NCBI GenBank assembly: GCA_031257295.1
Contig: JAIROX010000001.1
Span: 62,001 to 126,000 of the forward strand
DNA: 64,000 nt
Source: Candidatus Nomurabacteria bacterium
GTDB taxonomy: Bacteria; Patescibacteriota; Saccharimonadia; Saccharimonadales; Saccharimonadaceae
Reading direction: 5' to 3'
The notes beneath the pieces are model-generated. The model worked only from the letters and a program-made list of their open reading frames with translations, had not been told where the DNA came from and ran no database searches. How positions within the stretch are numbered: the stretch's first letter is position 1; the number at the start of each line of letters is the position of its first letter. Position numbers and translations under genes: made by a program. Below are positions 1-64,000 of the stretch, in pieces.

Positions 1-148
1 GGGCTTCGGGCTCGTCAGGTTCTGTCAAAGCCTCTTCTGCAGGCTCGGCCACCGGTTCCGGAGCTTCTTCCAATGGTTCTGGCGCGAGATTAGTGTCTGG
101 CGCATCATCATGCTGCCAGTAGTTTGCGCCATTTTTATCTGGTTCCAT
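1..148 (-). CDS. Unknown acidic, proline-rich protein (N-terminal part, cut by window edge)
   Basis: An open frame reads leftward from an ATG at 148 and runs off the window edge without a stop (49 codons visible). The visible N-terminus begins MEPDKNGANYWQHDD and is then dominated by Glu, Pro and Ala. This is a low-complexity acidic region typical of a disordered cytoplasmic tail or linker; no domain is visible. The start is favoured because a -10 box (TATACT) lies 6 bases upstream, the arrangement seen at many other genes in this window. I do not recognise the family. Confidence 0.6.
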   Translation of the reverse strand, partial: MEPDKNGANYWQHDDAPDTNLAPEPLEEAPEPVAEPAEEALTEPDEPEA

Positions 149-154
149 AGTTCC

Positions 155-160
155 AGTATA
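155..160 (-). promoter_or_regulatory. -10 box for leaderless start at 148
   Basis: TATACT on the minus strand, 6 bases before the ATG. Transcription would start at or next to the start codon. No convincing -35 was seen. Confidence 0.45.
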
Positions 161-171
161 TAACATAAGCG

Positions 172-201
172 TTAAAAAGTAACCCCCGGCTTAGCCGAGG
201 G
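172..201 (-). terminator. Rho-independent terminator of the PlsC-like gene
   Basis: On the minus strand an 8-bp stem (CCCTCGGC / GCCGGGGG, one mismatch) with a TAA loop is followed by TTACTTTTT. It lies just past the stop of the leftward acyltransferase gene. Confidence 0.75.
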
Positions 202-214
202 ATTGCTTTTAACT

Positions 215-1135
215 TTACGAATACCAGTAGTCTACTGGTATCAAGTTCTCCATACTACGGAGGACTTGTGTGTCCGGGCGGGCGCCTAACTCAAGCATGG
301 GCACCGGCTTGCCGATAGCCATGCCGTAGGGAATGAAAAGATTCAACTTATCAAAACCCCACCAGCACCAGTTCGGCAAAGTAACACCAACTGGGATGAT
401 GTCGGTGTTAGCGCCTAGCTTGGCACGCTTAGCTGCCACGGTCAGCACCCCGACAGTAGGCGACACCTTACGGCCATCAGCACTTCTGCCAGTTTCGCGC
501 TGGGCTTGGTCCACCCACAAGTGACGTTGGCGACCTGCCGACTGAGCCACTATGCTCATGCCGCCAGACTCTGTCAGCTCTAGGAGTCGTTCGACATAGC
601 GTTTATCTAGAGCTACTTTGAGCTTTTCTAGATCAGCGCTGGCTTCGAGTCGTTGCATAGTCTTCGGCGTTAGCATCGGCACTAGTATAATGTCGATCCG
701 CCTGAGCTTGCTAACAAACCCGCTCATCTCCTCAAACCAGGGGAGATTCACCGGCACTAAGACCGGCTTGTTTGGGAAAGTTAGGATCGCCCAGACTAAC
801 GCTACTAACGGATCCGTCAGCGATGGGTGGTTGATAACGATGACTTTACCGCGGTCATCGGCCACACCATCGCAGTAACCCTTAGCGCGAAAGGGGAATA
901 TCCGCTTCCACTGTCGCGCCACCTTGACGCGACGCCCCGCCCAGAGCTCCGGGTTTTCGGCCGCCGCTTTCAAGAAACTCGCCGGAAACAGTGTCTTCGA
1001 GAACAGCCAACGTGATATGCGCCCTGTTGCCGCCATGTCACGCTTTAATTCTAGGCCACCTGGCAGCTCTGCCAGAATAGTTTTTTCGCCTGTCGAAACT
1101 GTCTCGACAAGCCTATCTGTAATTTCAAAATTCAT
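215..1135 (-). CDS. PlsC-like glycerolipid acyltransferase family protein
   Basis: Probable membrane-associated acyltransferase of the PlsC/LPLAT superfamily, which moves an acyl chain onto a glycerol-phosphate or similar acceptor. The core sign is an NHPSLTDP block near residue 102, which fits the catalytic HX4D motif, set in a hydrophobic strand-like context (VIVINHPSLTDPLVALVW). The later motifs (FxEGxxS, P-loop-like VPV) are poorly conserved, so the substrate is open. The protein is 306 aa. The start at 1135 is chosen because AAGGAGGTG sits 5 bases upstream; a longer frame to 1189 lacks such a site. The gene stands alone between a terminator and a tRNA gene. In an organism with few lipid-synthesis genes it may remodel scavenged lipids (inference). 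Confidence 0.7.
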   Translation of the reverse strand: MNFEITDRLVETVSTGEKTILAELPGGLELKRDMAATGRISRWLFSKTLFPASFLKAAAENPELWAGRRVKVARQWKRIFPFRAKGYCDGVADDRGKVIVINHPSLTDPLVALVWAILTFPNKPVLVPVNLPWFEEMSGFVSKLRRIDIILVPMLTPKTMQRLEASADLEKLKVALDKRYVERLLELTESGGMSIVAQSAGRQRHLWVDQAQRETGRSADGRKVSPTVGVLTVAAKRAKLGANTDIIPVGVTLPNWCWWGFDKLNLFIPYGMAIGKPVPMLELGARPDTQVLRSMENLIPVDYWYS

Positions 1136-1227
1136 GAATACACCTCCTTGTCGAGACAATGATTTTAAATTACTCCCACGTATAGCCACATACTAAAACA
1201 ATCCGGGCGATATGTCCAGATTGTTTA

Positions 1228-1320
1228 TGGCGGAGGAGGGGAGATTCGAACTCCCGCACCAGGTCTCCCCGATCTAACGATTTAGCAAACCGTCCCCTTC
1301 AGCCACTTGGGTACTCCTCC
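1228..1320 (-). tRNA. tRNA-Ser (anticodon GCU)
   Basis: Cloverleaf on the minus strand with a 7-bp acceptor stem GGAGGAG/CTCCTCC, discriminator G and encoded CCA. The anticodon loop reads TTGCTAA, giving GCU. The long variable arm expected of a class II tRNA is present, as is the GGTTCGAAT-type T loop (here AGTTCGAAT). Confidence 0.95.
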
Positions 1321-1355
1321 AGACGGTCTAACTACCAGATTATATCATAGAAGTG

Positions 1356-1384
1356 TAGACCAACCACATATTTTGTGCTATATT
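1356..1384 (+). promoter_or_regulatory. Promoter for the lone pilin-like gene
   Basis: TAGACC, a 17-base spacer, then TGC-TATATT (extended -10). The start point would fall near 1391, leaving about 20 bases of leader that carries an AAGGAA ribosome site 8 bases before the ATG at 1413. Confidence 0.5.
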
Positions 1385-1412
1385 TTAGTTAGAATTTCAA
1401 GGAACCATCTAT

Positions 1413-1832
1413 ATGAAAACATCGATCAAGACAACCCTTATCAAATACGCGGTGGCCGTAAGCGCAGGTGCTACGCTTGCCAGTGGCAAAGTATTAGCAG
1501 CCGCTAGTGGTGTAACAGGTGGTATTTCGGGCGGCGCCAACGCTGCACGTGGTGATGGCCAGCCTAGCGACCTATTTGGTAACACCGGTATATTTACGCA
1601 AATTACTAATACTATCCTGTTCATTGTCGGCGCGCTGAGTGTTATCATGCTAATCTACGGCGGCTTACGCTACATCATCTCTGGTGGTGACAGCAAAAAG
1701 GTGACTGATGCTAAAAACACCATCATGTACGCCATCATCGGCCTGATCATCGCCGTACTGTCTTATGCAATCATCAACTTCGTGATTCGCGCTTTTGCCG
1801 ACCAAGGCAGTGGCGGCAGCCTAGAAGTTTAA
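1413..1832 (+). CDS. Type IV secretion pilin-like protein (TrbC/VirB2-like), lone copy
   Basis: A 139-aa protein with an N-terminal signal-type segment (residues 1-30, ending in VLAAA) and two hydrophobic helices near 65-85 and 105-125. Between them lies the signature LIYGGLRYIISGGDSKKV, a short positively charged loop rich in Gly and Ser. This helix-loop-helix form matches small VirB2/TrbC-like pilin subunits. It closely resembles the seven genes at 6.1-9.3 kb, especially the hallmark GALSVIMLIYGG, so it is a dispersed paralogue. It has its own promoter and a terminator after it, so it can be expressed separately from the main array. Exact role (major or minor subunit) cannot be read from sequence. 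Confidence 0.8.
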   Translation: MKTSIKTTLIKYAVAVSAGATLASGKVLAAASGVTGGISGGANAARGDGQPSDLFGNTGIFTQITNTILFIVGALSVIMLIYGGLRYIISGGDSKKVTDAKNTIMYAIIGLIIAVLSYAIINFVIRAFADQGSGGSLEV

Positions 1833-1850
1833 TCGTTTTTTGGGCAAAAT

Positions 1851-1877
1851 CTAAACCCCCTCACAGAGGGGGTTTAG
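1851..1877. terminator. Bidirectional terminator between convergent genes
   Basis: Perfect 11-bp stem CTAAACCCCCT / AGGGGGTTTAG with a 5-base loop. It sits between the rightward pilin gene and the leftward GAPDH gene and probably serves both. The T-run is weak on each side. Confidence 0.7.
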
Positions 1878-1895
1878 TAATGTGCTGAGGTTAGG

Positions 1896-3011
1896 TTAGG
1901 CAGGGAGCGGGCAGTTTAGAGCTGCCAGCGCCAGGTGATACGCATACGCGTATTCATTGTCGTAACCGGCCACAATCTGGACGGTGCCGCCAATGACTAC
2001 AATCTGGCCAGGTGCCACTACAGATGTCTCGCTACGGTCAACCACGTAGCTAGATATCATTGTCTGGCGGTGACTCACTCTAAGCAACCGCCGAATCCGG
2101 TTGTTGCCAAATTCGTTCAGGGCTTCAAGTACCGATTCTTTAGTTAGGCCTTTAGCATTGCCAAATTCCATGACAAGGCAAAGGATTGAACCATTTTCTA
2201 CCGGCACTCTACAGGCTATCCCCGTAGTCTGCTTAAGTTCTGGGAAAATTTTTTGCAAACTTTTGGTAGCACCAGTATCGGTTACTACTATGTTATTAAG
2301 CCCTGCAAAAGAATTCTCTAACTTACCACTGTTACCGTCGAGCATTTTCTGGCTATTGGTAACAGCGTGGGTGGTGTTCAAAAAGACACTCTCCGGGTAA
2401 CCAAAAGTTTCTCCTAAAGCGTAAACAATTGGTGCGGCAGCATTTGTGGTGCAACTGGCCAGTGACACAAACGGTAGTCCGGTGTCTTGATCGCCGTTGA
2501 TATCATAAATAATCAACGGGGTGTCGTCCTTGGCCGGTGCCGACATTAAGACTTTCCTGGCGCCCGCGTCGATAAAACCTTGCGCTTTTTCGGCGGTCAA
2601 GAACCTGCCAGTGGCGTCGATAACAACGTCCACGCCAAGCTTTTTCAGCGGCAGTTTGGCCGGATCGGGCTGGGCATATACTGGCACTTCAAAGTGCCTG
2701 CCGTCTCTGTACCTACGAAAAATTAAGAACCCGATACAACCATCTGCGTCTGCGCAGTCATCCGTATCACGATATCTGACCTCAAACGGGAATCTCCCGT
2801 GCGTAGAATCATGGTCGATTCTTTCTGCAATATCAGCCAAGTTCTTAGGACCGCTTGCGCTCACCCCGGCAAGCTTGCTTAATGCGTCCGAAAGATAGTC
2901 GGCATTTTCGGTTCCGTTTGAGTTAGCCGGATTGTCCATGCTAGCTATAGCCCATAAGACGCACGTGAAAATTCGGCCGCCTAGTCCGGCCATAAAGATC
3001 CTGTTCATCAT
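1896..3011 (-). CDS. gap: Divergent glyceraldehyde-3-phosphate dehydrogenase
   Basis: GAPDH oxidises glyceraldehyde-3-phosphate to 1,3-bisphosphoglycerate in glycolysis. Family signs are clear: HDSTHGRF near residue 67, DATGRFLTAEKA, KVLMSAPAKDD, the catalytic ASCTTNAAAP (Cys nucleophile), HAVTNSQ with the active-site His, TGATKSLQKIFPELK, and a C-terminal YDNEYAYAYHLA. Departures from the usual enzyme: the N-terminal Rossmann loop reads AGLGGRIF instead of NGFGRIGR, the segment after it is longer and Asn/Ser-rich, RVPVENGSI replaces RVPTPNVSV, and WYDNEWGYS has become GYDNEYAYA. At 371 aa it is longer than the usual ~335. The start is supported by GGAGGAG 5 bases upstream. Either a fast-evolving true GAPDH or one with shifted cofactor preference. 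Confidence 0.85.
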   Translation of the reverse strand: MMNRIFMAGLGGRIFTCVLWAIASMDNPANSNGTENADYLSDALSKLAGVSASGPKNLADIAERIDHDSTHGRFPFEVRYRDTDDCADADGCIGFLIFRRYRDGRHFEVPVYAQPDPAKLPLKKLGVDVVIDATGRFLTAEKAQGFIDAGARKVLMSAPAKDDTPLIIYDINGDQDTGLPFVSLASCTTNAAAPIVYALGETFGYPESVFLNTTHAVTNSQKMLDGNSGKLENSFAGLNNIVVTDTGATKSLQKIFPELKQTTGIACRVPVENGSILCLVMEFGNAKGLTKESVLEALNEFGNNRIRRLLRVSHRQTMISSYVVDRSETSVVAPGQIVVIGGTVQIVAGYDNEYAYAYHLALAALNCPLPA

Positions 3012-3129
3012 TTTTCTCCTCCATTTTTAATGTGCAATGATTTACGCTAATACTCTAACAGCTTTGGTATACATAGCCAAGCATAAAGGGAATGGATAGT
3101 AAGCGAGGCAGAGACCGGGCCGGGCGTGG

Positions 3130-3135
3130 TACAAT
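3130..3135 (+). promoter_or_regulatory. -10 box for tRNA-Ser(UGA)
   Basis: TGG-TACAAT, an extended -10 form, lies 10 bases before the mature 5' end of the tRNA. Confidence 0.5.
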
Positions 3136-3145
3136 AGGTAGGCAC

Positions 3146-3233
3146 GGAAGGGTGACCGAGTGGTTTAAGGAGCCTGTCTTGAAAACAGGTGAGGGGCAAC
3201 TCTCCGAGGGTTCGAATCCCTCCCCTTCCGCCA
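3146..3233 (+). tRNA. tRNA-Ser (anticodon UGA)
   Basis: Acceptor GGAAGGG/CCCTTCC, discriminator G and encoded CCA. The anticodon loop CTTGAAA gives UGA. A long variable arm and GGTTCGAATCC T arm are present. Confidence 0.95.
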
Positions 3234-3270
3234 ATTTAATGCAGGAGTCTTTTGGCTCCTGTATTAAATT
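3233..3270 (+). repeat. Long hairpin directly after tRNA-Ser
   Basis: AATTTAATGCAGGAGTC pairs with GGCTCCTGTATTAAATT (G-T wobbles allowed) around a TTTT loop. It begins at the last A of the tRNA CCA. There is no T-run after it, so it may be a processing or stalling structure rather than a classical terminator. Confidence 0.7.
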
Positions 3271-3272
3271 GA

Positions 3273-3420
3273 TGGAGTAGGGATGAGAACCCGTACTTTT
3301 GCGGAGCAAAAGGGGGTTCGGTGGAGCGCCGTGCAGCCAAAGAAGGTGCCCAAAGGGCACTTTCTTTGGCAAACAAGCGGAAGAGTGAGCGTAGCGAGCG
3401 ATATCCCTCTCTCTCCGCCA
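3273..3420. other. Multi-hairpin folded element ending in CCGCCA
   Basis: The 148-base stretch holds two strong hairpins: GAACCC-CTTTTGC / GCAAAAG-GGGTTC at 3287-3319, and a 16-bp stem GCCAAAGAAGGTGCCC / GGGCACTTTCTTTGGC at 3336-3370. The outer edges can also pair (GGAG and AGGGAT near 3274-3284 with ATCCCT and CTCC near 3403-3416), giving a closed junction. The right end, CTCTCCGCCA, looks like a tRNA 3' end. There is no coding signal. It could be a mobile palindromic element, a decayed tRNA-Ser copy or a structured RNA. Confidence 0.45.
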
Positions 3421-3453
3421 GGAAGAATCGACTGGGTTTTACACCTAGTTGTT

Positions 3454-4695
3454 TTAATCTAGCGCCCGATACTTTTCAGTCATGCTGAGCAGGCTAGCAG
3501 CGGCGGCAATGGCAAAACCGGTGTAAAACGCTGGCAAGTTGCCAAACGCCAAGGCAACCAGAAGAACAGCTAGCCAAGCTGCGAGCTTGAACCAGCTATC
3601 CAGGTAGGACACCATGGCCATATAAGCAAATCGCGTGCTATTGTCACTGTCAGCATCATCATAAAACCCTTTAGAAATAGGGATGTGGTTAGCTGTGCTA
3701 ACTACTTCGTGGGCAATGTTAAGGCCCAAAGCACCAGTATACGAACGGATAAACATTCGGGCCAAGTAAAACAGTGCACCAAAAACCGCACCCAGCCTGA
3801 GAAGTTTGCGGCCGAACCTCTTATCTACAAGGCGACCAATCAAAATCGCCGCCACAATAGAAGATACCACTGACAATGACTGCAAAACACCCACCCCCAC
3901 ATACATAGTGGCCGGCCCCAAGATAACGATGGCCACGAAAATCGGCCAAAGTGGGTTGTACATAGTAAGCTCCATACCCGAGAAAGCGTAGGCTACAGCG
4001 TTGCGGCGATACTTTTTGAAATCTAGCTTGCGCAGGTTGAGCTTTTGCTTGGTCGGCACGGTTTCGCGCGAGCGTAGCAACGGCACGATTGCCACCAACA
4101 TGAAAGCCAGACCAACCAAGAAAATATACTTGCTGCCAAACAAAACCGCCACCGCACCAGCTAGTAATGGGCCAACTATGGTACCAACCTTTTCAACAGC
4201 CTGCAGGTAACCAATTTGTTTGCCCTCGTGCTTCAGGTTATGAATTTTCGAGAACTCACCATTTTTTGGCACCACCGTAAAACTGTGGATCATGCCGAGA
4301 ACACTACCCAGCAGCCAGATCGGCCAGTGTACCAGCTCCATCGATAAGGACATTACCTGAGACAGCGCAGTGACTAAAAAGCCAATCGACATGGTTTTTT
4401 TAGGGCCAATCTGGGCCATGATCTTACAAACCAAGAAATCTAGGCCGAAAATCCGCAGCACAAAATACCACACCATCATGTGGCAAACGGTGGCGAACGA
4501 GCCAGTTAGTTGCCAGATGTAGAGCGGGCCAAAAAGGCCTGTCATGGCTATCGACAGGTTGTGAATCATCATGGCGATGTAGATGCGCGCCATTTCGCTC
4601 ATTTTAATGTGGCGCCAAAAGTGGCGGCGCGGGAGTTTTGGACGGGGAATATTAGTTTTTAGCATATCTGTTTTAATCCTAGCATACCAAGACAT
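3454..4695 (-). CDS. Major facilitator superfamily transporter-like membrane protein
   Basis: A 413-aa polytopic protein with about 12 hydrophobic segments, starting near residue 35 after a basic cytoplasmic N-terminus (PRPKLPRRHFWRH). An MFS-type loop between helices, GRLVDKRFGRKLLRLGAV, is seen near residue 295, matching the G-x-x-x-D-R-x-G-R-R pattern at a cytoplasmic loop. A matching loop in the first half is degenerate (CKIMAQIGPKKTMSIGF). Substrate cannot be assigned. The ATG at 4695 is preferred over the adjoining GTG at 4698; a downstream ATG at 4662-4665 is possible. The ribosome site is weak for all. It is co-oriented with and 50 bases downstream of the ComF-like gene, so the two may be co-transcribed. 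Confidence 0.75.
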   Translation of the reverse strand: MSWYARIKTDMLKTNIPRPKLPRRHFWRHIKMSEMARIYIAMMIHNLSIAMTGLFGPLYIWQLTGSFATVCHMMVWYFVLRIFGLDFLVCKIMAQIGPKKTMSIGFLVTALSQVMSLSMELVHWPIWLLGSVLGMIHSFTVVPKNGEFSKIHNLKHEGKQIGYLQAVEKVGTIVGPLLAGAVAVLFGSKYIFLVGLAFMLVAIVPLLRSRETVPTKQKLNLRKLDFKKYRRNAVAYAFSGMELTMYNPLWPIFVAIVILGPATMYVGVGVLQSLSVVSSIVAAILIGRLVDKRFGRKLLRLGAVFGALFYLARMFIRSYTGALGLNIAHEVVSTANHIPISKGFYDDADSDNSTRFAYMAMVSYLDSWFKLAAWLAVLLVALAFGNLPAFYTGFAIAAAASLLSMTEKYRALD

Positions 4696-4748
4696 CACTC
4701 AACAATACCGGCGATATCGGCGTTAGCTACATTGTAGCATAGTGTCAG

Positions 4749-5408
4749 CTATTTGTCAATAGACTGACGAGCTACCACTGCCACCCAAACACGCTTAGCC
4801 CCTGCAGCTTTTAGCACCTTAGCCGCCTCTGTAACCGTGGCGCCAGTGGTGCAAGTGTCATCAATGATCAGATAAGGTACCTTAGGGTCAAGAACGGCAG
4901 AGCAGGCGAAAGCTTCTTTAGCCTGAGCGCGGCGAACCCGAGCACTTTTGCCAAACTGCACGGTATTGTTTTTACGACGTAGTAGCTCCTTGTGCGCACA
5001 GCCTTTAAACTTGGCCAGCCGCCTGGCCACCAGCTTAGTATGGTCAAAGCCGCGCTGGCGAATATGCCCTGGAATGGTGGGAATCGTCACAACTACGGTG
5101 CTGGCCGGCAAAATCGGCAGGCAAGTGCTAAGAGCCTCGGCAATTGGCCCAGCCGCCGCTCGCACAGACTCAAACTTGTACGTATCAAGTAGGCTCTTTA
5201 GCACGCCCTCGCGGCTAGAAACTTGCCAAGACTTTTCAAACGGCAGGCAACAACGCCGGCAACGGTCCGCGATAGTCCCACCGCACTTTAGACAATAGTT
5301 TTGGCTATCAGAACATGCATCTTGCAAGCAATTGGCGCAAACCACTTGGCCTTTGACGCCGCAGCCCAGGCAGTAGTGCGGTGCTAGCAGTATAAAAAAC
5401 TTATCCAT
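4749..5408 (-). CDS. comF: ComF-family phosphoribosyltransferase-like protein
   Basis: A 219-aa protein with two Cys-rich zinc-binding motifs at the N-terminus (CLGCG...CANC near residues 14-30 and CLKCG...CRRCC near 39-55). These are followed by a type I PRTase fold with the PRPP-binding motif LIIDDTCTTGAT near residue 178. This is the ComF/GntX architecture. ComF proteins support natural DNA uptake and, in other bacteria, work with the PriA helicase; whether this one does is unknown. AAGGA lies 6 bases before the ATG. The -10 for this gene overlaps the -10 of the divergent hsp20 gene. Confidence 0.85.
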   Translation of the reverse strand: MDKFFILLAPHYCLGCGVKGQVVCANCLQDACSDSQNYCLKCGGTIADRCRRCCLPFEKSWQVSSREGVLKSLLDTYKFESVRAAAGPIAEALSTCLPILPASTVVVTIPTIPGHIRQRGFDHTKLVARRLAKFKGCAHKELLRRKNNTVQFGKSARVRRAQAKEAFACSAVLDPKVPYLIIDDTCTTGATVTEAAKVLKAAGAKRVWVAVVARQSIDK

Positions 5409-5424
5409 TCGTATCCTTCAGCTA

Positions 5425-5453
5425 TTGACCACCATATTCTTTATGATTATAAT
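5425..5453. promoter_or_regulatory. hsp20 promoter, with shared symmetric -10 for comF
   Basis: Rightward: TTGACC, exactly 17 bases, TATAAT (5448-5453). Leftward: TATAAT read on the minus strand from 5451 to 5446. Together they form the 8-bp palindrome ATTATAAT at 5446-5453, so polymerase cannot occupy both promoters at once. The leftward one has no good -35. Confidence 0.75.
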
Positions 5454-5487
5454 ATATCTAAGGTATAAAGCCTAAGTGGAGGAAATC

Positions 5488-5952
5488 ATGGCTCGTAAAC
5501 AAAATAACGATCTTTTGATGGAAGATGAATTGGCTGCTGCGTTCTTGAGCGAAGACGAACAGCTGGTTGATGATCCTATCGAAGAGCAAGTTCAAGAAGA
5601 AAGCTGGGACGGTGCAGACGAAGACTTTCCAGGTCAGTTGGCAGTTGATGTCTATGAAACAGCCGACAAGCTAGTTGTCAAAGCTCGCACAGCCGGTGTA
5701 GACAAAAAAGATCTAGATGTTAGCATCTCAGACAACATTTTAACTGTCAGCGGCACATTGAGCGGCGGCGAAGATGCTGGTGCTACTAACTGGCACTTGC
5801 AGGAATGCTATTGGGGCGAATTTAGCCGCACCATTGCGCTCCCAGTGCCTATCAAAGAAGAAGAAGTTGAAGCCGTGCTGAAGGATGGCGTGCTAACCAT
5901 CACCTTCACAAAGGTTAAACAAGAACAAGCCAAAAAGATTAAAGTTCTATAG
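5488..5952 (+). CDS. hsp20: Hsp20 / alpha-crystallin small heat shock protein
   Basis: A 154-aa ATP-independent holdase chaperone that binds unfolding cytosolic proteins. The alpha-crystallin domain spans about residues 50-150, with DVYETADKLVVKARTAGV, the conserved DLDVSISDNILTVSG, and the family motif LKDGVLTITFTK near the end. The first 45 residues are very acidic and probably disordered. GGAGG lies 5 bases before the ATG at 5488; the GTG at 5476 overlaps this ribosome site and is unlikely. A strong promoter (TTGACC-17-TATAAT) drives it and a terminator follows, making it a single-gene unit. No CIRCE or HAIR operator was seen. Confidence 0.92.
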   Translation: MARKQNNDLLMEDELAAAFLSEDEQLVDDPIEEQVQEESWDGADEDFPGQLAVDVYETADKLVVKARTAGVDKKDLDVSISDNILTVSGTLSGGEDAGATNWHLQECYWGEFSRTIALPVPIKEEEVEAVLKDGVLTITFTKVKQEQAKKIKVL

Positions 5953-5993
5953 TTAGTTGGGCGGGCCAAAGCTGACAACACTTATTGGTGATG

Positions 5994-6025
5994 AACTACA
6001 CTCAGGAAACTGGGTGTAGTTTTGT
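5994..6025 (+). terminator. Terminator of hsp20
   Basis: AACTACAC / GTGTAGTT stem followed by TTTTGTT on the plus strand. Confidence 0.8.
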
Positions 6026-6036
6026 TAACAACCGCA

Positions 6037-6069
6037 AACTAAAAGTGCGGCCCCTTTACGGGGCCGCAC
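6037..6069 (-). terminator. Terminator of the pilin-like operon
   Basis: On the minus strand GTGCGGCCCC / GGGGCCGCAC (10 bp, 5-base loop) is followed by TTTTAGTTT. It closes the leftward pilin operon. Confidence 0.85.
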
Positions 6070-6089
6070 CTAACTATAATCTCCAGATA

Positions 6090-6506
6090 CTAATTGCCGC
6101 TGAAGCTTCCCACCACAAAGTTAACAATAGCATAAGCCAAGATGGCTACGATCAAGCCAACAATGGCGTACATAATGGTGTTTTTAGCGCTTGTGACCTT
6201 AGCCGTGTCGCCAGCCGAGGTGGTGTATTTGATACCGCCGTAAATCAGCATGATAACGCTAATAGCACCGACCAGGAACAATACCACATTGATAATAATC
6301 GTAAATACTCCATCAGCACCAAATAATTCCTTCTGGTTAGAACCTGCGCCTGCACAGTCATTATTGACGCTACCGCCAACTCCCTGTGAAGGATCGCAAG
6401 TGTCTGCGTAAGCGCTAGTGAATGGCAAAGCAACCGCACCGGCTATCAAAACCATAGCAGCGACCGCCATCATTCTAGTTGTTATAAATTTGACTTTTTG
6501 TAACAT
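6090..6506 (-). CDS. Type IV secretion pilin-like protein (array copy 7)
   Basis: A 138-aa protein: signal-type N-terminus (residues 1-34, ending TSAYADTC), a short Cys-containing periplasm-type segment, and two hydrophobic helices flanking the loop KYTTSAGDTAKVTSAKNTIMYAIVG. It shares the core GAISVIMLIYGGIKYTTSAGD with its neighbours and the lone copy at 1413, consistent with a VirB2/TrbC-like subunit. AGAGGAA precedes the ATG. It is the last gene of the array and is separated from the one before by 78 bases that hold a possible internal promoter (TGG-TATAAT at 6545-6553), so it may be made at a different level. Confidence 0.82.
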   Translation of the reverse strand: MLQKVKFITTRMMAVAAMVLIAGAVALPFTSAYADTCDPSQGVGGSVNNDCAGAGSNQKELFGADGVFTIIINVVLFLVGAISVIMLIYGGIKYTTSAGDTAKVTSAKNTIMYAIVGLIVAILAYAIVNFVVGSFSGN

Positions 6507-6544
6507 ATTTCCTCTTATTATCTTATTAATAATTCATTAACCTA

Positions 6545-6553
6545 ATTATACCA
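6545..6553 (-). promoter_or_regulatory. Possible internal promoter in the pilin operon
   Basis: Extended -10 TGG-TATAAT on the minus strand, about 40 bases before the ATG at 6506. No good -35. Confidence 0.45.
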
Positions 6554-6584
6554 CAAACCTATTTGTTGGCTAGCCTGATAGACG

Positions 6585-7013
6585 CTACTTAGATATGTTT
6601 GTGACTACGAAATTGACGATGGCGTAGGCTAGAAGCGCCACAACAAGGCCGATAATAGCATACATAATAGTATGCTTAGCTGAAGTGATCTTGGAGCTGT
6701 CACCAGCTGATGTGGTGTAGCGGATGCCACCGTAAATCAGCATAATAACGCTTAGGGCACCGATAATAAACAATGCTACATTGATAACGGTCTTGATGAT
6801 ATCGGGCAGGCTATTAGTGTTACCGCTCTCGCCGGCCTGTACACCTTTATCTAAGCCATTATCCGCATTGTTAATTTTGTTTTTGCCATCAAGACACGTG
6901 GTCAGAGCTTTGCCAGTTTTACCAGAGCAATCAGCCGCGAGAGCCGACGGTGCCAAGAATAAGCCTGCTGTTAATAATAGAGCGGCACTTATGATGATTT
7001 TTTTTAGTTTCAC
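6585..7013 (-). CDS. Type IV secretion pilin-like protein (array copy 6)
   Basis: A 142-aa protein with a signal peptide (ending in APSALAAD), a polar segment with two Cys (DCSGKTGKALTTCLDG), then the two-helix core with LIYGGIRYTTSAGDSSKITSAKHTIMYAI. This core is nearly identical to copy 5, indicating recent duplication, while the polar N-terminal domains differ. The start is a GTG with AGGAGG 5 bases upstream. Probable membrane-inserted subunit of the neighbouring VirB-like machine. Confidence 0.82.
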   Translation of the reverse strand: MKLKKIIISAALLLTAGLFLAPSALAADCSGKTGKALTTCLDGKNKINNADNGLDKGVQAGESGNTNSLPDIIKTVINVALFIIGALSVIMLIYGGIRYTTSAGDSSKITSAKHTIMYAIIGLVVALLAYAIVNFVVTNISK

Positions 7014-7023
7014 TATTCCTCCT

Positions 7024-7428
7024 TTATGTTATATTCGCCGTTACAAAGCTAACGATTGCATAAGCTAATACCGAAACTACCAGCCCAACCACGGCGTAGG
7101 TGATAGTATGCTTAGCTGAAGTGATCTTGCTCGAATCGCCGGCTGATGTGGTATAGCGGATGCCGCCGTAAATTATCATAACAACGCTCAAGGTACCCGT
7201 GATAAACATCATAACGCTTACAACATTCTTGATAACTTCGGGTATTGATTGGTCGGTGGTCTGGGCTTTTTCTGTGCCTTCGTGCAATTTTTCGCAATTT
7301 GTTTTTGCTGGGCCAGTTTTACCAGCGCAGGGATCAGCGGCCAAGGCCGGGCTTGCTATGCAAAGCGGCGCCGCTAGCCCAAAGGCCATCACCAAGGTTA
7401 AAACTGTTACTTTTAATTTAGTCATCAT
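7024..7428 (-). CDS. Type IV secretion pilin-like protein (array copy 5)
   Basis: A 134-aa protein with signal peptide (ASPALAAD), a short DPCAGKTGPAKTNCEKL segment with two Cys like copy 6, and the two-helix core IIYGGIRYTTSAGDSSKITSAKHTITYAVVG. Copies 5 and 6 share this loop almost word for word, so they are the closest pair in the array. AAGGAG lies before the tandem ATG-ATG. The gene sits 10 bases upstream of copy 6. Confidence 0.82.
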   Translation of the reverse strand: MMTKLKVTVLTLVMAFGLAAPLCIASPALAADPCAGKTGPAKTNCEKLHEGTEKAQTTDQSIPEVIKNVVSVMMFITGTLSVVMIIYGGIRYTTSAGDSSKITSAKHTITYAVVGLVVSVLAYAIVSFVTANIT

Positions 7429-7439
7429 ATAGTTCTCCT

Positions 7440-7826
7440 TTAAATTACATTTCCTACCACAAAATAAACAACCGCTGAACCGAGCAGAGCCACTGCTAGG
7501 CCTACAATAGAATAAGCGATAATCCTTTTAGCGTTTGCAGTTTTGGAGCTGTCACCGCCTGAAGTGGTGTATTGAATGCCGCCAAAGATTATCATGACAA
7601 CAGCCAAGGCGCCAACCAACATGAACGCGGTGCCAAGTGCACCAGTTAGGTTATCTTCAAGCGTATTTTTATCCCTCTCCTTGTTGGCACAACCAACTGT
7701 ACTTCCGCTGCCAGATACCTTGCTACAGATCTCATATCCTTCATTACCAGCTGCCAAAACAGACCCTGATGCGAGCGCACCAGCAAGGCCAACTACCAAG
7801 GCAAAGATCAGAATAGCCCGCTTCAT
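7440..7826 (-). CDS. Type IV secretion pilin-like protein (array copy 4)
   Basis: A 128-aa protein with an N-terminal signal segment (residues 1-25, ASGSVLAAG), a two-Cys polar stretch, and the helix-loop-helix core IIFGGIQYTTSGGDSSKTANAKRIIAYSIVG. Its ATG overlaps the stop of copy 3 (TGATG), so translation is coupled. The loop ends in NAKRII, not SAKHTI, which marks it as an older paralogue than copies 5 and 6. Confidence 0.8.
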   Translation of the reverse strand: MKRAILIFALVVGLAGALASGSVLAAGNEGYEICSKVSGSGSTVGCANKERDKNTLEDNLTGALGTAFMLVGALAVVMIIFGGIQYTTSGGDSSKTANAKRIIAYSIVGLAVALLGSAVVYFVVGNVI

Positions 7827-8146
7827 CAGAACGCCCCCATTACGAAGTTAACAATTGCCGAAGCCATGATTATGACAACCAAGCCGGTGAGGGAATAAAT
7901 GATAGCGCGCTTAGACTGAGCGATTTGGTCGGCCTTACCACCGGCCGTAATGTAGAAGATACCGGCAATCACCAATATTATGACACAGACTATGCCAGCA
8001 AACAGAAAAGAGTAGTTGAGCAAGTTGGTCAAAACACTTTCACCGCCATCGGTCTTAGTGCTATTAGGCAGGTTAACATCTACCTTGCCGCTCTTATCTT
8101 TTACTCCGAAGAACAATAACCATGTTTTCCAACCGAGTGCTTCCAT
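7826..8146 (-). CDS. Type IV secretion pilin-like protein (array copy 3), short form
   Basis: The shortest member (106 aa). It has no clear cleavable signal peptide; the first 35 residues are mixed polar. Two hydrophobic helices flank ITAGGKADQIAQSKRAIIYSLTG, the same loop plan as its neighbours but with GGKADQ in place of GGDSSK. It begins 3 bases after the stop of copy 2. It may be a specialised inner-membrane component and not a polymerising pilin. Confidence 0.7.
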   Translation of the reverse strand: MEALGWKTWLLFFGVKDKSGKVDVNLPNSTKTDGGESVLTNLLNYSFLFAGIVCVIILVIAGIFYITAGGKADQIAQSKRAIIYSLTGLVVIIMASAIVNFVMGAF

Positions 8147-8149
8147 AAC

Positions 8150-8614
8150 TTAATCCAATATTATCCTTAAGAATAGGTTAACTATCGAGCCGCCCAAAAT
8201 AGCTATGGCTAGCCCGACCACGGCGTTGGTGATTGTTAGTTTAGCGCCAGAGATCTTCTCTGAGCGACCGCGGGCCAGCATGTATTGATAACCTCCCCAT
8301 ATTAGGTAGCCCGTAGCAGCTACGCCAACTACGCGGAAAATATCGTCTAGGACGTTTAGAACAATGGTCCAGACGAAAATTGTCAAACCAATGGTCGTCC
8401 CAGCCTTGGCCTTGACGGCCTCACCTTTTTCGTCAGATGACACTTTTTTTAATTCGCACGAGCTATCATCCATCAAGCCTTGGTACCACGGCTTTAAGAT
8501 GATGAAATCGCTGTAGCAGCTCGTAGCAGCAGCGCCTACAGGCCGTGGTGCGGTGGTAGTGATGCCAACGCCAGCTAATAACACAAAAGTTATGGCTAAT
8601 AACGCACGCCTCAT
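8150..8614 (-). CDS. Type IV secretion pilin-like protein (array copy 2), divergent
   Basis: A 154-aa protein with signal-type N-terminus (ending PVGAAAT), a 60-residue polar domain with two Cys (SCYSDF... SSCELKK), then two helices around YLIWGGYQYMLARGRSEKISGAKLTITNAVVG. The loop keeps the Gly-Gly-x-x-Y start and the SGAK-T end seen in the others but carries ARGRSEK where they have SAGDSSK. The ATG overlaps the stop of copy 1 (TAATG), so the two are translationally coupled. Confidence 0.75.
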   Translation of the reverse strand: MRRALLAITFVLLAGVGITTTAPRPVGAAATSCYSDFIILKPWYQGLMDDSSCELKKVSSDEKGEAVKAKAGTTIGLTIFVWTIVLNVLDDIFRVVGVAATGYLIWGGYQYMLARGRSEKISGAKLTITNAVVGLAIAILGGSIVNLFLRIILD

Positions 8615-9297
8615 TATTTAAACACTCCGCCAGGGATTAAGAACTGCAGCACTACGTAAAGGACACCCCAAGCAATAATGCCAATCACCACCTGGAGAAT
8701 GCGTTCTTTGGACTTTTGGACCTTTTCCATACTGCCGCCAGCCGTGGTGTAGGTGAAGGCTGCCAAAGTGACACCAACTAGCGCCAAGATGCCGACCCCA
8801 ACGGTCATGATATTAAGCACGATATTAAGTATGGCGAATATGCCGCCACCTTGATCATCACAATTGACTACAATGACAGAAGTTTGAGAGCAACCATCTT
8901 TGGCGCCACCACTTGACGTAGTACCAGTAGTGCTAGTACCTGTACTCCCACTGGCAGACCCTTTTTTAGCTGCCACTTCAGCTTCATCGATAAGCTTCAA
9001 TATGTTCTTTGTTGCTTTATCAACATTAGCCTTCGTGATTGTCGTCTTCTTCGTTACTGCCTTAATGCCACCACCTGCATCGGTGCATTTTTTGCCAGAT
9101 GGTATTCCGTATGTAGGCGACTGTTTTTTGTCGTTTTTGTAGAAAGTGACAACATAATAAGTTGATTTATTTTCTGTTTGACATGTATAAGTATATTTGT
9201 CAGCAGCGTAAGCGTCCGGGGCAGTAAGACCAGATAAGGCGCCGATACCTAGCGCTAGGGCGATGACCAAGATAGTTTTTTGTATGATATTTTTCAT
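8614..9297 (-). CDS. Type IV secretion pilin-like protein (array copy 1), long form
   Basis: First gene of the array (227 aa). It has a signal peptide (ending DAYAADK), an extracytoplasmic domain of about 130 residues with paired Cys, then a Ser/Thr/Gly linker (SGSTGTSTTGTTSSGG). The familiar two-helix core follows, with FTYTTAGGSMEKVQKSKERILQVVIG. The added domain could be displayed at the surface or tip. ATG at 9297 is preferred; GTG codons at 9306 and 9303 are nearer the -10. The promoter, TTGACC-17-TATTCT, lies back to back with that of the VirB6-like gene, tying the array to the secretion module. Confidence 0.78.
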   Translation of the reverse strand: MKNIIQKTILVIALALGIGALSGLTAPDAYAADKYTYTCQTENKSTYYVVTFYKNDKKQSPTYGIPSGKKCTDAGGGIKAVTKKTTITKANVDKATKNILKLIDEAEVAAKKGSASGSTGTSTTGTTSSGGAKDGCSQTSVIVVNCDDQGGGIFAILNIVLNIMTVGVGILALVGVTLAAFTYTTAGGSMEKVQKSKERILQVVIGIIAWGVLYVVLQFLIPGGVFK

Positions 9298-9307
9298 CTT
9301 TACCACC

Positions 9308-9336
9308 AGAATAAAACAATAGCGTCATAAGGTCAA
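9308..9336 (-). promoter_or_regulatory. Promoter of the pilin-like operon
   Basis: Minus strand TTGACC, 17-base spacer, TATTCT; the -10 ends 10 bases before the ATG at 9297, so the leader is only a few bases. Confidence 0.7.
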
Positions 9337-9376
9337 TGTTTTTACCAAAATTCGCAAACTTTCTTGTGGTAAACTA

Positions 9377-9405
9377 TTGCATTTTTTCACCCGGTGTGTT
9401 ATAAT
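9377..9405 (+). promoter_or_regulatory. Promoter of the VirB6-like gene (leaderless)
   Basis: TTGCAT, 17-base spacer, TGT-TATAAT (extended -10). The ATG at 9412 begins 6 bases after the -10, so the mRNA should start at or beside its A. Confidence 0.8.
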
Positions 9406-9411
9406 CACAGC

Positions 9412-12400
9412 ATGCAGTTGAGGTCTGCGCGTTTTTTGGGTGTGCCAAAAAAATGGCGTAACAATTTAGTCAAGATTCTATCTGGCGCACTAGTGGCGTT
9501 AGCGCTGTGTTTGTTGGCCTCATCTTCTACTTACGCGGCCGACGCAACTATCAAGGACGGCGACCTAACTTACGGTGGCACGGCTTACGAAGGCCCGAGC
9601 AAAAAGGTGGCTGGTGATGGCCTGCCATCAGACATAGCCGACGGCAACATCTACTATTCTCATCCGTCTGGCGATGGCAACAAGCGCCAAGTAACTTTCG
9701 TCTTCTTCACTGAAAAAGACGCTAAAAAGGCTAAGTTGGCTATTTATAACTACGTGCCGCCCAGCACTTATAAACTTAGTGGCACGGTTGGAACTATTAG
9801 CCTTAAAAATGACGGTTCAGCCCAACCAGTCAGTGCAAGCGCAGAAGAGTCCGGCGGCAGCGGCCAGTCCTGCACCGACGCCTTTGGCGCTATGAGCTGG
9901 TTGGCTTGCCCGATTGCTGAAAAATCCGCCGAGGCCGTAGACAATATCATGACATTTATAATGGACTTTTTCATGGCGGTTAAGCCGTTGTCGACAGATA
10001 GTAACTCACCGATCTATATGGTGTGGTCGTATATGCGCGACATCGCTAATATTGCATTTATCATCTTTGCGCTGGTGGTTGTGTATTCGCAGGTGACCGG
10101 CCTGGGCATTAGCAATTACGGTGTCAAAAAGGTGTTGCCGCGAATTATCATCGGAGCTATTTTAATTAACTTATCGTATTTTATATGCGCTATAGCAGTG
10201 GACTTGTCAAATATCCTGGGTGACCAGCTGCATTCTGTGTTTATGGGTATTCGGGAGCGAGCTATCGCTGCTGGAGCCTATGACATTAACCTAAGTTGGG
10301 GTGATCTTTTCGCAACCATAGCTGGAGCGGCAGCGGCAGGCGGATTAGCGATTCTCGGCATAGCCATAGCTGGCGGTGCGGCCGGCCTGATGATGCTATT
10401 ATTACCGATTCTTCTAGGGGCGCTGCTGGCAGTTATCGCGGCCTTTTTGACGCTGGCGGCCAGGCAAGCGATTATCATGCTGCTGGTGATCATATCTCCG
10501 CTAGCCTTGGTGTCGATGCTACTGCCAAACACCGAAAAATGGTTCAAAAAGTGGTACGAACTGGGCCTCAAGATGTTGATGATTTACCCGATGTTTTCAC
10601 TGATACTGGGCGCTAGCGAACTAGCCGGTTGGGCAATTATTGCCAGTGCTTCTAATATAGTCCAGGTGATACTTGGTATGGCGGTGCAGTTTATACCACT
10701 GGTTTTCACGCCTATTTTAGCTAAGCTGAGCGGCAACTTGTTAGGCAGTATTAATAGTGCCCTGCATAAGCCACTGGCCCCCTTGCAAAAGCAGGCCAAG
10801 ACTGCAGCTGATGAAAGGCGGGCTACTGCTAAGGCTCGACAACTGCAAAATTACCAGCAGAATCCAACGCGGTTTAACCGTGGTATCCACAGGCTCGGGC
10901 CAACAGCTTTAGCGCATAGGCTAGAGCAAGGTAAGCGTCGCCGCGCCCTCGACAAGAGCGAGGCTGAAGGTGCAGTGGATAAGGACTTCGAGGCAACGTT
11001 TGACAACGAGATAGTGAACGGCCGCCAACGTCGCCGCGTAACCCGGCCATGGCAAACTTATACAGATCATTCCAGGCGTGATTCGCGCTACAACCTAGAA
11101 CGGGCCACGTCGAGAGCTGAGGGCGCTAAAGAGCTGGCCGGTGCGCATATTATGACAGCGCGCTCGGTTGGGCCGCTTAGGAATGTCAGCCTAGAGACCG
11201 AACGGGCCAAGACCGTCCACGAGGCAACCAAGAAGCGCTTCGAGGAAGAAGTTCTGACCCAGAGAGGCACAGCCGGCACTGGGCTGTATGAAGCTTCTAT
11301 CCAGCTAGAACAGATGACTATGCAGGCCGATACCGCCAAGAATGCTTTTGAGCGGGTAATTAAGATGGAGAAGTTAGAAGGTGGCGGCAGGCTGTTTCAT
11401 ACTAACCGAACCGCAGCTGCGGCGGCTGAGGACAACAAGACATACGGTATTGCTTTGGATAAACAGACCGAGGGCTACTTACAGGTGCGTAAAGCTACGG
11501 TCGGTGATGCGCTGAATATAAGTAATCTACGTGCTACGATCGCCACTATCGAGGCTGAAGACGCTGCTGATAATCTCAGAGCCTACATTGAGAACGAGAA
11601 GTCACGCAGAGTTGCAACCACAGTGCAGGTTCAAGCTGAGGATGGCACTATACGCACTGAAACCGTCGAAGATTACACTGCTCTAGGAAAAGCTTACAAA
11701 CGACGTAAGCGTACAAAAAACCGTGCCGATTTTGCCGAGCTTATAGCCGAGAACGAAAGGCAAAGCACTGGCGAACATTACGCCAACGTTGGTGCCAACG
11801 AAACTATTGTTGGTATTGAAACGGCGGCAGGGTTCGTCGCTAACAATGACATGGAAGAGATGCGTGAAATATCTCGTGAAGTCGGTGATATCGCCTATGA
11901 AGAGATTGTCCAAAAGGGTCGTGCAGACAACATCGCTTTTGTTGATTCTGAAGATCTTTCAAACCGCATTAAAACTGCCTACGAAGAAATGGAAAATGGT
12001 GTTGGCACCGACGTTAATCCTGACATCGGCATACTAGAGGCAGCCGATGGTGGCAGGGGACGCGCTGGTATTGGCAGAGTGTACTCAGGTGCCATCAACA
12101 CTGATATGGAGATCAGATCAAAGGCTATCAAGGAGCTTGACGCTACCTATACAGAGGCCTCCAACGAACAAGTGCGCAGTGAACTCACCGAAGCTATCAG
12201 AACTGGTGACCGTGTGACTATCACTTCTGCCGTTAACCGCCTAGCGCAAATTGGCCAAAGCTTTATGGTGTACCAAGCTATGATGGATTCTGGAGATATC
12301 ACTAACCTCGATTCAGCAAAGACGCTGCAGAGTGTGATTATGGGCAACTCGACCATAAAGAAAGAGCATCAGTACATATCCAACTTCGCCAAACGGCTAG

Positions 12401-13011
12401 TAACTCCCGACGGTCTATTAGCATCGTCTGACCCGAGCAAGGCTTACATGCTCAGCATGCAAAGCTTTATGGATGACGATTCAACAGTAGACGGAATCGC
12501 GCGCGGCTTTACTCAGATGAAGCATACTGAAGCTCGAGACCTGGACTACTCATCTACAGAAGTGCTTATTGCTGATCCTCGTCTTGCACCAAACATCATA
12601 CGACCAGCTGCTAGCTTAGCCGCCGAAGTCATGGGTGACAAGATGATGGTTCCAAAGAACCTAGAGCAGTGGGAAAGAAACTTCTTCTATACTCGCAACG
12701 ACGTTGTTAACGGAAAGCGCGTAGTCCGTGATGGCAGCGATGGCAGACTACCAGAATATGATGTAGGTGCCATTATCCCAATTATGCGTGAGATGACTGG
12801 GCCTGGTTGGGGCGACATGGCTGCTTCTACATTCGACGTCCTCGGACTGAATGCTGCTGGTACTGAAACCATTTTGAATGGTATGAGTCGTGAGGATAGG
12901 GGCAGTATCCGAGACACTATCGACCAATTCTTAAACAGCCCAGCTGGTAAGCGTATTAGCACTACCCGTCGAGGCGATCTTGACAGATTAGTTCAAAGGC
13001 TTACTTACTAA
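9412..13011 (+). CDS. VirB6/TrbL-like polytopic membrane protein with large C-terminal domain
   Basis: A 1199-aa protein. Residues 1-42 form a signal peptide (LASSSTYAAD). A soluble extracytoplasmic part runs to about 180, then roughly six hydrophobic segments lie between residues 205 and 450 (IANIAFIIFALVVVYSQ, VLPRIIIGAILINLSYF, Gly/Ala-rich helices). The remaining 750 residues are hydrophilic, Arg/Glu/Ala-rich and likely largely helical. This plan fits VirB6/TrbL inner-membrane channel proteins of type IV secretion systems; the following PrgI and VirB4 genes support that strongly. The extended tail is unlike VirB6 of classical conjugation and could be cytoplasmic scaffold or effector-like (inference). 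The leaderless promoter fixes the start at 9412, not the GTG at 9394. Confidence 0.75.
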   Translation: MQLRSARFLGVPKKWRNNLVKILSGALVALALCLLASSSTYAADATIKDGDLTYGGTAYEGPSKKVAGDGLPSDIADGNIYYSHPSGDGNKRQVTFVFFTEKDAKKAKLAIYNYVPPSTYKLSGTVGTISLKNDGSAQPVSASAEESGGSGQSCTDAFGAMSWLACPIAEKSAEAVDNIMTFIMDFFMAVKPLSTDSNSPIYMVWSYMRDIANIAFIIFALVVVYSQVTGLGISNYGVKKVLPRIIIGAILINLSYFICAIAVDLSNILGDQLHSVFMGIRERAIAAGAYDINLSWGDLFATIAGAAAAGGLAILGIAIAGGAAGLMMLLLPILLGALLAVIAAFLTLAARQAIIMLLVIISPLALVSMLLPNTEKWFKKWYELGLKMLMIYPMFSLILGASELAGWAIIASASNIVQVILGMAVQFIPLVFTPILAKLSGNLLGSINSALHKPLAPLQKQAKTAADERRATAKARQLQNYQQNPTRFNRGIHRLGPTALAHRLEQGKRRRALDKSEAEGAVDKDFEATFDNEIVNGRQRRRVTRPWQTYTDHSRRDSRYNLERATSRAEGAKELAGAHIMTARSVGPLRNVSLETERAKTVHEATKKRFEEEVLTQRGTAGTGLYEASIQLEQMTMQADTAKNAFERVIKMEKLEGGGRLFHTNRTAAAAAEDNKTYGIALDKQTEGYLQVRKATVGDALNISNLRATIATIEAEDAADNLRAYIENEKSRRVATTVQVQAEDGTIRTETVEDYTALGKAYKRRKRTKNRADFAELIAENERQSTGEHYANVGANETIVGIETAAGFVANNDMEEMREISREVGDIAYEEIVQKGRADNIAFVDSEDLSNRIKTAYEEMENGVGTDVNPDIGILEAADGGRGRAGIGRVYSGAINTDMEIRSKAIKELDATYTEASNEQVRSELTEAIRTGDRVTITSAVNRLAQIGQSFMVYQAMMDSGDITNLDSAKTLQSVIMGNSTIKKEHQYISNFAKRLVTPDGLLASSDPSKAYMLSMQSFMDDDSTVDGIARGFTQMKHTEARDLDYSSTEVLIADPRLAPNIIRPAASLAAEVMGDKMMVPKNLEQWERNFFYTRNDVVNGKRVVRDGSDGRLPEYDVGAIIPIMREMTGPGWGDMAASTFDVLGLNAAGTETILNGMSREDRGSIRDTIDQFLNSPAGKRISTTRRGDLDRLVQRLTY

Positions 13012-13071
13012 TTTGAATATCAAACCAGTACGTTAAGTTGCGCAAGGTTCAAGACGCCAAACAACTTATGC

Positions 13072-13077
13072 TATTAT
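13072..13077 (+). promoter_or_regulatory. -10 box for the PrgI-family gene
   Basis: TGC-TATTAT (extended -10) ends 6 bases before the ATG at 13084. Suggests a second, leaderless start within the secretion module. Confidence 0.5.
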
Positions 13078-13083
13078 ATTAGT

Positions 13084-14046
13084 ATGTCAACCTACACCGT
13101 GCCACAAGATGTGGAAGCCGATGACAAATTATTAGGGCCGTTTTCTTTTCGGCAGTTTATTTATCTTATCATCGTGGCGTTTGCTTGCTTAATAGGCTGG
13201 TTGCTAAGCCAGATATTTATCGGCTTGATAATCGTACCGCTGCCGATAGTGGTCTTTTTTGGCGCTTTGGCCTTGCCACTTAAGAAAGACCAACCGATGG
13301 AAGTTTATCTAATGGCGATTCTGTCGTTCTATCTTAAGCCGAATAAGCGCCTCTGGAAGGCCGACGGCAAAGACCATATCATCACGATTACCGCTCCGAA
13401 GGTAGTCGAGCCAGACCGCACCAAAAGCGTGGCTGGCGTTGAGGCTCTGCAGCGGCTATCATACCTATCTGACCTAACAGACTCGGGTGGTTGGGCCATT
13501 AAGGGGGCCAGTAGCCCAGTCAACGACGATATTTACCGTGAATCGCTAGACACGACTGACATGTTTGATAGTAACAGCCAAACCGCCTCACTGATCGGTG
13601 ATAAACTTGAAGCTAATAATCAAAGAATGCATGAGCAGGCTATGAATATAATGAAGGCGCCAGCTGCAGTTGCTGAGCCCGAGCTAACTTTGCCGCCACG
13701 GCCGCCAGAAGCTCCAGCCGCACCGCCAACCGTGCAACATTTTACAGCTGCGCCTGGCACAGCACCAGCGCCGACCGTCAACACACCAAGTCAGTTTAAC
13801 TACAATCCTTACCCAGAGATCAAGCAGGCAGTTATTCAGCCACTAGGCAGCAACCCGACACCGACACCGGCGCCAACTCAAACTCAGCCAGTGCCAGCAC
13901 CAGAGCCTATCGCAAAACCCGTGAACCCTGATATAATAAACTTAGCAAATAACCAAGATCTGACCGTCGAGACTATTGCCCGCGAGGCACACCGTATTGA
14001 AAAGAAGAAGGCAGACGACGGAGAAGTGTTTGTATCACTACATTAG
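13084..14046 (+). CDS. PrgI-family membrane protein with proline-rich tail
   Basis: A 320-aa protein. Residues 1-90 match the PrgI family seen next to VirB4 in Gram-positive-type conjugation loci: an N-terminal STYTVPQDVEADDKLLGPFSFRQF, then two close transmembrane helices and LKKDQPMEVYLMAILSFYLKPNKRLW. A central charged section follows. From about residue 195 the chain is rich in Pro, Ala, Thr and Gln (PPRPPEAPAAPP, TPTPAPTQTQPVPAP), likely a disordered spacer. It probably forms part of the inner-membrane channel with VirB4 and VirB6 (known role of the family is only partly defined). The Pro-rich tail could cross or bind cell wall, if it faces outwards. Confidence 0.8.
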   Translation: MSTYTVPQDVEADDKLLGPFSFRQFIYLIIVAFACLIGWLLSQIFIGLIIVPLPIVVFFGALALPLKKDQPMEVYLMAILSFYLKPNKRLWKADGKDHIITITAPKVVEPDRTKSVAGVEALQRLSYLSDLTDSGGWAIKGASSPVNDDIYRESLDTTDMFDSNSQTASLIGDKLEANNQRMHEQAMNIMKAPAAVAEPELTLPPRPPEAPAAPPTVQHFTAAPGTAPAPTVNTPSQFNYNPYPEIKQAVIQPLGSNPTPTPAPTQTQPVPAPEPIAKPVNPDIINLANNQDLTVETIAREAHRIEKKKADDGEVFVSLH

Positions 14047-14057
14047 GGTGGGAGAGA

Positions 14058-14990
14058 ATGGATAATCAAGGACAACCAGTTCAGCCAGCCGGAGCACAAA
14101 CTGCAGCGCAGCCAGGTGCTGTTCAAGCTGTTAGTGCCGAGCAAACTTTTGGCGCTGGCGAGCAACAAGGCCCAGACAAGCCAGTCAAAGAAGAGGCGCC
14201 AACCTCTACCCAAAACACCTTACTAATATCTGAGATCCGCGATGGTATGTTAATTATGAAAGATGGCAGTTTTCGGTCGGTAGTAGCCTGCAAGTCAATC
14301 AACTTCGACCTAATGAGCACCAACGAACGCGAAGGTGTGGAATATAGTTTTCAAAACTTCTTGAACTCGCTGTATTTTAATATCCAAATCTTGATCCGTT
14401 CGCAGCGAGTGGATATTGGGCCGTATCTAGACAAACTGGCCAATATCCGCCGTGCTCAAGATAACATGCTGCTTAACGTGCTGATGGACGATTATATGAA
14501 TTTTATCGATATTTTGAGCCAAGAAGCTAACATCATGCACAAAGAGTTTTATGTTGTTATTCCGTACTTTACCTCTGAGACTAGCGAGAAATTAACCGAG
14601 CAAGGCAAGGGGTTCTTCAAAAAACTCTTTAGCGGCGGCGCTGGGCCGGCTGTCACCAAGATTGACAGAGCAACCTACGACAAAGCCGTTAGTGAGATGA
14701 ACAACCGTGTCGATTCAGTCACTAGCGGGATGTTCCAGATTGGCGTGCAAAGTGCGCGACTCAATACTAAGGAGTTGGGCGAACTGTTTTATAATTTCAA
14801 CAACCCAGATACAGCCTTGCGCGAACCGTTAGGAGATTTCAGCCAGACAGCTCAGCTGTATGTTGGTCGATCGGGCGAACCGCCCAAACCTGCACAGCCA
14901 GTTGCTCCCGTAGCGGCCCCGGCTCCTGCACAGCCAGTTGCGGCTGCAGTGCCCTCGCAGGCACCACCGGAAGGGGGTAGCAATGGCTAA
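14058..14990 (+). CDS. TraC/VirB4 N-terminal-like component
   Basis: A 310-aa protein with a Gln/Ala/Pro-rich N-terminus (residues 1-50) and a Pro/Ala-rich C-terminus (265-310). The folded part (about 55-255) includes ISEIRDGMLIMKDGSFRSVVACKSINFDLMS and FLNSLYFNIQILIRSQRVDIGPYL. This resembles the N-terminal domain that precedes the ATPase in TraC/VirB4-type proteins. There is no Walker motif here; the next gene supplies it. The pair therefore looks like a split VirB4. Its stop codon lies inside the first codons of the next gene (8-base overlap, ATGGCTAA), so the two products are made together, as expected for partners. Confidence 0.7.
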   Translation: MDNQGQPVQPAGAQTAAQPGAVQAVSAEQTFGAGEQQGPDKPVKEEAPTSTQNTLLISEIRDGMLIMKDGSFRSVVACKSINFDLMSTNEREGVEYSFQNFLNSLYFNIQILIRSQRVDIGPYLDKLANIRRAQDNMLLNVLMDDYMNFIDILSQEANIMHKEFYVVIPYFTSETSEKLTEQGKGFFKKLFSGGAGPAVTKIDRATYDKAVSEMNNRVDSVTSGMFQIGVQSARLNTKELGELFYNFNNPDTALREPLGDFSQTAQLYVGRSGEPPKPAQPVAPVAAPAPAQPVAAAVPSQAPPEGGSNG

Positions 14991-16803
14991 AAAACAGAAA
15001 AACGTGGTAGACATCGCTGCTGAACAACGCGTCCGCGAGCAGGCTGAAGTAGAGCAGGCTTTCCAGACTGGTATTACAACTTTACGTGACCTAATCAGCC
15101 CGAGCAGTCTAGAAATCCATAGTTCATATTTTCGCCTAGGCACCAAGTACGGCCGTACTATCTATATTTATGGTTATCCGCGCGAACTTGGCACTGGCTG
15201 GCTAAGCCCGCTTATCAACATCGACGAAGTGCTAGATATTAGCATGTGGATTTACCCCGTGGAATCAGCCGTTATTCTGAAAAACCTGCGCAAAAAAGTG
15301 ACTCAGCTTGAGGCTAGCATGTCACTTAACAGCGAAAAAGGTAAAGTACGCGACCCCGAATTAGAGCACGCTTTGAGCGATGCTGAGCAGCTACGTGACG
15401 AAATCCAAATCGGTTCGGAAAAGTTTTTCCGGTTCGGCCTGTATGTAACGATTTACGCCGACAGCCTAGACGAACTGCAATTTATCCAGCATAAGATTGA
15501 GACGATTTTCGGCCAGCAAATGGTGTTTTCTAAGGTAGCCAGTAGCCAGCAGGAACAGGGGCTGAATAGCACCATGCCGCAAGCATCCGACCAGCTACAG
15601 ATTCGCCGTAACATGAACACTGGCGCCATTAGCACCACTTTTCCATTTACTTCGGCCGACCTCACGCAGGACAGCGGCGTGCTTTACGGTGTAAATATGC
15701 ACAATAACGGCCTAGTGATTTTTGACCGGTTTACGCTAGAAAACTACAACATGGCGGTGTTCGCCAAATCTGGCTCGGGTAAATCCTTCACGGTCAAGTT
15801 GGAGGCTTTGCGCAGCATGATGATGGGTGCCGAAGTGCTGATTATCGACCCAGAAAACGAGTATCAAAAGCTGTGCGAGGCAGTAGGCGGCAGCTATATT
15901 CGCCTCAGTTTGAATTCTGATACGCGCATTAATCCTTTTGACCTACCGAAGGTGATTGACAGTGAAGATGCCGAAGATGCCTTGCGCGCCAACTTGGTGA
16001 CCTTGCACGGCCTATTCCGCCAGATGTTGGGCAGTGCTCAGGTGGGGCCAAATGGCGAAACTTTGGCAGCGCTTAGCCCAGCTGAAGAGGCCGATCTAGA
16101 TCAAGCCCTTATCGACACTTATGCCAGGGCTGGTATTACGTCCGACCCGCTAACTCATGGGTCAATTCCACCAACTATCGAGAATCTATATGACACCTTG
16201 CTACATATGGAAGGCTCCGGGCCACAGCTAGCTCAGCGTCTACGCAAGTACACCTCTGGCACGTTCGCTGGTATTTTCTCACAGCAAAGCAACGTAAATA
16301 TCAATAACCAGATGGTGGTGTTTAATATCCGCGACCTCGAAGATGAGCTTAGGCCGGTGGCTATGTACATCGTACTTAACCACATCTGGAATATCACCAA
16401 AACCCAGCAAAAAAAGCGTATGCTGATAGTTGACGAGGCCTGGCAGCTTATGAAATATGCCGATTCTGCTAACTTTATGCTGAGCCTAGCTAAGCGTGCC
16501 CGCAAATATTACCTAGGACTGACAGTGATCACACAGGACGTGGAAGACTTTATGGGTAGCCAAATGGGGCGCTCAGTGGTGGCCAACTCGTCGCTTATCT
16601 TACTACTCAAACAGTCACCAAGCGCCGTGGACGTGCTGAGTGATGTGTTTAAGCTAACTGACGGCGAGAAAAAGCTCCTGGCCAATTTCCCAGTAGGGCA
16701 AGGCCTATTCTTTGCCGGCCAAAACCACGTGCACGTGCAGATTATCGCCAGCGAAACTGAAGAACGCTTAGTTTCCACCACCCCTGTTGATAAAGAGGGA
16801 TAA
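14983..16803 (+). CDS. virB4: VirB4-family type IV secretion ATPase
   Basis: A 606-aa energising ATPase of a type IV secretion-type machine, acting at the cytoplasmic face. Walker A is AKSGSGKS near residue 261. Walker B is MLIVDEAWQLMKY near residue 480, followed by the family-typical LAKRARKYYLGLTVITQDVEDF with the conserved Gln-Asp. The N-terminal 220 residues hold the usual VirB4 alpha/beta part. GGGGGTAG lies close before the ATG at 14983, which overlaps the previous gene by 8 bases. No VirD4 coupling ATPase or relaxase is in view, so DNA transfer cannot be assumed. Confidence 0.92.
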   Translation: MAKKQKNVVDIAAEQRVREQAEVEQAFQTGITTLRDLISPSSLEIHSSYFRLGTKYGRTIYIYGYPRELGTGWLSPLINIDEVLDISMWIYPVESAVILKNLRKKVTQLEASMSLNSEKGKVRDPELEHALSDAEQLRDEIQIGSEKFFRFGLYVTIYADSLDELQFIQHKIETIFGQQMVFSKVASSQQEQGLNSTMPQASDQLQIRRNMNTGAISTTFPFTSADLTQDSGVLYGVNMHNNGLVIFDRFTLENYNMAVFAKSGSGKSFTVKLEALRSMMMGAEVLIIDPENEYQKLCEAVGGSYIRLSLNSDTRINPFDLPKVIDSEDAEDALRANLVTLHGLFRQMLGSAQVGPNGETLAALSPAEEADLDQALIDTYARAGITSDPLTHGSIPPTIENLYDTLLHMEGSGPQLAQRLRKYTSGTFAGIFSQQSNVNINNQMVVFNIRDLEDELRPVAMYIVLNHIWNITKTQQKKRMLIVDEAWQLMKYADSANFMLSLAKRARKYYLGLTVITQDVEDFMGSQMGRSVVANSSLILLLKQSPSAVDVLSDVFKLTDGEKKLLANFPVGQGLFFAGQNHVHVQIIASETEERLVSTTPVDKEG

Positions 16804-16825
16804 ACCCCAAAATATACACTTACTA

Positions 16826-16854
16826 TTGACTTTCTGAACATGGTGTGGTATGAT
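16826..16854 (+). promoter_or_regulatory. Promoter of the lipoprotein gene
   Basis: TTGACT, exactly 17 bases, TGG-TATGAT. The start point near 16861 leaves about 60 bases of leader with a GAAAGGAAGGTGG ribosome site, unlike the leaderless starts around it. Confidence 0.75.
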
Positions 16855-16922
16855 GGAGGTATCATTCGTACATTAAATCTATATCTTATATCTTTGCACT
16901 TCGTAGAAAGGAAGGTGGCAAA

Positions 16923-17384
16923 ATGATAAACCATAAAGCAAAGGAAATTAGTTTAGTTTTAAAGATTCTGATAATCGTGACCTTGCTCGTGTTGGCAGGT
17001 TGTGGCAGCAACGATGCTGCGGCAAAGCCTGGCAACAGTGCAGCTAACAATGACACCGTGGTGTCATCCGAGCCGGCAAGCGGACCAGATGACGTCGAAA
17101 ATCCGGCGCCAGATATCAGAAAAGGGAAGATTATTCACAAGGAGCTCGTACCAGAAGGAGCGAAGACATTCCGATTTAAGGTTATCTTCGAGAGCATTTA
17201 TGAAGGTGACGCGAGGGGATGGCTCGCCACAAACACAACAACTGGAACGGAGCATCTTCTGTTCGAATCGATAATACCTGAAGATATAATGCTGGAAATG
17301 GGTAAAACATTCATGTTTTACTGTACCGACATGGGCGAGGAAACGTCCAGGTCGTTCGTTTACGGCGTTGAACAACTCGACTAA
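16923..17384 (+). CDS. Secreted lipoprotein of unknown function
   Basis: A 153-aa protein with a lipoprotein signal peptide: basic start (INHKAKE), hydrophobic core, and lipobox VLAGC with the acceptor Cys near residue 27. A 35-residue Asn/Ala/Ser linker follows, then a compact domain of about 95 residues with alternating beta-type strands (KTFRFKVIFESIY, TGTEHLLFESII, FMFYCTDMGEETSRSFVYGVEQ). No family is recognised. It has its own strong promoter and its own terminator although it sits within the secretion module, so it is a separately controlled unit. A role as an anchored accessory or immunity-type factor of the machine would be a guess. Confidence 0.75.
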   Translation: MINHKAKEISLVLKILIIVTLLVLAGCGSNDAAAKPGNSAANNDTVVSSEPASGPDDVENPAPDIRKGKIIHKELVPEGAKTFRFKVIFESIYEGDARGWLATNTTTGTEHLLFESIIPEDIMLEMGKTFMFYCTDMGEETSRSFVYGVEQLD

Positions 17385-17392
17385 ACTAAAGC

Positions 17393-17417
17393 AAACACTG
17401 GTATTTCCAGTGTTTTT
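17393..17417 (+). terminator. Terminator of the lipoprotein gene
   Basis: AACACTGG / CCAGTGTT stem, 5-base loop, then TTTG. Confidence 0.75.
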
Positions 17418-17431
17418 GCATCTTGTTAATA

Positions 17432-17440
17432 TGCTATAAT
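17432..17440 (+). promoter_or_regulatory. Extended -10 for the M15-peptidase fusion gene
   Basis: TGC-TATAAT ends 7 bases before the ATG at 17448; leaderless arrangement. Confidence 0.65.
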
Positions 17441-17447
17441 TAAGCTT

Positions 17448-20400
17448 ATGGCAAAGGAAGGTACTGCCCAGGATAATATTGACCCGGATTTTTTGGCGTC
17501 GACCCGCAAGCTACAACAGGCCGAGGATGTTTCTAGTAAAAGTGGCTTAGATTCTGATGCTACATCTGCTGAGCAAGCCGCGGATGGCGAAGCTTCTACA
17601 TTCAAGAATAATATTACCGGTAAAAGTGGGGGCAAGAAAAAAGGCCTTGTTAAAAAAGCTATGCCGGGCGGGGTTGTTGGTATAGTGCTTGCGGTGGCCA
17701 TAGCCGCCATTACCGGCACCACCGCGTTAATGCCGTTCCACCTAGCAGCAAACTTTCTTGACAAGCTTAATACCAGAGAGACAGGCCTCCGAGTTCGTTC
17801 GAGAAACATTGTGAATCGGATGTTCAATTCTAAGTACGAGGTATCCACAAAGGGTAGCCTATTCGGGGCGCAAAAGTATGGAAAAATACCTAATAAGTTT
17901 GTATTAAAACTACAAGAACAGGGTATTGATGTAGTTAAAAGTGGCAATAAAGTCACGCATTTGAAATTTGACGGCAAGACTATAAAAGCTGAGGACTTTG
18001 GCTCGTATAGGGGTAAAAATCAGGCTTTTAACACGGCCCTGAAAAGGGCTCAGCGTACCAAGTTTGGCTCACTGTACGATTCTTTATCTAGTAGCTTTCT
18101 AGGTAAGTTCACTAACAGAAATAAGTATAAAGACTGGTCTAGTTCATCAAAATCGAAAGAAAGTAGTGAAAAGTTTAGAAAGAAGGTCTCTGCGGATACT
18201 AGCGGCGAATTAAAAACAGGCGATGAGAATGTTACGACCACAACTGAGAAAGATGCAGATGGTAATGAAACAAAAAAAGCCTCGACAACTTCCGGCGATA
18301 CTGAGGATATACCAACCGGCAAAGGAGCAAAAACAACAAAGGATATTGGAGTCAAATTAAAAGCTAAAGCAGCCGCAGCAGCTCAGGGAGGAACCGCGGT
18401 TTGTGGTGTCATGAACGCCATTACGGCAGCTAGTTTAATAGCAACGGGTATCGAAGTGGGGCGAACGATCGTTTTAGCGACGTCGTTTTTAGAAGCTGTA
18501 GATAAGGCTAAGGCCGGTGATGGTGACGCCAGTCCTCTCAACGAATGGAATAATTTGCTCACAGAGCAACATACTCGCTTAGACACAAAGGAGGTGACAG
18601 CAAGCGAAGGGGAAAAAGCCATCAACGACATCAACTCCAATGCCTCTGGAGATTATAATGGAGATGCAGATTACAGCTATACCAGAACGACTGAAAAGAA
18701 ATCAGCCATGGAAGCAGGGGGTATAACCTGGGCAACTGGCGGTGGCAGTCCTGGCAGGGGCACTAGTATCTCGAAGTTCTCCACAGAGTTAAGTGGTGGC
18801 TTTATAGCTGCTATGTTGAAAACTTCTCGCAGCAGTCAGGCTGGGTGTATAGCTGCGCAAATGGGCGGTGCCGTCCTTTCTGCAGTTCTAAACTTTTTCC
18901 CACCAGGTGCCGGGCTTGTAGCAAAAACTATTACTAAAACAGCTGCTAAAATTGCCCTAGGAGCCGCTATTGGGTTTGCTATAAGCCTGATTTTACCCAA
19001 ACTAGCCGAGAAAATAGCTAAAGATTATGTAACAGACGCCGTAGGTGAAGATCTGGGGAATGCCCTGGCCAGTGGAGCTAGTTCCACGTTTGGTGGAACG
19101 GCCCAATCTGGTGGCAATGCGCCATCTGGTGCTGCACAAGTTGCGGCTTATCAGCTGGAAGTGCAGGAAACTATTGCCGAGAACGCCGAGCTTGAACGCT
19201 TAGAAAAGTCGCCGTTCGATGCCACTAGCAAATATACTTTTCTGGGTAATATAATGTCAAAAACCATGCCTTATGCAGCGCAAGCATCTTCAATAAGCAG
19301 CGTACTAACCACTATAGGTGGGACGTTCAGTAGGTCGTTAGCATCTCTTTTGCCATCCGCAAAAGCATTAGACAGCCTAGACGATAAAAATAACGTTGGC
19401 AACTGCCCTGCCCTAGAGGAATCTGGTTTGGTGGGAGATATGTATTGTCGCCCGAAATACACTTCTGATATGAGTACTAAAAAACTATTAGAAGAAGATA
19501 TATATGACAAACTAGTAGGGTGGGGGGATATCGATAGAGATACCGGAGAAATTATAAATAGAAACAAGTTTACCGACGACGACAATCCTTCACTTAGCGC
19601 ATATATTACATTCTGCTCAAACAGGTCTTCGGCTTTTGGCCAGAACGACATCAGTATATCTGGCACCATGGATGTGCTAGACACGGGCAATGTTGCGCTA
19701 GACGGAGCCATCAGCGCCACACCTGTTATAGGTGAAATCGCCGATATTATATCGGGAATTGGACAGGCTACGAGACTAAAATGGGATACCGGTGAAATAT
19801 GCGGCAACACCACGCAAAACAGCAAGATTTGGAACAGTCGCATGAAGTACTATAGCCAGTTCGTGGAAGACGAAAGTGCACTAGAAATATTGAGTGATGG
19901 CGAGATGAAATCTAGTGTGTCCAAGTATCTTGGCATAACGTCCGACAACTCAGAAGATGGCGGTGGCGCTGAGGGCAAAGAATATCACGGCAGCGGCAAG
20001 TATAACCAGTACTCAGACGATTACCTATATGCTACATATGGCAAATCAGCAGCAGATGTTGAAAGCCACCTGGTATCAGTAGAGTTTGATTTTGGCGGCA
20101 AGAAGGGGACTACTAAAGTCCACGAGAAGGTCGCAGCACAGTTTAAATCTGTTGTCCAAGATTATTTGGCGAAAGTAGCCAACGGCACAGCACCAAAATA
20201 TGACATAAAACAAATTGGAGGATACACTTGGCGGCTTATTAACCACGCTGATGGTACGTCTGGGCCCGGGAGATCGACGCATTCTTGGGGTATCACAGTA
20301 GACATCAACTGGGACGACAACCCGCAGGGCAGCGCCCATAAGACTGACATGCCGCCTGAGCTTATAAGATCATTCAATAAATACGGATTCTTCTGGGGCG

Positions 20401-20474
20401 GGGACTGGGATGGCTCAACATACGACTCCATGCATTTTGAGTATGCCCCGAAGAGTTTTGAAGGAGGAGCGTGA
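17448..20474 (+). CDS. Large membrane protein with C-terminal M15-type (VanY-like) cell-wall peptidase
   Basis: A 1008-aa protein. Residues 1-70 are charged and cytoplasmic-like, with a hydrophobic helix near 74-95. A Lys/Ser/Thr-rich section (about 230-300) and Gly/Ala-rich hydrophobic stretches near 320-345 and 465-520 follow. The last 130 residues match the M15 metallopeptidase fold: STHSWGITVDIN near residue 943 (the SxHxxGxAxD zinc motif, His and Asp ligands) and DSMHFEYAP near 995 (third His). Such enzymes cut D-Ala or L-Ala/D-Glu bonds in peptidoglycan. Placed in a VirB-like module, it probably opens cell wall for the machine, in its own envelope or in a contacted cell. The stop overlaps the next start (GTGA). 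Confidence 0.82.
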   Translation: MAKEGTAQDNIDPDFLASTRKLQQAEDVSSKSGLDSDATSAEQAADGEASTFKNNITGKSGGKKKGLVKKAMPGGVVGIVLAVAIAAITGTTALMPFHLAANFLDKLNTRETGLRVRSRNIVNRMFNSKYEVSTKGSLFGAQKYGKIPNKFVLKLQEQGIDVVKSGNKVTHLKFDGKTIKAEDFGSYRGKNQAFNTALKRAQRTKFGSLYDSLSSSFLGKFTNRNKYKDWSSSSKSKESSEKFRKKVSADTSGELKTGDENVTTTTEKDADGNETKKASTTSGDTEDIPTGKGAKTTKDIGVKLKAKAAAAAQGGTAVCGVMNAITAASLIATGIEVGRTIVLATSFLEAVDKAKAGDGDASPLNEWNNLLTEQHTRLDTKEVTASEGEKAINDINSNASGDYNGDADYSYTRTTEKKSAMEAGGITWATGGGSPGRGTSISKFSTELSGGFIAAMLKTSRSSQAGCIAAQMGGAVLSAVLNFFPPGAGLVAKTITKTAAKIALGAAIGFAISLILPKLAEKIAKDYVTDAVGEDLGNALASGASSTFGGTAQSGGNAPSGAAQVAAYQLEVQETIAENAELERLEKSPFDATSKYTFLGNIMSKTMPYAAQASSISSVLTTIGGTFSRSLASLLPSAKALDSLDDKNNVGNCPALEESGLVGDMYCRPKYTSDMSTKKLLEEDIYDKLVGWGDIDRDTGEIINRNKFTDDDNPSLSAYITFCSNRSSAFGQNDISISGTMDVLDTGNVALDGAISATPVIGEIADIISGIGQATRLKWDTGEICGNTTQNSKIWNSRMKYYSQFVEDESALEILSDGEMKSSVSKYLGITSDNSEDGGGAEGKEYHGSGKYNQYSDDYLYATYGKSAADVESHLVSVEFDFGGKKGTTKVHEKVAAQFKSVVQDYLAKVANGTAPKYDIKQIGGYTWRLINHADGTSGPGRSTHSWGITVDINWDDNPQGSAHKTDMPPELIRSFNKYGFFWGGDWDGSTYDSMHFEYAPKSFEGGA

Positions 20475-22435
20475 TTAGGGCACTGAGCATCGTGCGCCGT
20501 ATTCTAATCGCCTGCACATTATGTGTGTCATTGGTTATATCCGGCCTGCCAGCCTATGCTTTCGACAAAAACTTCTATAGCGAAAACGACATTATGTTTT
20601 ACAACCCCGATGCTAGTTCTTGTGCTAGTAAAGGCACCTCGCCAGTTGGCAGCTGTCAGGCGCTAGCCGATGCCAGAACAGCTATGTGGAATGCAGCAAC
20701 TATCGGCGACCAAAACCGTTTTGTTAATGTAACTAATAAAGAAAATGGTGTATCGCAAGCTATAGTCGAAGCCTATATGAATCAGGTTATTGCAAAATAT
20801 GGCTCTGGTAATGACGGTTCCCTAAAATCATGGCTAGATGGGCAGTGTGTAGCTTTCCGACCAAAGGACGGTGAGTGCGGTAAGGCTGTTTCAAAGATCA
20901 CTTCAGCCCAGCAAACAACGATCGACATGGCGCTGAGCGGCAGCAATGCCGTTGGCTTTGCCGTTGGAAACTCGTCTGCCGGCGTAGGTGTTGGTAAGGT
21001 TACCTGCGTATGGAAAGATAAGGCCTGTCGCACCGATATTGAGTATGAATCTCTAGCAAGTGGCGTTAAGTGTAACGCTATTAAAACTACTAATGGAAAA
21101 ACATTAAACGGTGGTTCTGATGGTGAATGCTATGGTTTAGAAGGAGCTGGTGACTGGGCTAAGAAGATGAAAGATCAGTGCCAATCTCCGGATACTGGTG
21201 GGGTTGGTGCGGCCACAAGTACTGCTACTAGCGCCGGTAACGGCAAAGACTATGCTAGTAACAATATGTTCACAAAGAGTGAAATGACCGCTTTGGCGGC
21301 CAACCAACCGTTCTACGAAAAAGCTGCTCAAAAAGCTGGCATTCCTTGGCAAATGATTGCCGTGATTCACTATCGTGAACATGGATTCGCCAGGAGTAAC
21401 CCCAGTAATGGACAAGGCGTATACCAATACCCGGCTGGTGATGGCGGGCCTTATCCAGCAGGCCCCATAAGCGACGAGGAGTTTCAGCGACAGACTGACT
21501 TTACGGCTAACTACATATTGGGCAAGGCTGGTTCTAAAGCTAATGCGCTAAAGAACGGCGATCAGGGAGCCATTAAATATACTTTCTTTGGCTACAATGG
21601 ACGAGCGAAGGTTTATATTGATCAAGCTAAAGCACTTGGTTTTAGTGATGCAGAAGCTGCAAATGGCGAAGGCTCGCCTTATGTAATGAATCGCTTTGAC
21701 GCTAAGCGCGACCCAACTGTTGAACCAACTAAATCTAATAAAACCTGGGGACAGTATAAGCTTGATGGTACCTGGCCTGGCACGCCGGGCACTAGCTCAT
21801 ACGTATATCCAGCCAATACGCAATATGGTGCCTACACCTACTACGCCGCTATAGCTAATGTATCCACAGCTACCTGTGATGGTGGACAACTAGGCGAAGG
21901 TGGCTTAACACTCGACCAAGCCAAAAAACTCATGATGCGTTATGGTAAAAATGTGGGTAACGATAGCGTGAAGAATATGGATGCTGGGCCTGGCACACCT
22001 GGTCATGACTGCAACGGTGGTGCAACGTCTAACTGTGTTAGTTTCTCAGCCTTCTTTATGAATAAGTTCTCGGACACTAAATACCAGGGCGGAAATGGTA
22101 ATCAGGTCGTAAATAACCTCAAGAGCGTGGCTGAAGGAACAGGCTCGGAGCCAAAAGTATTTGCGGTATTTAGCAACGGTTTTAGCACTGAAGCTGGGCA
22201 TACAGGTATTGTGCTCGGCATACACGGTGACAAAGTTGTAGTTGGGCACGCGAGTTGCAGTAATTCGGGCAGTGGAGAGGGTAACGGTACTAAAGAAGGT
22301 GGTGGCGCTGGATGGGCTGTAGAATATAACAAATCTCAACTGGGTGGTTTGTACTTATATAGCGATACGCCTCAGTTCGCTTACCTAAAAAATGTCGACA
22401 CCAGTAAAATACAGGAGTATATAAATGCAACCTAA
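20471..22435 (+). CDS. Secreted dual hydrolase: lysozyme-like plus CHAP domain
   Basis: A 654-aa protein with a signal peptide (residues 1-31, GLPAYAF). A Cys-rich region spans about 40-235. A lysozyme/transglycosylase-like domain (about 275-400) reads FYEKAAQKAGIPWQMIAVIH, with a candidate catalytic Glu in HYREHGF near residue 302. The C-terminal CHAP-type amidase/endopeptidase (about 480-640) shows the nucleophile context NCVSFSAFF near 520 and the His in HTGIVLGI near 576. Pairing of a glycan-cutting and a peptide-cutting domain resembles VirB1/conjugative hydrolases of Gram-positive systems. GTG start overlapping the previous stop by 4 bases implies coupled translation with the M15 protein. 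Confidence 0.82.
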   Translation: MIRALSIVRRILIACTLCVSLVISGLPAYAFDKNFYSENDIMFYNPDASSCASKGTSPVGSCQALADARTAMWNAATIGDQNRFVNVTNKENGVSQAIVEAYMNQVIAKYGSGNDGSLKSWLDGQCVAFRPKDGECGKAVSKITSAQQTTIDMALSGSNAVGFAVGNSSAGVGVGKVTCVWKDKACRTDIEYESLASGVKCNAIKTTNGKTLNGGSDGECYGLEGAGDWAKKMKDQCQSPDTGGVGAATSTATSAGNGKDYASNNMFTKSEMTALAANQPFYEKAAQKAGIPWQMIAVIHYREHGFARSNPSNGQGVYQYPAGDGGPYPAGPISDEEFQRQTDFTANYILGKAGSKANALKNGDQGAIKYTFFGYNGRAKVYIDQAKALGFSDAEAANGEGSPYVMNRFDAKRDPTVEPTKSNKTWGQYKLDGTWPGTPGTSSYVYPANTQYGAYTYYAAIANVSTATCDGGQLGEGGLTLDQAKKLMMRYGKNVGNDSVKNMDAGPGTPGHDCNGGATSNCVSFSAFFMNKFSDTKYQGGNGNQVVNNLKSVAEGTGSEPKVFAVFSNGFSTEAGHTGIVLGIHGDKVVVGHASCSNSGSGEGNGTKEGGGAGWAVEYNKSQLGGLYLYSDTPQFAYLKNVDTSKIQEYINAT

Positions 22436-23183
22436 CAAAAAACTCCTAGTTACCGTCTGCTCCATATTATCCTTCATGGTGATTGTTATTATTGCTAGCT
22501 TTATATATGTTGCAAACCAAAAAAACCCTTATGGAGAAGAGGTTGATATAACCAATTTGGCAGAATTATCAGCTGGCAGACCCTCGGACAGCAACACCCT
22601 ATTCTTTATAAAAAATAATCTTTACAAGGTTATCCTTATGAACCTAGACTACACTATTAAAGCTGATGACATTAAGGATATTACTATAAGAACTGGGACA
22701 TTCGACCAAACCTACGACGAAAAGACCAATGTGAATACGGTTAAATTTATAGTTGATATTAAAAGTTTGAAACAATCCTACCAAGTATCATATCAGTGGT
22801 CCAGTAATAAGAATAACGATAACCTAGCTGAATATGGCACATTAGTTACATGTTTACCAACCAATTTACTAAAATATGGTGATTTTAACTGTAAAGATAT
22901 GCTAACAGAGGAGGGCGAAACCCCTGACATACCCAACAACCCTATTATCCGCGTACTACCGATAGAAGTATCTTACTACACGCCTGATTTCACAGAATAC
23001 ACCGAATACACCATAAGCTATGAGGACTCAGAGACCAATAAAGATGGTTTTGTGCTGGTAATTACAGATAAGACTGGTGGCAACAAAGATCAAGCCTTAC
23101 AGATGATTCGTGATAAGGGATTTAACCCCGATGATTACGAGGTAGTCTACAACTACACCCCAAATAAACCAAGCAACTTATAG
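22425..23183 (+). CDS. Single-pass membrane protein of unknown function, end of the secretion module
   Basis: A 252-aa protein with one N-terminal transmembrane helix (residues 8-30, LLVTVCSILSFMVIVIIASFIYV) and an extracytoplasmic domain of about 215 residues rich in Asn, Asp, Thr and Tyr. No family is recognised. Size and layout (short N-in segment, one helix, roughly 200-residue outer domain) recall VirB8-like assembly factors, but no sequence motif supports this. It overlaps the preceding hydrolase gene by 11 bases, so it is translated with it. Its 3' end overlaps the convergent recF gene by 6 bases. Confidence 0.7.
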   Translation: MQPNKKLLVTVCSILSFMVIVIIASFIYVANQKNPYGEEVDITNLAELSAGRPSDSNTLFFIKNNLYKVILMNLDYTIKADDIKDITIRTGTFDQTYDEKTNVNTVKFIVDIKSLKQSYQVSYQWSSNKNNDNLAEYGTLVTCLPTNLLKYGDFNCKDMLTEEGETPDIPNNPIIRVLPIEVSYYTPDFTEYTEYTISYEDSETNKDGFVLVITDKTGGNKDQALQMIRDKGFNPDDYEVVYNYTPNKPSNL

Positions 23184-24203
23184 CCTCACATCTTCGCTCA
23201 TCTCACCAGGTGGGTTGACACTAGTGATAATAACTTGGTGGTTTTTGAAGCCGTTGGTTAAGTGGTGCTGACGAGTGTTATCAAGCTCAGAGAAGATATC
23301 GTCGAGTAGAATGATCGGGTTGATACCGAGTTCTTGTTGAATTAGGCCAGCCTCAATAAACTTCAGAGACAAAACAATCGTACGAATCTCACCCCTAGAT
23401 GCGGTATTAACAGCCAACTCACCATTAAAATTGAATTCTACGTCATCACGGTGGGGGCCATAGGTGGTTTGGCCAAGCACTTTGTCTTTTTCTAGGTTTG
23501 CAGTAAGCTTTTTAAGATAGTCTGATTCAGTCACACTGTCTGACTTATACAGCACCCCAGTCTGGTCACTGTTTTCAGCAATAGACTGATAAATCGGCTG
23601 CAGTCCTGAGTTTATAAAGCTCACTAGCTCTTTACGACGAGTTAATATATGGCTACCATACTCAGCTAGTATCACATTCCAGGCAAAAATGTCATGTTCG
23701 CGGTAAAAATCGCTTTTAAGCACATTATTTCGCTGCGAGAGGGCCTTTTCGTAACGAAGTAGGCTCTTATGGTATCCTTCGTCAATTGAGCTAATTAGGC
23801 GATTCAGCCAGTCGCGGCGCCGGGCGGGTGAATTATAAAGTAAGTTTAAGTCGTCTGGCTCGAAAAGCACCACTGGATAGCGGTTCTTGAGTGGCAAGCG
23901 AGCGTAAGTTTTATCATCAACTGTGAACTGTTTTTTCCCAGTTTCTGCACGGTATTCCATTTGGTTTTTACGCCCATCACTAAAAACAGTAGATACCTTG
24001 TAATGCTTTCTACCCTTTTTCAGAATATCTTCGTCGCGACTACGAAATGACTTACCCTGGATACTCACATATAGCGCCTCAATCAAAGAGGTTTTACCGC
24101 TGCCATTTTCACCAATAATCAGTGTAGTGGGGTTTTTAAGCTCTAATTTAAACTTGTCGTGAGTACGAAAATTCTCTAATTTAACTTGGGAAATGATATT
24201 CAT
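23178..24203 (-). CDS. recF: DNA replication and repair protein RecF
   Basis: SMC-like ATPase that helps load RecA on gapped DNA. Walker A is GENGSGKTS near residue 33, within the family start VKLENFRTHDKFKLEL. The RecF-type LPLKNRYPVVLFEPDDLNLL and SPARRRDWLNRLIS follow near 105-140. The C-terminus holds GPHRDDVEF, the signature ASRGEIRTIVLSLKF, and Walker B LLDDIFSELD. At 341 aa it is slightly short for the family. It begins immediately after the dnaN stop codon, in the classic dnaA-dnaN-recF order. Confidence 0.95.
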   Translation of the reverse strand: MNIISQVKLENFRTHDKFKLELKNPTTLIIGENGSGKTSLIEALYVSIQGKSFRSRDEDILKKGRKHYKVSTVFSDGRKNQMEYRAETGKKQFTVDDKTYARLPLKNRYPVVLFEPDDLNLLYNSPARRRDWLNRLISSIDEGYHKSLLRYEKALSQRNNVLKSDFYREHDIFAWNVILAEYGSHILTRRKELVSFINSGLQPIYQSIAENSDQTGVLYKSDSVTESDYLKKLTANLEKDKVLGQTTYGPHRDDVEFNFNGELAVNTASRGEIRTIVLSLKFIEAGLIQQELGINPIILLDDIFSELDNTRQHHLTNGFKNHQVIITSVNPPGEMSEDVRL

Positions 24204-25304
24204 CTAACTTTTGAGGGGCATAATAATATGCACGTAATCTGAGCTGCTTTTATTTTTTAATACACAGGGGGCTAGTTTACCCGAGAAGCCAAAACTAGTC
24301 TCTTCTTCAGTTAAATTATTTAACCCGTCAACCAAAAACCTTGAGTTAAGGGTGATTTTGCCGTCAGCGTTCACCTTGGTTTCAATATTAGAGTGGTTTT
24401 CGCCGAGCTCACTGGCTACTGAACTAATAGATAAAATACCATCTTTCTTGATCGCTTCTAAGACGATTGAGCCGCCAGACTCTAGGGCAAACAGACCGGC
24501 TAGCTTAGTAACCCTTAAAAATTCTTCTTTACCTAGAGAAAGTTCAATATCGGTCTTTTTAGGTATTAGTTGGCGATAATCTGGGAAACTACCGTCAATA
24601 ATTTTGCTAGTTACTTCAATTTCACCAAGGCGAAACTTTACTTGGTTTTCATCAAATAAAACTTCTATTTCTTCGGTATCTTCATTGATTGACCTCAAAA
24701 CCTCTTGTAAGGAAGAAGTGGGGATGATGGCCGCTATTTCACTTTTTACATCTTTAATAAACATTTTTTCACTCAATCGATAGCCATCTGTGGCGGCTAG
24801 GTATAGGTTTCCTTCAAAGGTATTAAAATACACACCAGTTAGGGATGGACGAGTGGTATCGTTGCTACTTGACGCAATAACCTGGGCAACCGATTCTTTG
24901 AAGTCACTGGTTGAAATCTTAAATATGACGGCTTTTTTCTCATCAATGACCGGTAGTTCGGGAAACTCTTCTGAATCAATGCCGTTAATTGTAGACCGGT
25001 AATTACCCGACTGGATATGTAGGTGGCCGCCCTTAACCTCAAGGCTAACATCGCTTTTTGGAAGATTACTAATAAACTCTGTTAAAAGCTTGGCCGGAAC
25101 AGTTATGGTGCCTGGATTGTCGATTTTAGCGCTAATATAATCGACCACCGCAACTTCAAGGTTGGTAGCTGACAAAACTAGGCTTGATCCATCGGTTCGA
25201 AAAAGTACGTTATTAAGGATTGGTAGCTCGGTTTTGGCTGAGGCAACCCGGCTTACTATATTTAACGCCCTAGTCAATTTTTCTTGGCTTACTTCTAGTT
25301 TCAT
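24204..25304 (-). CDS. dnaN: DNA polymerase III beta sliding clamp
   Basis: A 366-aa ring clamp subunit tethering the replicative polymerase. The three-domain beta-clamp pattern is seen: LTRALNIVSRVASAKTELPILNNVLF at the start, LPVIDEKKAVIFKISTSDF and STNDTTRPSLTGVYF-type text (here SSNDTTRPSLTGVYF) in the middle, and DYVHIIMPLKS at the C-terminus, where clamps normally end in a MPxR/K-L motif. GAGGTG lies 4 bases before the ATG and a TATAAT (25326-25331, minus) lies about 20 bases upstream, so unlike many genes here it has a leader. It is followed directly by recF. Confidence 0.97.
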   Translation of the reverse strand: MKLEVSQEKLTRALNIVSRVASAKTELPILNNVLFRTDGSSLVLSATNLEVAVVDYISAKIDNPGTITVPAKLLTEFISNLPKSDVSLEVKGGHLHIQSGNYRSTINGIDSEEFPELPVIDEKKAVIFKISTSDFKESVAQVIASSSNDTTRPSLTGVYFNTFEGNLYLAATDGYRLSEKMFIKDVKSEIAAIIPTSSLQEVLRSINEDTEEIEVLFDENQVKFRLGEIEVTSKIIDGSFPDYRQLIPKKTDIELSLGKEEFLRVTKLAGLFALESGGSIVLEAIKKDGILSISSVASELGENHSNIETKVNADGKITLNSRFLVDGLNNLTEEETSFGFSGKLAPCVLKNKSSSDYVHIIMPLKS

Positions 25305-25589
25305 TGCACCTCGTTTCTGTTTACTATTATATTCTTATTTATTAAATAGTTATAGTAGTTATAGGTGTCTGTGGAAATTGTGTAAAAACACCGTTTTAAA
25401 GATGGAAAGGTAGGTTTTTTAAGGTGGAAAACTGTGTATAAAATTTGTGAACAACTTGTGTTAAATAGTGGTCTTTTGCACATAGTTTTACTGCTTTTGG
25501 CGAGTGGGCCAGATTTTGCACAGTTTTGCACACAAGTTTTACAACCATATATACACATGTTGTCCAGGTTTTTTCCACACGTAGAGGTA
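25305..25589. other. dnaA-dnaN intergenic region with DnaA-box-like sites
   Basis: 285 bases with no credible gene. AT-rich, with the dnaN promoter at its dnaN end. DnaA-box-like 9-mers: TGTGTATAA at 25433-25441 and TTTTCCACA at 25571-25579, each one mismatch from consensus. Runs such as TTTTGCACAGTTTTGCACAC give a repeated look. It may assist origin function or dnaN control. Confidence 0.5.
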
Positions 25590-26939
25590 TTACTTGGCAT
25601 ATAACTTATCCTTTATTTCTGAAACTTGCTCACGGACTAGGAAGTCAACCTTCGTTGCCTCGTCAATTTTATCAATTGAGTGCATGGCTGTAGTGTGGTC
25701 TTTGCGGCCCAACTCATTAGCGATTTTAGGAAAGCTAAGGTTAAGTTCTGTGCGGAGTAGGTACATAGCGATTTGCCTAGGGGTTACTATATATTTGCTT
25801 CTATCAGAACTGGTGATATCTTTAGGGCTAATCTGAAAATAGGCCGAAACGGTGTTGATGATCTGTTTTGGTGTTAATTGGCTATATCTTGGCTGAGAAG
25901 CACCGGCTATTAAACCTTCGGCCGTGTTAAGGTCTGGCTCAATACCACGCATTTCTGAGAAGGCCATTAGCTGGTTTAAAACACCTTCAAGCTCACGGAT
26001 GTTGTTTTTAATACCGTTAGCTAGGAATTCGACTACCTCTTGTTTTAATACTACACCAGATAGTGAAGCCTTGGCTTGTAGAATGGCACAACGAGTTTCA
26101 AAGTCTGGCATCTGGATGTCGATAGCCATACCCCACTCAAACCGACTACGCAGGCGATCAGTGAGAGTAGGAATTTCTTTTGGTGGGCGATCAGAGCTAA
26201 TAATAATCTGCTTGTTGTTTTGGTGGAGTTTATTAAAGGTGTGGAAGAATTCATCTTGAGATTTTTCCTTGCCAGCAATAAATTGCATGTCGTCAACAAC
26301 CAGTACGTCAACGTTGCGATATCTATCTGAAAACCCTCCTTTTTTGAAGCGCAAAGAATCTACAAAGTCCTTATAAAAATCTTCAGTGGTGATGTAAAGC
26401 ACCTTTGTATCGGGTTTTTCTTTTATGATTTGGTTGCCAACCGCTTGCATAAGATGGGTCTTACCGAGCCCGGAGCCACCATATAAGAACAATGGGTTGT
26501 ATTTTGTGCCGGGATTTTTTACTACTGTTTGGCAGGCGGTGTAGGCCAGGTCATTACTGGAGCCAACTATAAAGTTTGAAAAGGTATAGCGCTCATTTAG
26601 CCCGTTGCCGACAGGCTTTTCTGTTGGGCTGTGCTTTATGACAGTCTTTTTTTCAACTGCACTGCTGGTTATCTCGCGGCTGACTACAGCCTTCTTGGAC
26701 GATGTTTTAACAACATACTCGATATTACCGTGTGTGACGTCATACTTTTTCAGAACTTCGTTGATCTTGTTGTTAAACTTAGCTTCTAATTGTCGCTTAA
26801 CAAAGATGTTCGGCACACTAATCACTACTTTGTCATCAGTTTGGCTGAGGAGATCAGTGTTTTTAAACCAAGTGCTAAACGCAGCATGAGAAACGATAGT
26901 CTCTACTTCACTAAGCACATCTAACCAGATATCGTGCAT
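25590..26939 (-). CDS. dnaA: Chromosomal replication initiator DnaA
   Basis: A 449-aa AAA+ initiator that binds DnaA boxes and opens the origin. Domain I is at residues 1-80. The AAA+ domain starts near YTFSNFIVGSSNDLAY, with Walker A YGGSGLGKTHLMQA near 155, Walker B VLVVDDMQFIAGK, and DRPPKEIPTLTDRLRSRFEWG. The C-terminal DNA-binding domain carries the signature GRKDHTTAMHSIDKI. The ATG at 26939 has GGAAAGGG 5 bases upstream; an in-frame upstream ATG at 26954 does not. Gene order dnaA then dnaN, with rpmH divergent, is the ancestral bacterial origin layout. Confidence 0.97.
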   Translation of the reverse strand: MHDIWLDVLSEVETIVSHAAFSTWFKNTDLLSQTDDKVVISVPNIFVKRQLEAKFNNKINEVLKKYDVTHGNIEYVVKTSSKKAVVSREITSSAVEKKTVIKHSPTEKPVGNGLNERYTFSNFIVGSSNDLAYTACQTVVKNPGTKYNPLFLYGGSGLGKTHLMQAVGNQIIKEKPDTKVLYITTEDFYKDFVDSLRFKKGGFSDRYRNVDVLVVDDMQFIAGKEKSQDEFFHTFNKLHQNNKQIIISSDRPPKEIPTLTDRLRSRFEWGMAIDIQMPDFETRCAILQAKASLSGVVLKQEVVEFLANGIKNNIRELEGVLNQLMAFSEMRGIEPDLNTAEGLIAGASQPRYSQLTPKQIINTVSAYFQISPKDITSSDRSKYIVTPRQIAMYLLRTELNLSFPKIANELGRKDHTTAMHSIDKIDEATKVDFLVREQVSEIKDKLYAK

Positions 26940-27091
26940 CAAAACCCTTTCCAAAGCTTTATTTCACTATAGATAATAATACAAACTTAGAAAGTTTTCC
27001 ACAACCCAGGTTGAAAAACTCTGAAAATATCGTGAAAACTAGCTAGCAGGGGTAAATGGCTTGGAAACTACAGAGCCTAAACTATACGGCC

Positions 27092-27100
27092 TGTGGATAA
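27092..27100 (-). promoter_or_regulatory. DnaA box
   Basis: TGTGGATAA on the plus strand, the exact complement of consensus TTATCCACA. Confidence 0.8.
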
Positions 27101-27112
27101 AAACCGCCATCC

Positions 27113-27121
27113 TGTGGATAA
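27113..27121 (-). promoter_or_regulatory. DnaA box
   Basis: Second exact TGTGGATAA, 21 bases from the first and in the same orientation. Confidence 0.8.
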
Positions 27122-27217
27122 GCGTAGTGGATAGGTTAAAACTAGCTAATAATTTCAGAGGGTTTGCTAGTAAGCTAATGCTTGCTATAAGGTGTTTATT
27201 ATAATAAAATTAATCAC

Positions 27218-27355
27218 ATGCCAAAAAGAACATACCAACCACACAAACGACATCATGCAAAAGTTCACGGTTTTCGAGCTAAAAACGCCACTAAGTCTGG
27301 CAAACAAGTTTTGAAGCGACGCAGGATTAAAGGCCGAGCTCGGCTCACGGTCTAG
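27218..27355 (+). CDS. rpmH: 50S ribosomal protein L34
   Basis: A 45-aa highly basic protein: [19 protein letters not shown] followed by a [20 protein letters not shown] end. This is the L34 consensus (K-R-T-Y-Q-P, HGFR-R, G-x-x-VL-RRR-KGR--L). The family hallmark RMxTxxGR is changed to [15 protein letters not shown] is found at 27200-27205. It is followed 3 bases later by rnpA, the conserved order next to oriC. Confidence 0.95.
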
Positions 27356-27358
27356 CAA

Positions 27359-27700
27359 GTGATATCGGCAACCTGTCGTTTTCATAGCCGAGGCGGTATT
27401 AAGCACGCCCATGGCGGGAAACAGTTTAGAGGCGATAGATTATCAATTACAGTAGTAAAAGACACGGGGCGTAAGAGTAGTCGCTTTGCTGTGATAGTTA
27501 GTAAAAAAGTGCTAAAGAGCGCTGTGGGGCGCAACCGTATCCGTCGCCGAATTTATGAAGTTATTCGCCTAGAATTACCAGAGATTAAGGGCCAGCACGA
27601 CGTGTTGGTTTCGGTGTTTAGTAAAGACGTGAAAGACATGCCGTATCACGACCTTAAGTACCTGCTAGTCGGCCTGTTTAAGCAAGCCGAGCTATATTAG
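27359..27700 (+). CDS. rnpA: Ribonuclease P protein component
   Basis: A 113-aa protein cofactor of RNase P, which matures tRNA 5' ends. Family marks are the RFHSRGGIKH segment near residue 7 and the central RNR motif VSKKVLKSAVGRNRIRRRIYEVIR (residues about 46-70). DVLVSVFSKDVKDMPYHDLKYLLVGLF follows. It starts with GTG 3 bases after the rpmH stop. The RNase P RNA gene was not found in this window. Confidence 0.95.
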   Translation: MISATCRFHSRGGIKHAHGGKQFRGDRLSITVVKDTGRKSSRFAVIVSKKVLKSAVGRNRIRRRIYEVIRLELPEIKGQHDVLVSVFSKDVKDMPYHDLKYLLVGLFKQAELY

Positions 27701-27746
27701 CTGTTTCTGAAGCATTCCGCCGAGTGACAGAGCCCAAGGATAGTGG

Positions 27747-27752
27747 TATACT
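27747..27752 (+). promoter_or_regulatory. -10 box before yidC
   Basis: TGG-TATACT ends 9 bases before the ATG at 27762, giving at most a very short leader. Confidence 0.45.
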
Positions 27753-27761
27753 AGTATAAGT

Positions 27762-28709
27762 ATGGGGTTTTTTGATACGGTCATCGTTCAGCCGATTTTT
27801 AACCTACTGCTCGCTATCTACGGGCTGATAGGTGATTTTGGTATTGCGATAATTATCTTTACGATTATTGTTAAAATGGCCCTTTGGCCACTAGCTAAAA
27901 AACAACTTCATCAAGCCAAGCTGATGCGCAAGCTCCAGCCAGAGCTGGCTAAAATCAAGAAAAACGCCAAGGGTAACCGTCAAGTCGAAGGTATGCAGAT
28001 GATGGAGCTCTATAAAAAGCACAATGTTAAGCCCTTCCGCTCAATATTGGTGTTGATTATTCAACTGCCGATTTTCATTGCTCTGTACCGCGTTATCCTG
28101 ATGATCATGCAGAATACCGATGCTGTGGAAAAGTACGCCTACGAACTAACTAAAAATATCGGGCGCGTGCAAGAGCTGGTGCAGCACCCAGATCAATTCC
28201 ACCCTTCGCTATTTGGCGTGGTAGACCTATCCCAGACTGCCACCGGCGCGATATCGTTTAGCTCAATTTGTATACTTATCATGATATTAGCGGCTGTTGT
28301 GATCCAGTATTTCTTGGCTAAGCAACAGATGCCCAGCGGCAAGAATCGCAAAACTTTCCGTCAAATTATGAAAGATGCCGCCAGCGGTAAAGAGGCTGAT
28401 CAGGGCGAAATTAACACAGCTGTATCAGGCCAAATGAGTAAGTTCCTGCCGATTATGATGTTCTTTATCTTAATCGGTTTCTTTGGCGCTTTGGCGCTTT
28501 ACTACTTGGTAACAAATATCATGACGGCTATTCAGCAAACTATGATATTCAAAAAAGACGAAAGTGAAATGGAAGACTTGGTTGATGGCAAGCCAAGTAA
28601 AGATATCTCAAAAATCCAAGAGGGTGAGGTGATAGCCGAGCCTAAAGAAAAACAAAAATACAACATTACTCGAATTTCCGCTTCTGATAAAAAGAGGAGG
28701 AAAAGGTGA
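27762..28709 (+). CDS. yidC: Membrane protein insertase YidC/Oxa1
   Basis: A 315-aa Oxa1-type insertase that places proteins into the cytoplasmic membrane. It has the compact Gram-positive plan: first helix from residue 10, IVVKMALWPL-type segment (FTIIVKMALWPLAKKQLHQAKLMRKLQPE), QLPIFIALYRVI, then three more helices including FLPIMMFFILIGFFGALALYYLVTN. Long charged tail (EEKQKYNITRISASDKKRRKR-like, basic end) may contact ribosomes. A Lys-rich middle loop (residues 195-225) is longer than usual. No lipobox is present. The stop overlaps the jag start (GTGA). Confidence 0.95.
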   Translation: MGFFDTVIVQPIFNLLLAIYGLIGDFGIAIIIFTIIVKMALWPLAKKQLHQAKLMRKLQPELAKIKKNAKGNRQVEGMQMMELYKKHNVKPFRSILVLIIQLPIFIALYRVILMIMQNTDAVEKYAYELTKNIGRVQELVQHPDQFHPSLFGVVDLSQTATGAISFSSICILIMILAAVVIQYFLAKQQMPSGKNRKTFRQIMKDAASGKEADQGEINTAVSGQMSKFLPIMMFFILIGFFGALALYYLVTNIMTAIQQTMIFKKDESEMEDLVDGKPSKDISKIQEGEVIAEPKEKQKYNITRISASDKKRRKR

Positions 28710-29161
28710 ATAAAGACGAATCAATTAGTTTTGCCACCAAGTTCTTAGAGGATGTTTTATCATTCTTTGGGGTAAATGTGGCGGTCAAGTCGAGCTACGA
28801 CGAAGATGTGATTGAGCTCAGCGTGCCCAGCAGTGAGCTAAACGCTTTTTTAATTGGGCGTGGTGCTGAAACTTTGCGCAGCTTACAACACTTAGTATCG
28901 AGTGCCCTAAGCAGTAAAGATGCCGAACTCACTCGGGTAAATGTTGATGTGGCGAACTATAAAAAGCAACGTGCTGATCGAATTGCTACAAAGGCCGAGG
29001 AGTGGATTAAACGGGTGCGTGAAACAGGTGAGCCGTACGAAGTTGGCTTAAACGCTGCTGATCGCCGCATAGTGCACAAGATAGCCGGTGATTACTCAGA
29101 TATTGAAACTCATTCTGAAGGCGAAGGCCGCGACCGCAAGGTTATTATCTCTAGGGTTTAG
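28706..29161 (+). CDS. jag: RNA-binding protein Jag/KhpB (KH and R3H domains)
   Basis: A 151-aa cytosolic RNA-binding protein. Residues 1-75 form a KH-like domain with LIGRGAETLRSLQHLVSSAL (the G-x-x-G loop). Residues 80-150 form the R3H domain with VNVDVANYKKQRADRI and LNAADRRIVHKIAGDYSDIETHSEGEGRDRKVII. The N-terminal Jag domain of longer homologues is absent. Known Jag/KhpB proteins affect cell wall growth and division. GTG start overlaps the yidC stop by 4 bases. Its 3' end overlaps the convergent glycosyltransferase gene by 11 bases. Confidence 0.93.
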   Translation: MNKDESISFATKFLEDVLSFFGVNVAVKSSYDEDVIELSVPSSELNAFLIGRGAETLRSLQHLVSSALSSKDAELTRVNVDVANYKKQRADRIATKAEEWIKRVRETGEPYEVGLNAADRRIVHKIAGDYSDIETHSEGEGRDRKVIISRV

Positions 29162-30272
29162 AGCTGTCAGCGACAATCTTGCGAATCTTGGTGATAAACA
29201 ATGACTTATCGAAGCGCCTAGCGCGGCGATTGAGCGTGGCTGGCTGCCATTTGATGGTGCCTGTACGTTCTATGGCGCCAACTAGGCTATCAACAGTCTG
29301 CTCGTCGAACAGCACACCGGTTTTGCCATCTTCTACTATGTCTAGCGCTCCACCTTTGTCATAAGCAACTACTGGGCAGCCAGCTGCCAAGGCCTCAACT
29401 TGTACAATACCGAAGTCTTCTTCGGTGGGGAAGACAAAAGCACTAGCGTGGCCAAAGGCTTCGGCTACCTCTTGGTCACTAGCACCGGTGTAAAACTTTA
29501 CAGTTGGCCCAGCTAGAGCAACTAGCTTGTTGTGCTCTGGGCCGCGGCCGTAGACATCTAGATCGGCCCCCAGCTGGTTGGCAGCTTTAATAGCCAGGTC
29601 GAAGCGTTTGTAGGGGGTCTGCCGACCGATAGCCACCAGGCCGCCTCGGTTTTTACCTAGCGCATAAGGCGCAAAACGATCAGTGTCGACCGGGGGGTTA
29701 AGTACGATGGAGTCACGGTGGTAGTACTTTTTGATACGATCTTTTACCTCGGTAGAGTTTGCAATAAATACATCCACATCTTGGGCTGCCCGGTAGTCGA
29801 GCTTGCGCTGACGCGGCACCATGAGCGGGATAACTAGCCGGACAAACGGATCTAACTTACCGAAACTGGGGTTCTTCTTATACTCCTGGTAGTGGCTCCA
29901 GTAATAACGGACTGGCGTATGGCAGTAACAGATGTGCACCTGGTCCTCACGTGTTTTGCGGACTTGCTTAGCCTCGGCGCTAGAGCTGCTCAAGATGATA
30001 TCAAACTCTGAGAGATCTAAAGCGCGGAAAGCCTTAACGCGCAAAGTGGGGAAGAGTTTGTGGAGCTTGCGCAAGGGGCGCGGCAGTTTTTGCAGCCACG
30101 TGGTTCGTACGTCTAGGTCTTTAAACCAGTCAGTGCTGACAGGGTCGTAGGTGGAGGTGTAAATAGGCGCACCTGGGAAAGCCTCGGCGAAAGCCGCTAC
30201 CACGCGCTCAGCACCGCCTTTATTAGTGAGCCAGTCATGTACAATACATATTTTTGGTTGTTTTCCGGACAT
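29151..30272 (-). CDS. GT4 glycosyltransferase (WbaZ-like mannosyltransferase type)
   Basis: A 372-aa GT-B fold enzyme. The N-terminal half has ICIVHDWLTNKGGAERVV and the pattern CYCHTPVRYYWSHYQEY typical of WbaZ-type transferases that use GDP-mannose. The C-terminal half carries GRQTPYKRFDLAIKAA and the donor-binding E-x7-E motif in PTEEDFGIVQVEALAAGCPVVAY. A mannose or D-rhamnose donor would suit the GDP-sugar operon at 35.6 kb (inference). The ATG at 30272 is chosen because TATACT lies 7 bases upstream; a longer frame to 30326 has no support. It ends inside the convergent jag gene. Confidence 0.85.
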   Translation of the reverse strand: MSGKQPKICIVHDWLTNKGGAERVVAAFAEAFPGAPIYTSTYDPVSTDWFKDLDVRTTWLQKLPRPLRKLHKLFPTLRVKAFRALDLSEFDIILSSSSAEAKQVRKTREDQVHICYCHTPVRYYWSHYQEYKKNPSFGKLDPFVRLVIPLMVPRQRKLDYRAAQDVDVFIANSTEVKDRIKKYYHRDSIVLNPPVDTDRFAPYALGKNRGGLVAIGRQTPYKRFDLAIKAANQLGADLDVYGRGPEHNKLVALAGPTVKFYTGASDQEVAEAFGHASAFVFPTEEDFGIVQVEALAAGCPVVAYDKGGALDIVEDGKTGVLFDEQTVDSLVGAIERTGTIKWQPATLNRRARRFDKSLFITKIRKIVADSSKP

Positions 30273-30279
30273 ATAACAG

Positions 30280-30285
30280 AGTATA
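30280..30285 (-). promoter_or_regulatory. -10 box for leaderless GT4 gene
   Basis: TGA-TATACT on the minus strand (extended -10), 7 bases before the ATG at 30272. Confidence 0.6.
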
Positions 30286-30309
30286 TCATACTGACCTGTG
30301 GTACGGCTA

Positions 30310-30338
30310 TTGACTTTTTGAACCATCTGTGCTACAAT
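30310..30338 (+). promoter_or_regulatory. Strong promoter of a short transcription unit
   Basis: TTGACT, exactly 17 bases, TACAAT. It faces away from the GT4 gene into a stretch with no long frame that ends at a terminator 85 bases later. Confidence 0.75.
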
Positions 30339-30344
30339 GAAAGT

Positions 30345-30447
30345 ATACAGTCAGAAATGGCTGCTAGGTATACCGAAATAAAAATAAAACAAACGAGGGA
30401 AATTTATAGAATATAAGCTGCGTGCCGCCCTTCGGGGCGGCGCCTTT
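30345..30447 (+). ncRNA. Candidate small RNA (or 19-codon mini-gene) of about 100 bases
   Basis: A consensus promoter (start near 30345) and a GC-rich terminator with T-run (ending 30447) bracket about 100 bases that lie between two leftward genes. The only start-to-stop frame is 30357-30416, encoding a basic 19-residue peptide MAARYTEIKIKQTREIYRI; it has no ribosome site and a leader of only about 12 bases. It could be an untranslated regulatory RNA or a leaderless-type mini-gene. No known RNA family is recognised. Confidence 0.55.
30424..30447 (+). terminator. Terminator of the short unit
   Basis: GCCGCCC / GGGCGGC with a TTCG tetraloop, then GCCTTTT. It also abuts the stop of the leftward sugar transferase gene and may serve as its 3' end. 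Confidence 0.85.
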
Positions 30448-31892
30448 TATGCACTACCATTGCGGCTGAATACGACGCGAATGGTTTTGATAAGAATTTT
30501 AATATCTAACCAAAAACTCCAGCTTTGGGTGTAATATAGCTCGAGGTCAACTCGACGATCAAACGAAAGCTTGCTGCGCCCGGATACGCTGGCTAAGCCA
30601 GTTAGTCCTGGCTTGATGCTAAGCAGTAAGGCGCCACGGCCTTTGAACTCACCGAGTTCATCGGGCATGATGGGGCGCGGGCCGACTAGGCTCATCTCGC
30701 CCCTGATGACGTTGACTAATTGAGCGAGTTCATCGAGTGAAGTCATGCGTAGAATATGACCGAATCGAGTAATGCGAGGGTCATGCTTGACCTTGTGGTC
30801 TCTGGTATATTCAGCTACTAGATCGTCGCGCCCCATCGACTTGAAGATGGCGACTGCATCACCGACATTCTTGCCGGAATACTTGGGGTTCATGGAGCGG
30901 AACTTGTAGCAGTTAAAGGGTTTTTTGTATCGCCCGAGACGTTTTTGTTTGAAGAATACTGGTCCGGGGTTGAATACTAGTTGGGCCAAGACGACCAGTA
31001 CAAATATCGGAATCCAGATGGGCGCGAAAACCAACAGGACCAATAGGTCGAAGATGCGCTTGAAGAATGAACCCCAGCCGACTAGGGGCGTTTGATAGAT
31101 TTTGATGATTGGGTAATCTAGAAAAATATCTATCTCATTCTTGCCAGAGTAAAACTCTGGCTCGCCAGGGATAAAACAGTAATTGATATGGGCAGCCTGA
31201 GAGGCGGCCAAGATTTGCTGGTTTTTCTTTTGTTCTTCGTAGAAACTAGTTTGGATAACTGTGCTGATGCGATCTTTTTTGAGATGCCTCAAGGCTTCGT
31301 CTATGGTGGTGTAGCGTTTGAGGTCGCAACTGTCGGGAACGAACTTTTTTGGCCCGGCCACAGCGACCACTTTGTAACCATGCTTTTGATCGCAAGATAA
31401 CGACTTGATAATGTCGTAGTTAATGCTCGTAGCACCGATTAAAAGTACGCGATTGATACCGTGGCCGTGCTGGAAGGATAATGAACGGATGAAACGGGTG
31501 GTCTCGCGCTCTAGGACAATTAGTACGAAAGCGCCAAGGAAGGCGTAGACGGCCACCAGGCGGGCCGGAAAAATCGACTCATTGCCAATGTATTCCCAAC
31601 CTATGACCAGTAGTATACCGATAAAGCAACCGAGGAAGATCTTGCCCCACGAGACTAAACGGCGGTCGTAGTTGATGGGTGAATATAGCCCTAGGCAGGC
31701 GAAAACTATCACCCAAAGCGGTACGATTGCTAGAAGTGAGAGAAGGTATTCGCCGGCGTACATCTGGTTGAGTAGCGGGCGCGGGTCGTAGGAGACTCGG
31801 GCTACGTAGGCTAAAACAAAGGCCACAGTTAAGACAGCTAGATCCAAGACGACTAAGAGTAAGCTAAATAAGCGATTATTTTTCGCTGGCAT
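30447..31892 (-). CDS. Polyprenyl-phosphate sugar phosphotransferase (WbaP/CpsE-like initiating enzyme)
   Basis: A 481-aa membrane enzyme that starts glycan assembly by moving a sugar-phosphate from a nucleotide sugar to undecaprenyl phosphate. Four to five helices fill residues 8-125. A Rossmann-type region follows (RVLLIGATSINYDIIKSL near 150). After a membrane re-entry at about 280 (FKRIFDLLVLLVFAPIWIPIF) comes the catalytic part: GPVFFKQKRLGRYKKPFNCYKFRSM, then TRFGHILRMTSLDELAQLVNVIRGEMSLVGPRP and the end QSWSFWLDIKILIKTI. The ATG at 31892 is set by TACAAT 6 bases upstream; an in-frame extension upstream overlaps the divergent regulator and is rejected. Confidence 0.92.
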   Translation of the reverse strand: MPAKNNRLFSLLLVVLDLAVLTVAFVLAYVARVSYDPRPLLNQMYAGEYLLSLLAIVPLWVIVFACLGLYSPINYDRRLVSWGKIFLGCFIGILLVIGWEYIGNESIFPARLVAVYAFLGAFVLIVLERETTRFIRSLSFQHGHGINRVLLIGATSINYDIIKSLSCDQKHGYKVVAVAGPKKFVPDSCDLKRYTTIDEALRHLKKDRISTVIQTSFYEEQKKNQQILAASQAAHINYCFIPGEPEFYSGKNEIDIFLDYPIIKIYQTPLVGWGSFFKRIFDLLVLLVFAPIWIPIFVLVVLAQLVFNPGPVFFKQKRLGRYKKPFNCYKFRSMNPKYSGKNVGDAVAIFKSMGRDDLVAEYTRDHKVKHDPRITRFGHILRMTSLDELAQLVNVIRGEMSLVGPRPIMPDELGEFKGRGALLLSIKPGLTGLASVSGRSKLSFDRRVDLELYYTQSWSFWLDIKILIKTIRVVFSRNGSA

Positions 31893-31898
31893 AGTTAT

Positions 31899-31908
31899 AT
31901 TGTACAAT
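31899..31908. promoter_or_regulatory. Palindromic shared -10 of two divergent leaderless genes
   Basis: ATTGTACAAT reads as TACAAT on both strands. The plus copy (31903-31908) ends 6 bases before the ATG at 31915; the minus copy (31904-31899) ends 6 bases before the ATG at 31892. A TTGTAA (minus, 31927-31922) at 17-base spacing lies within the regulator's first codons. Only one promoter can be occupied at a time. Confidence 0.75.
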
Positions 31909-31914
31909 GATTGC

Positions 31915-32268
31915 ATGGTACTTACAAAAAAACAGCAGGCGGTGCTAGATTTTATCAAGCAGTTTTTAGCTGAGCGGGGTTATAGCCCGAGTTATCGCGA
32001 AGTCTGCGCTGGTTTAGAGGTCAAGTCGATCTCTACAGTAGCGGAGCATATAGACAACTTGGTGGCTAAAGGGTACTTGGCTAAAAAAGATGGTTCGGCC
32101 AGATCGTTGGAGCCAGTTGAGCAGCCTCGTGCTGTGCCGGCTGCGCCTAAGGAGAGTGAAGCTTTCCAGCAGAAAATTGCCGAGCTTGAGGCTGGCTTGC
32201 CAGAAACAGCGGCGGATATCGAAACTTTGAAAAAGGCTGCCGAGCTGCTGGGCATTAATCTTTCTTGA
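31915..32268 (+). CDS. LexA-like winged-helix protein lacking the S24 protease domain
   Basis: A 117-aa protein. Residues 1-67 match the LexA N-terminal DNA-binding domain: LTKKQQAVLDFIKQFLAERGYSPSYREV, then SISTVAEHIDNLVAKGYLAKKDGSARSLEP with the recognition helix. Where LexA has its self-cleaving S24 domain (about 120 residues with Ser-Lys), this protein has only a Pro/Ala linker and a short helical end (AFQQKIAELEAGLPETAADIETLKKAAELLGI), possibly a dimerising coiled coil. It therefore cannot undergo RecA-driven cleavage. It shares its -10 with the divergent sugar transferase and so may repress both (inference). Its end overlaps the convergent gtrA gene by 14 bases. Confidence 0.82.
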   Translation: MVLTKKQQAVLDFIKQFLAERGYSPSYREVCAGLEVKSISTVAEHIDNLVAKGYLAKKDGSARSLEPVEQPRAVPAAPKESEAFQQKIAELEAGLPETAADIETLKKAAELLGINLS

Positions 32269-32671
32269 AGATAACTAACTTACTGAAGATATAGTTTAGA
32301 ATGACTATGATGAATTGCAGGATGACCTTTATCACTAGGTCGTTGAGCAGGAAAACCTTGACGAGCAGCGCGAACATGGCGATCTCGAACAGGCCTGACA
32401 CCAGGCGCATGCCAAAAAAAGTCGACATTTCCTTAATCACCTCTTTAACTTCTGACTTTTTGCTTTCAAACACGAAAACTTTGTTGGTGACGTAAGCGAA
32501 TAGCACGGCGCAAACCCAGGATAGAATATTGCTGGTGACCTCTTCGATGTGGCAGACTTTGGCGAAGATGAAGTAGGAGCCAATGCTGACAATGGTGGCT
32601 AAGCCGCCAAAAACCAGATAACGGATAATCATCTGGTGCTTGCGATAAAGCTCAAGCGACTTTTTGATCAT
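32255..32671 (-). CDS. GtrA-family membrane protein
   Basis: A 138-aa protein with four transmembrane helices and the GtrA pattern: IIRYLVFGGLATIVSIGSYFIF, SNILSWVCAVLFAYVTNKVFVF, and FIIVILNYIFSKLVIFKK at the end. GtrA-like proteins are thought to flip undecaprenyl-phosphate-linked sugars across the membrane. The adjacent GT2 gene, which overlaps its start by 4 bases, would make the lipid-linked sugar. Together they form a typical GtrA-GtrB pair for side-branch glycosylation of a surface polymer. Confidence 0.88.
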   Translation of the reverse strand: MIKKSLELYRKHQMIIRYLVFGGLATIVSIGSYFIFAKVCHIEEVTSNILSWVCAVLFAYVTNKVFVFESKKSEVKEVIKEMSTFFGMRLVSGLFEIAMFALLVKVFLLNDLVIKVILQFIIVILNYIFSKLVIFKKD

Positions 32672-33618
32672 TTGAGGTTGCGCGAGTTCTTTTTATCAAC
32701 TACGTAGAGTGGCCGGCCAAGAGATTCGGTGTGAATGTGAGAAATGTAAAGCGCAGTGATAGCCTGTGAAATGAGTACTAAGCCAATTAGAAAAGCGGTG
32801 AATATACCTAGGCAGGTTGCACCAGTGAAGTTGAGACCCATAGGGTCGCTCATGGCAAATTGCTCAATCAATATAAATAGCCCAAATAGCCCAGATAAGA
32901 GTGTGATAGCACAGCCTAACCAACCAAAAATATAGAGCGGTGTAGGGCTCATTGATATAAAGCTGTTGATGGCGAGGCCAAATAACTTCTTGAAATTATA
33001 GCTTGGTTTGCCAGCTAGGCGGTTTTCGTATGTAAAGTATAAGTGGTCTTGTTTAAAACCTAGCCAGTCAATAATACCGCGGGTAATGCGTCGGTGCTCG
33101 GTAAGCTTGAGGAATTCAGCTTGTACTTCCTTGCTGATCAAGCGAAAATCAGTTGAACCGGGGACTGTTTTGGCACCGAGTATATTGATGAGGAAGTAAA
33201 ATAAACTAGAGCCGAGCCTGGCTACCAGCCCATGCTTTTGATAATGGTCGCGGACACCAACTACTACGTCGGCGCCAGCTAGCCACCTGTCTACAAATTG
33301 CTGGATATATCTGGGTGGTTGTTGACCGTCGGTATCAATTGTTAATATGGCGTCACCGGTGGCCTCAGCAATACCGGCAGTTAAGGCAAGCTCTTTACCG
33401 AAGTTGCGCGATAAGCTGACTACCTTGATATGCTTATCGTGCTGGGTCAGTTGTTGTAGAATCTCGAGAGACTTATCGGAGCTACCATCATTGACATAGA
33501 CGACTTCGTACGACTTAGTACCTTTAAGAGTTGAGATAGCTGGCATAAGTAAGTTGTAATGGAAGTCGGTGATAACGGCCTCCTCATTGTAAACTGGTGC
33601 CACAATTGATAATTTCAT
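32668..33618 (-). CDS. GtrB/DPM-like GT2 glycosyltransferase
   Basis: A 316-aa enzyme that probably transfers a sugar to undecaprenyl phosphate. The GT-A catalytic domain spans residues 1-215: LSIVAPVYNEEAVI, VVYVNDGSSDKSLEIL, SLSRNFGKELALTAGI, ILTIDTDGQQPP with the DxD metal motif, and STDFRLISKEV. Two C-terminal helices (about 220-245 and 255-290) anchor it. It belongs with the overlapping gtrA gene. The start at 33618 is set by TATACT 6 bases upstream; the longer frame to 33660 would run into the tRNA-Asn gene. Confidence 0.9.
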   Translation of the reverse strand: MKLSIVAPVYNEEAVITDFHYNLLMPAISTLKGTKSYEVVYVNDGSSDKSLEILQQLTQHDKHIKVVSLSRNFGKELALTAGIAEATGDAILTIDTDGQQPPRYIQQFVDRWLAGADVVVGVRDHYQKHGLVARLGSSLFYFLINILGAKTVPGSTDFRLISKEVQAEFLKLTEHRRITRGIIDWLGFKQDHLYFTYENRLAGKPSYNFKKLFGLAINSFISMSPTPLYIFGWLGCAITLLSGLFGLFILIEQFAMSDPMGLNFTGATCLGIFTAFLIGLVLISQAITALYISHIHTESLGRPLYVVDKKNSRNLK

Positions 33619-33624
33619 ATCTAT

Positions 33625-33630
33625 AGTATA
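33625..33630 (-). promoter_or_regulatory. -10 box for leaderless gtrB-like gene
   Basis: TATACT on the minus strand, 6 bases before the ATG at 33618. The upstream part of the promoter overlaps the 5' end of the divergent tRNA-Asn. Confidence 0.55.
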
Positions 33631-33645
33631 CAATACTTTGTGCAA

Positions 33646-33720
33646 TCCCGGGTAGCTCAATGGTGGAGCAAGAAGCTGTTAACTTCGAGGTTGCCGGTTC
33701 GAGTCCGGCCCCGGGAGCCA
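33646..33720 (+). tRNA. tRNA-Asn (anticodon GUU)
   Basis: Acceptor TCCCGGG/CCCGGGA, discriminator G, encoded CCA. Anticodon loop CTGTTAA gives GUU. D arm and GGTTCGAGTCC T arm are standard. Confidence 0.95.
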
Positions 33721-33740
33721 AGAGCGTATATTTTACAGAC

Positions 33741-33772
33741 AATCCACTAAGCATTCGCGCTAGTGGATTTTT
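33741..33772 (+). terminator. Terminator after tRNA-Asn
   Basis: AATCCACTA / TAGTGGATT stem, 11-base loop, followed by TTTTT. The next promoter (-10 at 33775) begins within 3 bases. Confidence 0.8.
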
Positions 33773-33774
33773 GT

Positions 33775-33780
33775 TATAAT
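33775..33780 (+). promoter_or_regulatory. -10 box for leaderless Abi-alpha gene
   Basis: TGT-TATAAT, 6 bases before the ATG at 33787. Confidence 0.6.
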
Positions 33781-33786
33781 TTCTGT

Positions 33787-34464
33787 ATGGATGACAGAAA
33801 CGCTATTGAAATAGCAAAAGAGGCAGTGAAGCAAATCGCAAAGCCTGTCCAAGATTTCATTGGTGCAGTTTTCGGAAAGCCCGCAAACGAACTAGGTGAA
33901 TGGATTTCAGACACCATTCGTGGCAAACGTTTCGAAACACAATTGAAGATATTCACTAAGGCAAGACAGCTAACGCAAGATTCCGGGCTGGAGCCAAGCG
34001 CTATCAATTTAAAGGTGCTTGTCCCCCTACTTGAAAATGGTTCCTTGGAAGATAACGAACCAATTATCGACATGTGGGCACATTTGCTAGCAAACGCATC
34101 AACTTCGGATAATGTACGAGCAAGCTATATCGCAATACTGAAAGAGCTTGAACCAGCAGAAGCAAAAATAATGCAGTATATCTACAATGAATCTGTCAAA
34201 AAATATGGTAATGATTTTATTCCAACAAACGAGTATGCAGGATCAATGGAGGGAGCGACAGTAAGAAAGCTGTTTGGGTTATCTGATCAGGACTTCGAGC
34301 AATCAATCGATAACCTGTATAGGTTAAGATTATTGGCCCCTACTGCTTCTAGGCTAGAATTCTTAGATAATAAGGAAATACCGTTCGCGCATTATTCAAA
34401 AACGACTTTAGGTGTAACCTACCTGGGCTATTACTTCGCTAGAGCTTGCAATAAAAGTCCATGA
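33787..34464 (+). CDS. Abi-alpha (DUF4393) family protein
   Basis: A 225-aa soluble protein matching the abortive-infection alpha family by its N-terminal layout (AKEAVKQIAKPVQDFIGAVFGKPANELGEWISDTIRGKRF). The central block is VLVPLLENGSLEDNEPIIDMWAHLLANA followed by YIAILKELEPAEAKIMQYIY. The family is named after phage-resistance proteins, but most members are uncharacterised. It sits alone between the terminator of tRNA-Asn and another terminator, with its own leaderless promoter, which is the layout of a cassette. I saw no integrase or duplicated tRNA end. Function in defence is an inference from the family name. Confidence 0.78.
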   Translation: MDDRNAIEIAKEAVKQIAKPVQDFIGAVFGKPANELGEWISDTIRGKRFETQLKIFTKARQLTQDSGLEPSAINLKVLVPLLENGSLEDNEPIIDMWAHLLANASTSDNVRASYIAILKELEPAEAKIMQYIYNESVKKYGNDFIPTNEYAGSMEGATVRKLFGLSDQDFEQSIDNLYRLRLLAPTASRLEFLDNKEIPFAHYSKTTLGVTYLGYYFARACNKSP

Positions 34465-34485
34465 ACGACATGCTGAGCCATGAGA

Positions 34486-34512
34486 AAATAGAGAACCTTA
34501 GGTTCTCTATTT
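34486..34512. terminator. Bidirectional terminator
   Basis: Perfect 12-bp stem AAATAGAGAACC / GGTTCTCTATTT with a 3-base loop, then CTTTTG on the plus strand and AAATAG... with TTTTCTC on the minus. It separates convergent genes and includes the stop of the leftward one. Confidence 0.85.
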
Positions 34513-35607
34513 CTTTTGCCCTAGAGCATCAAGGTAAGCTTGATGAGTCTCGCGGGCGCAACGCTCCCAAGAAAAATCCTTAACACGTTCTTTGCTGCGC
34601 TTAGACAGGTCTTTTAGCAGCTTTTTGTCGCTTAGCACAGAGATGATCCTATCAGCCATGTCGTCCGGGTCTGTAGGGTTGAAGTATATGGCGCTGCCCC
34701 CGTAAATTTCTGGCAGACAAGTGGCATAAGAACTAATCACAGGTGTGCCGAATTGCATAGCCTCAAGGCCGGGCAGGCCAAAACCCTCCATGAGCGATGG
34801 GAAAACGTAAGCTGCGGCGTTTTTGTATAGGTAAGCTAGCTGATCATCTGGCAAGAAGCCGGTGAATAGAACACCTTCGGCACCTATCTTATTTGTGAAC
34901 TCTTCGTGTTTTTCAGTGTAGTAGCTTTTGCGACCAACTAACACTAGGCCCAGGTTTCTGTCGTAAGTGTCGCGTACCTTCTGGTGGGCGGTAATTAACC
35001 GTTTGATGTTTTTGTAATCAGTCTGGCTGCCGACGTATAGAAGATATTTTTTGAAGGGTAGCTTATAGGTACGCGATTTGACGCCAACCTTATCGGCGGC
35101 GTCGTAGATCACGCGAGCTTTGTCTTCTGGTATGCGCGCGAATTTTACAAAGTCACGCTTAGTATACTGGCTGGGGGTGATAACGACTGTGGACCTTTTA
35201 CCGACCGACTTAAAAACCAGGCGTCCGATGGCCTGTTTAATATGGAATAACAACCAGTTTTTATCTGAATTGTAGGTGTTAAATAAGATCAGGTCGTGCA
35301 CAGTTGTCACCTTATTCTTGCGATACAGCACTGGCTGTTGTGGCATGCAGAAGTGAACTAGATCGGCCTGGAGGCTGTTTAAGAACTTATTAAAACCAAG
35401 TTGCTCACTAATTGAGTAGTTCTTGAAATCGGCTGGCATCACTCTAAAATTTTTATTCGCAGGCTTCCAGCAGTAGATATCGACAGACGGCACCAGAATG
35501 GTGTAGTTATTGGTTTTGTCGATCTTTTCCAGATAAGTAAGCAGACGCTCTATGTAGCGCCCGGTTGAAGAATTAATAATTCGCGCGTCTATGACAATGT
35601 GTGACAT
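34507..35607 (-). CDS. GT4 glycosyltransferase
   Basis: A 366-aa GT-B enzyme. The N-terminus reads IVIDARIINSSTGRYIERLL, typical of GT4 mannosyl- or rhamnosyltransferases. The C-terminal donor domain shows LLYVGSQTDYKNIKRLITA, LVLVGRKSYYTEKHEEF and the E-x7-E motif FPSLMEGFGLPGLEAMQFGTPVISS. It likely adds a sugar to the surface polymer built by its neighbours. Its leaderless promoter is interlocked with that of the divergent GDP-mannose operon, so the two are probably controlled together. Confidence 0.9.
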   Translation of the reverse strand: MSHIVIDARIINSSTGRYIERLLTYLEKIDKTNNYTILVPSVDIYCWKPANKNFRVMPADFKNYSISEQLGFNKFLNSLQADLVHFCMPQQPVLYRKNKVTTVHDLILFNTYNSDKNWLLFHIKQAIGRLVFKSVGKRSTVVITPSQYTKRDFVKFARIPEDKARVIYDAADKVGVKSRTYKLPFKKYLLYVGSQTDYKNIKRLITAHQKVRDTYDRNLGLVLVGRKSYYTEKHEEFTNKIGAEGVLFTGFLPDDQLAYLYKNAAAYVFPSLMEGFGLPGLEAMQFGTPVISSYATCLPEIYGGSAIYFNPTDPDDMADRIISVLSDKKLLKDLSKRSKERVKDFSWERCARETHQAYLDALGQKK

Positions 35608-35643
35608 ACGAGCGATTATACTGTATAATAGGGTTGATGTCTA
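35601..35643. promoter_or_regulatory. Interlocked divergent leaderless promoters
   Basis: Rightward: GTGACA (35601-35606), 17 bases, TATAAT (35624-35629), 7 bases, ATG at 35637. Leftward: TAGACA (minus, 35643-35638), 17 bases, TATAAT (35620-35615), 7 bases, ATG at 35607. Each -35 overlaps the start codon of the opposite gene. The -10 boxes lie back to back in the near-palindrome ATTATACTGTATAAT. Confidence 0.85.
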
Positions 35644-36182
35644 AAGTATATGACAAATTTTTGCTCATAGACCACAAAGATATGACTCGGCCGCAACTTG
35701 CGGCTGCGGTCGTAAATGCTATGGTTGATGCCCACTATAGATTTTCTGAAATCGAGATTTCTAAGCCGTGGGGGTTGTATTTTAGTATTGAGAACAGCCA
35801 GGCAGACAAGTTTATTAAAGAGTTTTTCCCAGAACTTGATCTCAGCGAAGTGCGAATGGGTGATCCGGATGCGATGCTCACCCCAAAAATACTGCTACAC
35901 TTGCCTGGTCAGCGTAACAGCTGGCAGTATCATCACCGCCGGGCTGAGATGTGGCATTTTTTGACAGGCGGGGCATATCACAAGAGCTTGACTGATAAAC
36001 AGGGTAAGGAAAAGACTACAAAGGCTGGCGACATTGTAAAGTTTGCGCCGCGCGAGAGGCACCGCTTGGTTGGTGCACCAGATAGCCTAACTTTTGTAGC
36101 AGAGATTTGGCAACATGTGCATGATACTCCGTCTGACGAAGATGATATCGTGCGCGTTGAAGATGATTTTAATAGGGAATAA
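35637..36182 (+). CDS. Cupin mannose-6-phosphate isomerase-like protein (type II PMI domain)
   Basis: A 181-aa protein, probably the enzyme converting fructose-6-phosphate and mannose-6-phosphate. The C-terminal 130 residues match the isomerase half of bifunctional AlgA/ManC enzymes: PKILLHLPGQRNSWQYHHRRAEMWHF with the metal His pair, KAGDIVKFAPRERHRL, and the ending EDDIVRVEDDFNRE. In many bacteria this domain is fused to the guanylyltransferase; here the next gene, 11 bases on, encodes that half separately. It opens the operon that runs to the mutarotase gene. The start is set by a -10 at 7 bases. Confidence 0.8.
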   Translation: MSKVYDKFLLIDHKDMTRPQLAAAVVNAMVDAHYRFSEIEISKPWGLYFSIENSQADKFIKEFFPELDLSEVRMGDPDAMLTPKILLHLPGQRNSWQYHHRRAEMWHFLTGGAYHKSLTDKQGKEKTTKAGDIVKFAPRERHRLVGAPDSLTFVAEIWQHVHDTPSDEDDIVRVEDDFNRE

Positions 36183-36193
36183 GGAGGTTACTG

Positions 36194-37237
36194 GTGATAG
36201 TAACTATTATTGCTGGTGGTTCGGGAACTCGGCTATGGCCGCTGTCAACCTCGGGCTACCCAAAACACTTACTAAGCTTAACTGGTGAAGATACCATGCT
36301 ACAGCTGGCTTACGCGCGAGCTGCTGCTGCGGGCGACGAAGTTTATATTGTAACTGAGGCTAGCCATGCACATCATGTCAAGGCGCAGGTGCCAGATTTA
36401 CCGGACGACCATTTTTTAATTGAACCGGGCCGTCGCGGCACAACCAACTGTATTTTGATGGCTTTGGACATCATTAGCCGTACGCACGGTAAAGATGAAT
36501 CAATCGCTTTTATCCACTCCGACCATGTTATAGAAGATGTGGATTCGTTTGTGGCGTCATTCCATAAAGCTGCTGAGGCTTCACAAAAAGAGGGTATCAT
36601 TACACTGGTTGGTATCACCCCAACTTACCCAGCGACAGGTTTTGGCTACATTGAAAAAGGCGAACGAGTCGGCGATGTCTATAAAGTTACTAACTTTGAG
36701 GAAAAGCCAGACCTAGAAACTGCCGAAAAGTACCTGAGCTCGGGCGATTATGTGTGGAACGCGGGCTATTTTATTGGTTCAGTAAACACGTTTTTGAAAG
36801 AAATTGACCGTAGCTCGCCGGTCATGGCAGAAAGTTGGAAGTTGTTGACTAGTGTTAAGAAATTCCCGAGTGAAGAATACGGCGAAGCTTACCTGTCGCT
36901 AGATAGTGATGCGATTGACTTTTCACTGATGGAGCCGGCCAAAGAACTTCTTGTGCTGCCTGCCGAGTTTGACTGGGCGGATGTTGGTTCGTTTAAAGAT
37001 CTACACAGTATTATCAGCAAAGACGAGAACGGTAACTATTACAGCGGTGGAGACGATATTTTCACAATCGAGACTGAAGATGCTTACATTCGCAACGAAG
37101 AAAAAAAGCCATTGGCGGTTATTGGTCTTAAAAACATCGTAGTGGTCAACACTAAAGACGGCTTATTAGTTGCTAAGAAAGATGCTGCGCATAAAGCTGG
37201 TGATGTAGCCAAGCAGCTAAATAAGAGGAGTAAGTAG
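36194..37237 (+). CDS. manC: Mannose-1-phosphate guanylyltransferase
   Basis: A 347-aa enzyme that makes GDP-mannose from mannose-1-phosphate and GTP. It has the nucleotidyltransferase signature IIAGGSGTRLWPLSTSGYPKHLL at the N-terminus, AFIHSDHVIED near residue 110, GYIEKGERVGDVYKVTNFEEKP and the catalytic-site WNAGYFIGSVNTF. DWADVGSFKDLHSI lies near 255. The C-terminus is the left-handed helix type and lacks the isomerase domain, which is supplied by the preceding cupin. GTG start with AAGGAGG upstream. It has a tandem paralogue two genes downstream. Confidence 0.9.
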   Translation: MIVTIIAGGSGTRLWPLSTSGYPKHLLSLTGEDTMLQLAYARAAAAGDEVYIVTEASHAHHVKAQVPDLPDDHFLIEPGRRGTTNCILMALDIISRTHGKDESIAFIHSDHVIEDVDSFVASFHKAAEASQKEGIITLVGITPTYPATGFGYIEKGERVGDVYKVTNFEEKPDLETAEKYLSSGDYVWNAGYFIGSVNTFLKEIDRSSPVMAESWKLLTSVKKFPSEEYGEAYLSLDSDAIDFSLMEPAKELLVLPAEFDWADVGSFKDLHSIISKDENGNYYSGGDDIFTIETEDAYIRNEEKKPLAVIGLKNIVVVNTKDGLLVAKKDAAHKAGDVAKQLNKRSK

Positions 37238-38584
37238 ATGAGTTTTTTTGTAGAGGGCTGGAAAGAAAAGATAAAATCTGCGCCAAAAAAGGCTATTCAC
37301 GTTGTGATAATTGCTACTAAGCCGGACATTATCAAACAGGCACCTCTGTATAATGAACTCACCCGCCGCGGTGAGTTTGTACTACTGTGCCATACTGGCC
37401 AGCACTACGATTACCGCTACTCAGGCGGTGTGCTTGAAGAGTTTGGTATGGAGGTTGGCGCAAATCTTGAGATATCTGGCACGGTTAACCAAAAAACCGC
37501 TCAGTCGATTGAACGATTTGGTGAGATATTAGAATACATTAAGTCTTGTGATAAGATCGCAGTACCGTATATTCACGGTGACACTTTCGCCGCTATGGCA
37601 ATTGGTGTGGCCTCTATAATCAATCGCGTGGCTTGCTGCCACGTAGAGGCCGGAATCCGAACTTTGACACCAAAGACTGAAGTTTACCAAAAATTCCTGG
37701 ACGACTACAAAGCAGGCAAGTTCTCGTTTGACGAGTACCATGCGGCTATGCAAGACCAAGGTAACTTTTCAACTGGCTCGATGGAGCCATTTCCGGAGCA
37801 GCTTGATACCCGAATCGCCGAAACAGCCACTGGCTATCATGCGGCGCCTGTTGAACTGGACCGTCAGTTTATGTTAAACGAGGGTTTTCTGGATGAAAAT
37901 ATCGAGGTCGTTGGTAATACGGTGGCCGACGCTTGCCATATGGCGCTAGATGAAATTAAAAAAGGCAACTCAAAGATTCTAGACGACCACCCAGAGCTGA
38001 AATCTAAAGAATTTATCCCGGTGATTTTGCACCGCCGAGAAACCACTGAAAACCCAGAGCGTATGGCCGTTGTGATGGATATGTTGCGCAAAATGCTTGA
38101 AGAAGGTATGAAAGTATACCTAGTGGTGCTTAACGGCTTTGAGGCTGCTTTGAAGAACTTCGGCTATTGGGACGAAGTGCAGTCATGGGCCAAGAAGTAT
38201 AAAGGCAGCTTTATCACCACTCCGGCGATTACTTTCCACAAAGACGTCGTGAATCTATCTATTAACTCACCTGTAATGGTTATAGATAGTGGTTCGCAGC
38301 AGGAGGAGCTGAACGTTCTGGGTACACCACAGGTAACACTCAGGTTCGGCAGTGACCGCGGCGAGTCATTCCTGGCTGGTGCAAATGTGCCGGCTCCGCC
38401 AATTGATGCCGGGTTTACCATTGAGATTATCAAGGGTGCATATAACAACCAATCTATGCGCGAAGTTGGCAATATCTACGGTGAAGACGTGGCTCGAAAA
38501 GTTGTTGACGGTGTTCTGGCTCGGTTTGATGACAAACTGGGGTTGTTTATGACCGAAGAACGTAGACTAAGGCTGAAGATTTAG
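37238..38584 (+). CDS. UDP-N-acetylglucosamine 2-epimerase-like protein (WecB family)
   Basis: A 448-aa GT-B-like epimerase. Family marks are LLCHTGQHYDYRYSGGV near residue 50, HGDTFAAMAIGVAS, CHVEAGIRTLTPK, VILHRRETTENPER near 265, and VIDSGSQQEELNVLGTPQVTLR near 350. It carries an insertion of about 50 residues (roughly 150-200, YQKFLDDYKAGKFSFDEYHAAM...) between the HVEAG motif and the domain crossover, not present in classical WecB. It would give UDP-ManNAc if the activity is standard, but its place inside a GDP-mannose operon may point to another substrate. It begins directly after the manC stop, with AGAGGAG in the end of manC. Confidence 0.78.
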   Translation: MSFFVEGWKEKIKSAPKKAIHVVIIATKPDIIKQAPLYNELTRRGEFVLLCHTGQHYDYRYSGGVLEEFGMEVGANLEISGTVNQKTAQSIERFGEILEYIKSCDKIAVPYIHGDTFAAMAIGVASIINRVACCHVEAGIRTLTPKTEVYQKFLDDYKAGKFSFDEYHAAMQDQGNFSTGSMEPFPEQLDTRIAETATGYHAAPVELDRQFMLNEGFLDENIEVVGNTVADACHMALDEIKKGNSKILDDHPELKSKEFIPVILHRRETTENPERMAVVMDMLRKMLEEGMKVYLVVLNGFEAALKNFGYWDEVQSWAKKYKGSFITTPAITFHKDVVNLSINSPVMVIDSGSQQEELNVLGTPQVTLRFGSDRGESFLAGANVPAPPIDAGFTIEIIKGAYNNQSMREVGNIYGEDVARKVVDGVLARFDDKLGLFMTEERRLRLKI

Positions 38585-38592
38585 GGGGGGGG
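38584..38592 (+). repeat. Homopolymeric G9 tract before second manC
   Basis: Nine G in a row begin in the TAG stop of the epimerase gene and form the ribosome-site region of the GTG start at 38599. Slippage would change spacing of the ribosome site. Confidence 0.8.
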
Positions 38593-38598
38593 TGATAA

Positions 38599-39648
38599 GT
38601 GATTACGATTATCTTTGCATCAGGCGTTGGCACTCGATTGTGGCCGCTATCGACCAACGAGCACCCCAAACAATATAGGAAGCTGCTTAGCGACGAGTTG
38701 TCGATGTTACAGCAAACTTACAACCGAGCCATCAAGATGTCGAATGCGGTTTATATGATAGTGCGAGATGAGCACATGAGCCATGTTAAAGAACAGTTTG
38801 CCGACGTTGATGATGATAAGATCATTATCACGCCAGTTGCTAATGGTACGACAAGTTGCGTGATTATAGCGCTAGATGTGCTGCGCAGGCAGGGTGTCAA
38901 CGAAGACGAGCCGATAGTATTTGTGCCGGCCGACCACCACATCGACAACGAAGACCTATTTGTGGCGACGTTCACCGAGGCTGCCAAAATTAGCCAAAAA
39001 ACCAACGCCATCACTTTGGTTGGTATATCACCAACTTATGCATCGACCAACTTTGGGTATATTGAAGCAGGCAAGACAGAGGGTGGTATAACGAAAGTCA
39101 GCTCATTTAAAGAAAAGCCAGATGCTGCAACTGCCGAAAAGTATCTCAAGACCGGGCGATACTACTGGAACGGCGGCTACTTTGTGGGCACATACAGTAC
39201 GTTTACCAATGAGATTGAAGAGTTCAGCCAACCTATGCAGGACAGGCTGGAGAAGCTTAGGCAAGTTGCCAATTATCCGTCAAAAGAGTACACGGATCTT
39301 TACGGTAGTTTTCCAGAAGAAGCAGTCGATATTTCACTGATAGAAAAGTCGAATAATATCTACTTAACAACTGCAAAATTCGGTTGGTCTGACGTCGGCA
39401 ACTTTAAGGACTTACACGACGTGCTAGACCGAGATGGTGCAGACAATCATATTATCGGTGACGATGTTTTTGTGATCGGCTCGACGAATTCTTATATTCG
39501 CGACGACGGTGGCAAGCCAGTAGCGATAATTGGTCTGAAGGACGTTGTAGTAGTAAACACCGAAGATGGCCTATTGATAGCTCATAGGGACTCCGTTCAT
39601 AGAAACGGTGAAGTTGCAAAACAGTTAAATAAAAGGAGTAGCAAGTGA
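38599..39648 (+). CDS. Second mannose-1-phosphate guanylyltransferase-like protein
   Basis: A 349-aa tandem paralogue of the manC at 36194; both end in VAKQLNKRS. Conserved: GTRLWPLSTNEHPKQYRKLL, VFVPADHHIDNED, GYIEAGKTEGGITKVSSFKEKP, WNGGYFVGTYSTF, GWSDVGNFKDLHDVL. The phosphate-binding loop is altered: FASGVGTRLWP here against IAGGSGTRLWP in the first copy, that is Ser for the first conserved Gly and Val for Ser. This may weaken catalysis or shift the sugar or base used. GTG start after a G9 tract. Its stop overlaps the next start (GTGA). Confidence 0.8.
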   Translation: MITIIFASGVGTRLWPLSTNEHPKQYRKLLSDELSMLQQTYNRAIKMSNAVYMIVRDEHMSHVKEQFADVDDDKIIITPVANGTTSCVIIALDVLRRQGVNEDEPIVFVPADHHIDNEDLFVATFTEAAKISQKTNAITLVGISPTYASTNFGYIEAGKTEGGITKVSSFKEKPDAATAEKYLKTGRYYWNGGYFVGTYSTFTNEIEEFSQPMQDRLEKLRQVANYPSKEYTDLYGSFPEEAVDISLIEKSNNIYLTTAKFGWSDVGNFKDLHDVLDRDGADNHIIGDDVFVIGSTNSYIRDDGGKPVAIIGLKDVVVVNTEDGLLIAHRDSVHRNGEVAKQLNKRSSK

Positions 39649-40427
39649 TTAAAGTTATTGCATTTGATCAAGACGATACACTAACCGTGTCAAAACGGCC
39701 GATGACGGCAAATATGGCCGCCCTGATAAAAAAGCTATTAGGCAAATATGAGGTTTGCATTATTTCGGGTACAAACTGGGAAGTTATGAAAGTAAATGAT
39801 ATTGATGTTCTGCAAGGTCCAGGCTCGATTCTGGATGACGACGTGACAGATGACGAGCTGAAGCACCTGCATGTTATGGCCACAACAGGCACGCAATATT
39901 GGCACTTTGTTGATGGCGACTGGAAGAGGGAATACGCGCACTTTTTGACAGACGAAGAAGTCACCAAGGTGTCGGAACTCTTAGAGAAAGCTAGCCGAAA
40001 GCTAGGCTACTGGTGTGAAAATCCAGCTGGTGAGATTATCGAAAACCGTGGCTCACAAGTGACGATGTCGGCATTAGGGCAACTGGCTGATCCTGAAGAT
40101 AAAAAGGTTTGGGATCCGGACAAGTCTAAGCGCAACGCCATCAAGGCCGAAGTAGAGGACGAAGTGAGCGCTATGGGGCTAGAGATTCTGTCTGGCGGTT
40201 CAACATCCGTTGATGTCGTTAAGCCGGGCATCGATAAGGCTTATGGCATGCGGCAGTTAATGGAGCAACTTGGCGTCAAAAAAGAGGAAATCTTGTTCGT
40301 TGGTGACAGGCTAGACCCAGAAGGTAACGATTATGCCGTAAAGCGCGATGGTTTTAAGACTATTGCTGTCGAAAAGTGGGAAGATACGCTTTATGTGATA
40401 GAAGGTATCCTAGGTGTTACTGACTAG
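39645..40427 (+). CDS. HAD-type phosphomannomutase-like protein
   Basis: A 260-aa HAD-superfamily protein similar to the eukaryotic-type phosphomannomutases (subclass IIB cap). It starts IAFDQDDTLTVSKRPM, the DxDxT nucleophile motif, followed by CIISGTNWEVM (motif II) and a cap domain in the middle. The end has LFVGDRLDPEGNDYAVKRDGFKTIAV, close to the PMM motif GDxxxxGGNDYE. It would convert mannose-6-phosphate to mannose-1-phosphate, the step missing between the cupin isomerase and ManC. Length fits the family (about 250 aa). GTG start overlapping the previous stop by 4 bases. Confidence 0.82.
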   Translation: MIKVIAFDQDDTLTVSKRPMTANMAALIKKLLGKYEVCIISGTNWEVMKVNDIDVLQGPGSILDDDVTDDELKHLHVMATTGTQYWHFVDGDWKREYAHFLTDEEVTKVSELLEKASRKLGYWCENPAGEIIENRGSQVTMSALGQLADPEDKKVWDPDKSKRNAIKAEVEDEVSAMGLEILSGGSTSVDVVKPGIDKAYGMRQLMEQLGVKKEEILFVGDRLDPEGNDYAVKRDGFKTIAVEKWEDTLYVIEGILGVTD

Positions 40428-41025
40428 CGGAAAAGCCGAAGTAGAAATTGACCCCAAAGGTGCTTATGTGACACGTTGGGCGGTAGACGGCCGTGATATC
40501 TTATACCCAAAGTCAGAGTTGAAGAACTCCAAGGGTGAGTCAAAGACCCGCGGCGGCTGTCATGTTTGCCTGCCTAACTTTGACAATGGCGACAAGTACG
40601 GATTGCCGCACCATGGCTATGGCCGCCTGGTCGATTGGCGGGTTGTGAGCCAGTCGGCTAGCAGCCTAGCGCTTGAAATTGACAATGGTGACCAGCAGGT
40701 ACCAGAAAAGTACCACGGTCTTAAGGCTCGTTTGGTCTATACACTTGAAGCCGACAAGCTAACTATGCTGCTCTGGGTAAAAAATGCTGGCGACGCTGGC
40801 GTTGAAGTTGATCCAGCCTTCCATCCGTATTTTCTGAACGATGCGCCACTTTATGAGCTATCGCCAATGAACTTACCTGTCACCTTAGTCTGGTCAGATA
40901 ACTTGGATAATTATTTCTGTGCCGAGCCAACGGCTAATGGCCGTAGTTTTAAGGACAGCGTGCCGAATGTTCTTGAGCCTGGTGAAGAGAAGAGCTATAG
41001 TCTGGTGACCACGGTTCTGAAATAG
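40414..41025 (+). CDS. Aldose 1-epimerase / hexose-phosphate mutarotase-like protein
   Basis: A 203-aa beta-sandwich protein related to aldose epimerases. Seen are EVEIDPKGAYVTRWAVDGRDILYP, then GGCHVCLPNFDNGDKYGLPHHGYGRLVDW with the catalytic-type His pair, and VDPAFHPYFLND near residue 143. It is shorter than typical mutarotases (about 280-300 aa), so part of the sandwich is missing or reduced. It may speed anomer exchange of a hexose phosphate for the GDP-mannose route (inference). GTG start overlaps the previous gene by 14 bases. The promoter for gmd lies in its last codons. Confidence 0.72.
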   Translation: MLLTSGKAEVEIDPKGAYVTRWAVDGRDILYPKSELKNSKGESKTRGGCHVCLPNFDNGDKYGLPHHGYGRLVDWRVVSQSASSLALEIDNGDQQVPEKYHGLKARLVYTLEADKLTMLLWVKNAGDAGVEVDPAFHPYFLNDAPLYELSPMNLPVTLVWSDNLDNYFCAEPTANGRSFKDSVPNVLEPGEEKSYSLVTTVLK

Positions 41026-41033
41026 GGTATAAT
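41005..41033 (+). promoter_or_regulatory. Promoter of gmd
   Basis: GTGACC, exactly 17 bases, TATAAT. The start near 41040 leaves a 15-base leader with AGGAGG, so this gene is leadered and can be expressed apart from the upstream operon. Confidence 0.65.
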
Positions 41034-41054
41034 TAACGCATAGTAGGAGGAATA

Positions 41055-42044
41055 ATGACGAAGAGAGCACTAATTACGGGTATCACGGGCCAAGATGGCG
41101 GCCATCTAGCGAAACTGCTTGGTGACAAAGGCTACGAGGTTTATGGAATAATCCGTGGGCAGCAAAATCCTAAGCGACGTGCTACAGAAGAAGAGTTTCC
41201 TTATGTTAAGCTGATTGAAGCCGACCTATTGGATATGTCTTCACTGGTACGCGCTTTACAGATCGCCAAGCCAGACGAAATTTATAATCTTGGTGCCATT
41301 AGCCATGTCGGCTATTCATTTAAAGACCCGCAGCTAACTGCAGACGTAACCGGTAAAGGTTGCTTGAATATGCTTGAGGCCATTCGTTTAACTGGTGGCG
41401 AGAAGACGGTTAGGTTTTATCAGGCGTCAACGTCAGAAATGTTCGGCGGCCTTGAATATAATCGTCCAGAAAAGGGCTATAATGAAGAATCTCAATTCCA
41501 CCCACGTAGTCCATATGGTGTAGCAAAGCTTTACGCCCACTGGATTACTAAAAATTACCGTGAGAGTTATGGCATGTTTGCTGTTTCGGGTATTCTTTTT
41601 AACCACGAAGGCGAGCGCCGTGGCGTGGAATTTGTAACCCGTAAGATTACTAATGCAGTGGCGCGTATTAAGCTAGGTTTACAGGACCACGTTGAATTAG
41701 GTGACTTATGGCCAAAGCGCGACTGGGGCTATGCAGGTGACTATGTAGAAGGCATGTGGCGTATGTTGCAACAAGACAAACCTGACGATTTTGTATTGGC
41801 GACAGGTGAGACTCACTCGATTGAGGAATTCTTAGATCTAGCATTCAAGGAGATTGGTATTGACGATTGGAAACCATATGTTAAACAAAATCCGGCCTTT
41901 ATGCGTCCTGCAGAAGTTGACTTATTGTTAGGGGACCCAACTAAGGCTGAGACAGTTTTAGGCTGGCAGCGAGAAGTAGACTTTCCGGGCCTGGTTAAGC
42001 TGATGGTACAACATGATCTAGAGATTGAAAGCCAAAATAAGTAG
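41055..42044 (+). CDS. gmd: GDP-mannose 4,6-dehydratase
   Basis: A 329-aa short-chain dehydrogenase that converts GDP-mannose to GDP-4-keto-6-deoxymannose. NADP site: ALITGITGQDGGHLAKLL. Gmd-specific marks: YQASTSEMFGG (catalytic Thr-Ser and Glu), FHPRSPYGVAKLYAHWIT with the Tyr-x3-Lys pair, FNHEGERRGVEFVTRKI, and GDLWPKRDWGYAGDYVEGMW. AGGAGG lies 5 bases before the ATG. It is the last gene of the rightward sugar-nucleotide block, followed by a terminator and by the convergent reductase that would use its product. Confidence 0.95.
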   Translation: MTKRALITGITGQDGGHLAKLLGDKGYEVYGIIRGQQNPKRRATEEEFPYVKLIEADLLDMSSLVRALQIAKPDEIYNLGAISHVGYSFKDPQLTADVTGKGCLNMLEAIRLTGGEKTVRFYQASTSEMFGGLEYNRPEKGYNEESQFHPRSPYGVAKLYAHWITKNYRESYGMFAVSGILFNHEGERRGVEFVTRKITNAVARIKLGLQDHVELGDLWPKRDWGYAGDYVEGMWRMLQQDKPDDFVLATGETHSIEEFLDLAFKEIGIDDWKPYVKQNPAFMRPAEVDLLLGDPTKAETVLGWQREVDFPGLVKLMVQHDLEIESQNK

Positions 42045-42060
42045 TCTCCTACTTATATAG

Positions 42061-42086
42061 AATAGGTGCTTGCGTGCACCTATTTT
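42061..42086 (+). terminator. Terminator of gmd
   Basis: AATAGGTGC / GCACCTATT stem, 6-base loop, then TTAT. Overlaps the last bases of the convergent rmd-like gene. Confidence 0.75.
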
Positions 42087-42997
42087 ATATCACCTATAAA
42101 ATCTTTCAGGGTCTGCTTTATCGGTATACTGAGCTGCCAGCCAGTATCGACTTGTAGGGCAGCTGCATCACCGGTGATAACAGGCGGATCATTAGGGCGG
42201 ATCCTACTTTCATCTACGGCAGTTTTGATATCGGTACCGAGCTCATGCTGCATGATTTCCAAGACTTCCTCGCCAGAAACGCTCTTGCCAGAACAAATGT
42301 TGTAAGTGCCATGTGCTAAGCTCTCAGCAGAGATCAACAGGTAGTATGCTTTTACTACGTCACGTACGTCTGTGTAATCACGTTTAGATTTGAGGTTGCC
42401 TACGGGTATAGTTTTTCTACCGGACTCTTTTGCTTCAAGTAATTGTGCCAGCAGATCTGGTACTAGGAATCCTGGCAACTGCCCAGGGCCAATGTGGTTG
42501 AATGGTCGCGCCACGATGCAGTCTAGCCCACGGGTTCTGTAGTATTTACACTGACTCTCGTTTAGAATTTTGCTTACGGCATAAGGTGAGCCGTAGCTTA
42601 ACTTGCCAGATTCGCCAATCGGCATAGACTGGTCAGAATCATAAACAGCGCCACTGCTGATCGTTAAAATACGCGGTCGGTTCTCTTGACTCAAATAATA
42701 TTCACAGATGTTGGTTAAGATCGACGAATTTGTGTTGATATAAGCTTGGGGCTTGTCAAAAGACGGCCCCACGGCAGCCATACCGGCAAGGTTAATAACG
42801 GCATCTACGTGTGAAGTGACTGGCCACTGTTCGGCTAAGTCGGCTACCGCATGCTCATCCACCAAATCGCCCATTCTGTCTAAGGCTGCTTGATTTCTAT
42901 CGGCACCTATAATATATGCGCCGTGAGATTTTAACTCTCTGGCAAGATGGTGCCCAACAAAACCGCTTACTCCTGTGACTGCAACTCTTAAGTTCAT
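42080..42997 (-). CDS. rmd: GDP-4-keto-6-deoxy-D-mannose reductase-like SDR
   Basis: A 305-aa extended SDR. N-terminal NAD(P) motif VAVTGVSGFVGHHLA; INLAGMAAVGPSFDKP; the Ser-Tyr-x3-Lys catalytic set in ISSGAVYD and GSPYAVSKILNE; and VARPFNHIGPGQLPGFLVPD, which is characteristic of Rmd-type GDP-sugar reductases. It would reduce the Gmd product to GDP-D-rhamnose. The pairing with gmd and the adjacent Wzm/Wzt exporter matches D-rhamnan loci such as the Pseudomonas A-band cluster. A GDP-6-deoxy-talose or other reductase remains possible. -10 box TGC-TATAAT 8 bases before the ATG. Confidence 0.82.
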   Translation of the reverse strand: MNLRVAVTGVSGFVGHHLARELKSHGAYIIGADRNQAALDRMGDLVDEHAVADLAEQWPVTSHVDAVINLAGMAAVGPSFDKPQAYINTNSSILTNICEYYLSQENRPRILTISSGAVYDSDQSMPIGESGKLSYGSPYAVSKILNESQCKYYRTRGLDCIVARPFNHIGPGQLPGFLVPDLLAQLLEAKESGRKTIPVGNLKSKRDYTDVRDVVKAYYLLISAESLAHGTYNICSGKSVSGEEVLEIMQHELGTDIKTAVDESRIRPNDPPVITGDAAALQVDTGWQLSIPIKQTLKDFIGDIK

Positions 42998-43005
42998 TAA
43001 TAATA

Positions 43006-43011
43006 ATTATA
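43006..43011 (-). promoter_or_regulatory. -10 box of rmd-like gene
   Basis: TGC-TATAAT (extended) on the minus strand, 8 bases before the ATG at 42997. Confidence 0.6.
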
Positions 43012-43052
43012 GCAGGTTAATTCTCAAGCTTAAAATAGCAAAGTAAGCATGT

Positions 43053-43058
43053 TATAAT
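43053..43058 (+). promoter_or_regulatory. -10 box of the exporter operon
   Basis: TGT-TATAAT (extended), 12 bases before the ATG at 43071; leader of only about 5 bases and no ribosome site. Confidence 0.55.
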
Positions 43059-43070
43059 TAACAGAATAAT

Positions 43071-43886
43071 ATGAGAGATAGGTTTGTTAAGAAGTACCGA
43101 TATTCATGGATTCTGCTTAAAGAGTTAGTCAGAACCGGCTTTAAGTTGCGTTATCAGGGCTCAGCACTGGGTTATTTGTGGTCGTTGTTTAAGCCATTGT
43201 TTATGTTCATAATACTCTATTTTGTATTTGTTCATTTCTTGCGTATTGGTGGAGATGTTCCAAATTGGCCGATATCGATGTTGTTTGGTATCGTGCTGTG
43301 GAATTTTTTTTCTGAGGTGACCAGCACGGGTTTATCCTCTGTCGTGGGGCGAAGCGATGTTATACGAAAAATTAACTTCCCTAAATACATTATTGTGTTA
43401 AGCAGCAGTGTACTCGCGTTGATAAACCTACTCCTGAACTTTATAGTATTAGCGGTGTTTATGGCCATTGGCCATGTAAGTATAGGCTGGTCGGCCTTAC
43501 TGTCACCATTGTATATATTCGAGCTTTTTCTGTTTGCTATGGGAATATCCTTTATTCTTGCGCCTCTGTATGTAAGGCTAAGAGACATTGGGTATATATG
43601 GGAAATAGTGTCTCAGGCATTATTCTATGGATCGGCGGTTATATATCCGATATCTATGGTAGTAAGCCAAAATGTGGTGTTAGCGAAGCTATTATTACTA
43701 AATCCCATAACACAAAGCGTACAAGGCGCGCGCAATGCACTTATTGGCTCGTCAAATATCGTAGCGTCAGACCTAACAAGTAATATATTTTATACTTTAA
43801 CCCCCATATTATTAGTAGCAATAATATTTATAATTGGAGCTTGGCTTTTTAAAAAAAGGTCACCAGATTTTGCGGAGGATATATAG
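43071..43886 (+). CDS. wzm: ABC-2 type polysaccharide exporter permease (Wzm-like)
   Basis: A 271-aa membrane subunit with six helices. The start RYSWILLKELVRTGFKLRYQGSALGYLWSLFKPLFMFIILY is diagnostic for O-antigen/teichoic acid ABC-2 permeases. LFGIVLWNFFSEV and SPDFAEDI at the end also fit. It moves finished lipid-linked polymer across the membrane with the ATPase encoded 0 bases downstream. The first gene of an AT-richer rightward block that runs to 51.8 kb. Confidence 0.93.
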   Translation: MRDRFVKKYRYSWILLKELVRTGFKLRYQGSALGYLWSLFKPLFMFIILYFVFVHFLRIGGDVPNWPISMLFGIVLWNFFSEVTSTGLSSVVGRSDVIRKINFPKYIIVLSSSVLALINLLLNFIVLAVFMAIGHVSIGWSALLSPLYIFELFLFAMGISFILAPLYVRLRDIGYIWEIVSQALFYGSAVIYPISMVVSQNVVLAKLLLLNPITQSVQGARNALIGSSNIVASDLTSNIFYTLTPILLVAIIFIIGAWLFKKRSPDFAEDI

Positions 43887-45110
43887 GTGAATGACGAAAT
43901 TGCTATTAGTGCTAAAAGTATCTTCAAGGACTTTTATTTACCGCATGAAAAAAACGACTCTATAAAGTCTAAAATAGTAAATGCCTATAAGAAAAAAGAT
44001 CGTGGAGCAGACACTCAACATGCACTAAAGGGTATATCGTTTGATATTAAAAAAGGCGAGTTTTTCGGTGTGGTTGGGCGTAACGGGTCTGGTAAGTCAA
44101 CGCTATTAAAAATACTGGCCCAAATCTACAGACCAACAAGCGGTACGGTTGAAGTCCGTGGTAGATTAGTCCCATTTATTGAGCTTGGAGTCGGATTTAA
44201 CCCAGACTTAACAGGAAGCGACAATGTTTATCTTAACGGTGCTCTATTGGGGTTCTCACGTAGAGAGGTAGATGCTAAGTATCAAAGGATAGTAGAATTT
44301 GCTGAGCTTGAGGAGTTTATGAGTCAAAAATTGAAAAACTACTCGTCTGGCATGCAGGTCAGGCTGGCGTTTTCGGTTGCCACAGTCCTAGCTGAATCTG
44401 ATATCCTGTTGGTAGATGAGGTACTGGCTGTGGGTGATGCAGACTTCCAGAGAAAGTGCTTGGAATATTTTAAGGAATTAAAAAAGCTTAAGAAGACAGT
44501 CGTTTTTGTTAGCCATAGTATGGACGCGATACGCGAATTCTGTGATCGCGCTATTCTAATTGATGAGGGACGGGTGGCGATTGAAGATACTGCGCAAAAT
44601 GTTGCTAAAGAGTATTCCAAGCTATTTATAAAAGACACAAATAGAACCAAGCAAAGGCAAGAACGTTGGGGAAAGGGTGGTGCTAAATATAATAAGGTAT
44701 CTTTGGCGAAGACTACTATTACTAATGATGATACCGTTATTACGCTTTACGCTGAAGTTGAGTCCGTCAACGTTGATGGCGAAGTCATAGTTGGTTTCAT
44801 GATAAAAAATGGTGCTGATGCTATGGTTTGTGGTACCAATTCGGCTATTGTTAACCAGAATATTAACGTTGAAATTAGGAAGGGTTGCGTCGCTAATATA
44901 GAATGGAGTATACCGAACATATTTAGCGATGGAAAATATACAATAGATGTGGCAATTGCTACGTCTACAGGTGAAACTCTTGAATGGTGGAGCAACTCAA
45001 CAGAGTTCGACGTCTTTAATTATCAATCAACTCCATATATCGTCTCGCCAAAATTTAATTTAAAGTATAAAGCAGCTAGTCGTAGGAGCGGAAAAAGGAA
45101 TCGAAATTAA
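43887..45110 (+). CDS. wzt: ABC polysaccharide exporter ATPase with C-terminal glycan-binding domain (Wzt-like)
   Basis: A 407-aa ATPase. Walker A GVVGRNGSGKSTLLK near residue 70; LVPFIELGVGFNPDLTGSDNVYLNG, typical of the polysaccharide exporter subfamily; signature LKNYSSGMQVRLAFS; Walker B ILLVDEVLAVGDADF; switch His in VFVSHSMDAI. Residues about 260-395 form an added beta-sandwich domain (VITLYAEVESVNVDGEVIVGFMI, GKYTIDVAIATSTGETLEWW) like the Wzt C-terminal domain that binds a cap on the polymer end in O8/O9a-type systems. Such a domain implies that chain ends are modified before export; the FkbM methyltransferase downstream could do that. GTG start. Confidence 0.93.
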   Translation: MNDEIAISAKSIFKDFYLPHEKNDSIKSKIVNAYKKKDRGADTQHALKGISFDIKKGEFFGVVGRNGSGKSTLLKILAQIYRPTSGTVEVRGRLVPFIELGVGFNPDLTGSDNVYLNGALLGFSRREVDAKYQRIVEFAELEEFMSQKLKNYSSGMQVRLAFSVATVLAESDILLVDEVLAVGDADFQRKCLEYFKELKKLKKTVVFVSHSMDAIREFCDRAILIDEGRVAIEDTAQNVAKEYSKLFIKDTNRTKQRQERWGKGGAKYNKVSLAKTTITNDDTVITLYAEVESVNVDGEVIVGFMIKNGADAMVCGTNSAIVNQNINVEIRKGCVANIEWSIPNIFSDGKYTIDVAIATSTGETLEWWSNSTEFDVFNYQSTPYIVSPKFNLKYKAASRRSGKRNRN

Positions 45111-45135
45111 GCAATCATCTGAGCGAACCGTCGTA

Positions 45136-48100
45136 GTGAAAAAAAATCACATTGGCATTAGCACTGAGCTTGCAAATGCACAGCTATTGAACTATCAGGA
45201 GGTCATTAACAGGTTGTCCGGCGATAGCCGTATAGTTGTGGTTGAAAATGGTATTGATAGCACCATTGAAGTATATCTGGACCTTATTACTGACGAAAGT
45301 AATCTCATTAGAAAAGTAAATAAATATAGACACCTGCGCGAGTGCGGTGTAAAAATTGTAGTGTTGCTAAATGATCACCGTGTGGATAAGCACAGCTGGC
45401 GTCTCAGAAGAGTTCTTGATCAAACCGATTTAGCTGTATGCGGCTCTAGGCAAATTGAAAGATCTGTATCTAACTTGTCGGAATGCCACACGATTTGTCT
45501 GTTGCTTAACCTGAAAATAGAGAATAAGATCAAATACGCACCGTCCACAATACTTGTTTCGGGTCATATAGCATGTAACCAAGAGTGGCTAGAAAGCCTT
45601 CGACGTGATGTTAATATGCGAACTGGGTACAAAGTTAGAGTTATGACAGATAGCTGCCGTAAGCCACGGGGGTGGTCTTATTCTGTTCATGTGTGTGATA
45701 TTGATAAAACAACACCATATGAATCAATGAACTTAATTAATACTTCGATGTCGCTTGGAATACCAACAATTGTGTCGGAGGGATGTCTAGCAGAAGAATA
45801 TTTTGGCAATCTGCTAAATTATGCCGGCCAGACCATGTCTGTGCCGGAGATTGGTAAGACGATAGCGTATTATTTATTGGACAAAGAACTATATAATAAC
45901 CACTCATCTACAGTTAAGAAGGGTTATTTTCCTTGGGACGATCGTCTTTACGCTAATCGCCTAGTTGATGTAATTCTCAACTTAAGTAGAGTAGATGAAC
46001 GCAACATCAATAACCAACTGCTGCAGCATGTCATGATCAGTATCAGGCCGAACGATGTTAGAAAATGCATAGAAGCGCATGATCGTATGGTAGATTTTGT
46101 CAAGGAATATGTGGTGATAACTAATAAGAGCCAAATGCCCGCAATGAAGCAAATTAAGTCCAAGCGTCGGTTAATAGTTGTAGATGAATCTGACACCATG
46201 AGCCCTGAGGAATATGATAAATTTCCTTATCTAACTCATGTGCAAAAAAATTGGCTATTGCGTGTGAAATTGGCTCTGCAGGACCAAATTGATGATGAAT
46301 TTATTATGCTAGACGATGATCATATACCGATAAGCCCCGTAAGAGTAGATTATTATTTAGACGGTGCAGGAAGCCACAAACTACGTTATATGGACGAACT
46401 GCCTAATTGGAAGTATGCACGAGGGGACTTCGATGCGGGAGAACAGGCGGCGGAAATGATCCTGCGGCGTGAACACATGGAGCTCTTAATGTATGCAATA
46501 CATGCTCCTCAAATCATAAATAAGAGGATCTTTTTAGAAGCGATTTCATTTTTTGGATATGAGTATGGTGATCGATATGGAGAGTGGGAGATATATTGTA
46601 ATTACATAGCTTCCATACACCCTCACAAAGTTCGTAAGTTGGTATACCAAACTCTTGGATGGCCGAGCGACATAGCGTATTCGCCGCCTGAATACGAGGA
46701 CTATATCTCCAAAAGATTTGTTTATGAGAACCATTATGATGCTAATATGCCGTTAAATCAAATGTTGAATGATACGAGATGTGCTAATGAAGCCGTACGT
46801 CGCAATATTAAATTGAGAACGGTCTTCACACAGAAGGCTTTAAAGTACGCGACAGGAAACTCTGCGCAGATAACACTACCTGATGGTGCCCGGGCATACT
46901 TGTCGGTGCCCCGGCAAGTACTGCCGCTGCTAACTTCTAGTTCTGGCAATATCAAGATGAGCTATAAGATTGTCGGTGCAAAACAGAGCACTCATTACTG
47001 GGTAACCATCAATGATAGCAAGTACATGGAAATAACACGGAGCCAGAATAATGAATATTGCGAAGGTGTTATTAACATACCACTTTTTTCCATGGAGCGG
47101 AGCGGTTTAATAGACAGTTTTATATCGATCAAGCCCTCGTGTGACGAAGACAAAGCTTGCTACAATTGCCAACTGCGCATGGTGATACTTAGCTGTAAGA
47201 ACGGTCGGTATCCGACATGGTATAAGGCTCACCTTATTAAACGTGGCGTAGGTAATATGTTACGTACCGTAATAGTCGATGCTAGCGTTTTGGCCAAACC
47301 TTATTTGAGTGGTGTTGGGCAATGGACGCTAGGCTTGGTACGTGAACTAGATCGTATGGCGGCAGACGGTGCTATTAGAACTATATTGTTGCTAGATTCA
47401 CACGGGCAAAAACGTTATCTGAAAAGACACAGCCTTTCGAATGTTGAAGTAAGATGCTGGCCCGTTCTTGGTAAATTGATTACTACAACACTTTCAAGGA
47501 CAACGTTAAAATTACCGGTCGACCTGTTGTTTGGCAGGGGTATATACATCTTCCCTAATTACAGGAACTGGTATACTCCGCTGTCTAGGTCTATGACGGT
47601 TATTTACGATGTTGTCTACAAGATATTCCCAGAAACTATCCATTCTAAAAATCTGCGATATTTAAGCGCTAACTTACCGAATTGGCTAAATAGAACTGAC
47701 AGTATAGTGACAATATCCAAAGCGTCGGCGAGAGACATTAGCAAGTATTTTCCAGATATCACTAATAAAATTATAGTAGCTGGTTCCGGAGTAGACGGAA
47801 GGGTGTTTTATAGGCGCAGTAGGAAAGATTGCATTCGTGCTATGAAGAAAGTTGGTATTAAGGGAAGGTACTTCATGTTTGTGGGCAATATTGAACCCAG
47901 AAAGAATATTGGCAAACTACTAAATGCTTATAAGGTATACTGTGATGGAACCATTAACCCGGCGAGTCTATTGCTTGTAGGTGGCGATGGATGGAATAAT
48001 ACTGCTGTTTTAGACCATATAGCTGACTTACGGTTACGAGGATATAACATCGTCCGGCCGGATAAGTATGTAAAAAGTTCTGACCTCCCAGCACTGTACT

Positions 48101-48372
48101 CAGGTACAAACGCCCTAGTACTAATATCTAAACATGAAGGATTCGGCATGCCAGTTGTTGAGGCACAAGCTTGTGGCGCAAACGTGATAGTCTCCAACAT
48201 TGATGTTCTAGAAGAAGTTAGTAGCAGCAAGGGTAGGTACATAGTTGACCCTAATAAAACTAGACAGATAGCCGCCGCCTTTAAGGATTGTGATAGAATA
48301 GTCAATAATAGAATAAAAGTAACCCACACATGGGCTGATGTGGCGAGCCATATGTTGAAAGATTTAATTTGA
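45136..48372 (+). CDS. Giant multi-domain glycosyltransferase (GT-B-like, GT-A-like, GT4)
   Basis: A 1078-aa protein with at least three catalytic-type parts. Residues 1-290 look like a GT-B-related domain (LVSGHIACNQEWLESL, NTSMSLGIPTIVSEGCLAEEYFG). Residues about 300-550 resemble a GT-A domain with the acidic metal motif DDEFIMLDDDHIPI and HVMISIRPNDVRKCIEA. Residues about 580-690 look like a beta-rich module. Residues 715-1078 are a clear GT4 transferase: VIVDASVLAKPYLSGVGQWT, FVGNIEPRKNIGKLLNAY, and E-x7-E in SKHEGFGMPVVEAQACGANVIVS. It could act as a polymerising enzyme that makes a repeat of two or three linkages. The GTG start, with eight A following, is the first available and has no good ribosome site. 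Confidence 0.82.
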   Translation: MKKNHIGISTELANAQLLNYQEVINRLSGDSRIVVVENGIDSTIEVYLDLITDESNLIRKVNKYRHLRECGVKIVVLLNDHRVDKHSWRLRRVLDQTDLAVCGSRQIERSVSNLSECHTICLLLNLKIENKIKYAPSTILVSGHIACNQEWLESLRRDVNMRTGYKVRVMTDSCRKPRGWSYSVHVCDIDKTTPYESMNLINTSMSLGIPTIVSEGCLAEEYFGNLLNYAGQTMSVPEIGKTIAYYLLDKELYNNHSSTVKKGYFPWDDRLYANRLVDVILNLSRVDERNINNQLLQHVMISIRPNDVRKCIEAHDRMVDFVKEYVVITNKSQMPAMKQIKSKRRLIVVDESDTMSPEEYDKFPYLTHVQKNWLLRVKLALQDQIDDEFIMLDDDHIPISPVRVDYYLDGAGSHKLRYMDELPNWKYARGDFDAGEQAAEMILRREHMELLMYAIHAPQIINKRIFLEAISFFGYEYGDRYGEWEIYCNYIASIHPHKVRKLVYQTLGWPSDIAYSPPEYEDYISKRFVYENHYDANMPLNQMLNDTRCANEAVRRNIKLRTVFTQKALKYATGNSAQITLPDGARAYLSVPRQVLPLLTSSSGNIKMSYKIVGAKQSTHYWVTINDSKYMEITRSQNNEYCEGVINIPLFSMERSGLIDSFISIKPSCDEDKACYNCQLRMVILSCKNGRYPTWYKAHLIKRGVGNMLRTVIVDASVLAKPYLSGVGQWTLGLVRELDRMAADGAIRTILLLDSHGQKRYLKRHSLSNVEVRCWPVLGKLITTTLSRTTLKLPVDLLFGRGIYIFPNYRNWYTPLSRSMTVIYDVVYKIFPETIHSKNLRYLSANLPNWLNRTDSIVTISKASARDISKYFPDITNKIIVAGSGVDGRVFYRRSRKDCIRAMKKVGIKGRYFMFVGNIEPRKNIGKLLNAYKVYCDGTINPASLLLVGGDGWNNTAVLDHIADLRLRGYNIVRPDKYVKSSDLPALYSGTNALVLISKHEGFGMPVVEAQACGANVIVSNIDVLEEVSSSKGRYIVDPNKTRQIAAAFKDCDRIVNNRIKVTHTWADVASHMLKDLI

Positions 48373-49482
48373 ATGTTAGATTATAGAATTAGCTATGCAC
48401 AAAACAGAGAAGATATTCTATTGGATGGAATTTTAAAAGATGTTGATAAAGGCTTTTACATTGACGTAGGCGCAAACCATCCGATTGAGTTATCTGTGAC
48501 GAAGTTATTCTATGATAAGGGGTGGCACGGTATTAACATAGAACCAATTGCCGAAAGCCACAGTTTATTTATGGCAGCTAGGCCAAGAGATGTAAATCTC
48601 AATATCGCGCTCAGTGATAAGCCTGGAGAGGCTAAGTTGCGATACTATCCAGACGGTAACGGCGTTAGTACCATATCTGTTAGACAACAGGACAAACTGG
48701 GGACCTCTAGGGTATACGAAGATAGGCTTGTGGAAATAGATATGTTAGCTAGTGTCATGAAGAAGCATGCGTCGAAGACCGTGCATTTTCTTAAGATAGA
48801 CGTCGAAGGCTTGGAGCCTGAAGTACTAAAAGGAAATGATTGGACTCTGTATCGGCCTTGGGTTGTCTGTATTGAGTCCATACACGACGAACATGATAAA
48901 ATCTGTGAGATAATGTCGGACAATAAATACATATTATTGTTTGACGATGGTATAAACAAGTATTTTTTATCAAGTGAAAAGTGGTATAGTCTCGGCCAAT
49001 TTTCTTACGCAGATACCGTTCTCTCGCGACCTATTGTTCAGGCAAGTGTGGCCCGTGATGTAAGAGTTATAAAAGATATTAATGAACGACTTGCTTTCGC
49101 AGACCAGAATAATCAAACTGTGAAGACCGAGTTATGTGGGATAATTGATGACTATAGAACATTGAGAGGTGCCACAAAGTTGTTTTCTGAGGCAATAAAC
49201 AGATCTTTTTTGTTCGGGATTGAAAAGCTTAATACCAAAAAGCCAGCAGATTATATGAACGTTAAAACTCAAACACTTGATGTGGGTGCGAGCGAAGATA
49301 TTGAGTCTCTTCTTGATAAGATCAGAAACTATGACAAGGCTATGTTAATTTCTAAACCGCACCAAGATAAAACGCCCCTAGCGTACAAGCTGGTTAAAAC
49401 AACGTATATGGTATTTGAAGGTTGTATGAATAAAGTAGCCAGAAGTTTACTACGCATGATAAAGCTAGTGAGGACAAGGTGA
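48373..49482 (+). CDS. FkbM-family methyltransferase
   Basis: A 369-aa SAM-dependent methyltransferase. The FkbM domain spans residues 1-200: SYAQNREDILLDGIL, the SAM loop FYIDVGANHPIELSVTKLFYDKGWHGINIEP, LKIDVEGLEPEVLKGNDW. The last 150 residues are helical and charged with no known domain, ending in a basic amphipathic stretch that could hold it at the membrane. It starts immediately after the giant transferase stop. It may methylate the growing polymer or cap its end for recognition by the Wzt domain (inference from O8/O9a-type systems). Confidence 0.87.
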   Translation: MLDYRISYAQNREDILLDGILKDVDKGFYIDVGANHPIELSVTKLFYDKGWHGINIEPIAESHSLFMAARPRDVNLNIALSDKPGEAKLRYYPDGNGVSTISVRQQDKLGTSRVYEDRLVEIDMLASVMKKHASKTVHFLKIDVEGLEPEVLKGNDWTLYRPWVVCIESIHDEHDKICEIMSDNKYILLFDDGINKYFLSSEKWYSLGQFSYADTVLSRPIVQASVARDVRVIKDINERLAFADQNNQTVKTELCGIIDDYRTLRGATKLFSEAINRSFLFGIEKLNTKKPADYMNVKTQTLDVGASEDIESLLDKIRNYDKAMLISKPHQDKTPLAYKLVKTTYMVFEGCMNKVARSLLRMIKLVRTR

Positions 49483-51806
49483 AGCAAATAAAAAAAGCAC
49501 TAGTCATAGACGGCCAAGTCTTTCAAAGTGATGCTTGGGATAGGGGTATGGGTAAATATTCGCTAAACCTCCTAATAGCTTTGGGCAATGTTGGGTTGAG
49601 CGATTACGATAAGGTGTACATGATATTTAACGATATAATAACTTTAAAGCCTGATGCAGAAAATGCTATAAAAAAAGCGCTTCCAGCAGCTGAGTTCATG
49701 TTCTTGAGCTATCGTTTGCCTGACACTAAAACCTGGCATCCGCTAGAACCATTTATAAGTAAGAACCAGATGGTAGTCGATAAGTTCATTCGAGGTCTTG
49801 ATTCTGAAACCGTAGATTTTGTTATACTAGCTCTATTTATAGACCAGGTATGTAGCGTGTTTCCTGCACTAGAGTATGTTAAACGCGTATTACTGTTTTA
49901 CGACTTGATACCGTTTCAGTATCCTGAGCGATATGCATCTAAACCCAATTACGCTAATTATATAGCTCGTTATGGTATCTTGTATGAGGCGGATTTGATA
50001 TGGACTATTTCCCAAACAGTAGCTGATGATCTGGCCATATACTTGGGTATGCCCTGTGATAGGTTGGTTAATATAGACGGGGCTGCGGTTAAAAGATCTC
50101 AATTAAAGGCTAAGAAACCGGATGGCGTGCCAAAACGTTTTGTCCTTATGCCTACAGGGGAGGAACTAAGAAAAAATAACATACGCGCAACAAAAGCCTT
50201 TGCAGACTACTGCTCGACTAGCGGGCAAAACGATCTTTATTTAATAGCGACATCATTCTTTTCCGATGGTATGAAACAGACAATGAGCAAGATATTTGGT
50301 AAATGTGTGTTCACTGGTAACGTGACTGAGGAAGAGCTTGCGTGGTTGTATCGTAATTCAGAAGCCGTATTGTTTGTTCCAGAATATGAAGGCTTAGGGT
50401 TGCCAGTGTTGGAGGCTATGGAGTTCAATAAACCAATAATATGTTCGGATATATCGGTCTTTCGAGAAATGTCAAACGACGCGTTTTATTATGCAGATTA
50501 TAGGAGCATACGAGATATAGCAAAGGCCATAGACAAGGCGTTAGCCCGGGAAGACTTTAGTACTAAAACTAGTGAATATCCAGCTATACAGAAGCATTAT
50601 ACTTGGGGCAATACTGCTGAAGTCGCAAAAGAGTCTCTGGCCAATTTAGTTGACGTGGATGTTGTTCGCGGTGTTAAGCCAAAAATAGCGATATTCTCTC
50701 CAAACCCAAGTTCGCTATCTACAATAGGTAAATTTACAATGCTGCTACATCCTGAACTGAGCCGCCATTTCGACATAGATTATTATCTTGAGGATGGCAT
50801 AACCGGTCGACCGAGCATCCGTATTGACCTGTTAAGCTCCACTGGCAGGTGTAAGGACGCAAATACTTTTAGCATTGGTGATTATAAAAAATACGATGCG
50901 GTAATATACCACATCGGTAGCAGCGAGTTCCATGTGCAAACGGTTTTGACTGCTCTAGCACTACCGGGTATAGGGATAATGCACGACTTAGATCTAAAGT
51001 GGTTCTATGACGAATTAATGTTAAAGAACGGATACTTTTCTAGAGAAAGGGTCGATGCCGAAGGACTACTGGATAAAAAAGTGCATAGCAAGGGAAGCTC
51101 TCGCTTGGTCAGCTTAGCCAACTGTCAAAAAGGTTGCGTGGTGCATTCAAACTATGCGCAAAAGGCTGTTAGCCAAATTATTCTCAATGATAATAAATCT
51201 GTAACCCTAGCTAATTTAGCTGTTTCGACTCCTAAACTAGATATATTCCGTTCCCAAACGTTTAGAGTGGGTTTTGCTGGTATTATAAATGCTAGAAAAG
51301 GTCTAGATGTGGTTGAACAGATAGCTAGCTCAGACCTGTTTGACGATCTCAGCATTGAGGTTTTTGGAGCCTCAGCTATTGACGAAAGCTATAAAGACAG
51401 GCTTAATGCGCTTGATCGCGTCAATGTTAGTGCTGATATAACTGACTTTCAATTCCAATCGAAACTGCAACGCACGGACGTAGTGGTAAATTATAGGTTA
51501 GACTACCACGGTGAAACTTCGTATTCAGTCCTAGAAGCCATGCGTTTTGGGGTAGTTCCCATAGTACGTAACATAGGCTGGTTTTCTGAATTACCAGACG
51601 ACGCAGCCGTGAAAGTTAATAGCATGGACGATATTTTATTGAAGATGTTAGAACTATACAGCGACCGCTCAAGGCTACGGCATATGTCTGCCAAGGCAAA
51701 GGAATATACGCGAAAGTATTATAGTTTTAAAGAGTATTCGAAAGCGCTCCTTGACATGGTATCCGGTTTGGTACCTGGTAGTATCAAGGATAATAAGAGA
51801 AATTAA
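49479..51806 (+). CDS. Tandem GT4 glycosyltransferase
   Basis: A 775-aa protein with two GT-B units in one chain. Unit 1 (about 1-390): DGQVFQSDAWDRGMGKYSLNLL, RVLLFYDLIPFQYPERY, TGNVTEEELAWLYRNSEAV and E-x7-E in PEYEGLGLPVLEAMEFNKPIICS. Unit 2 (about 405-770): KIAIFSPNPSSLSTIGKFT, GIGIMHDLDLKWFYDEL, FRVGFAGIINARKGLDVVEQI and VVNYRLDYHGETSYSVLEAMRFGVVPIV, in which the usual first Glu is replaced. It probably forms two different linkages of the polymer. GTG start overlaps the previous stop by 4 bases. It ends 2 bases from a convergent gene with no terminator. Confidence 0.88.
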   Translation: MKQIKKALVIDGQVFQSDAWDRGMGKYSLNLLIALGNVGLSDYDKVYMIFNDIITLKPDAENAIKKALPAAEFMFLSYRLPDTKTWHPLEPFISKNQMVVDKFIRGLDSETVDFVILALFIDQVCSVFPALEYVKRVLLFYDLIPFQYPERYASKPNYANYIARYGILYEADLIWTISQTVADDLAIYLGMPCDRLVNIDGAAVKRSQLKAKKPDGVPKRFVLMPTGEELRKNNIRATKAFADYCSTSGQNDLYLIATSFFSDGMKQTMSKIFGKCVFTGNVTEEELAWLYRNSEAVLFVPEYEGLGLPVLEAMEFNKPIICSDISVFREMSNDAFYYADYRSIRDIAKAIDKALAREDFSTKTSEYPAIQKHYTWGNTAEVAKESLANLVDVDVVRGVKPKIAIFSPNPSSLSTIGKFTMLLHPELSRHFDIDYYLEDGITGRPSIRIDLLSSTGRCKDANTFSIGDYKKYDAVIYHIGSSEFHVQTVLTALALPGIGIMHDLDLKWFYDELMLKNGYFSRERVDAEGLLDKKVHSKGSSRLVSLANCQKGCVVHSNYAQKAVSQIILNDNKSVTLANLAVSTPKLDIFRSQTFRVGFAGIINARKGLDVVEQIASSDLFDDLSIEVFGASAIDESYKDRLNALDRVNVSADITDFQFQSKLQRTDVVVNYRLDYHGETSYSVLEAMRFGVVPIVRNIGWFSELPDDAAVKVNSMDDILLKMLELYSDRSRLRHMSAKAKEYTRKYYSFKEYSKALLDMVSGLVPGSIKDNKRN

Positions 51807-51808
51807 CT

Positions 51809-53515
51809 TTAGTTTTTTTCCACCTTTACGTCTAGCCAAACCATGCCACCCATATCCCATGGGTTACCACCCTCTAGAATCGGCTGGAAATATTCACGGT
51901 AAGTCCCTGCGGCTGTAGATTGAGGAGCTGTAAACTTAAAACTAAACTTAACAATCTCACCAGGTTGCGCTACGTGCTGGTTGTCCGCTAGAGTCTTGCC
52001 GTCAGCCTTATAGACTTTATCAAACTTTATAGCTGGTCGACTACTTGAAATAAACTGGCTATTAAAAGCACTGTTACGGTTAATGGGGCTTGTGGCGGCT
52101 AGCACTACTGGTTTTATACCTGGTTGAGCCGACTCTGAATCATGCCAGGCTATGTTGCCGGTATTCTTAAACGTAAAGTAAGCTTCAGATGAAGACCCCT
52201 GTTTGACAGTAGGGTAGTTGGACTGGCTTTGGAAGGTAGCCACGTTGGCCTCTCGGACGTTTATAGTGGCCCAAACGTTATTGTGGCTAGTTGCTATCAA
52301 AGGTTCGTCACTTGCCTCTTGAATGATGCGAAGGTATTCATAGTATTCTCCTTTGGGATGGTTTTCTGGTATCTTTATTTTAACTGCAAAACGTACCGAC
52401 TCGCCCGATTTCACCTCGTGTGGTGTTGTGGCATACGCGCTACCATCAGCCTTGTAGACTTTATCAAAGGTTCTCCCAGGACGATTATTGTCAGGGCCCC
52501 AGTCGTCTGCGAAAAGGCTAGGGTGATTAATGGGATTATAAGTAGCCATTCTAACGGGAGTGTTGGTATTGTCATACCACGATACTCGCCCGGTATTTTT
52601 ATAGGTAATATACCAGGTGGTGCCTTCAGCGGGGTTTAATGTTGGATATGCTGATTGGCTTACCCACGTTGCGTGATAGTCTGGGCCAGTAGTTGGCCCG
52701 AACCAATCCGTAAAGTACGCAAAAAAGTTGCGATTGCCGTGTGCACTGCAGCCATCGCCTTGGCCGTAACCGGACGCTAGAGCTGCGGCGTTTGGCTGGT
52801 ATGGAGTATACAGGTACAGCGCCTGTGTAGTGCGGTTTTCAACATAAACATTAGAAGACCCGCAAGCATAATTTGGATTATAAAGAATGCTATTATTACC
52901 AACATGATAGCCTGAACCCCACGTGCCCTTAATGATATAGCTAAAATGTCTAGCCGCCATATTGACCTGATTCGTAAAACCGTAATATTCAGCATCGCAC
53001 GGCGCGGTGTCTGGGCAACCATAGCCTGTCGCACCACGATATTGCGAGTTAAGAGGCCAGGTATCAGTCACTAAGCCTTGTTCTTTTTGGAGCAGCACAA
53101 TTAGCGACTGTGGATTGATACCATATTGCTGAGCTGCGTCATAGATAATCTGCGCCGCCGAACGCCCGCCTTCAGTAAAAATATTCAGACAGTTATATGG
53201 CGGCCCATGCCAACCACGTAGCGCAGCATATTGAGCGTGCGTTAAGTCGGAGCGGCCGTATTCGCTAGCTGGGCGAGTACCGTTTGTGTCGCAGCTGACT
53301 TTGCTGTTCAAGAAGCTCTGTATTTGTGACACATTCATCGAACTTTTGTTAGTCATGACTGAGTCACTCATAATGTTGCCAGCCTTAAACTTGGACAAGT
53401 CGGCGGCCTGGGCGTATGGTGGACTAGAAAAGGCAAGTAGACCCATGAACACCGCAAACAGGCTGGCTGGGACCAACAATATTTTTAGAGTTTTGTCTAC
53501 TTTGCTATCTTTCAC
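51809..53515 (-). CDS. Secreted protein with lysozyme-like N-terminal part and two NBR1-type Ig-like domains
   Basis: A 568-aa exported protein with a signal peptide (residues 1-38, PPYAQAAD). Residues 40-270 match a domain found in actinobacterial secreted proteins (FKAGNIMSDSVMTNKSSMNVSQIQSFLNSKV, AQQYGINPQSLIVLLQKEQGLV). The last phrase resembles lysozyme/transglycosylase helices with a Glu. Residues about 285-425 and 430-565 are two copies of an Ig-like fold of the NBR1 type, each with W-x-x-x-NTG-x-x-W/WYD (YKNTGRVSWYDN, FKNTGNIAWHD), a FDKVYKADG strand and a FSFKFTAP or FAVKIKIPE strand. Possibly a wall-binding or wall-cutting adhesin. The stop of the co-oriented upstream gene overlaps its start. 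Confidence 0.8.
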   Translation of the reverse strand: MKDSKVDKTLKILLVPASLFAVFMGLLAFSSPPYAQAADLSKFKAGNIMSDSVMTNKSSMNVSQIQSFLNSKVSCDTNGTRPASEYGRSDLTHAQYAALRGWHGPPYNCLNIFTEGGRSAAQIIYDAAQQYGINPQSLIVLLQKEQGLVTDTWPLNSQYRGATGYGCPDTAPCDAEYYGFTNQVNMAARHFSYIIKGTWGSGYHVGNNSILYNPNYACGSSNVYVENRTTQALYLYTPYQPNAAALASGYGQGDGCSAHGNRNFFAYFTDWFGPTTGPDYHATWVSQSAYPTLNPAEGTTWYITYKNTGRVSWYDNTNTPVRMATYNPINHPSLFADDWGPDNNRPGRTFDKVYKADGSAYATTPHEVKSGESVRFAVKIKIPENHPKGEYYEYLRIIQEASDEPLIATSHNNVWATINVREANVATFQSQSNYPTVKQGSSSEAYFTFKNTGNIAWHDSESAQPGIKPVVLAATSPINRNSAFNSQFISSSRPAIKFDKVYKADGKTLADNQHVAQPGEIVKFSFKFTAPQSTAAGTYREYFQPILEGGNPWDMGGMVWLDVKVEKN

Positions 53516-54069
53516 TAAATACTAACCTCCGTTTGTGCCTGCCCAGTGCGGTTGCCTGTGGTGACAACTAAGCCAATTTGCCACGTGCCACTGCTTAGCT
53601 CCGAAACTGGTACCTCGAAACCTTGGCAGCTTGATGATTGTGGCATTGCGTTGATACCAGATGTTTTGGTGACAACTGCGCTACCTTTTGTCAGCGTGAC
53701 CTTGCACTCACCAGAATTAGTAACTGCGCCGATCATCACTGATATATACAGTTTACCACCAGAAACATTTTTACCGGTAATAGCGACGTCTAACGTGGCG
53801 CCTTCAGGCTGGGACGAGGAGCCATCCTTGGCGGCCTCTTCGGCCTTTTCTTTGAAAGACGGGTCTTCGCTATCGGCGTTTTTGGTTGAGCCTTTTTCTT
53901 TTGACTGGTCTTTACTTTTGCTGCTCGTTTCTTCAGAAGACGAACTTTGTTTGTTAGAGTTTTTATCAATTATAGCCACAGCGCCAACACTGCCTGCAGC
54001 AACCAAAACAACTAGCAAGGTGACTAGCAAGGTTCGTTTGGTTCTTTTGTGTTTTTTTTGTATTCGCAT
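53515..54069 (-). CDS. Membrane-anchored protein with charged linker and Ig-like end
   Basis: A 184-aa protein: basic cytoplasmic start (RIQKKHKRTKRT), one helix (residues 14-36), a Ser/Lys/Glu-rich linker (SSSSEETSSKSKDQSKEKGSTKNADSE in pieces, about 38-90), and a beta-rich domain of 85 residues with one Cys pair (GECKVTLTKGS...SSCQGFEVPVSEL) ending in TWQIGLVVTTGNRTGQAQTEV. The domain looks like an Ig/FN3-type fold. It overlaps the next gene by 1 base, so it is co-translated with the secreted Ig-domain protein and may anchor or assist it. A long opposing frame on the plus strand is a mirror of its codon use. Confidence 0.75.
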   Translation of the reverse strand: MRIQKKHKRTKRTLLVTLLVVLVAAGSVGAVAIIDKNSNKQSSSSEETSSKSKDQSKEKGSTKNADSEDPSFKEKAEEAAKDGSSSQPEGATLDVAITGKNVSGGKLYISVMIGAVTNSGECKVTLTKGSAVVTKTSGINAMPQSSSCQGFEVPVSELSSGTWQIGLVVTTGNRTGQAQTEVSI

Positions 54070-54095
54070 GGGCTATAAATCCCCCCTACTATAGC

Positions 54096-54124
54096 ATGTT
54101 AGCACAAACGCTTTAAAAAGTCAA
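54096..54124 (-). promoter_or_regulatory. Promoter of the two-gene Ig-domain operon
   Basis: Minus strand TTGACT, exactly 17 bases, TAACAT. The leader of about 20 bases has GGGGGG as a possible ribosome site. Confidence 0.6.
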
Positions 54125-54144
54125 GAGTGCTGTCGGGGCTGTGC

Positions 54145-54150
54145 TATAAT
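54145..54150 (+). promoter_or_regulatory. -10 box for leaderless acyltransferase gene
   Basis: TGC-TATAAT, 7 bases before the GTG at 54158. Confidence 0.65.
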
Positions 54151-54157
54151 TGCACAA

Positions 54158-56230
54158 GTGAAAAAGAGCGTGAAGAGTAAGGTCCGTTTAGATATACAAG
54201 CTATGCGAGCTTTAGCTGTAATGGCAGTAGTGATTTACCACCTATGGCCTCACCGCTTAGCGGGTGGTTTTATGGGCGTGGATATATTCTTTGTAATCTC
54301 GGGCTACTTGATGACACTGTCTATTTTGAAGGGCGTAGATAAGGTTAAAAAAGAAAAGAAGCACAGGTTTAAGCATTCGGTGAGTTTCCTCTTCGCCTTT
54401 TACGCTAAGCGCATAAAACGTCTGGCACCTGCCGCTACAGTCTTACTGTTGGCAGTTTTGCTAGCCGTCTTCGCCCTAGGAAAATTGTCCGTTGAACAGG
54501 AAACGTCCACTCAAGTTATAAGGTCATCATTGTTCGTGCAAAACTGGTACCTGGCCGACCAGGCAGTAGATTATTTGGCGCACACCAAAGACGCTACGGC
54601 CGTGCAGCATTTCTGGAGCCTGTCGGTTGAAGAGCAATTTTACATGATTTGGCCATTGCTACTTTTGGTGAGTGGTTTGTTAGGCTGGGCAATCTATAAG
54701 CGAGCGAAACGTAGGTTTCTGAAATGGGGGGGGCGGAATCTCGTGTTTGCCGCAATGACCTTGTTCACGGCAGCTGCGTTCATCTATGGATATTTTTTGA
54801 CGAAGTCAAATCCAGCAGCAGCTTATTTTGTGACACCAGCCAGAATTTGGGAGTTAAGCCTTGGTGGCCTCATAGTTTTCTTGCCTAAGATTAAGCATAA
54901 GGACCTACAGCTATTACTTCCGTGGTTGGGCGTCGCCATGTGCCTGTATTCTATGTTTAAACTAGACGCAGCTGGTTTCCCAGGTTGGCATGCGCTTATA
55001 CCAACTATTGGCGCGGCCCTAATCATCTACGGCGCGAGCGATAGTAAATATTCTGTTAACCGGTTGTCTCGCTTTCGCCCAATACAGTTTTTAGGAGATA
55101 CATCTTATTCGTTGTACCTATGGCACTGGCCATTGATAATTTTAGTACCCCTATTTCTCGGTATAGACCTGCAGCCTACGGAAGTTAGCTACTTGTGGCT
55201 GAAATCGCTTGTCTTGGTAGCCTCATTGGTTTTGGCGTGGTTGTCCTATAGGTTTGTGGAAACACCAGCTAGGAAGCTGAAGCTATCTACGGTTAGGTCT
55301 TGGGTACTTGGTGTGACTTGTCTAATCCTAGTATTGTTGCCGGCACAGATGATTGGATCTTACGCAAGCGATTACTTAAAAACTGGTCTGGCAAAGATGC
55401 ACAATAAGGCGCTGGATGATAGCGAGCATTGTTTTGGCGCTAAGGCTACTCTTAATACTGCCTTGTGTGGTAACCCGTACGGAAAAATAAACACAATCTA
55501 TGCGCAACTTTCATATCAGGATTTGTACGAAACGCTGATCGCAGACTATGGTTGGTGCAGACGTACTAATATTGCATTCGAGTGCGAGCTGGGCGACCTA
55601 AAGTCCGACAAAAAAGTTTTAGCGATCGGTAACTCTCACAACCAGCAACTGGCCAATGCTTACAATTATATGAGCAAAAGGCTTCACATTAGAATAAGCC
55701 TCATAACTTATTATCCTTGGAAGAATATGCGTGATAATAGTGCTGACTACAATCATGAAAAAGTTCGCGAAAAGATACTTCGTGACATTCCAAAATATGA
55801 TGGTGTGATTTTCTCTCACCTGGAGAATAGTTGGTCTTTTCCGCAGGACGGCGTAGACGATTTTAAGGAAGTATTAAAAGTCGTTCGGGATAATGGTAAA
55901 AAGGTAATTTATATACAGGACGTACCATACAGCGGTATAGGCGGCGGACAGTTGTGCTTGAATCATAATCTGGGTTGTAAGACCGACAAGGATTACGAGG
56001 GTCGTGATTTCCTTCTAAGAACCTTGTTGAGAGACAAAAGTATAGGGCGCAACGAAGTAATATACACAGACAAGCTGTTTTGCGACAACAAATATTGCTA
56101 CTCACATATCGGCGGTGTACCGGTCTATTTCAATAACGACGACGTAGGGAACTCACACATTACAGCAACTTATAGTGCGACAATGGGTGAGTTTTTTGTT
56201 AAAGAATTAAGAGATAGGCTGAGTAAATAA
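54158..56230 (+). CDS. OafA-type membrane O-acyltransferase with SGNH domain
   Basis: A 690-aa enzyme that probably acetylates surface polysaccharide. Acyltransferase-3 membrane domain, residues 8-410: LDIQAMRALAVMAVVIYHLWPHRLAGGFMGVDIFFVISGYLM with the catalytic-type His; KRIKRLAPAATVLLL; HFWSLSVEEQFYMIWPLLL; SYSLYLWHWPLIILVPLF; SYRFVETPARKL. After a 60-residue Cys-containing spacer comes an extracytoplasmic SGNH hydrolase-like domain (about 490-690) with AIGNSHNQQLANAY (GDS-like Ser) and IQDVPYSG. GTG start by a -10 at 7 bases. A G8 tract lies inside the coding region (54726-54733). Confidence 0.92.
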   Translation: MKKSVKSKVRLDIQAMRALAVMAVVIYHLWPHRLAGGFMGVDIFFVISGYLMTLSILKGVDKVKKEKKHRFKHSVSFLFAFYAKRIKRLAPAATVLLLAVLLAVFALGKLSVEQETSTQVIRSSLFVQNWYLADQAVDYLAHTKDATAVQHFWSLSVEEQFYMIWPLLLLVSGLLGWAIYKRAKRRFLKWGGRNLVFAAMTLFTAAAFIYGYFLTKSNPAAAYFVTPARIWELSLGGLIVFLPKIKHKDLQLLLPWLGVAMCLYSMFKLDAAGFPGWHALIPTIGAALIIYGASDSKYSVNRLSRFRPIQFLGDTSYSLYLWHWPLIILVPLFLGIDLQPTEVSYLWLKSLVLVASLVLAWLSYRFVETPARKLKLSTVRSWVLGVTCLILVLLPAQMIGSYASDYLKTGLAKMHNKALDDSEHCFGAKATLNTALCGNPYGKINTIYAQLSYQDLYETLIADYGWCRRTNIAFECELGDLKSDKKVLAIGNSHNQQLANAYNYMSKRLHIRISLITYYPWKNMRDNSADYNHEKVREKILRDIPKYDGVIFSHLENSWSFPQDGVDDFKEVLKVVRDNGKKVIYIQDVPYSGIGGGQLCLNHNLGCKTDKDYEGRDFLLRTLLRDKSIGRNEVIYTDKLFCDNKYCYSHIGGVPVYFNNDDVGNSHITATYSATMGEFFVKELRDRLSK
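54726..54733 (+). repeat. G8 tract within the acyltransferase gene
   Basis: Eight G in a row code for part of Trp-Gly-Gly-Arg near residue 190. Loss or gain of one G would truncate the protein. Confidence 0.85.
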
Positions 56231-56297
56231 CTGGTTTAATATGCTGTCAATTTTCGTCTGTATCGTGTATTATTTAGCTAACTAACAGGAGAAACTT

Positions 56298-56969
56298 ATG
56301 AACCGCAAACAAATCAAAGCTGAGGCGAAGGCTAAGCTAAAAGGCAACTGGTGGACGTTGTTCAAACCGATTCTGTTAGTTGCCGTCATCGAGTTTGCCC
56401 TGGTTGGCATATTGTCTTTCATTTTTAAAGTGGATTGGACTGCTAGAGAGCGTCATGGAGCGGGCTACCAAACTGTAAACATATTAAACGCACTGGCCGT
56501 ACTCCCGTTGTCTGTTGGTATGATTACTTATTATCTTAAGTTTCTGCGTGGTAAAAAGGCCGAACTGGCTGACCTATTTGGCAGCTACAAGGACATCTTG
56601 ACGATTGTTATTATAGCAATCATAGTTTGCGCGCTAACTTTCCTTGGCACTCTGCTGCTTGTTATCCCTGGTATCATTATCGGGCTTGGCCTGGCCATGG
56701 TCTACTACTTGGTATCTGATGGCGAAACTAGCTCAACAAAAGCCATCAGCAAAAGCTGGGAGATGATGAAGGGCCACAAGTGGGAATACTTTGTATTCTG
56801 CCTGAGCTTCCTGGGTTGGATACTGCTGGGCGTAGTCACGTTGGGTATCGCTATGCTATGGGTAACGCCATATATGTACCTGGCTCAAGCTAATTTTTAT
56901 GATCACTTGCTTGGTAAAAAGACCAAAGCTACCGAAAAGAAAGCAGAAGCTAAGCCTAAAACTAAGTAG
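56298..56969 (+). CDS. DUF975-like membrane protein
   Basis: A 223-aa protein with about five hydrophobic segments. The start MNRKQIKAEAKAKLKGNWW matches the DUF975 family opening (K-x-x-A-K-x-x-LKGNW). Further segments ILIAIIVCALTFLGTLLLVIPGIIIGLGLAMV-like and AISKSWEMMKGHKWEYFVFCLSFLGW fit the family, as does the Lys-rich C-terminal tail. Function is not known. AGGAG lies 5 bases before the ATG. The 3' end overlaps the convergent pta gene by 8 bases. Confidence 0.82.
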   Translation: MNRKQIKAEAKAKLKGNWWTLFKPILLVAVIEFALVGILSFIFKVDWTARERHGAGYQTVNILNALAVLPLSVGMITYYLKFLRGKKAELADLFGSYKDILTIVIIAIIVCALTFLGTLLLVIPGIIIGLGLAMVYYLVSDGETSSTKAISKSWEMMKGHKWEYFVFCLSFLGWILLGVVTLGIAMLWVTPYMYLAQANFYDHLLGKKTKATEKKAEAKPKTK

Positions 56970-57783
56970 CCTGCAAAGCCGTAACGGCGATTACGCCGTA
57001 TATGTCGTCAACTGTAGCCCCGCGCGACAGGTCGCTGACTGGTTTAGCGAAGCCTTGCAAAATCGGGCCATAGGCTTTGGCGCCTGCGAACTGCTGCAGG
57101 GCTTTGTAAAGAACGTTGCCGGTATTAATGTCTGGTACCACTAGCACATTAGCTTGGCCAGCCACAGGTGAACTCGGAGCTTTCTTAGCACCAATCTCTG
57201 AATGCACGGCGGCATCAAGCTGCATTTCACCGTCAACTACGATGTGTGGATATTCGGCCCTTAATTTCTCTAAAGCTTCACGGGCGGTGTCTATAGTGTG
57301 GTCTTTACCGCCACTGCCATAGGTGGAGAAGCTAAGCAGCGCCACCTTTGGTTTGACTCGCAAGACGGTCTGCACAGTCTTGTCGGTAGCTTTGACGATG
57401 TCCACCAATTGATCAGCCGTGGGGTGCTTGCAGGTAGCGCAATCTGCTAGCGTAACTAGTTTTCCATCTGGAAACTCCATGAAGAATAGGCTTGAAAAGG
57501 TTTTGAGGCCGGGCTCTAAACCAATAGCGTCGCGGGCTGCTAGGATTACATCGCGGCTAGTATAGTCGATGCCGGCCACTATGCCGTCAGCCTCACCATT
57601 AGCCGCCATATCAGCAGCAACCTGCAAGGTGTTTTCTGTATCGCTGCCGATCAGCACGGCTTCGCAAATGCCGTCCTTCTGGGCCAGCTTGGCCGCTTCC
57701 TGAATGCGCGGGTGGTCTCCCTCCGGAAAAACTATTTTAACAGGGGTCTTTATGCGCTTTTTCAAATCACCGACTAAACTCAT
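56962..57783 (-). CDS. pta: Phosphate acetyltransferase, shortened
   Basis: Pta exchanges acetyl-CoA and acetyl phosphate. Family marks: KIVFPEGDHPRIQEAAKLA at the start, GEADGIVAGIDYTSRDVILAARDAIG, FSSLFFMEFPDGKLVTLADCA, VALLSFSTYGSGG, VDGEMQLDAAVHSEIGAKKAPSSPVAGQANVLVVPDINTGNVLYKALQQFAGAKAYGPILQGFAKPVSDLSRG at the C-terminus (broken here only by its length). The protein has 273 aa where the family has about 325-335. The missing part falls between AVLIGSDTENTLQ (residue 50) and VAADMAANGEADG, where about 50 residues of the N-terminal domain are gone. The catalytic region is intact. Leaderless start: TATAAT 6 bases before the ATG. Confidence 0.9.
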   Translation of the reverse strand: MSLVGDLKKRIKTPVKIVFPEGDHPRIQEAAKLAQKDGICEAVLIGSDTENTLQVAADMAANGEADGIVAGIDYTSRDVILAARDAIGLEPGLKTFSSLFFMEFPDGKLVTLADCATCKHPTADQLVDIVKATDKTVQTVLRVKPKVALLSFSTYGSGGKDHTIDTAREALEKLRAEYPHIVVDGEMQLDAAVHSEIGAKKAPSSPVAGQANVLVVPDINTGNVLYKALQQFAGAKAYGPILQGFAKPVSDLSRGATVDDIYGVIAVTALQAT

Positions 57784-57789
57784 GTAATC

Positions 57790-57795
57790 ATTATA
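57790..57795 (-). promoter_or_regulatory. -10 box for leaderless pta
   Basis: TATAAT on the minus strand, 6 bases before the ATG at 57783. Confidence 0.6.
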
Positions 57796-57813
57796 CGATA
57801 ACTGGTTTTTAAC

Positions 57814-57838
57814 TTAATATTTTTGATAAAAATATTAA
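57814..57838. repeat. Perfect AT-rich inverted repeat upstream of the Panacea gene
   Basis: TTAATATTTTT / AAAAATATTAA, 11 bp each side of a GAT loop, midway between pta and the antitoxin-like gene. It could be an operator or a hairpin. Confidence 0.6.
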
Positions 57839-57948
57839 AGAATCGTTAAGATTTAGGCTAACGACGAGACCTGTTCGTGCGTATAATTTGAATAAAATAT
57901 TTGTACAAAACATTAGAAATATGCAATAATGACGGTATGGAGGGCTAA

Positions 57949-58437
57949 ATGAAAAGCCAAAATGTGGGCAAAAAGACGAAACAAGCGGTAGATTACTTAA
58001 TATCAAAGCACTCACTGTCTACGGTGACGAGCCTAATTAAGCTCTGCTATCTTTGTGATCTAGTAAGTGTTGGTGCTGGTAATGGCCAAATAACGGACTT
58101 CAAATATATTAGGTGGCATTTTGGGCCCTATGACAGTAGGATAGAGGAAGTTCTATGCGAACTGGTCAAAAATGGGGACATAGCATCTGAAATTGCCTAT
58201 ACAGATTACGGAACTGATTATGTGAAGTATAAGATTGATAATGACGACGAGCCCAACATTGACGAGCTGAATGAAAAAGACCTTGGACATATAAATGCAG
58301 TTTTAGATAGTCTTAAGGGTTATGGCCCAAAGGGCCTGACGTTAGTGGCATACAAGACAAAACCTATGCTTAAGCTCGGAGCCACTTTAGGCGGTACTGA
58401 GAATATGGGAGCTGAACTGGACTTAACGGCTAAGTAG
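57949..58437 (+). CDS. Panacea/SocA-like (DUF4065) antitoxin-type protein
   Basis: A 162-aa protein with the Panacea domain pattern: KQAVDYLISKHSLSTVTSLIKLCYLCDLVSV, ITDFKYIRWHFGPYDSRIEEVLCELVKNGDI (the family-typical GPY/GPx block) and a C-terminal half with LGHINAVLDSLKGYGPKGLTLVAYKTKPM. Panacea-domain proteins are known as antitoxins that neutralise many unrelated toxins encoded beside them. TATGGAGGGC supplies a GGAGG ribosome site 6 bases before the ATG. The next gene begins 9 bases after the stop and is the natural partner candidate. An inverted repeat at 57814 may serve autoregulation. Confidence 0.82.
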   Translation: MKSQNVGKKTKQAVDYLISKHSLSTVTSLIKLCYLCDLVSVGAGNGQITDFKYIRWHFGPYDSRIEEVLCELVKNGDIASEIAYTDYGTDYVKYKIDNDDEPNIDELNEKDLGHINAVLDSLKGYGPKGLTLVAYKTKPMLKLGATLGGTENMGAELDLTAK

Positions 58438-58446
58438 CTTCCTCGC

Positions 58447-58953
58447 ATGCCTCTACCCAAGAACTTATTTCTACAGACTGTTGAAGAACGCAATGTTCAT
58501 TTAGATGTACACTCAGAAGAAAAAAGGACCGGTGTTATAAAACCAAAGTATAAATTGGCAGGTAATCGATTACCGGTTGGCGGGGTACTTTTTTGGGTTT
58601 CTACGTCAGCAAATTATGGATATCCAAGTCATAAATCTGTGAGATTTGAACATCCGACAGATTATGACACATGTAGCGCTCAGCCGCTTAGGGATGGTCC
58701 TAGCTATTTTTGTATAGACAAAACTGATTACTTATCTGATGACGAAATGTATGATAAGTATAAAAATGGTGCAAATGGATTTAAAAAGGTAGCGAGGATA
58801 AAAAATGCTTCTTTTAGACAACTTGTGAACTTGCGCAGTAAGATTCGTCTAGCTTCAAACCCATCTTCGCTTGAACACATGACAAACATTGTATTGGCTA
58901 CTGTTGGGAGCGATGAAAACGCCAACGATATCTTAAAGTCTATGGGTCTTTAG
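58447..58953 (+). CDS. Unknown protein, candidate toxin partner of the Panacea protein
   Basis: A 168-aa soluble protein, not recognised. It begins LPKNLFLQTVEERNVHLDVHSEEKR, has a beta-rich middle (GGVLFWVSTSANYGYPSHKSVRF, GPSYFCIDKTDYL) and a helical end (FRQLVNLRSKIRLAS, HMTNIVLATVGSDENANDIL). Several His, Asp, Arg and Lys residues in the middle could serve catalysis or RNA binding, but no known toxin motif is visible. It is 9 bases downstream of the antitoxin-like gene, and a fresh promoter for the next gene starts right after it, so the two form a closed two-gene unit. No ribosome site is evident at its ATG, suggesting coupling to the upstream gene. Confidence 0.6.
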   Translation: MPLPKNLFLQTVEERNVHLDVHSEEKRTGVIKPKYKLAGNRLPVGGVLFWVSTSANYGYPSHKSVRFEHPTDYDTCSAQPLRDGPSYFCIDKTDYLSDDEMYDKYKNGANGFKKVARIKNASFRQLVNLRSKIRLASNPSSLEHMTNIVLATVGSDENANDILKSMGL

Positions 58954-58980
58954 CCCGTGTTGAGCAGTCTGCATATAGTA

Positions 58981-58986
58981 TATAAT
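58981..58986 (+). promoter_or_regulatory. -10 box for leaderless O-antigen ligase-like gene
   Basis: TATAAT, 7 bases before the ATG at 58994; TTGAGC lies upstream at a short 15-base spacing. Confidence 0.6.
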
Positions 58987-58993
58987 AAGGTTA

Positions 58994-60379
58994 ATGCTTA
59001 AGCAGCGAACGAAAGTCATTAACTGGGACAAGCTCTCGTGGAGTGAGAGGTTGTTTTTGCTGCTCCCGGTGTTCTTATTTTTTGGCTTCCAACCACATAT
59101 TTACTTTGGCTCGTACTTTGGCATGAACTTCGACCTAAGTATTCTGCAGATTTTCCTCGGGCTGTTCGTGCTGGTTAGCCTGCCACAAGTTTGGCGAGCT
59201 AGAAAGGACTTAGCTCGCAACCGAGCCGTTTGGCTGACGGCGCTCTTCGTGGTCATCCAGGCGGTAAGCCTATTTTGGGCGCTGAACTTAGTGCGCGCTA
59301 CAATGACGCTAGTCGTGATCTTACTGCTTTTTGCTGTGTTTTTGTCGATGGTCTCTAACAAAAAGTTGCAGAAATTACTACCAGCTTTCTTGCAGGTACT
59401 GGTGGTTGCCGCGGTTGGCGTCTCAGTTTTCGCTTGGTACCAGATAGTTGGAGATGCATTAGGCTTGCCGGCTTGGGCAACGCTGCTCCCGGATGTCTAT
59501 GGGTCCGGAGTTTTTGGCTTTGCCCGCCCGACGGCCCTTGCGGCCGAGCCGCAATTTTTGGCAAGTTTACTAGTTGCGCCCATATTGCTGCTTGCGCATA
59601 GCTTTATTAAAAAAGAAGATGATTCTAAAAAAACTGCCTGGATACTGCTGTTTTTGGTTGCCACGCTAGTAGCTACTGTGTCGCGTGGCGCTGCTCTGGG
59701 ATTGGCTATCGGCTTGGTAGCACTACTGGTTGTAGACCGCAAGTATGTAAAACGCTGCTTGGCAGCAGTTGGTATATTTGTACTGGGCACGTTTTTGGCG
59801 CTATGCGCAGTTGGGCTGGCAGCGCAGGTTAACCAACGTGTTGGCGCAAATTTTTACGGTAGTATCCGTGGAGCAGTTAGCCATTACACGCTTGGTAAAG
59901 TTAACTTACCCGATCAAACAAGTAGTTTGGCGCCGGCGGGTAGCCAGGGTACAGAGCATGGTTATGTGGAAGAATCTACCACCTCTCGCTTATCAAACTC
60001 GGACATGGCGCTGAGCATCTGGAAGGATGACGGCAAGAATATAGCTCTAGGGGTTGGCCTGGGCAGCACAGGGTATGCCTACAAGCAGTATCAGGGCTAC
60101 CACACGGACAAGGCAATTGTGAACAATGAATACCTGGAGTTATTACTAGAAGGTGGCTTGTTAAGCCTGCTAGCGTTTCTGGCTATGCTGGCTTGTTTGG
60201 TGATTTATCTTGCCAAGTCTAAACAATTAGTATGGATAGCCATCCTTATGGCTTTTGCTGTGCAATGGTGCTTTTTCTCCGGCTACCCAAATGCTATGCA
60301 TGTGTTCGTACTGCTAGGAGTGGCTTACCTCCTGGCTAGTGCCAAAAAGCGTAGTCCGCGCGCTTTAAAATCCACATAG
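58994..60379 (+). CDS. O-antigen ligase / polymerase-like membrane protein (WaaL/Wzy superfamily)
   Basis: A 461-aa protein with about 11 helices. After helix 5 to 6 it has FGFARPTALAAEPQFLASLLVAPILLL and TVSRGAALGLAIGLVALLV, the latter matching the SRxA/G pattern of the family. A large outer loop (about 290-370) with SRLSNSDMALSIWKDDGKNIALGVGLGSTGYAY and NNEYLELLLEGGLLSLLAFL carries the Wzy_C-type signature. It would join or polymerise lipid-linked glycans on the outer face. The downstream LCP gene suggests the product is attached to peptidoglycan, not to lipid A. Confidence 0.88.
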   Translation: MLKQRTKVINWDKLSWSERLFLLLPVFLFFGFQPHIYFGSYFGMNFDLSILQIFLGLFVLVSLPQVWRARKDLARNRAVWLTALFVVIQAVSLFWALNLVRATMTLVVILLLFAVFLSMVSNKKLQKLLPAFLQVLVVAAVGVSVFAWYQIVGDALGLPAWATLLPDVYGSGVFGFARPTALAAEPQFLASLLVAPILLLAHSFIKKEDDSKKTAWILLFLVATLVATVSRGAALGLAIGLVALLVVDRKYVKRCLAAVGIFVLGTFLALCAVGLAAQVNQRVGANFYGSIRGAVSHYTLGKVNLPDQTSSLAPAGSQGTEHGYVEESTTSRLSNSDMALSIWKDDGKNIALGVGLGSTGYAYKQYQGYHTDKAIVNNEYLELLLEGGLLSLLAFLAMLACLVIYLAKSKQLVWIAILMAFAVQWCFFSGYPNAMHVFVLLGVAYLLASAKKRSPRALKST

Positions 60380-60386
60380 AATCTGT

Positions 60387-60392
60387 TAGAAT
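60387..60392 (+). promoter_or_regulatory. -10 box for LCP gene
   Basis: TGT-TAGAAT, 8 bases before the ATG at 60401, inside the 5' flank just past the ligase-like gene. Confidence 0.45.
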
Positions 60393-60400
60393 GGGTGACT

Positions 60401-61957
60401 ATGAGCAGAAATGACAAGTCAATAGACGGCCTAGTCCGTAGAACAGGTGATGCGCCGCGTGCGCCGCGCAACCTTAGTGATGTTAAAACTACAACTTCTC
60501 GAGAGTACGGCAGAACTGCCAGGAAACCAGAACTAAAGGATGACATAGATGAAGTTTTAAGAAATCTACCAGATCCATCTGAGGAAAGCCCTAAAAAGCT
60601 TCGCAGTAAGCGTAAAAAGGCCAAAAAGCAAGGTAAACCTAAGAAAAAGATCATAAAAAGAGTATTGTTGGTCCTGTTGATTCTGTTTTTAGCAGGCCTC
60701 GGTTACTTTATCTATCGGTTTATTAAGTTTGGCGACAGCGTATTTGAGGGCAGTATTATTAGCTTAATCCAGAAAGAAAAGCTTAAAGAAGACGCTAATG
60801 GCCGCACTAACATCTTGATTTTCGGCACGGAGGAGGCCGGTCACCCGGGTGCAGACCTAACGGATTCCATAATGGTGCTAAGCATTAACCAGACAACCAA
60901 AGACGCTTATATGATCAGTCTGCCACGCGACCTTTATGTGGGCACTTGCACCTCCACAGGTAAGCTGAATGAGACCTACTGGTGCACCTACCAAGACGAT
61001 GAAGCTAAGGAAAAGGCCGGCGCTGAAGCTTTGCAGGCCGAAGCCAGTAAGATTCTTGGCTTAGATATTCAGTACTGGGTACATGTTAACTGGGAAGTTC
61101 TGCGTAAATCTGTTGAAGCTGTGGGCGGGGTTGACGTCACGATTGAAAGTAGCGACCCGCGGGGCATTTTAGATAGGAATTTCGACTGGGTGTGTAATTA
61201 TCAGTGTTACTTTGTAAATTACAAAAACGGCGAGGTGGCACATATGGATGGCGAGCACGCCCTTGCCTTTGCTAGAGCCCGCAATGCGGCCGGTGGTTAT
61301 GGCTTGCCGCGCGGTAACTTCGACCGCGAGCACAATCAGCAGCTTGTTTTAGCGGCTCTGCAGAAAAAGGCCTTGTCGGCCGGTGTGTTGGCAAATCCAA
61401 AGCGAGTGCTTGACCTGATGGAATCCTTGGGCCAAAACTTGCATACCAGTTTCCATACTAGCGAAGTGCAGACTCTGATTGAGCTAGCTAAGGATGTTAA
61501 AAATGACGATATTATATCGGTGCCATTACTGGATGGTGAAAAGGACATCCACTACATGAAGACAGCCAATATTGATGGGATCAGTGTGGTGGTACCAACG
61601 GCCGGTCAAGGCAACTACGAGGCTATCCACTCGTATATTAAGAAGGTGCTCAGCAACGACCCAGTGGCGCGTGAATATGCGTCAATAGACGTGCTGAACG
61701 GATCTGATACAGAAGGCTTAGGGGCTGCCGAGGCCAAAAAGCTGGAGCAGGCTAACTATAATGTTGTGAATGTTAGTAATGCGCCGTCGACAATCAGCGG
61801 TAAGATAGAGATCTATCAGCTGAACTCTAAGATGACTGGCACGGCTAAAGCGCTTAAAAAGCGTTTTAGCGTCAAAACGATTCAAACCAAATTACCGGCT
61901 GGCATTGCTTCTGACTCCGATTTCGTGATTATCTTTGGTAAATCGACTAGCAAATAA
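60401..61957 (+). CDS. LytR-CpsA-Psr family glycopolymer ligase with LytR_C domain
   Basis: A 518-aa enzyme that transfers lipid-linked glycopolymers onto peptidoglycan. A basic, disordered cytoplasmic tail (1-85; KLRSKRKKAKKQGKPKKK) precedes one helix (about 88-108). The LCP catalytic domain (about 130-380) has NILIFGTEEAGHPGADLTDSIMVLSINQ with Asp and SLPRDLYVGT with the key Arg, then GGVDVTI and HALAFARAR. The C-terminal LytR_C-type domain (about 425-515) reads IDVLNGSDTEGLGAAEAKKLEQANYNV and FVIIFGK. It completes the surface glycan route together with the priming enzyme and ligase-like gene. ATG at 60401 is favoured over the GTG at 60395, which is only 2 bases from the -10. Confidence 0.93.
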   Translation: MSRNDKSIDGLVRRTGDAPRAPRNLSDVKTTTSREYGRTARKPELKDDIDEVLRNLPDPSEESPKKLRSKRKKAKKQGKPKKKIIKRVLLVLLILFLAGLGYFIYRFIKFGDSVFEGSIISLIQKEKLKEDANGRTNILIFGTEEAGHPGADLTDSIMVLSINQTTKDAYMISLPRDLYVGTCTSTGKLNETYWCTYQDDEAKEKAGAEALQAEASKILGLDIQYWVHVNWEVLRKSVEAVGGVDVTIESSDPRGILDRNFDWVCNYQCYFVNYKNGEVAHMDGEHALAFARARNAAGGYGLPRGNFDREHNQQLVLAALQKKALSAGVLANPKRVLDLMESLGQNLHTSFHTSEVQTLIELAKDVKNDDIISVPLLDGEKDIHYMKTANIDGISVVVPTAGQGNYEAIHSYIKKVLSNDPVAREYASIDVLNGSDTEGLGAAEAKKLEQANYNVVNVSNAPSTISGKIEIYQLNSKMTGTAKALKKRFSVKTIQTKLPAGIASDSDFVIIFGKSTSK

Positions 61958-61960
61958 CTA

Positions 61961-61996
61961 TTGACAGTTAGGTATAACTTGTATAACATGTTATAC
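61961..61996 (+). promoter_or_regulatory. Promoter with perfect 16-bp palindromic operator for the AbrB-like gene
   Basis: TTGACA at 61961-61966. TATAAC at 61982-61987 is the likely -10 (15-base spacing). GTATAACATGTTATAC at 61981-61996 is a perfect palindrome that covers the -10 and ends exactly at the ATG at 61997. A further half-site GTATAAC lies at 61972-61978. This layout fits autorepression. Confidence 0.75.
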
Positions 61997-62275
61997 ATGA
62001 GACATTTTAAAGATAAGTTTGAAATTTATGGCGTGGGCAAGATTGGCCCAAAGGGGCAGGTGGTTATTCCGGCTGAAGCTCGCGAGCAACTTGGCTTGAA
62101 GCCAGGCGGTCGGGTTGTGGTGGCTGGTTTTCCGAGCAAAAAAACCGTGGTCGTTATGGATAACGAAGCTTTTGAGGAACACATGGAGCATGTCCGCCGG
62201 CACCACCTTGGCTTTATGGATGAAGCTCTGAAAAATAAAGACAAGATCCTGACTGAGGAAAAGTTTGATGACTAA
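61997..62275 (+). CDS. SpoVT/AbrB-type DNA-binding regulator
   Basis: A 92-aa protein with a swapped-hairpin AbrB domain at residues 9-55: YGVGKIGPKGQVVIPAEAREQLGLKPGGRVVVAG. The C-terminal 40 residues are helical (EAFEEHMEHVRRHHLGFMDEALKNKDKIL). It may autoregulate through the palindrome that abuts its start, and it probably controls the ABC exporter gene whose ATG overlaps its stop region by 8 bases. A MazE-type antitoxin is an alternative, but the next gene is an exporter, not a toxin. Upstream ATG at 61988 lies within the palindrome and is less likely as the start. Confidence 0.85.
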   Translation: MRHFKDKFEIYGVGKIGPKGQVVIPAEAREQLGLKPGGRVVVAGFPSKKTVVVMDNEAFEEHMEHVRRHHLGFMDEALKNKDKILTEEKFDD

Positions 62276-64000
62276 ATTCCTGCGTTTTCTGCTACCGTAC
62301 TGGTGGCAGGTGCTGGTGCTGTTTGCGGGCTTGGGGCTACAGGTATGGAGTGCCCTGCAGTTACCCGACATGATGAGTCAGATCGTCAACCAGGGCATTG
62401 TGGGCGGCGACCAGGGCTTTATCATGACGCAAGGTCTATTGATGCTAGTGGTAACACTGGTTGGTGGCGTGGGCATGCTGGTGGCTGGGTTTTTTGCGGC
62501 ACGCGTGGGTGCTGGGCTGGCCCGCCAAGTCCGCGAAGATGTCTTTAAAAAAGTTATGAGTTTTTCGATTAGCGAAATTGGCAAGTTTTCGACCTCCAGC
62601 TTAATTACTCGCACTACCAACGATGTGATGCAACTGCAAATGGTGACCACCATGGTGCTGCGCATGAGCTGCCAAGCACCACTGATGGGCGTGGGCGCGA
62701 TTATCAAGGCCATGGATACTGCACCAGGTATGAGCTGGATTATCATGCTGGCTGTGGCAGCGCTTTTGGTAGTTATAGTCACGGTCTTCTGCATGGCTTT
62801 GCCTAAATTTAAGATTCTGCAAAAGCTGGTCGACAAGTTGAACCTAGTAACGCGCGAAAACTTGACGGGTTTGCGTGTGGTGCGAGCTTTTAATAACGAA
62901 AAACACGAGGAGGCCAAGTTTGACACGGCCAACACAGACCTAATGAAGGTTAACTTGTTTGTCAACCGCGTCATGGTGGTGATGATGCCGGTAGTGCAGC
63001 TGGTGCTCAATTTCACTATGCTGCTTGTCATCTGGGTGGGTGCTAGCTACATTGACAGCGGCGCAATTGAGATTGGCAACATGATGGCCTTTATGCAATA
63101 CGCTATGCAGGTAATGATGAGCTTTATGTTCCTAACCATGGCGTTTATCATGGTGCCGCGAGCCGCCGTGTCATGGAAACGCATCACTGAAGTGCTGGAT
63201 ACTCAGCTATCAATAAAGCCAGCCAAAAAGCCCAAAAAAGCGCAGAGTAGTAAGCGCGGGACAGTGGAGTTTAAGAATGTATCATTTGCTTATGAAGATG
63301 CCGAGGAGCCGGTACTAAAGAACATCAGCTTTACGGCCCAGCCTGGGCAGACTACGGCGTTCATTGGTTCGACGGGCTCGGGCAAGTCGACGCTAATCAA
63401 CCTAGTGCCGCGATTTTATGACGCGACGAAAGGTCAGGTGCTGGTGGACGGCGTGAACGTACGAGATTACGAGCAAAAAGATCTGATGCAAAAAATTGGC
63501 CTGGTGCCGCAAAAAGGTGTGCTGTTTAGTGGCAGCGTTAAAAGTAATATTGCTTTTGGTGCTAACGATGCCAGTGGTCAACAGATTAAAAAAGCCGCTA
63601 AAATTGCCCAAGCTTATGATTTTGTTGAAAAGCTAGATGGCGAGTTTGACGCTCATATTGCCCAGGGTGGCAGCAACGTCAGTGGCGGCCAAAAACAGCG
63701 CCTCAGTATCGCGCGGGCTGTGGCCAAGGATCCAGAAATCTATATTTTTGACGATAGCTTTAGCGCACTCGACTTTAAGACTGATCTGAGCTTACGTGCG
63801 GCCTTGAAGCCGGTTACTAAGAAAGCCGCAGTGTTGATTGTGGCCCAGCGGGTCGGCACGATTAAGCACGCTGATCAAATCGTTGTGCTTGATGATGGTA
63901 AAGTGGCTGGTATCGGTACGCACTACGAGCTTCTGAAATCTTGCGCAGTTTACAAGGAGATAGCCGCTTCGCAACTAAGTGAAGATGAGTTGAACGCTGA
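62268..64000 (+). CDS. ABC exporter half-transporter, heterodimer type with degenerate site (3' end cut by window)
   Basis: 577 codons are visible to the window edge. Residues 1-310 form the exporter membrane domain with six helices (YWWQVLVLFAGLGLQVWSALQLPDMMSQIVNQGI, ITRTTNDVMQLQMVTT). The nucleotide-binding domain follows: Walker A FIGSTGSGKSTLIN near residue 365, signature NVSGGQKQRLSIARAV, Walker B IYIFDDSFSALDFKT. The usual catalytic Glu after Walker B is Ser, and the switch His is Gln (VAQRVGTI). These are the marks of the degenerate half of heterodimeric multidrug or lipid exporters, so a partner gene is expected just beyond the window. The ATG overlaps the AbrB-like gene end by 8 bases. 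Confidence 0.92.
   Translation, partial: MTKFLRFLLPYWWQVLVLFAGLGLQVWSALQLPDMMSQIVNQGIVGGDQGFIMTQGLLMLVVTLVGGVGMLVAGFFAARVGAGLARQVREDVFKKVMSFSISEIGKFSTSSLITRTTNDVMQLQMVTTMVLRMSCQAPLMGVGAIIKAMDTAPGMSWIIMLAVAALLVVIVTVFCMALPKFKILQKLVDKLNLVTRENLTGLRVVRAFNNEKHEEAKFDTANTDLMKVNLFVNRVMVVMMPVVQLVLNFTMLLVIWVGASYIDSGAIEIGNMMAFMQYAMQVMMSFMFLTMAFIMVPRAAVSWKRITEVLDTQLSIKPAKKPKKAQSSKRGTVEFKNVSFAYEDAEEPVLKNISFTAQPGQTTAFIGSTGSGKSTLINLVPRFYDATKGQVLVDGVNVRDYEQKDLMQKIGLVPQKGVLFSGSVKSNIAFGANDASGQQIKKAAKIAQAYDFVEKLDGEFDAHIAQGGSNVSGGQKQRLSIARAVAKDPEIYIFDDSFSALDFKTDLSLRAALKPVTKKAAVLIVAQRVGTIKHADQIVVLDDGKVAGIGTHYELLKSCAVYKEIAASQLSEDELNA

Follow-up and report, generated by a model that had tools for sequence, protein, structure and literature searches.

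A glycosyltransferase gene and the GDP-mannose operon diverge across 29 bp in the stretch of DNA analysed here (the window, 64,000 nucleotides), and there are good grounds to think that they are expressed from one compact shared promoter region, as two leaderless units of a single glycan pathway. Two sigma70/SigA-type promoters would face away from each other there, with a palindromic -10 core in common, and the most likely reading is that of a conserved shared core which co-expresses the two halves of the pathway, refined in this lineage to a double-leaderless form assisted by -35 elements. The geometry can be read directly: within positions 35601-35643, GTGACA-17-TATAAT-7-ATG runs to the right and TAGACA-17-TATAAT-7-ATG to the left. 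All of these elements are present where a first-pass annotation of this DNA had described them, as are the three bases that it had counted between the opposed -10 hexamers (CTG, 35621-35623). It was also right that each -35 lies on the first codons of the opposing gene, namely codons 1-3, and that the ATG-TC starts furnish the bases, the codons being ATG-TCA-CAC in the left gene and ATG-TCT-AAA in the right one. What it had missed is leaderless mRNA, which, to judge from the sequence, is the main reason for this compactness. The elements and genes are as follows.

35601..35606, + strand: -35 of the rightward promoter, GTGACA, on codons 1-3 of the glycosyltransferase gene
35624..35629, + strand: -10 of the rightward promoter, TATAAT, 7 nt before the ATG at 35637-35639
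35643-35638, - strand: -35 of the leftward promoter, TAGACA, on codons 1-3 of the cupin gene
35620-35615, - strand: -10 of the leftward promoter, TATAAT, 7 nt before the ATG at 35607-35605
35615..35629, no strand: palindromic core ATTATAC-T-GTATAAT, made of the two -10s, the part of the locus that relatives conserve
34507..35607, - strand: glycosyltransferase gene, GT4 type, 366 aa, start ATG-TCA-CAC, predicted leaderless (Pfam Glycos_transf_1, E 7.3e-32)
35637..36182, + strand: cupin gene, mannose-6-phosphate isomerase C-terminal type, 181 aa, start ATG-TCT-AAA, predicted leaderless (Pfam MannoseP_isomer, E 1.2e-5)
36194..42044, + strand: rest of the rightward cluster, its co-transcription as a whole presumed from spacing
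36194-37237, + strand: manC-like gene
37238-38584, + strand: UDP-GlcNAc 2-epimerase-like gene
38599-39648, + strand: second manC-like gene
39645-40427, + strand: PMM-like HAD gene
40414-41025, + strand: aldose-epimerase-like gene
41055-42044, + strand: gmd

The promoter pair and its genes

The two -10 hexamers form a perfect odd palindrome of 15 bases. Under sigma70-type scoring both sites reach 11/12 and are the top two in the surrounding 12 kb; each -35 agrees with the consensus at 5/6 positions, and the extended -10 motif TGn is absent from both. In the whole genome of 747,608 bp no second back-to-back pair at a gap of 0-12 scores 10/12 or better at both sites; 20 genomes simulated with an order-2 Markov model give an expected mean of 0.15 such pairs per genome, and no pair at all with both sites at 11/12 or better. 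The spacing of the -10 hexamers is in itself unremarkable: back-to-back -10s at gap 3 number 19 genome-wide against 9-26 at neighbouring gaps, with no enrichment.

The cupin gene is the first of the GDP-mannose operon, and a relative of its product at 74% identity begins at the same Met-Ser-Lys. Further along the cluster, the two manC-like genes (36194-37237 and 38599-39648) are 48% identical and flank the UDP-GlcNAc 2-epimerase-like gene; the cluster of a relative in the same genus has a single manC-like gene and no epimerase at the corresponding place. On the other side of the promoter pair, a gene of the Abi_alpha (abortive infection) family (33763-34464) lies between glycosyltransferase genes and adjoins a tRNA-Asn gene.

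Probable leaderless expression

The seven nucleotides before the start codon read AGGGTTG for the right gene and CGCTCGT for the left one; beyond them lies the -10, and no Shine-Dalgarno motif is found in either. The AGGG of the right gene, 3 nt from its ATG, would fall at or outside the 5′ end of the transcript. The TANNNT signal that a survey of leaderless bacterial genes describes some 12 bp upstream of the start (PMC3160421) is seen here as well, TATAAT standing 7 nt before the ATG of both genes, with its first T 13 bases upstream, and it recurs throughout the genome. That survey deals with genes one by one, whereas at this locus a single promoter region is common to two of them. This spacing implies that each transcript begins at the start codon, at or beside the A of the ATG (35607 and 35637), so that the presumed starts would be some 30 bp apart, or 28 bp if each lay 7 bp from its own -10.

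The genome as a whole displays the same habit. In about one quarter of its genes TATAAT lies 6-8 bases upstream of the start codon, and these genes are probably leaderless, as far as their sequences can tell. In the set of 601 predicted genes, the -10 motif is by far most frequent 12 bases (68 genes) and 13 bases (23 genes) before the start, as against about 5 at other offsets, and the Shine-Dalgarno motif has a peak of its own at 10-12 bases. About 143 genes thus look leaderless and 241 (about 40%) are led by a Shine-Dalgarno motif, counts which are approximate, the gene starts coming from a simple ORF predictor. Most of the leaderless promoters are of the extended -10 kind (TGnTATAAT), with little -35. 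For Saccharibacteria our search of the literature brought up neither a map of transcript starts nor a survey of leaderless genes.

Because both genes appear to be leaderless across a gap of 29 bp, the -35 positions fall inside the opposing gene, in its first codons. These codons, whether by chance or by selection, read GACA on the other strand, and would thereby provide usable -35 elements that offset the missing TGn. Two RNA polymerases would be unable to occupy these 43 bp simultaneously. At ordinary firing rates the glycosyltransferase and the GDP-mannose operon would probably be expressed together, with no either/or choice between them, and the membership of both genes in one pathway fits joint rather than alternative expression.

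Double-leaderless divergent pairs exist elsewhere in this genome, with gaps of 14, 22, 40, 43 and 55 bp, the last three being candidates. At the 14-bp gap, tighter than that of the glycosyltransferase/cupin pair, RarA-like and alpha/beta-hydrolase-like genes (named from their sequences, without database search) diverge from overlapping extended -10s (CATGATATAATTTTAACATG, contig C6:33704-33719). Within the window, at 31890-31917, TACAAT-6-ATG is found in both directions on the palindrome ATTGTACAAT (31899-31908), between genes for a sugar transferase (-) and a short LexA-type HTH protein (+); the gap is 22 bp and the presumed starts are 23 bp apart, a value that is one of the published optima of start spacing for bidirectional promoters. 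The HTH gene (31915-32268), located inside a glycan cluster, encodes a LexA DNA-binding domain and apparently no LexA peptidase domain.

Conservation in relatives and rival explanations

The cupin is present in 18 of 101 and in 44 of 394 sampled relatives, and named matches place the group that bears it in Candidatus Saccharibacteria; glycosyltransferase orthologues (E <= 1e-40) occur in 64 of the 101. A divergent glycosyltransferase stands beside the cupin at 11 other distinct loci, in one case a distant paralogue (33% identity). Six genomes, this one included, have in common the core A[G/T]TATACnGTATAAT, with its two -10s 3 bp apart. In its degenerate form, A[GT]TATAC-N-GTATAAT, the core keeps the same 3-bp spacing while the flanks diverge, and it is unique or nearly so within each of the six. 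In the relatives it is accompanied neither by TGn nor by a good -35. In most of them a Shine-Dalgarno motif precedes the cupin and the gap is longer, at 33-65 bp, and the leaderless state of the cupin is therefore not conserved. We also searched 394 genomes of the family for the geometry CAT-7-ATTATA-3-TATAAT-7-ATG, allowing at most 2 mismatches: 161 matched, as against about 18 for a reversed control. Nearly all of the 30 further loci that we inspected turned out to be one real leaderless promoter together with a chance half-site, and for that reason we make no claim that the exact geometry is widespread in the family. Among the loci inspected, only those of this genome (G000) and G180 match without mismatch and with a long ORF on both sides.

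The first-pass annotation had expected the -35 bases in codons 1-2 to be conserved in relatives, and had held that absence of such conservation would speak against its claim. It is the -10 core that is conserved instead: in the 8 other divergent copies scored, no hexamer at spacer 17 exceeds 4/6 for either promoter. At the level of the family the embedded hexamers are thus unconserved, and the one other genome of the genus that the comparison covered lacks the pair. The glycosyltransferases of the divergent relatives start with ATGCAT, ATGGCx or ATGCGT, hence without Ser2; orthologues elsewhere that do have Ser2 encode it by AGT in six cases and by TCN in four. In the nearest genome, of the same genus, the cupin keeps its TATAAT-7-ATG-TCG start, with an extended -10 and no -35, and there is no divergent glycosyltransferase, from which it follows that ATG-TC is there independently of any need for a -35 on the opposite strand. 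All this lends some weight to the possibility that the -35 hexamers are coincidental by-products of Met-Ser starts, only the -10 core being at work, as in the relatives. We hold this account to be possible, if rather doubtful. On the opposite strand ATG-TC invariably reads GACA, and in 46 of 510 ATG genes (9%) codons 1-3 match TTGACA at 5/6 positions or better at this offset. Against it stands the presence of both hexamers at exactly 17 bp, a coincidence of about 0.8% if the hexamers were unselected. Furthermore, the TGn-less promoters of this genome tend to carry a -35 at spacer 17: one of at least 4/6 is found in 13 of the 56 leaderless promoters without TGn, the two present sites counting among the 13, as against 7 of the other 87 (p = 0.014). 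Both promoters of the pair being devoid of TGn, their 5/6 -35s are plausibly used.

The first-pass annotation had gone further, and saw in the pair an either/or switch between the glycosyltransferase and the GDP-mannose operon. Overlapping divergent promoter sequences do lie between the two, and this part of the proposed coupling stands; the switch, for which no regulator site was found, is unsupported. Exclusion could come about by occlusion between RNA polymerases or through a regulator bound to the palindrome. The overlap between the predicted footprints is complete, relatives retain the palindromic core, and at bidirectional promoters of Escherichia coli one side can be repressed when the other is strongly activated (PMC12825309). 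In the five promoters tested there, however, basal activity was too low for competition, repression appearing only when the other side was substantially activated. At the present locus no activator or repressor site is evident, nor any second state, and this, together with the negligible competition at basal activity, makes a switch less likely. The palindrome, moreover, is just the two -10s. We considered it as the operator of a regulon and rejected the idea: it occurs once in the genome, where it is not repeated as an operator elsewhere, and is rare elsewhere in the relatives. One does not see what genes of the same pathway would gain from excluding each other, and in several relatives the glycosyltransferase and the cupin are far apart or co-directional. 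We consequently take the switch to be unlikely. An idea of the same kind, that codons 1-3 are in this lineage under double selection (for Met-Ser and for the opposing -35), the 43 bp forming a self-contained pair of promoters, and that mutual occlusion balances or toggles glycosyltransferase against sugar-nucleotide supply in a regulator-free manner, appears improbable as well. Still less probable is that the genes are not leaderless at all, their promoters being located inside the opposing genes and the motif pair acting as a decoy. The rightward ORF is, it is true, also open from a GTG at 35601, but homology in the nearest relative begins at the ATG at 35637, both -10s sit at the spacing of leaderless genes genome-wide, and the -10 core is conserved.

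Known divergent promoters and significance

The shared promoter region that we favour has obvious likeness to the bidirectional promoters of Warman and Grainger (Warman et al., 2021, Nat Microbiol 6:746, as cited for them by PMC12825309 and PMC10268837): pseudo-symmetrical -10 DNA, divergent transcription, one RNA polymerase at a time and, often, production of mRNA. Such promoters are defined by divergent starts 7-25 bp apart (with optima at 10, 18 and 23) and by overlapping -10 positions (PMC10268837), whereas here the presumed starts, at 30 or 28 bp, lie outside that range and the hexamers, though parts of one palindrome, are 3 bp apart. In further contrast, both genes here are predicted to be leaderless, with -35s in the opposing codons. 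The pair is therefore not a strict bidirectional promoter by the published definition, although it should behave like one sterically.

A second comparison is with operator-controlled divergent operons, which have a palindromic regulator site that is typically common to several promoters of a regulon. In bioA/bioBFCD and tetA/tetR, overlapping divergent operons of that kind, a dedicated operator and its repressor belong to the overlap. The present locus resembles them in that functionally linked genes have overlapping divergent promoters, and differs in that no operator or repressor was found: the only palindrome detected is the -10 pair itself, while a non-palindromic site is possible.

Elegant as it is, the pair can be explained as a product of leaderless expression where the genome is reduced. 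It illustrates cleanly, in a natural setting, how leaderless transcription allows the region between divergent genes to shrink to about 30 bp, and how such shrinkage forces promoter elements into opposite reading frames. More generally, the sequence speaks for the use of leaderless promoters of the extended -10 kind by about one quarter of the genes in a Saccharibacteria-type genome. If the -35s embedded in codons are functional, then the choice among synonymous codons at position 2 would bear on the regulation of the adjacent gene.
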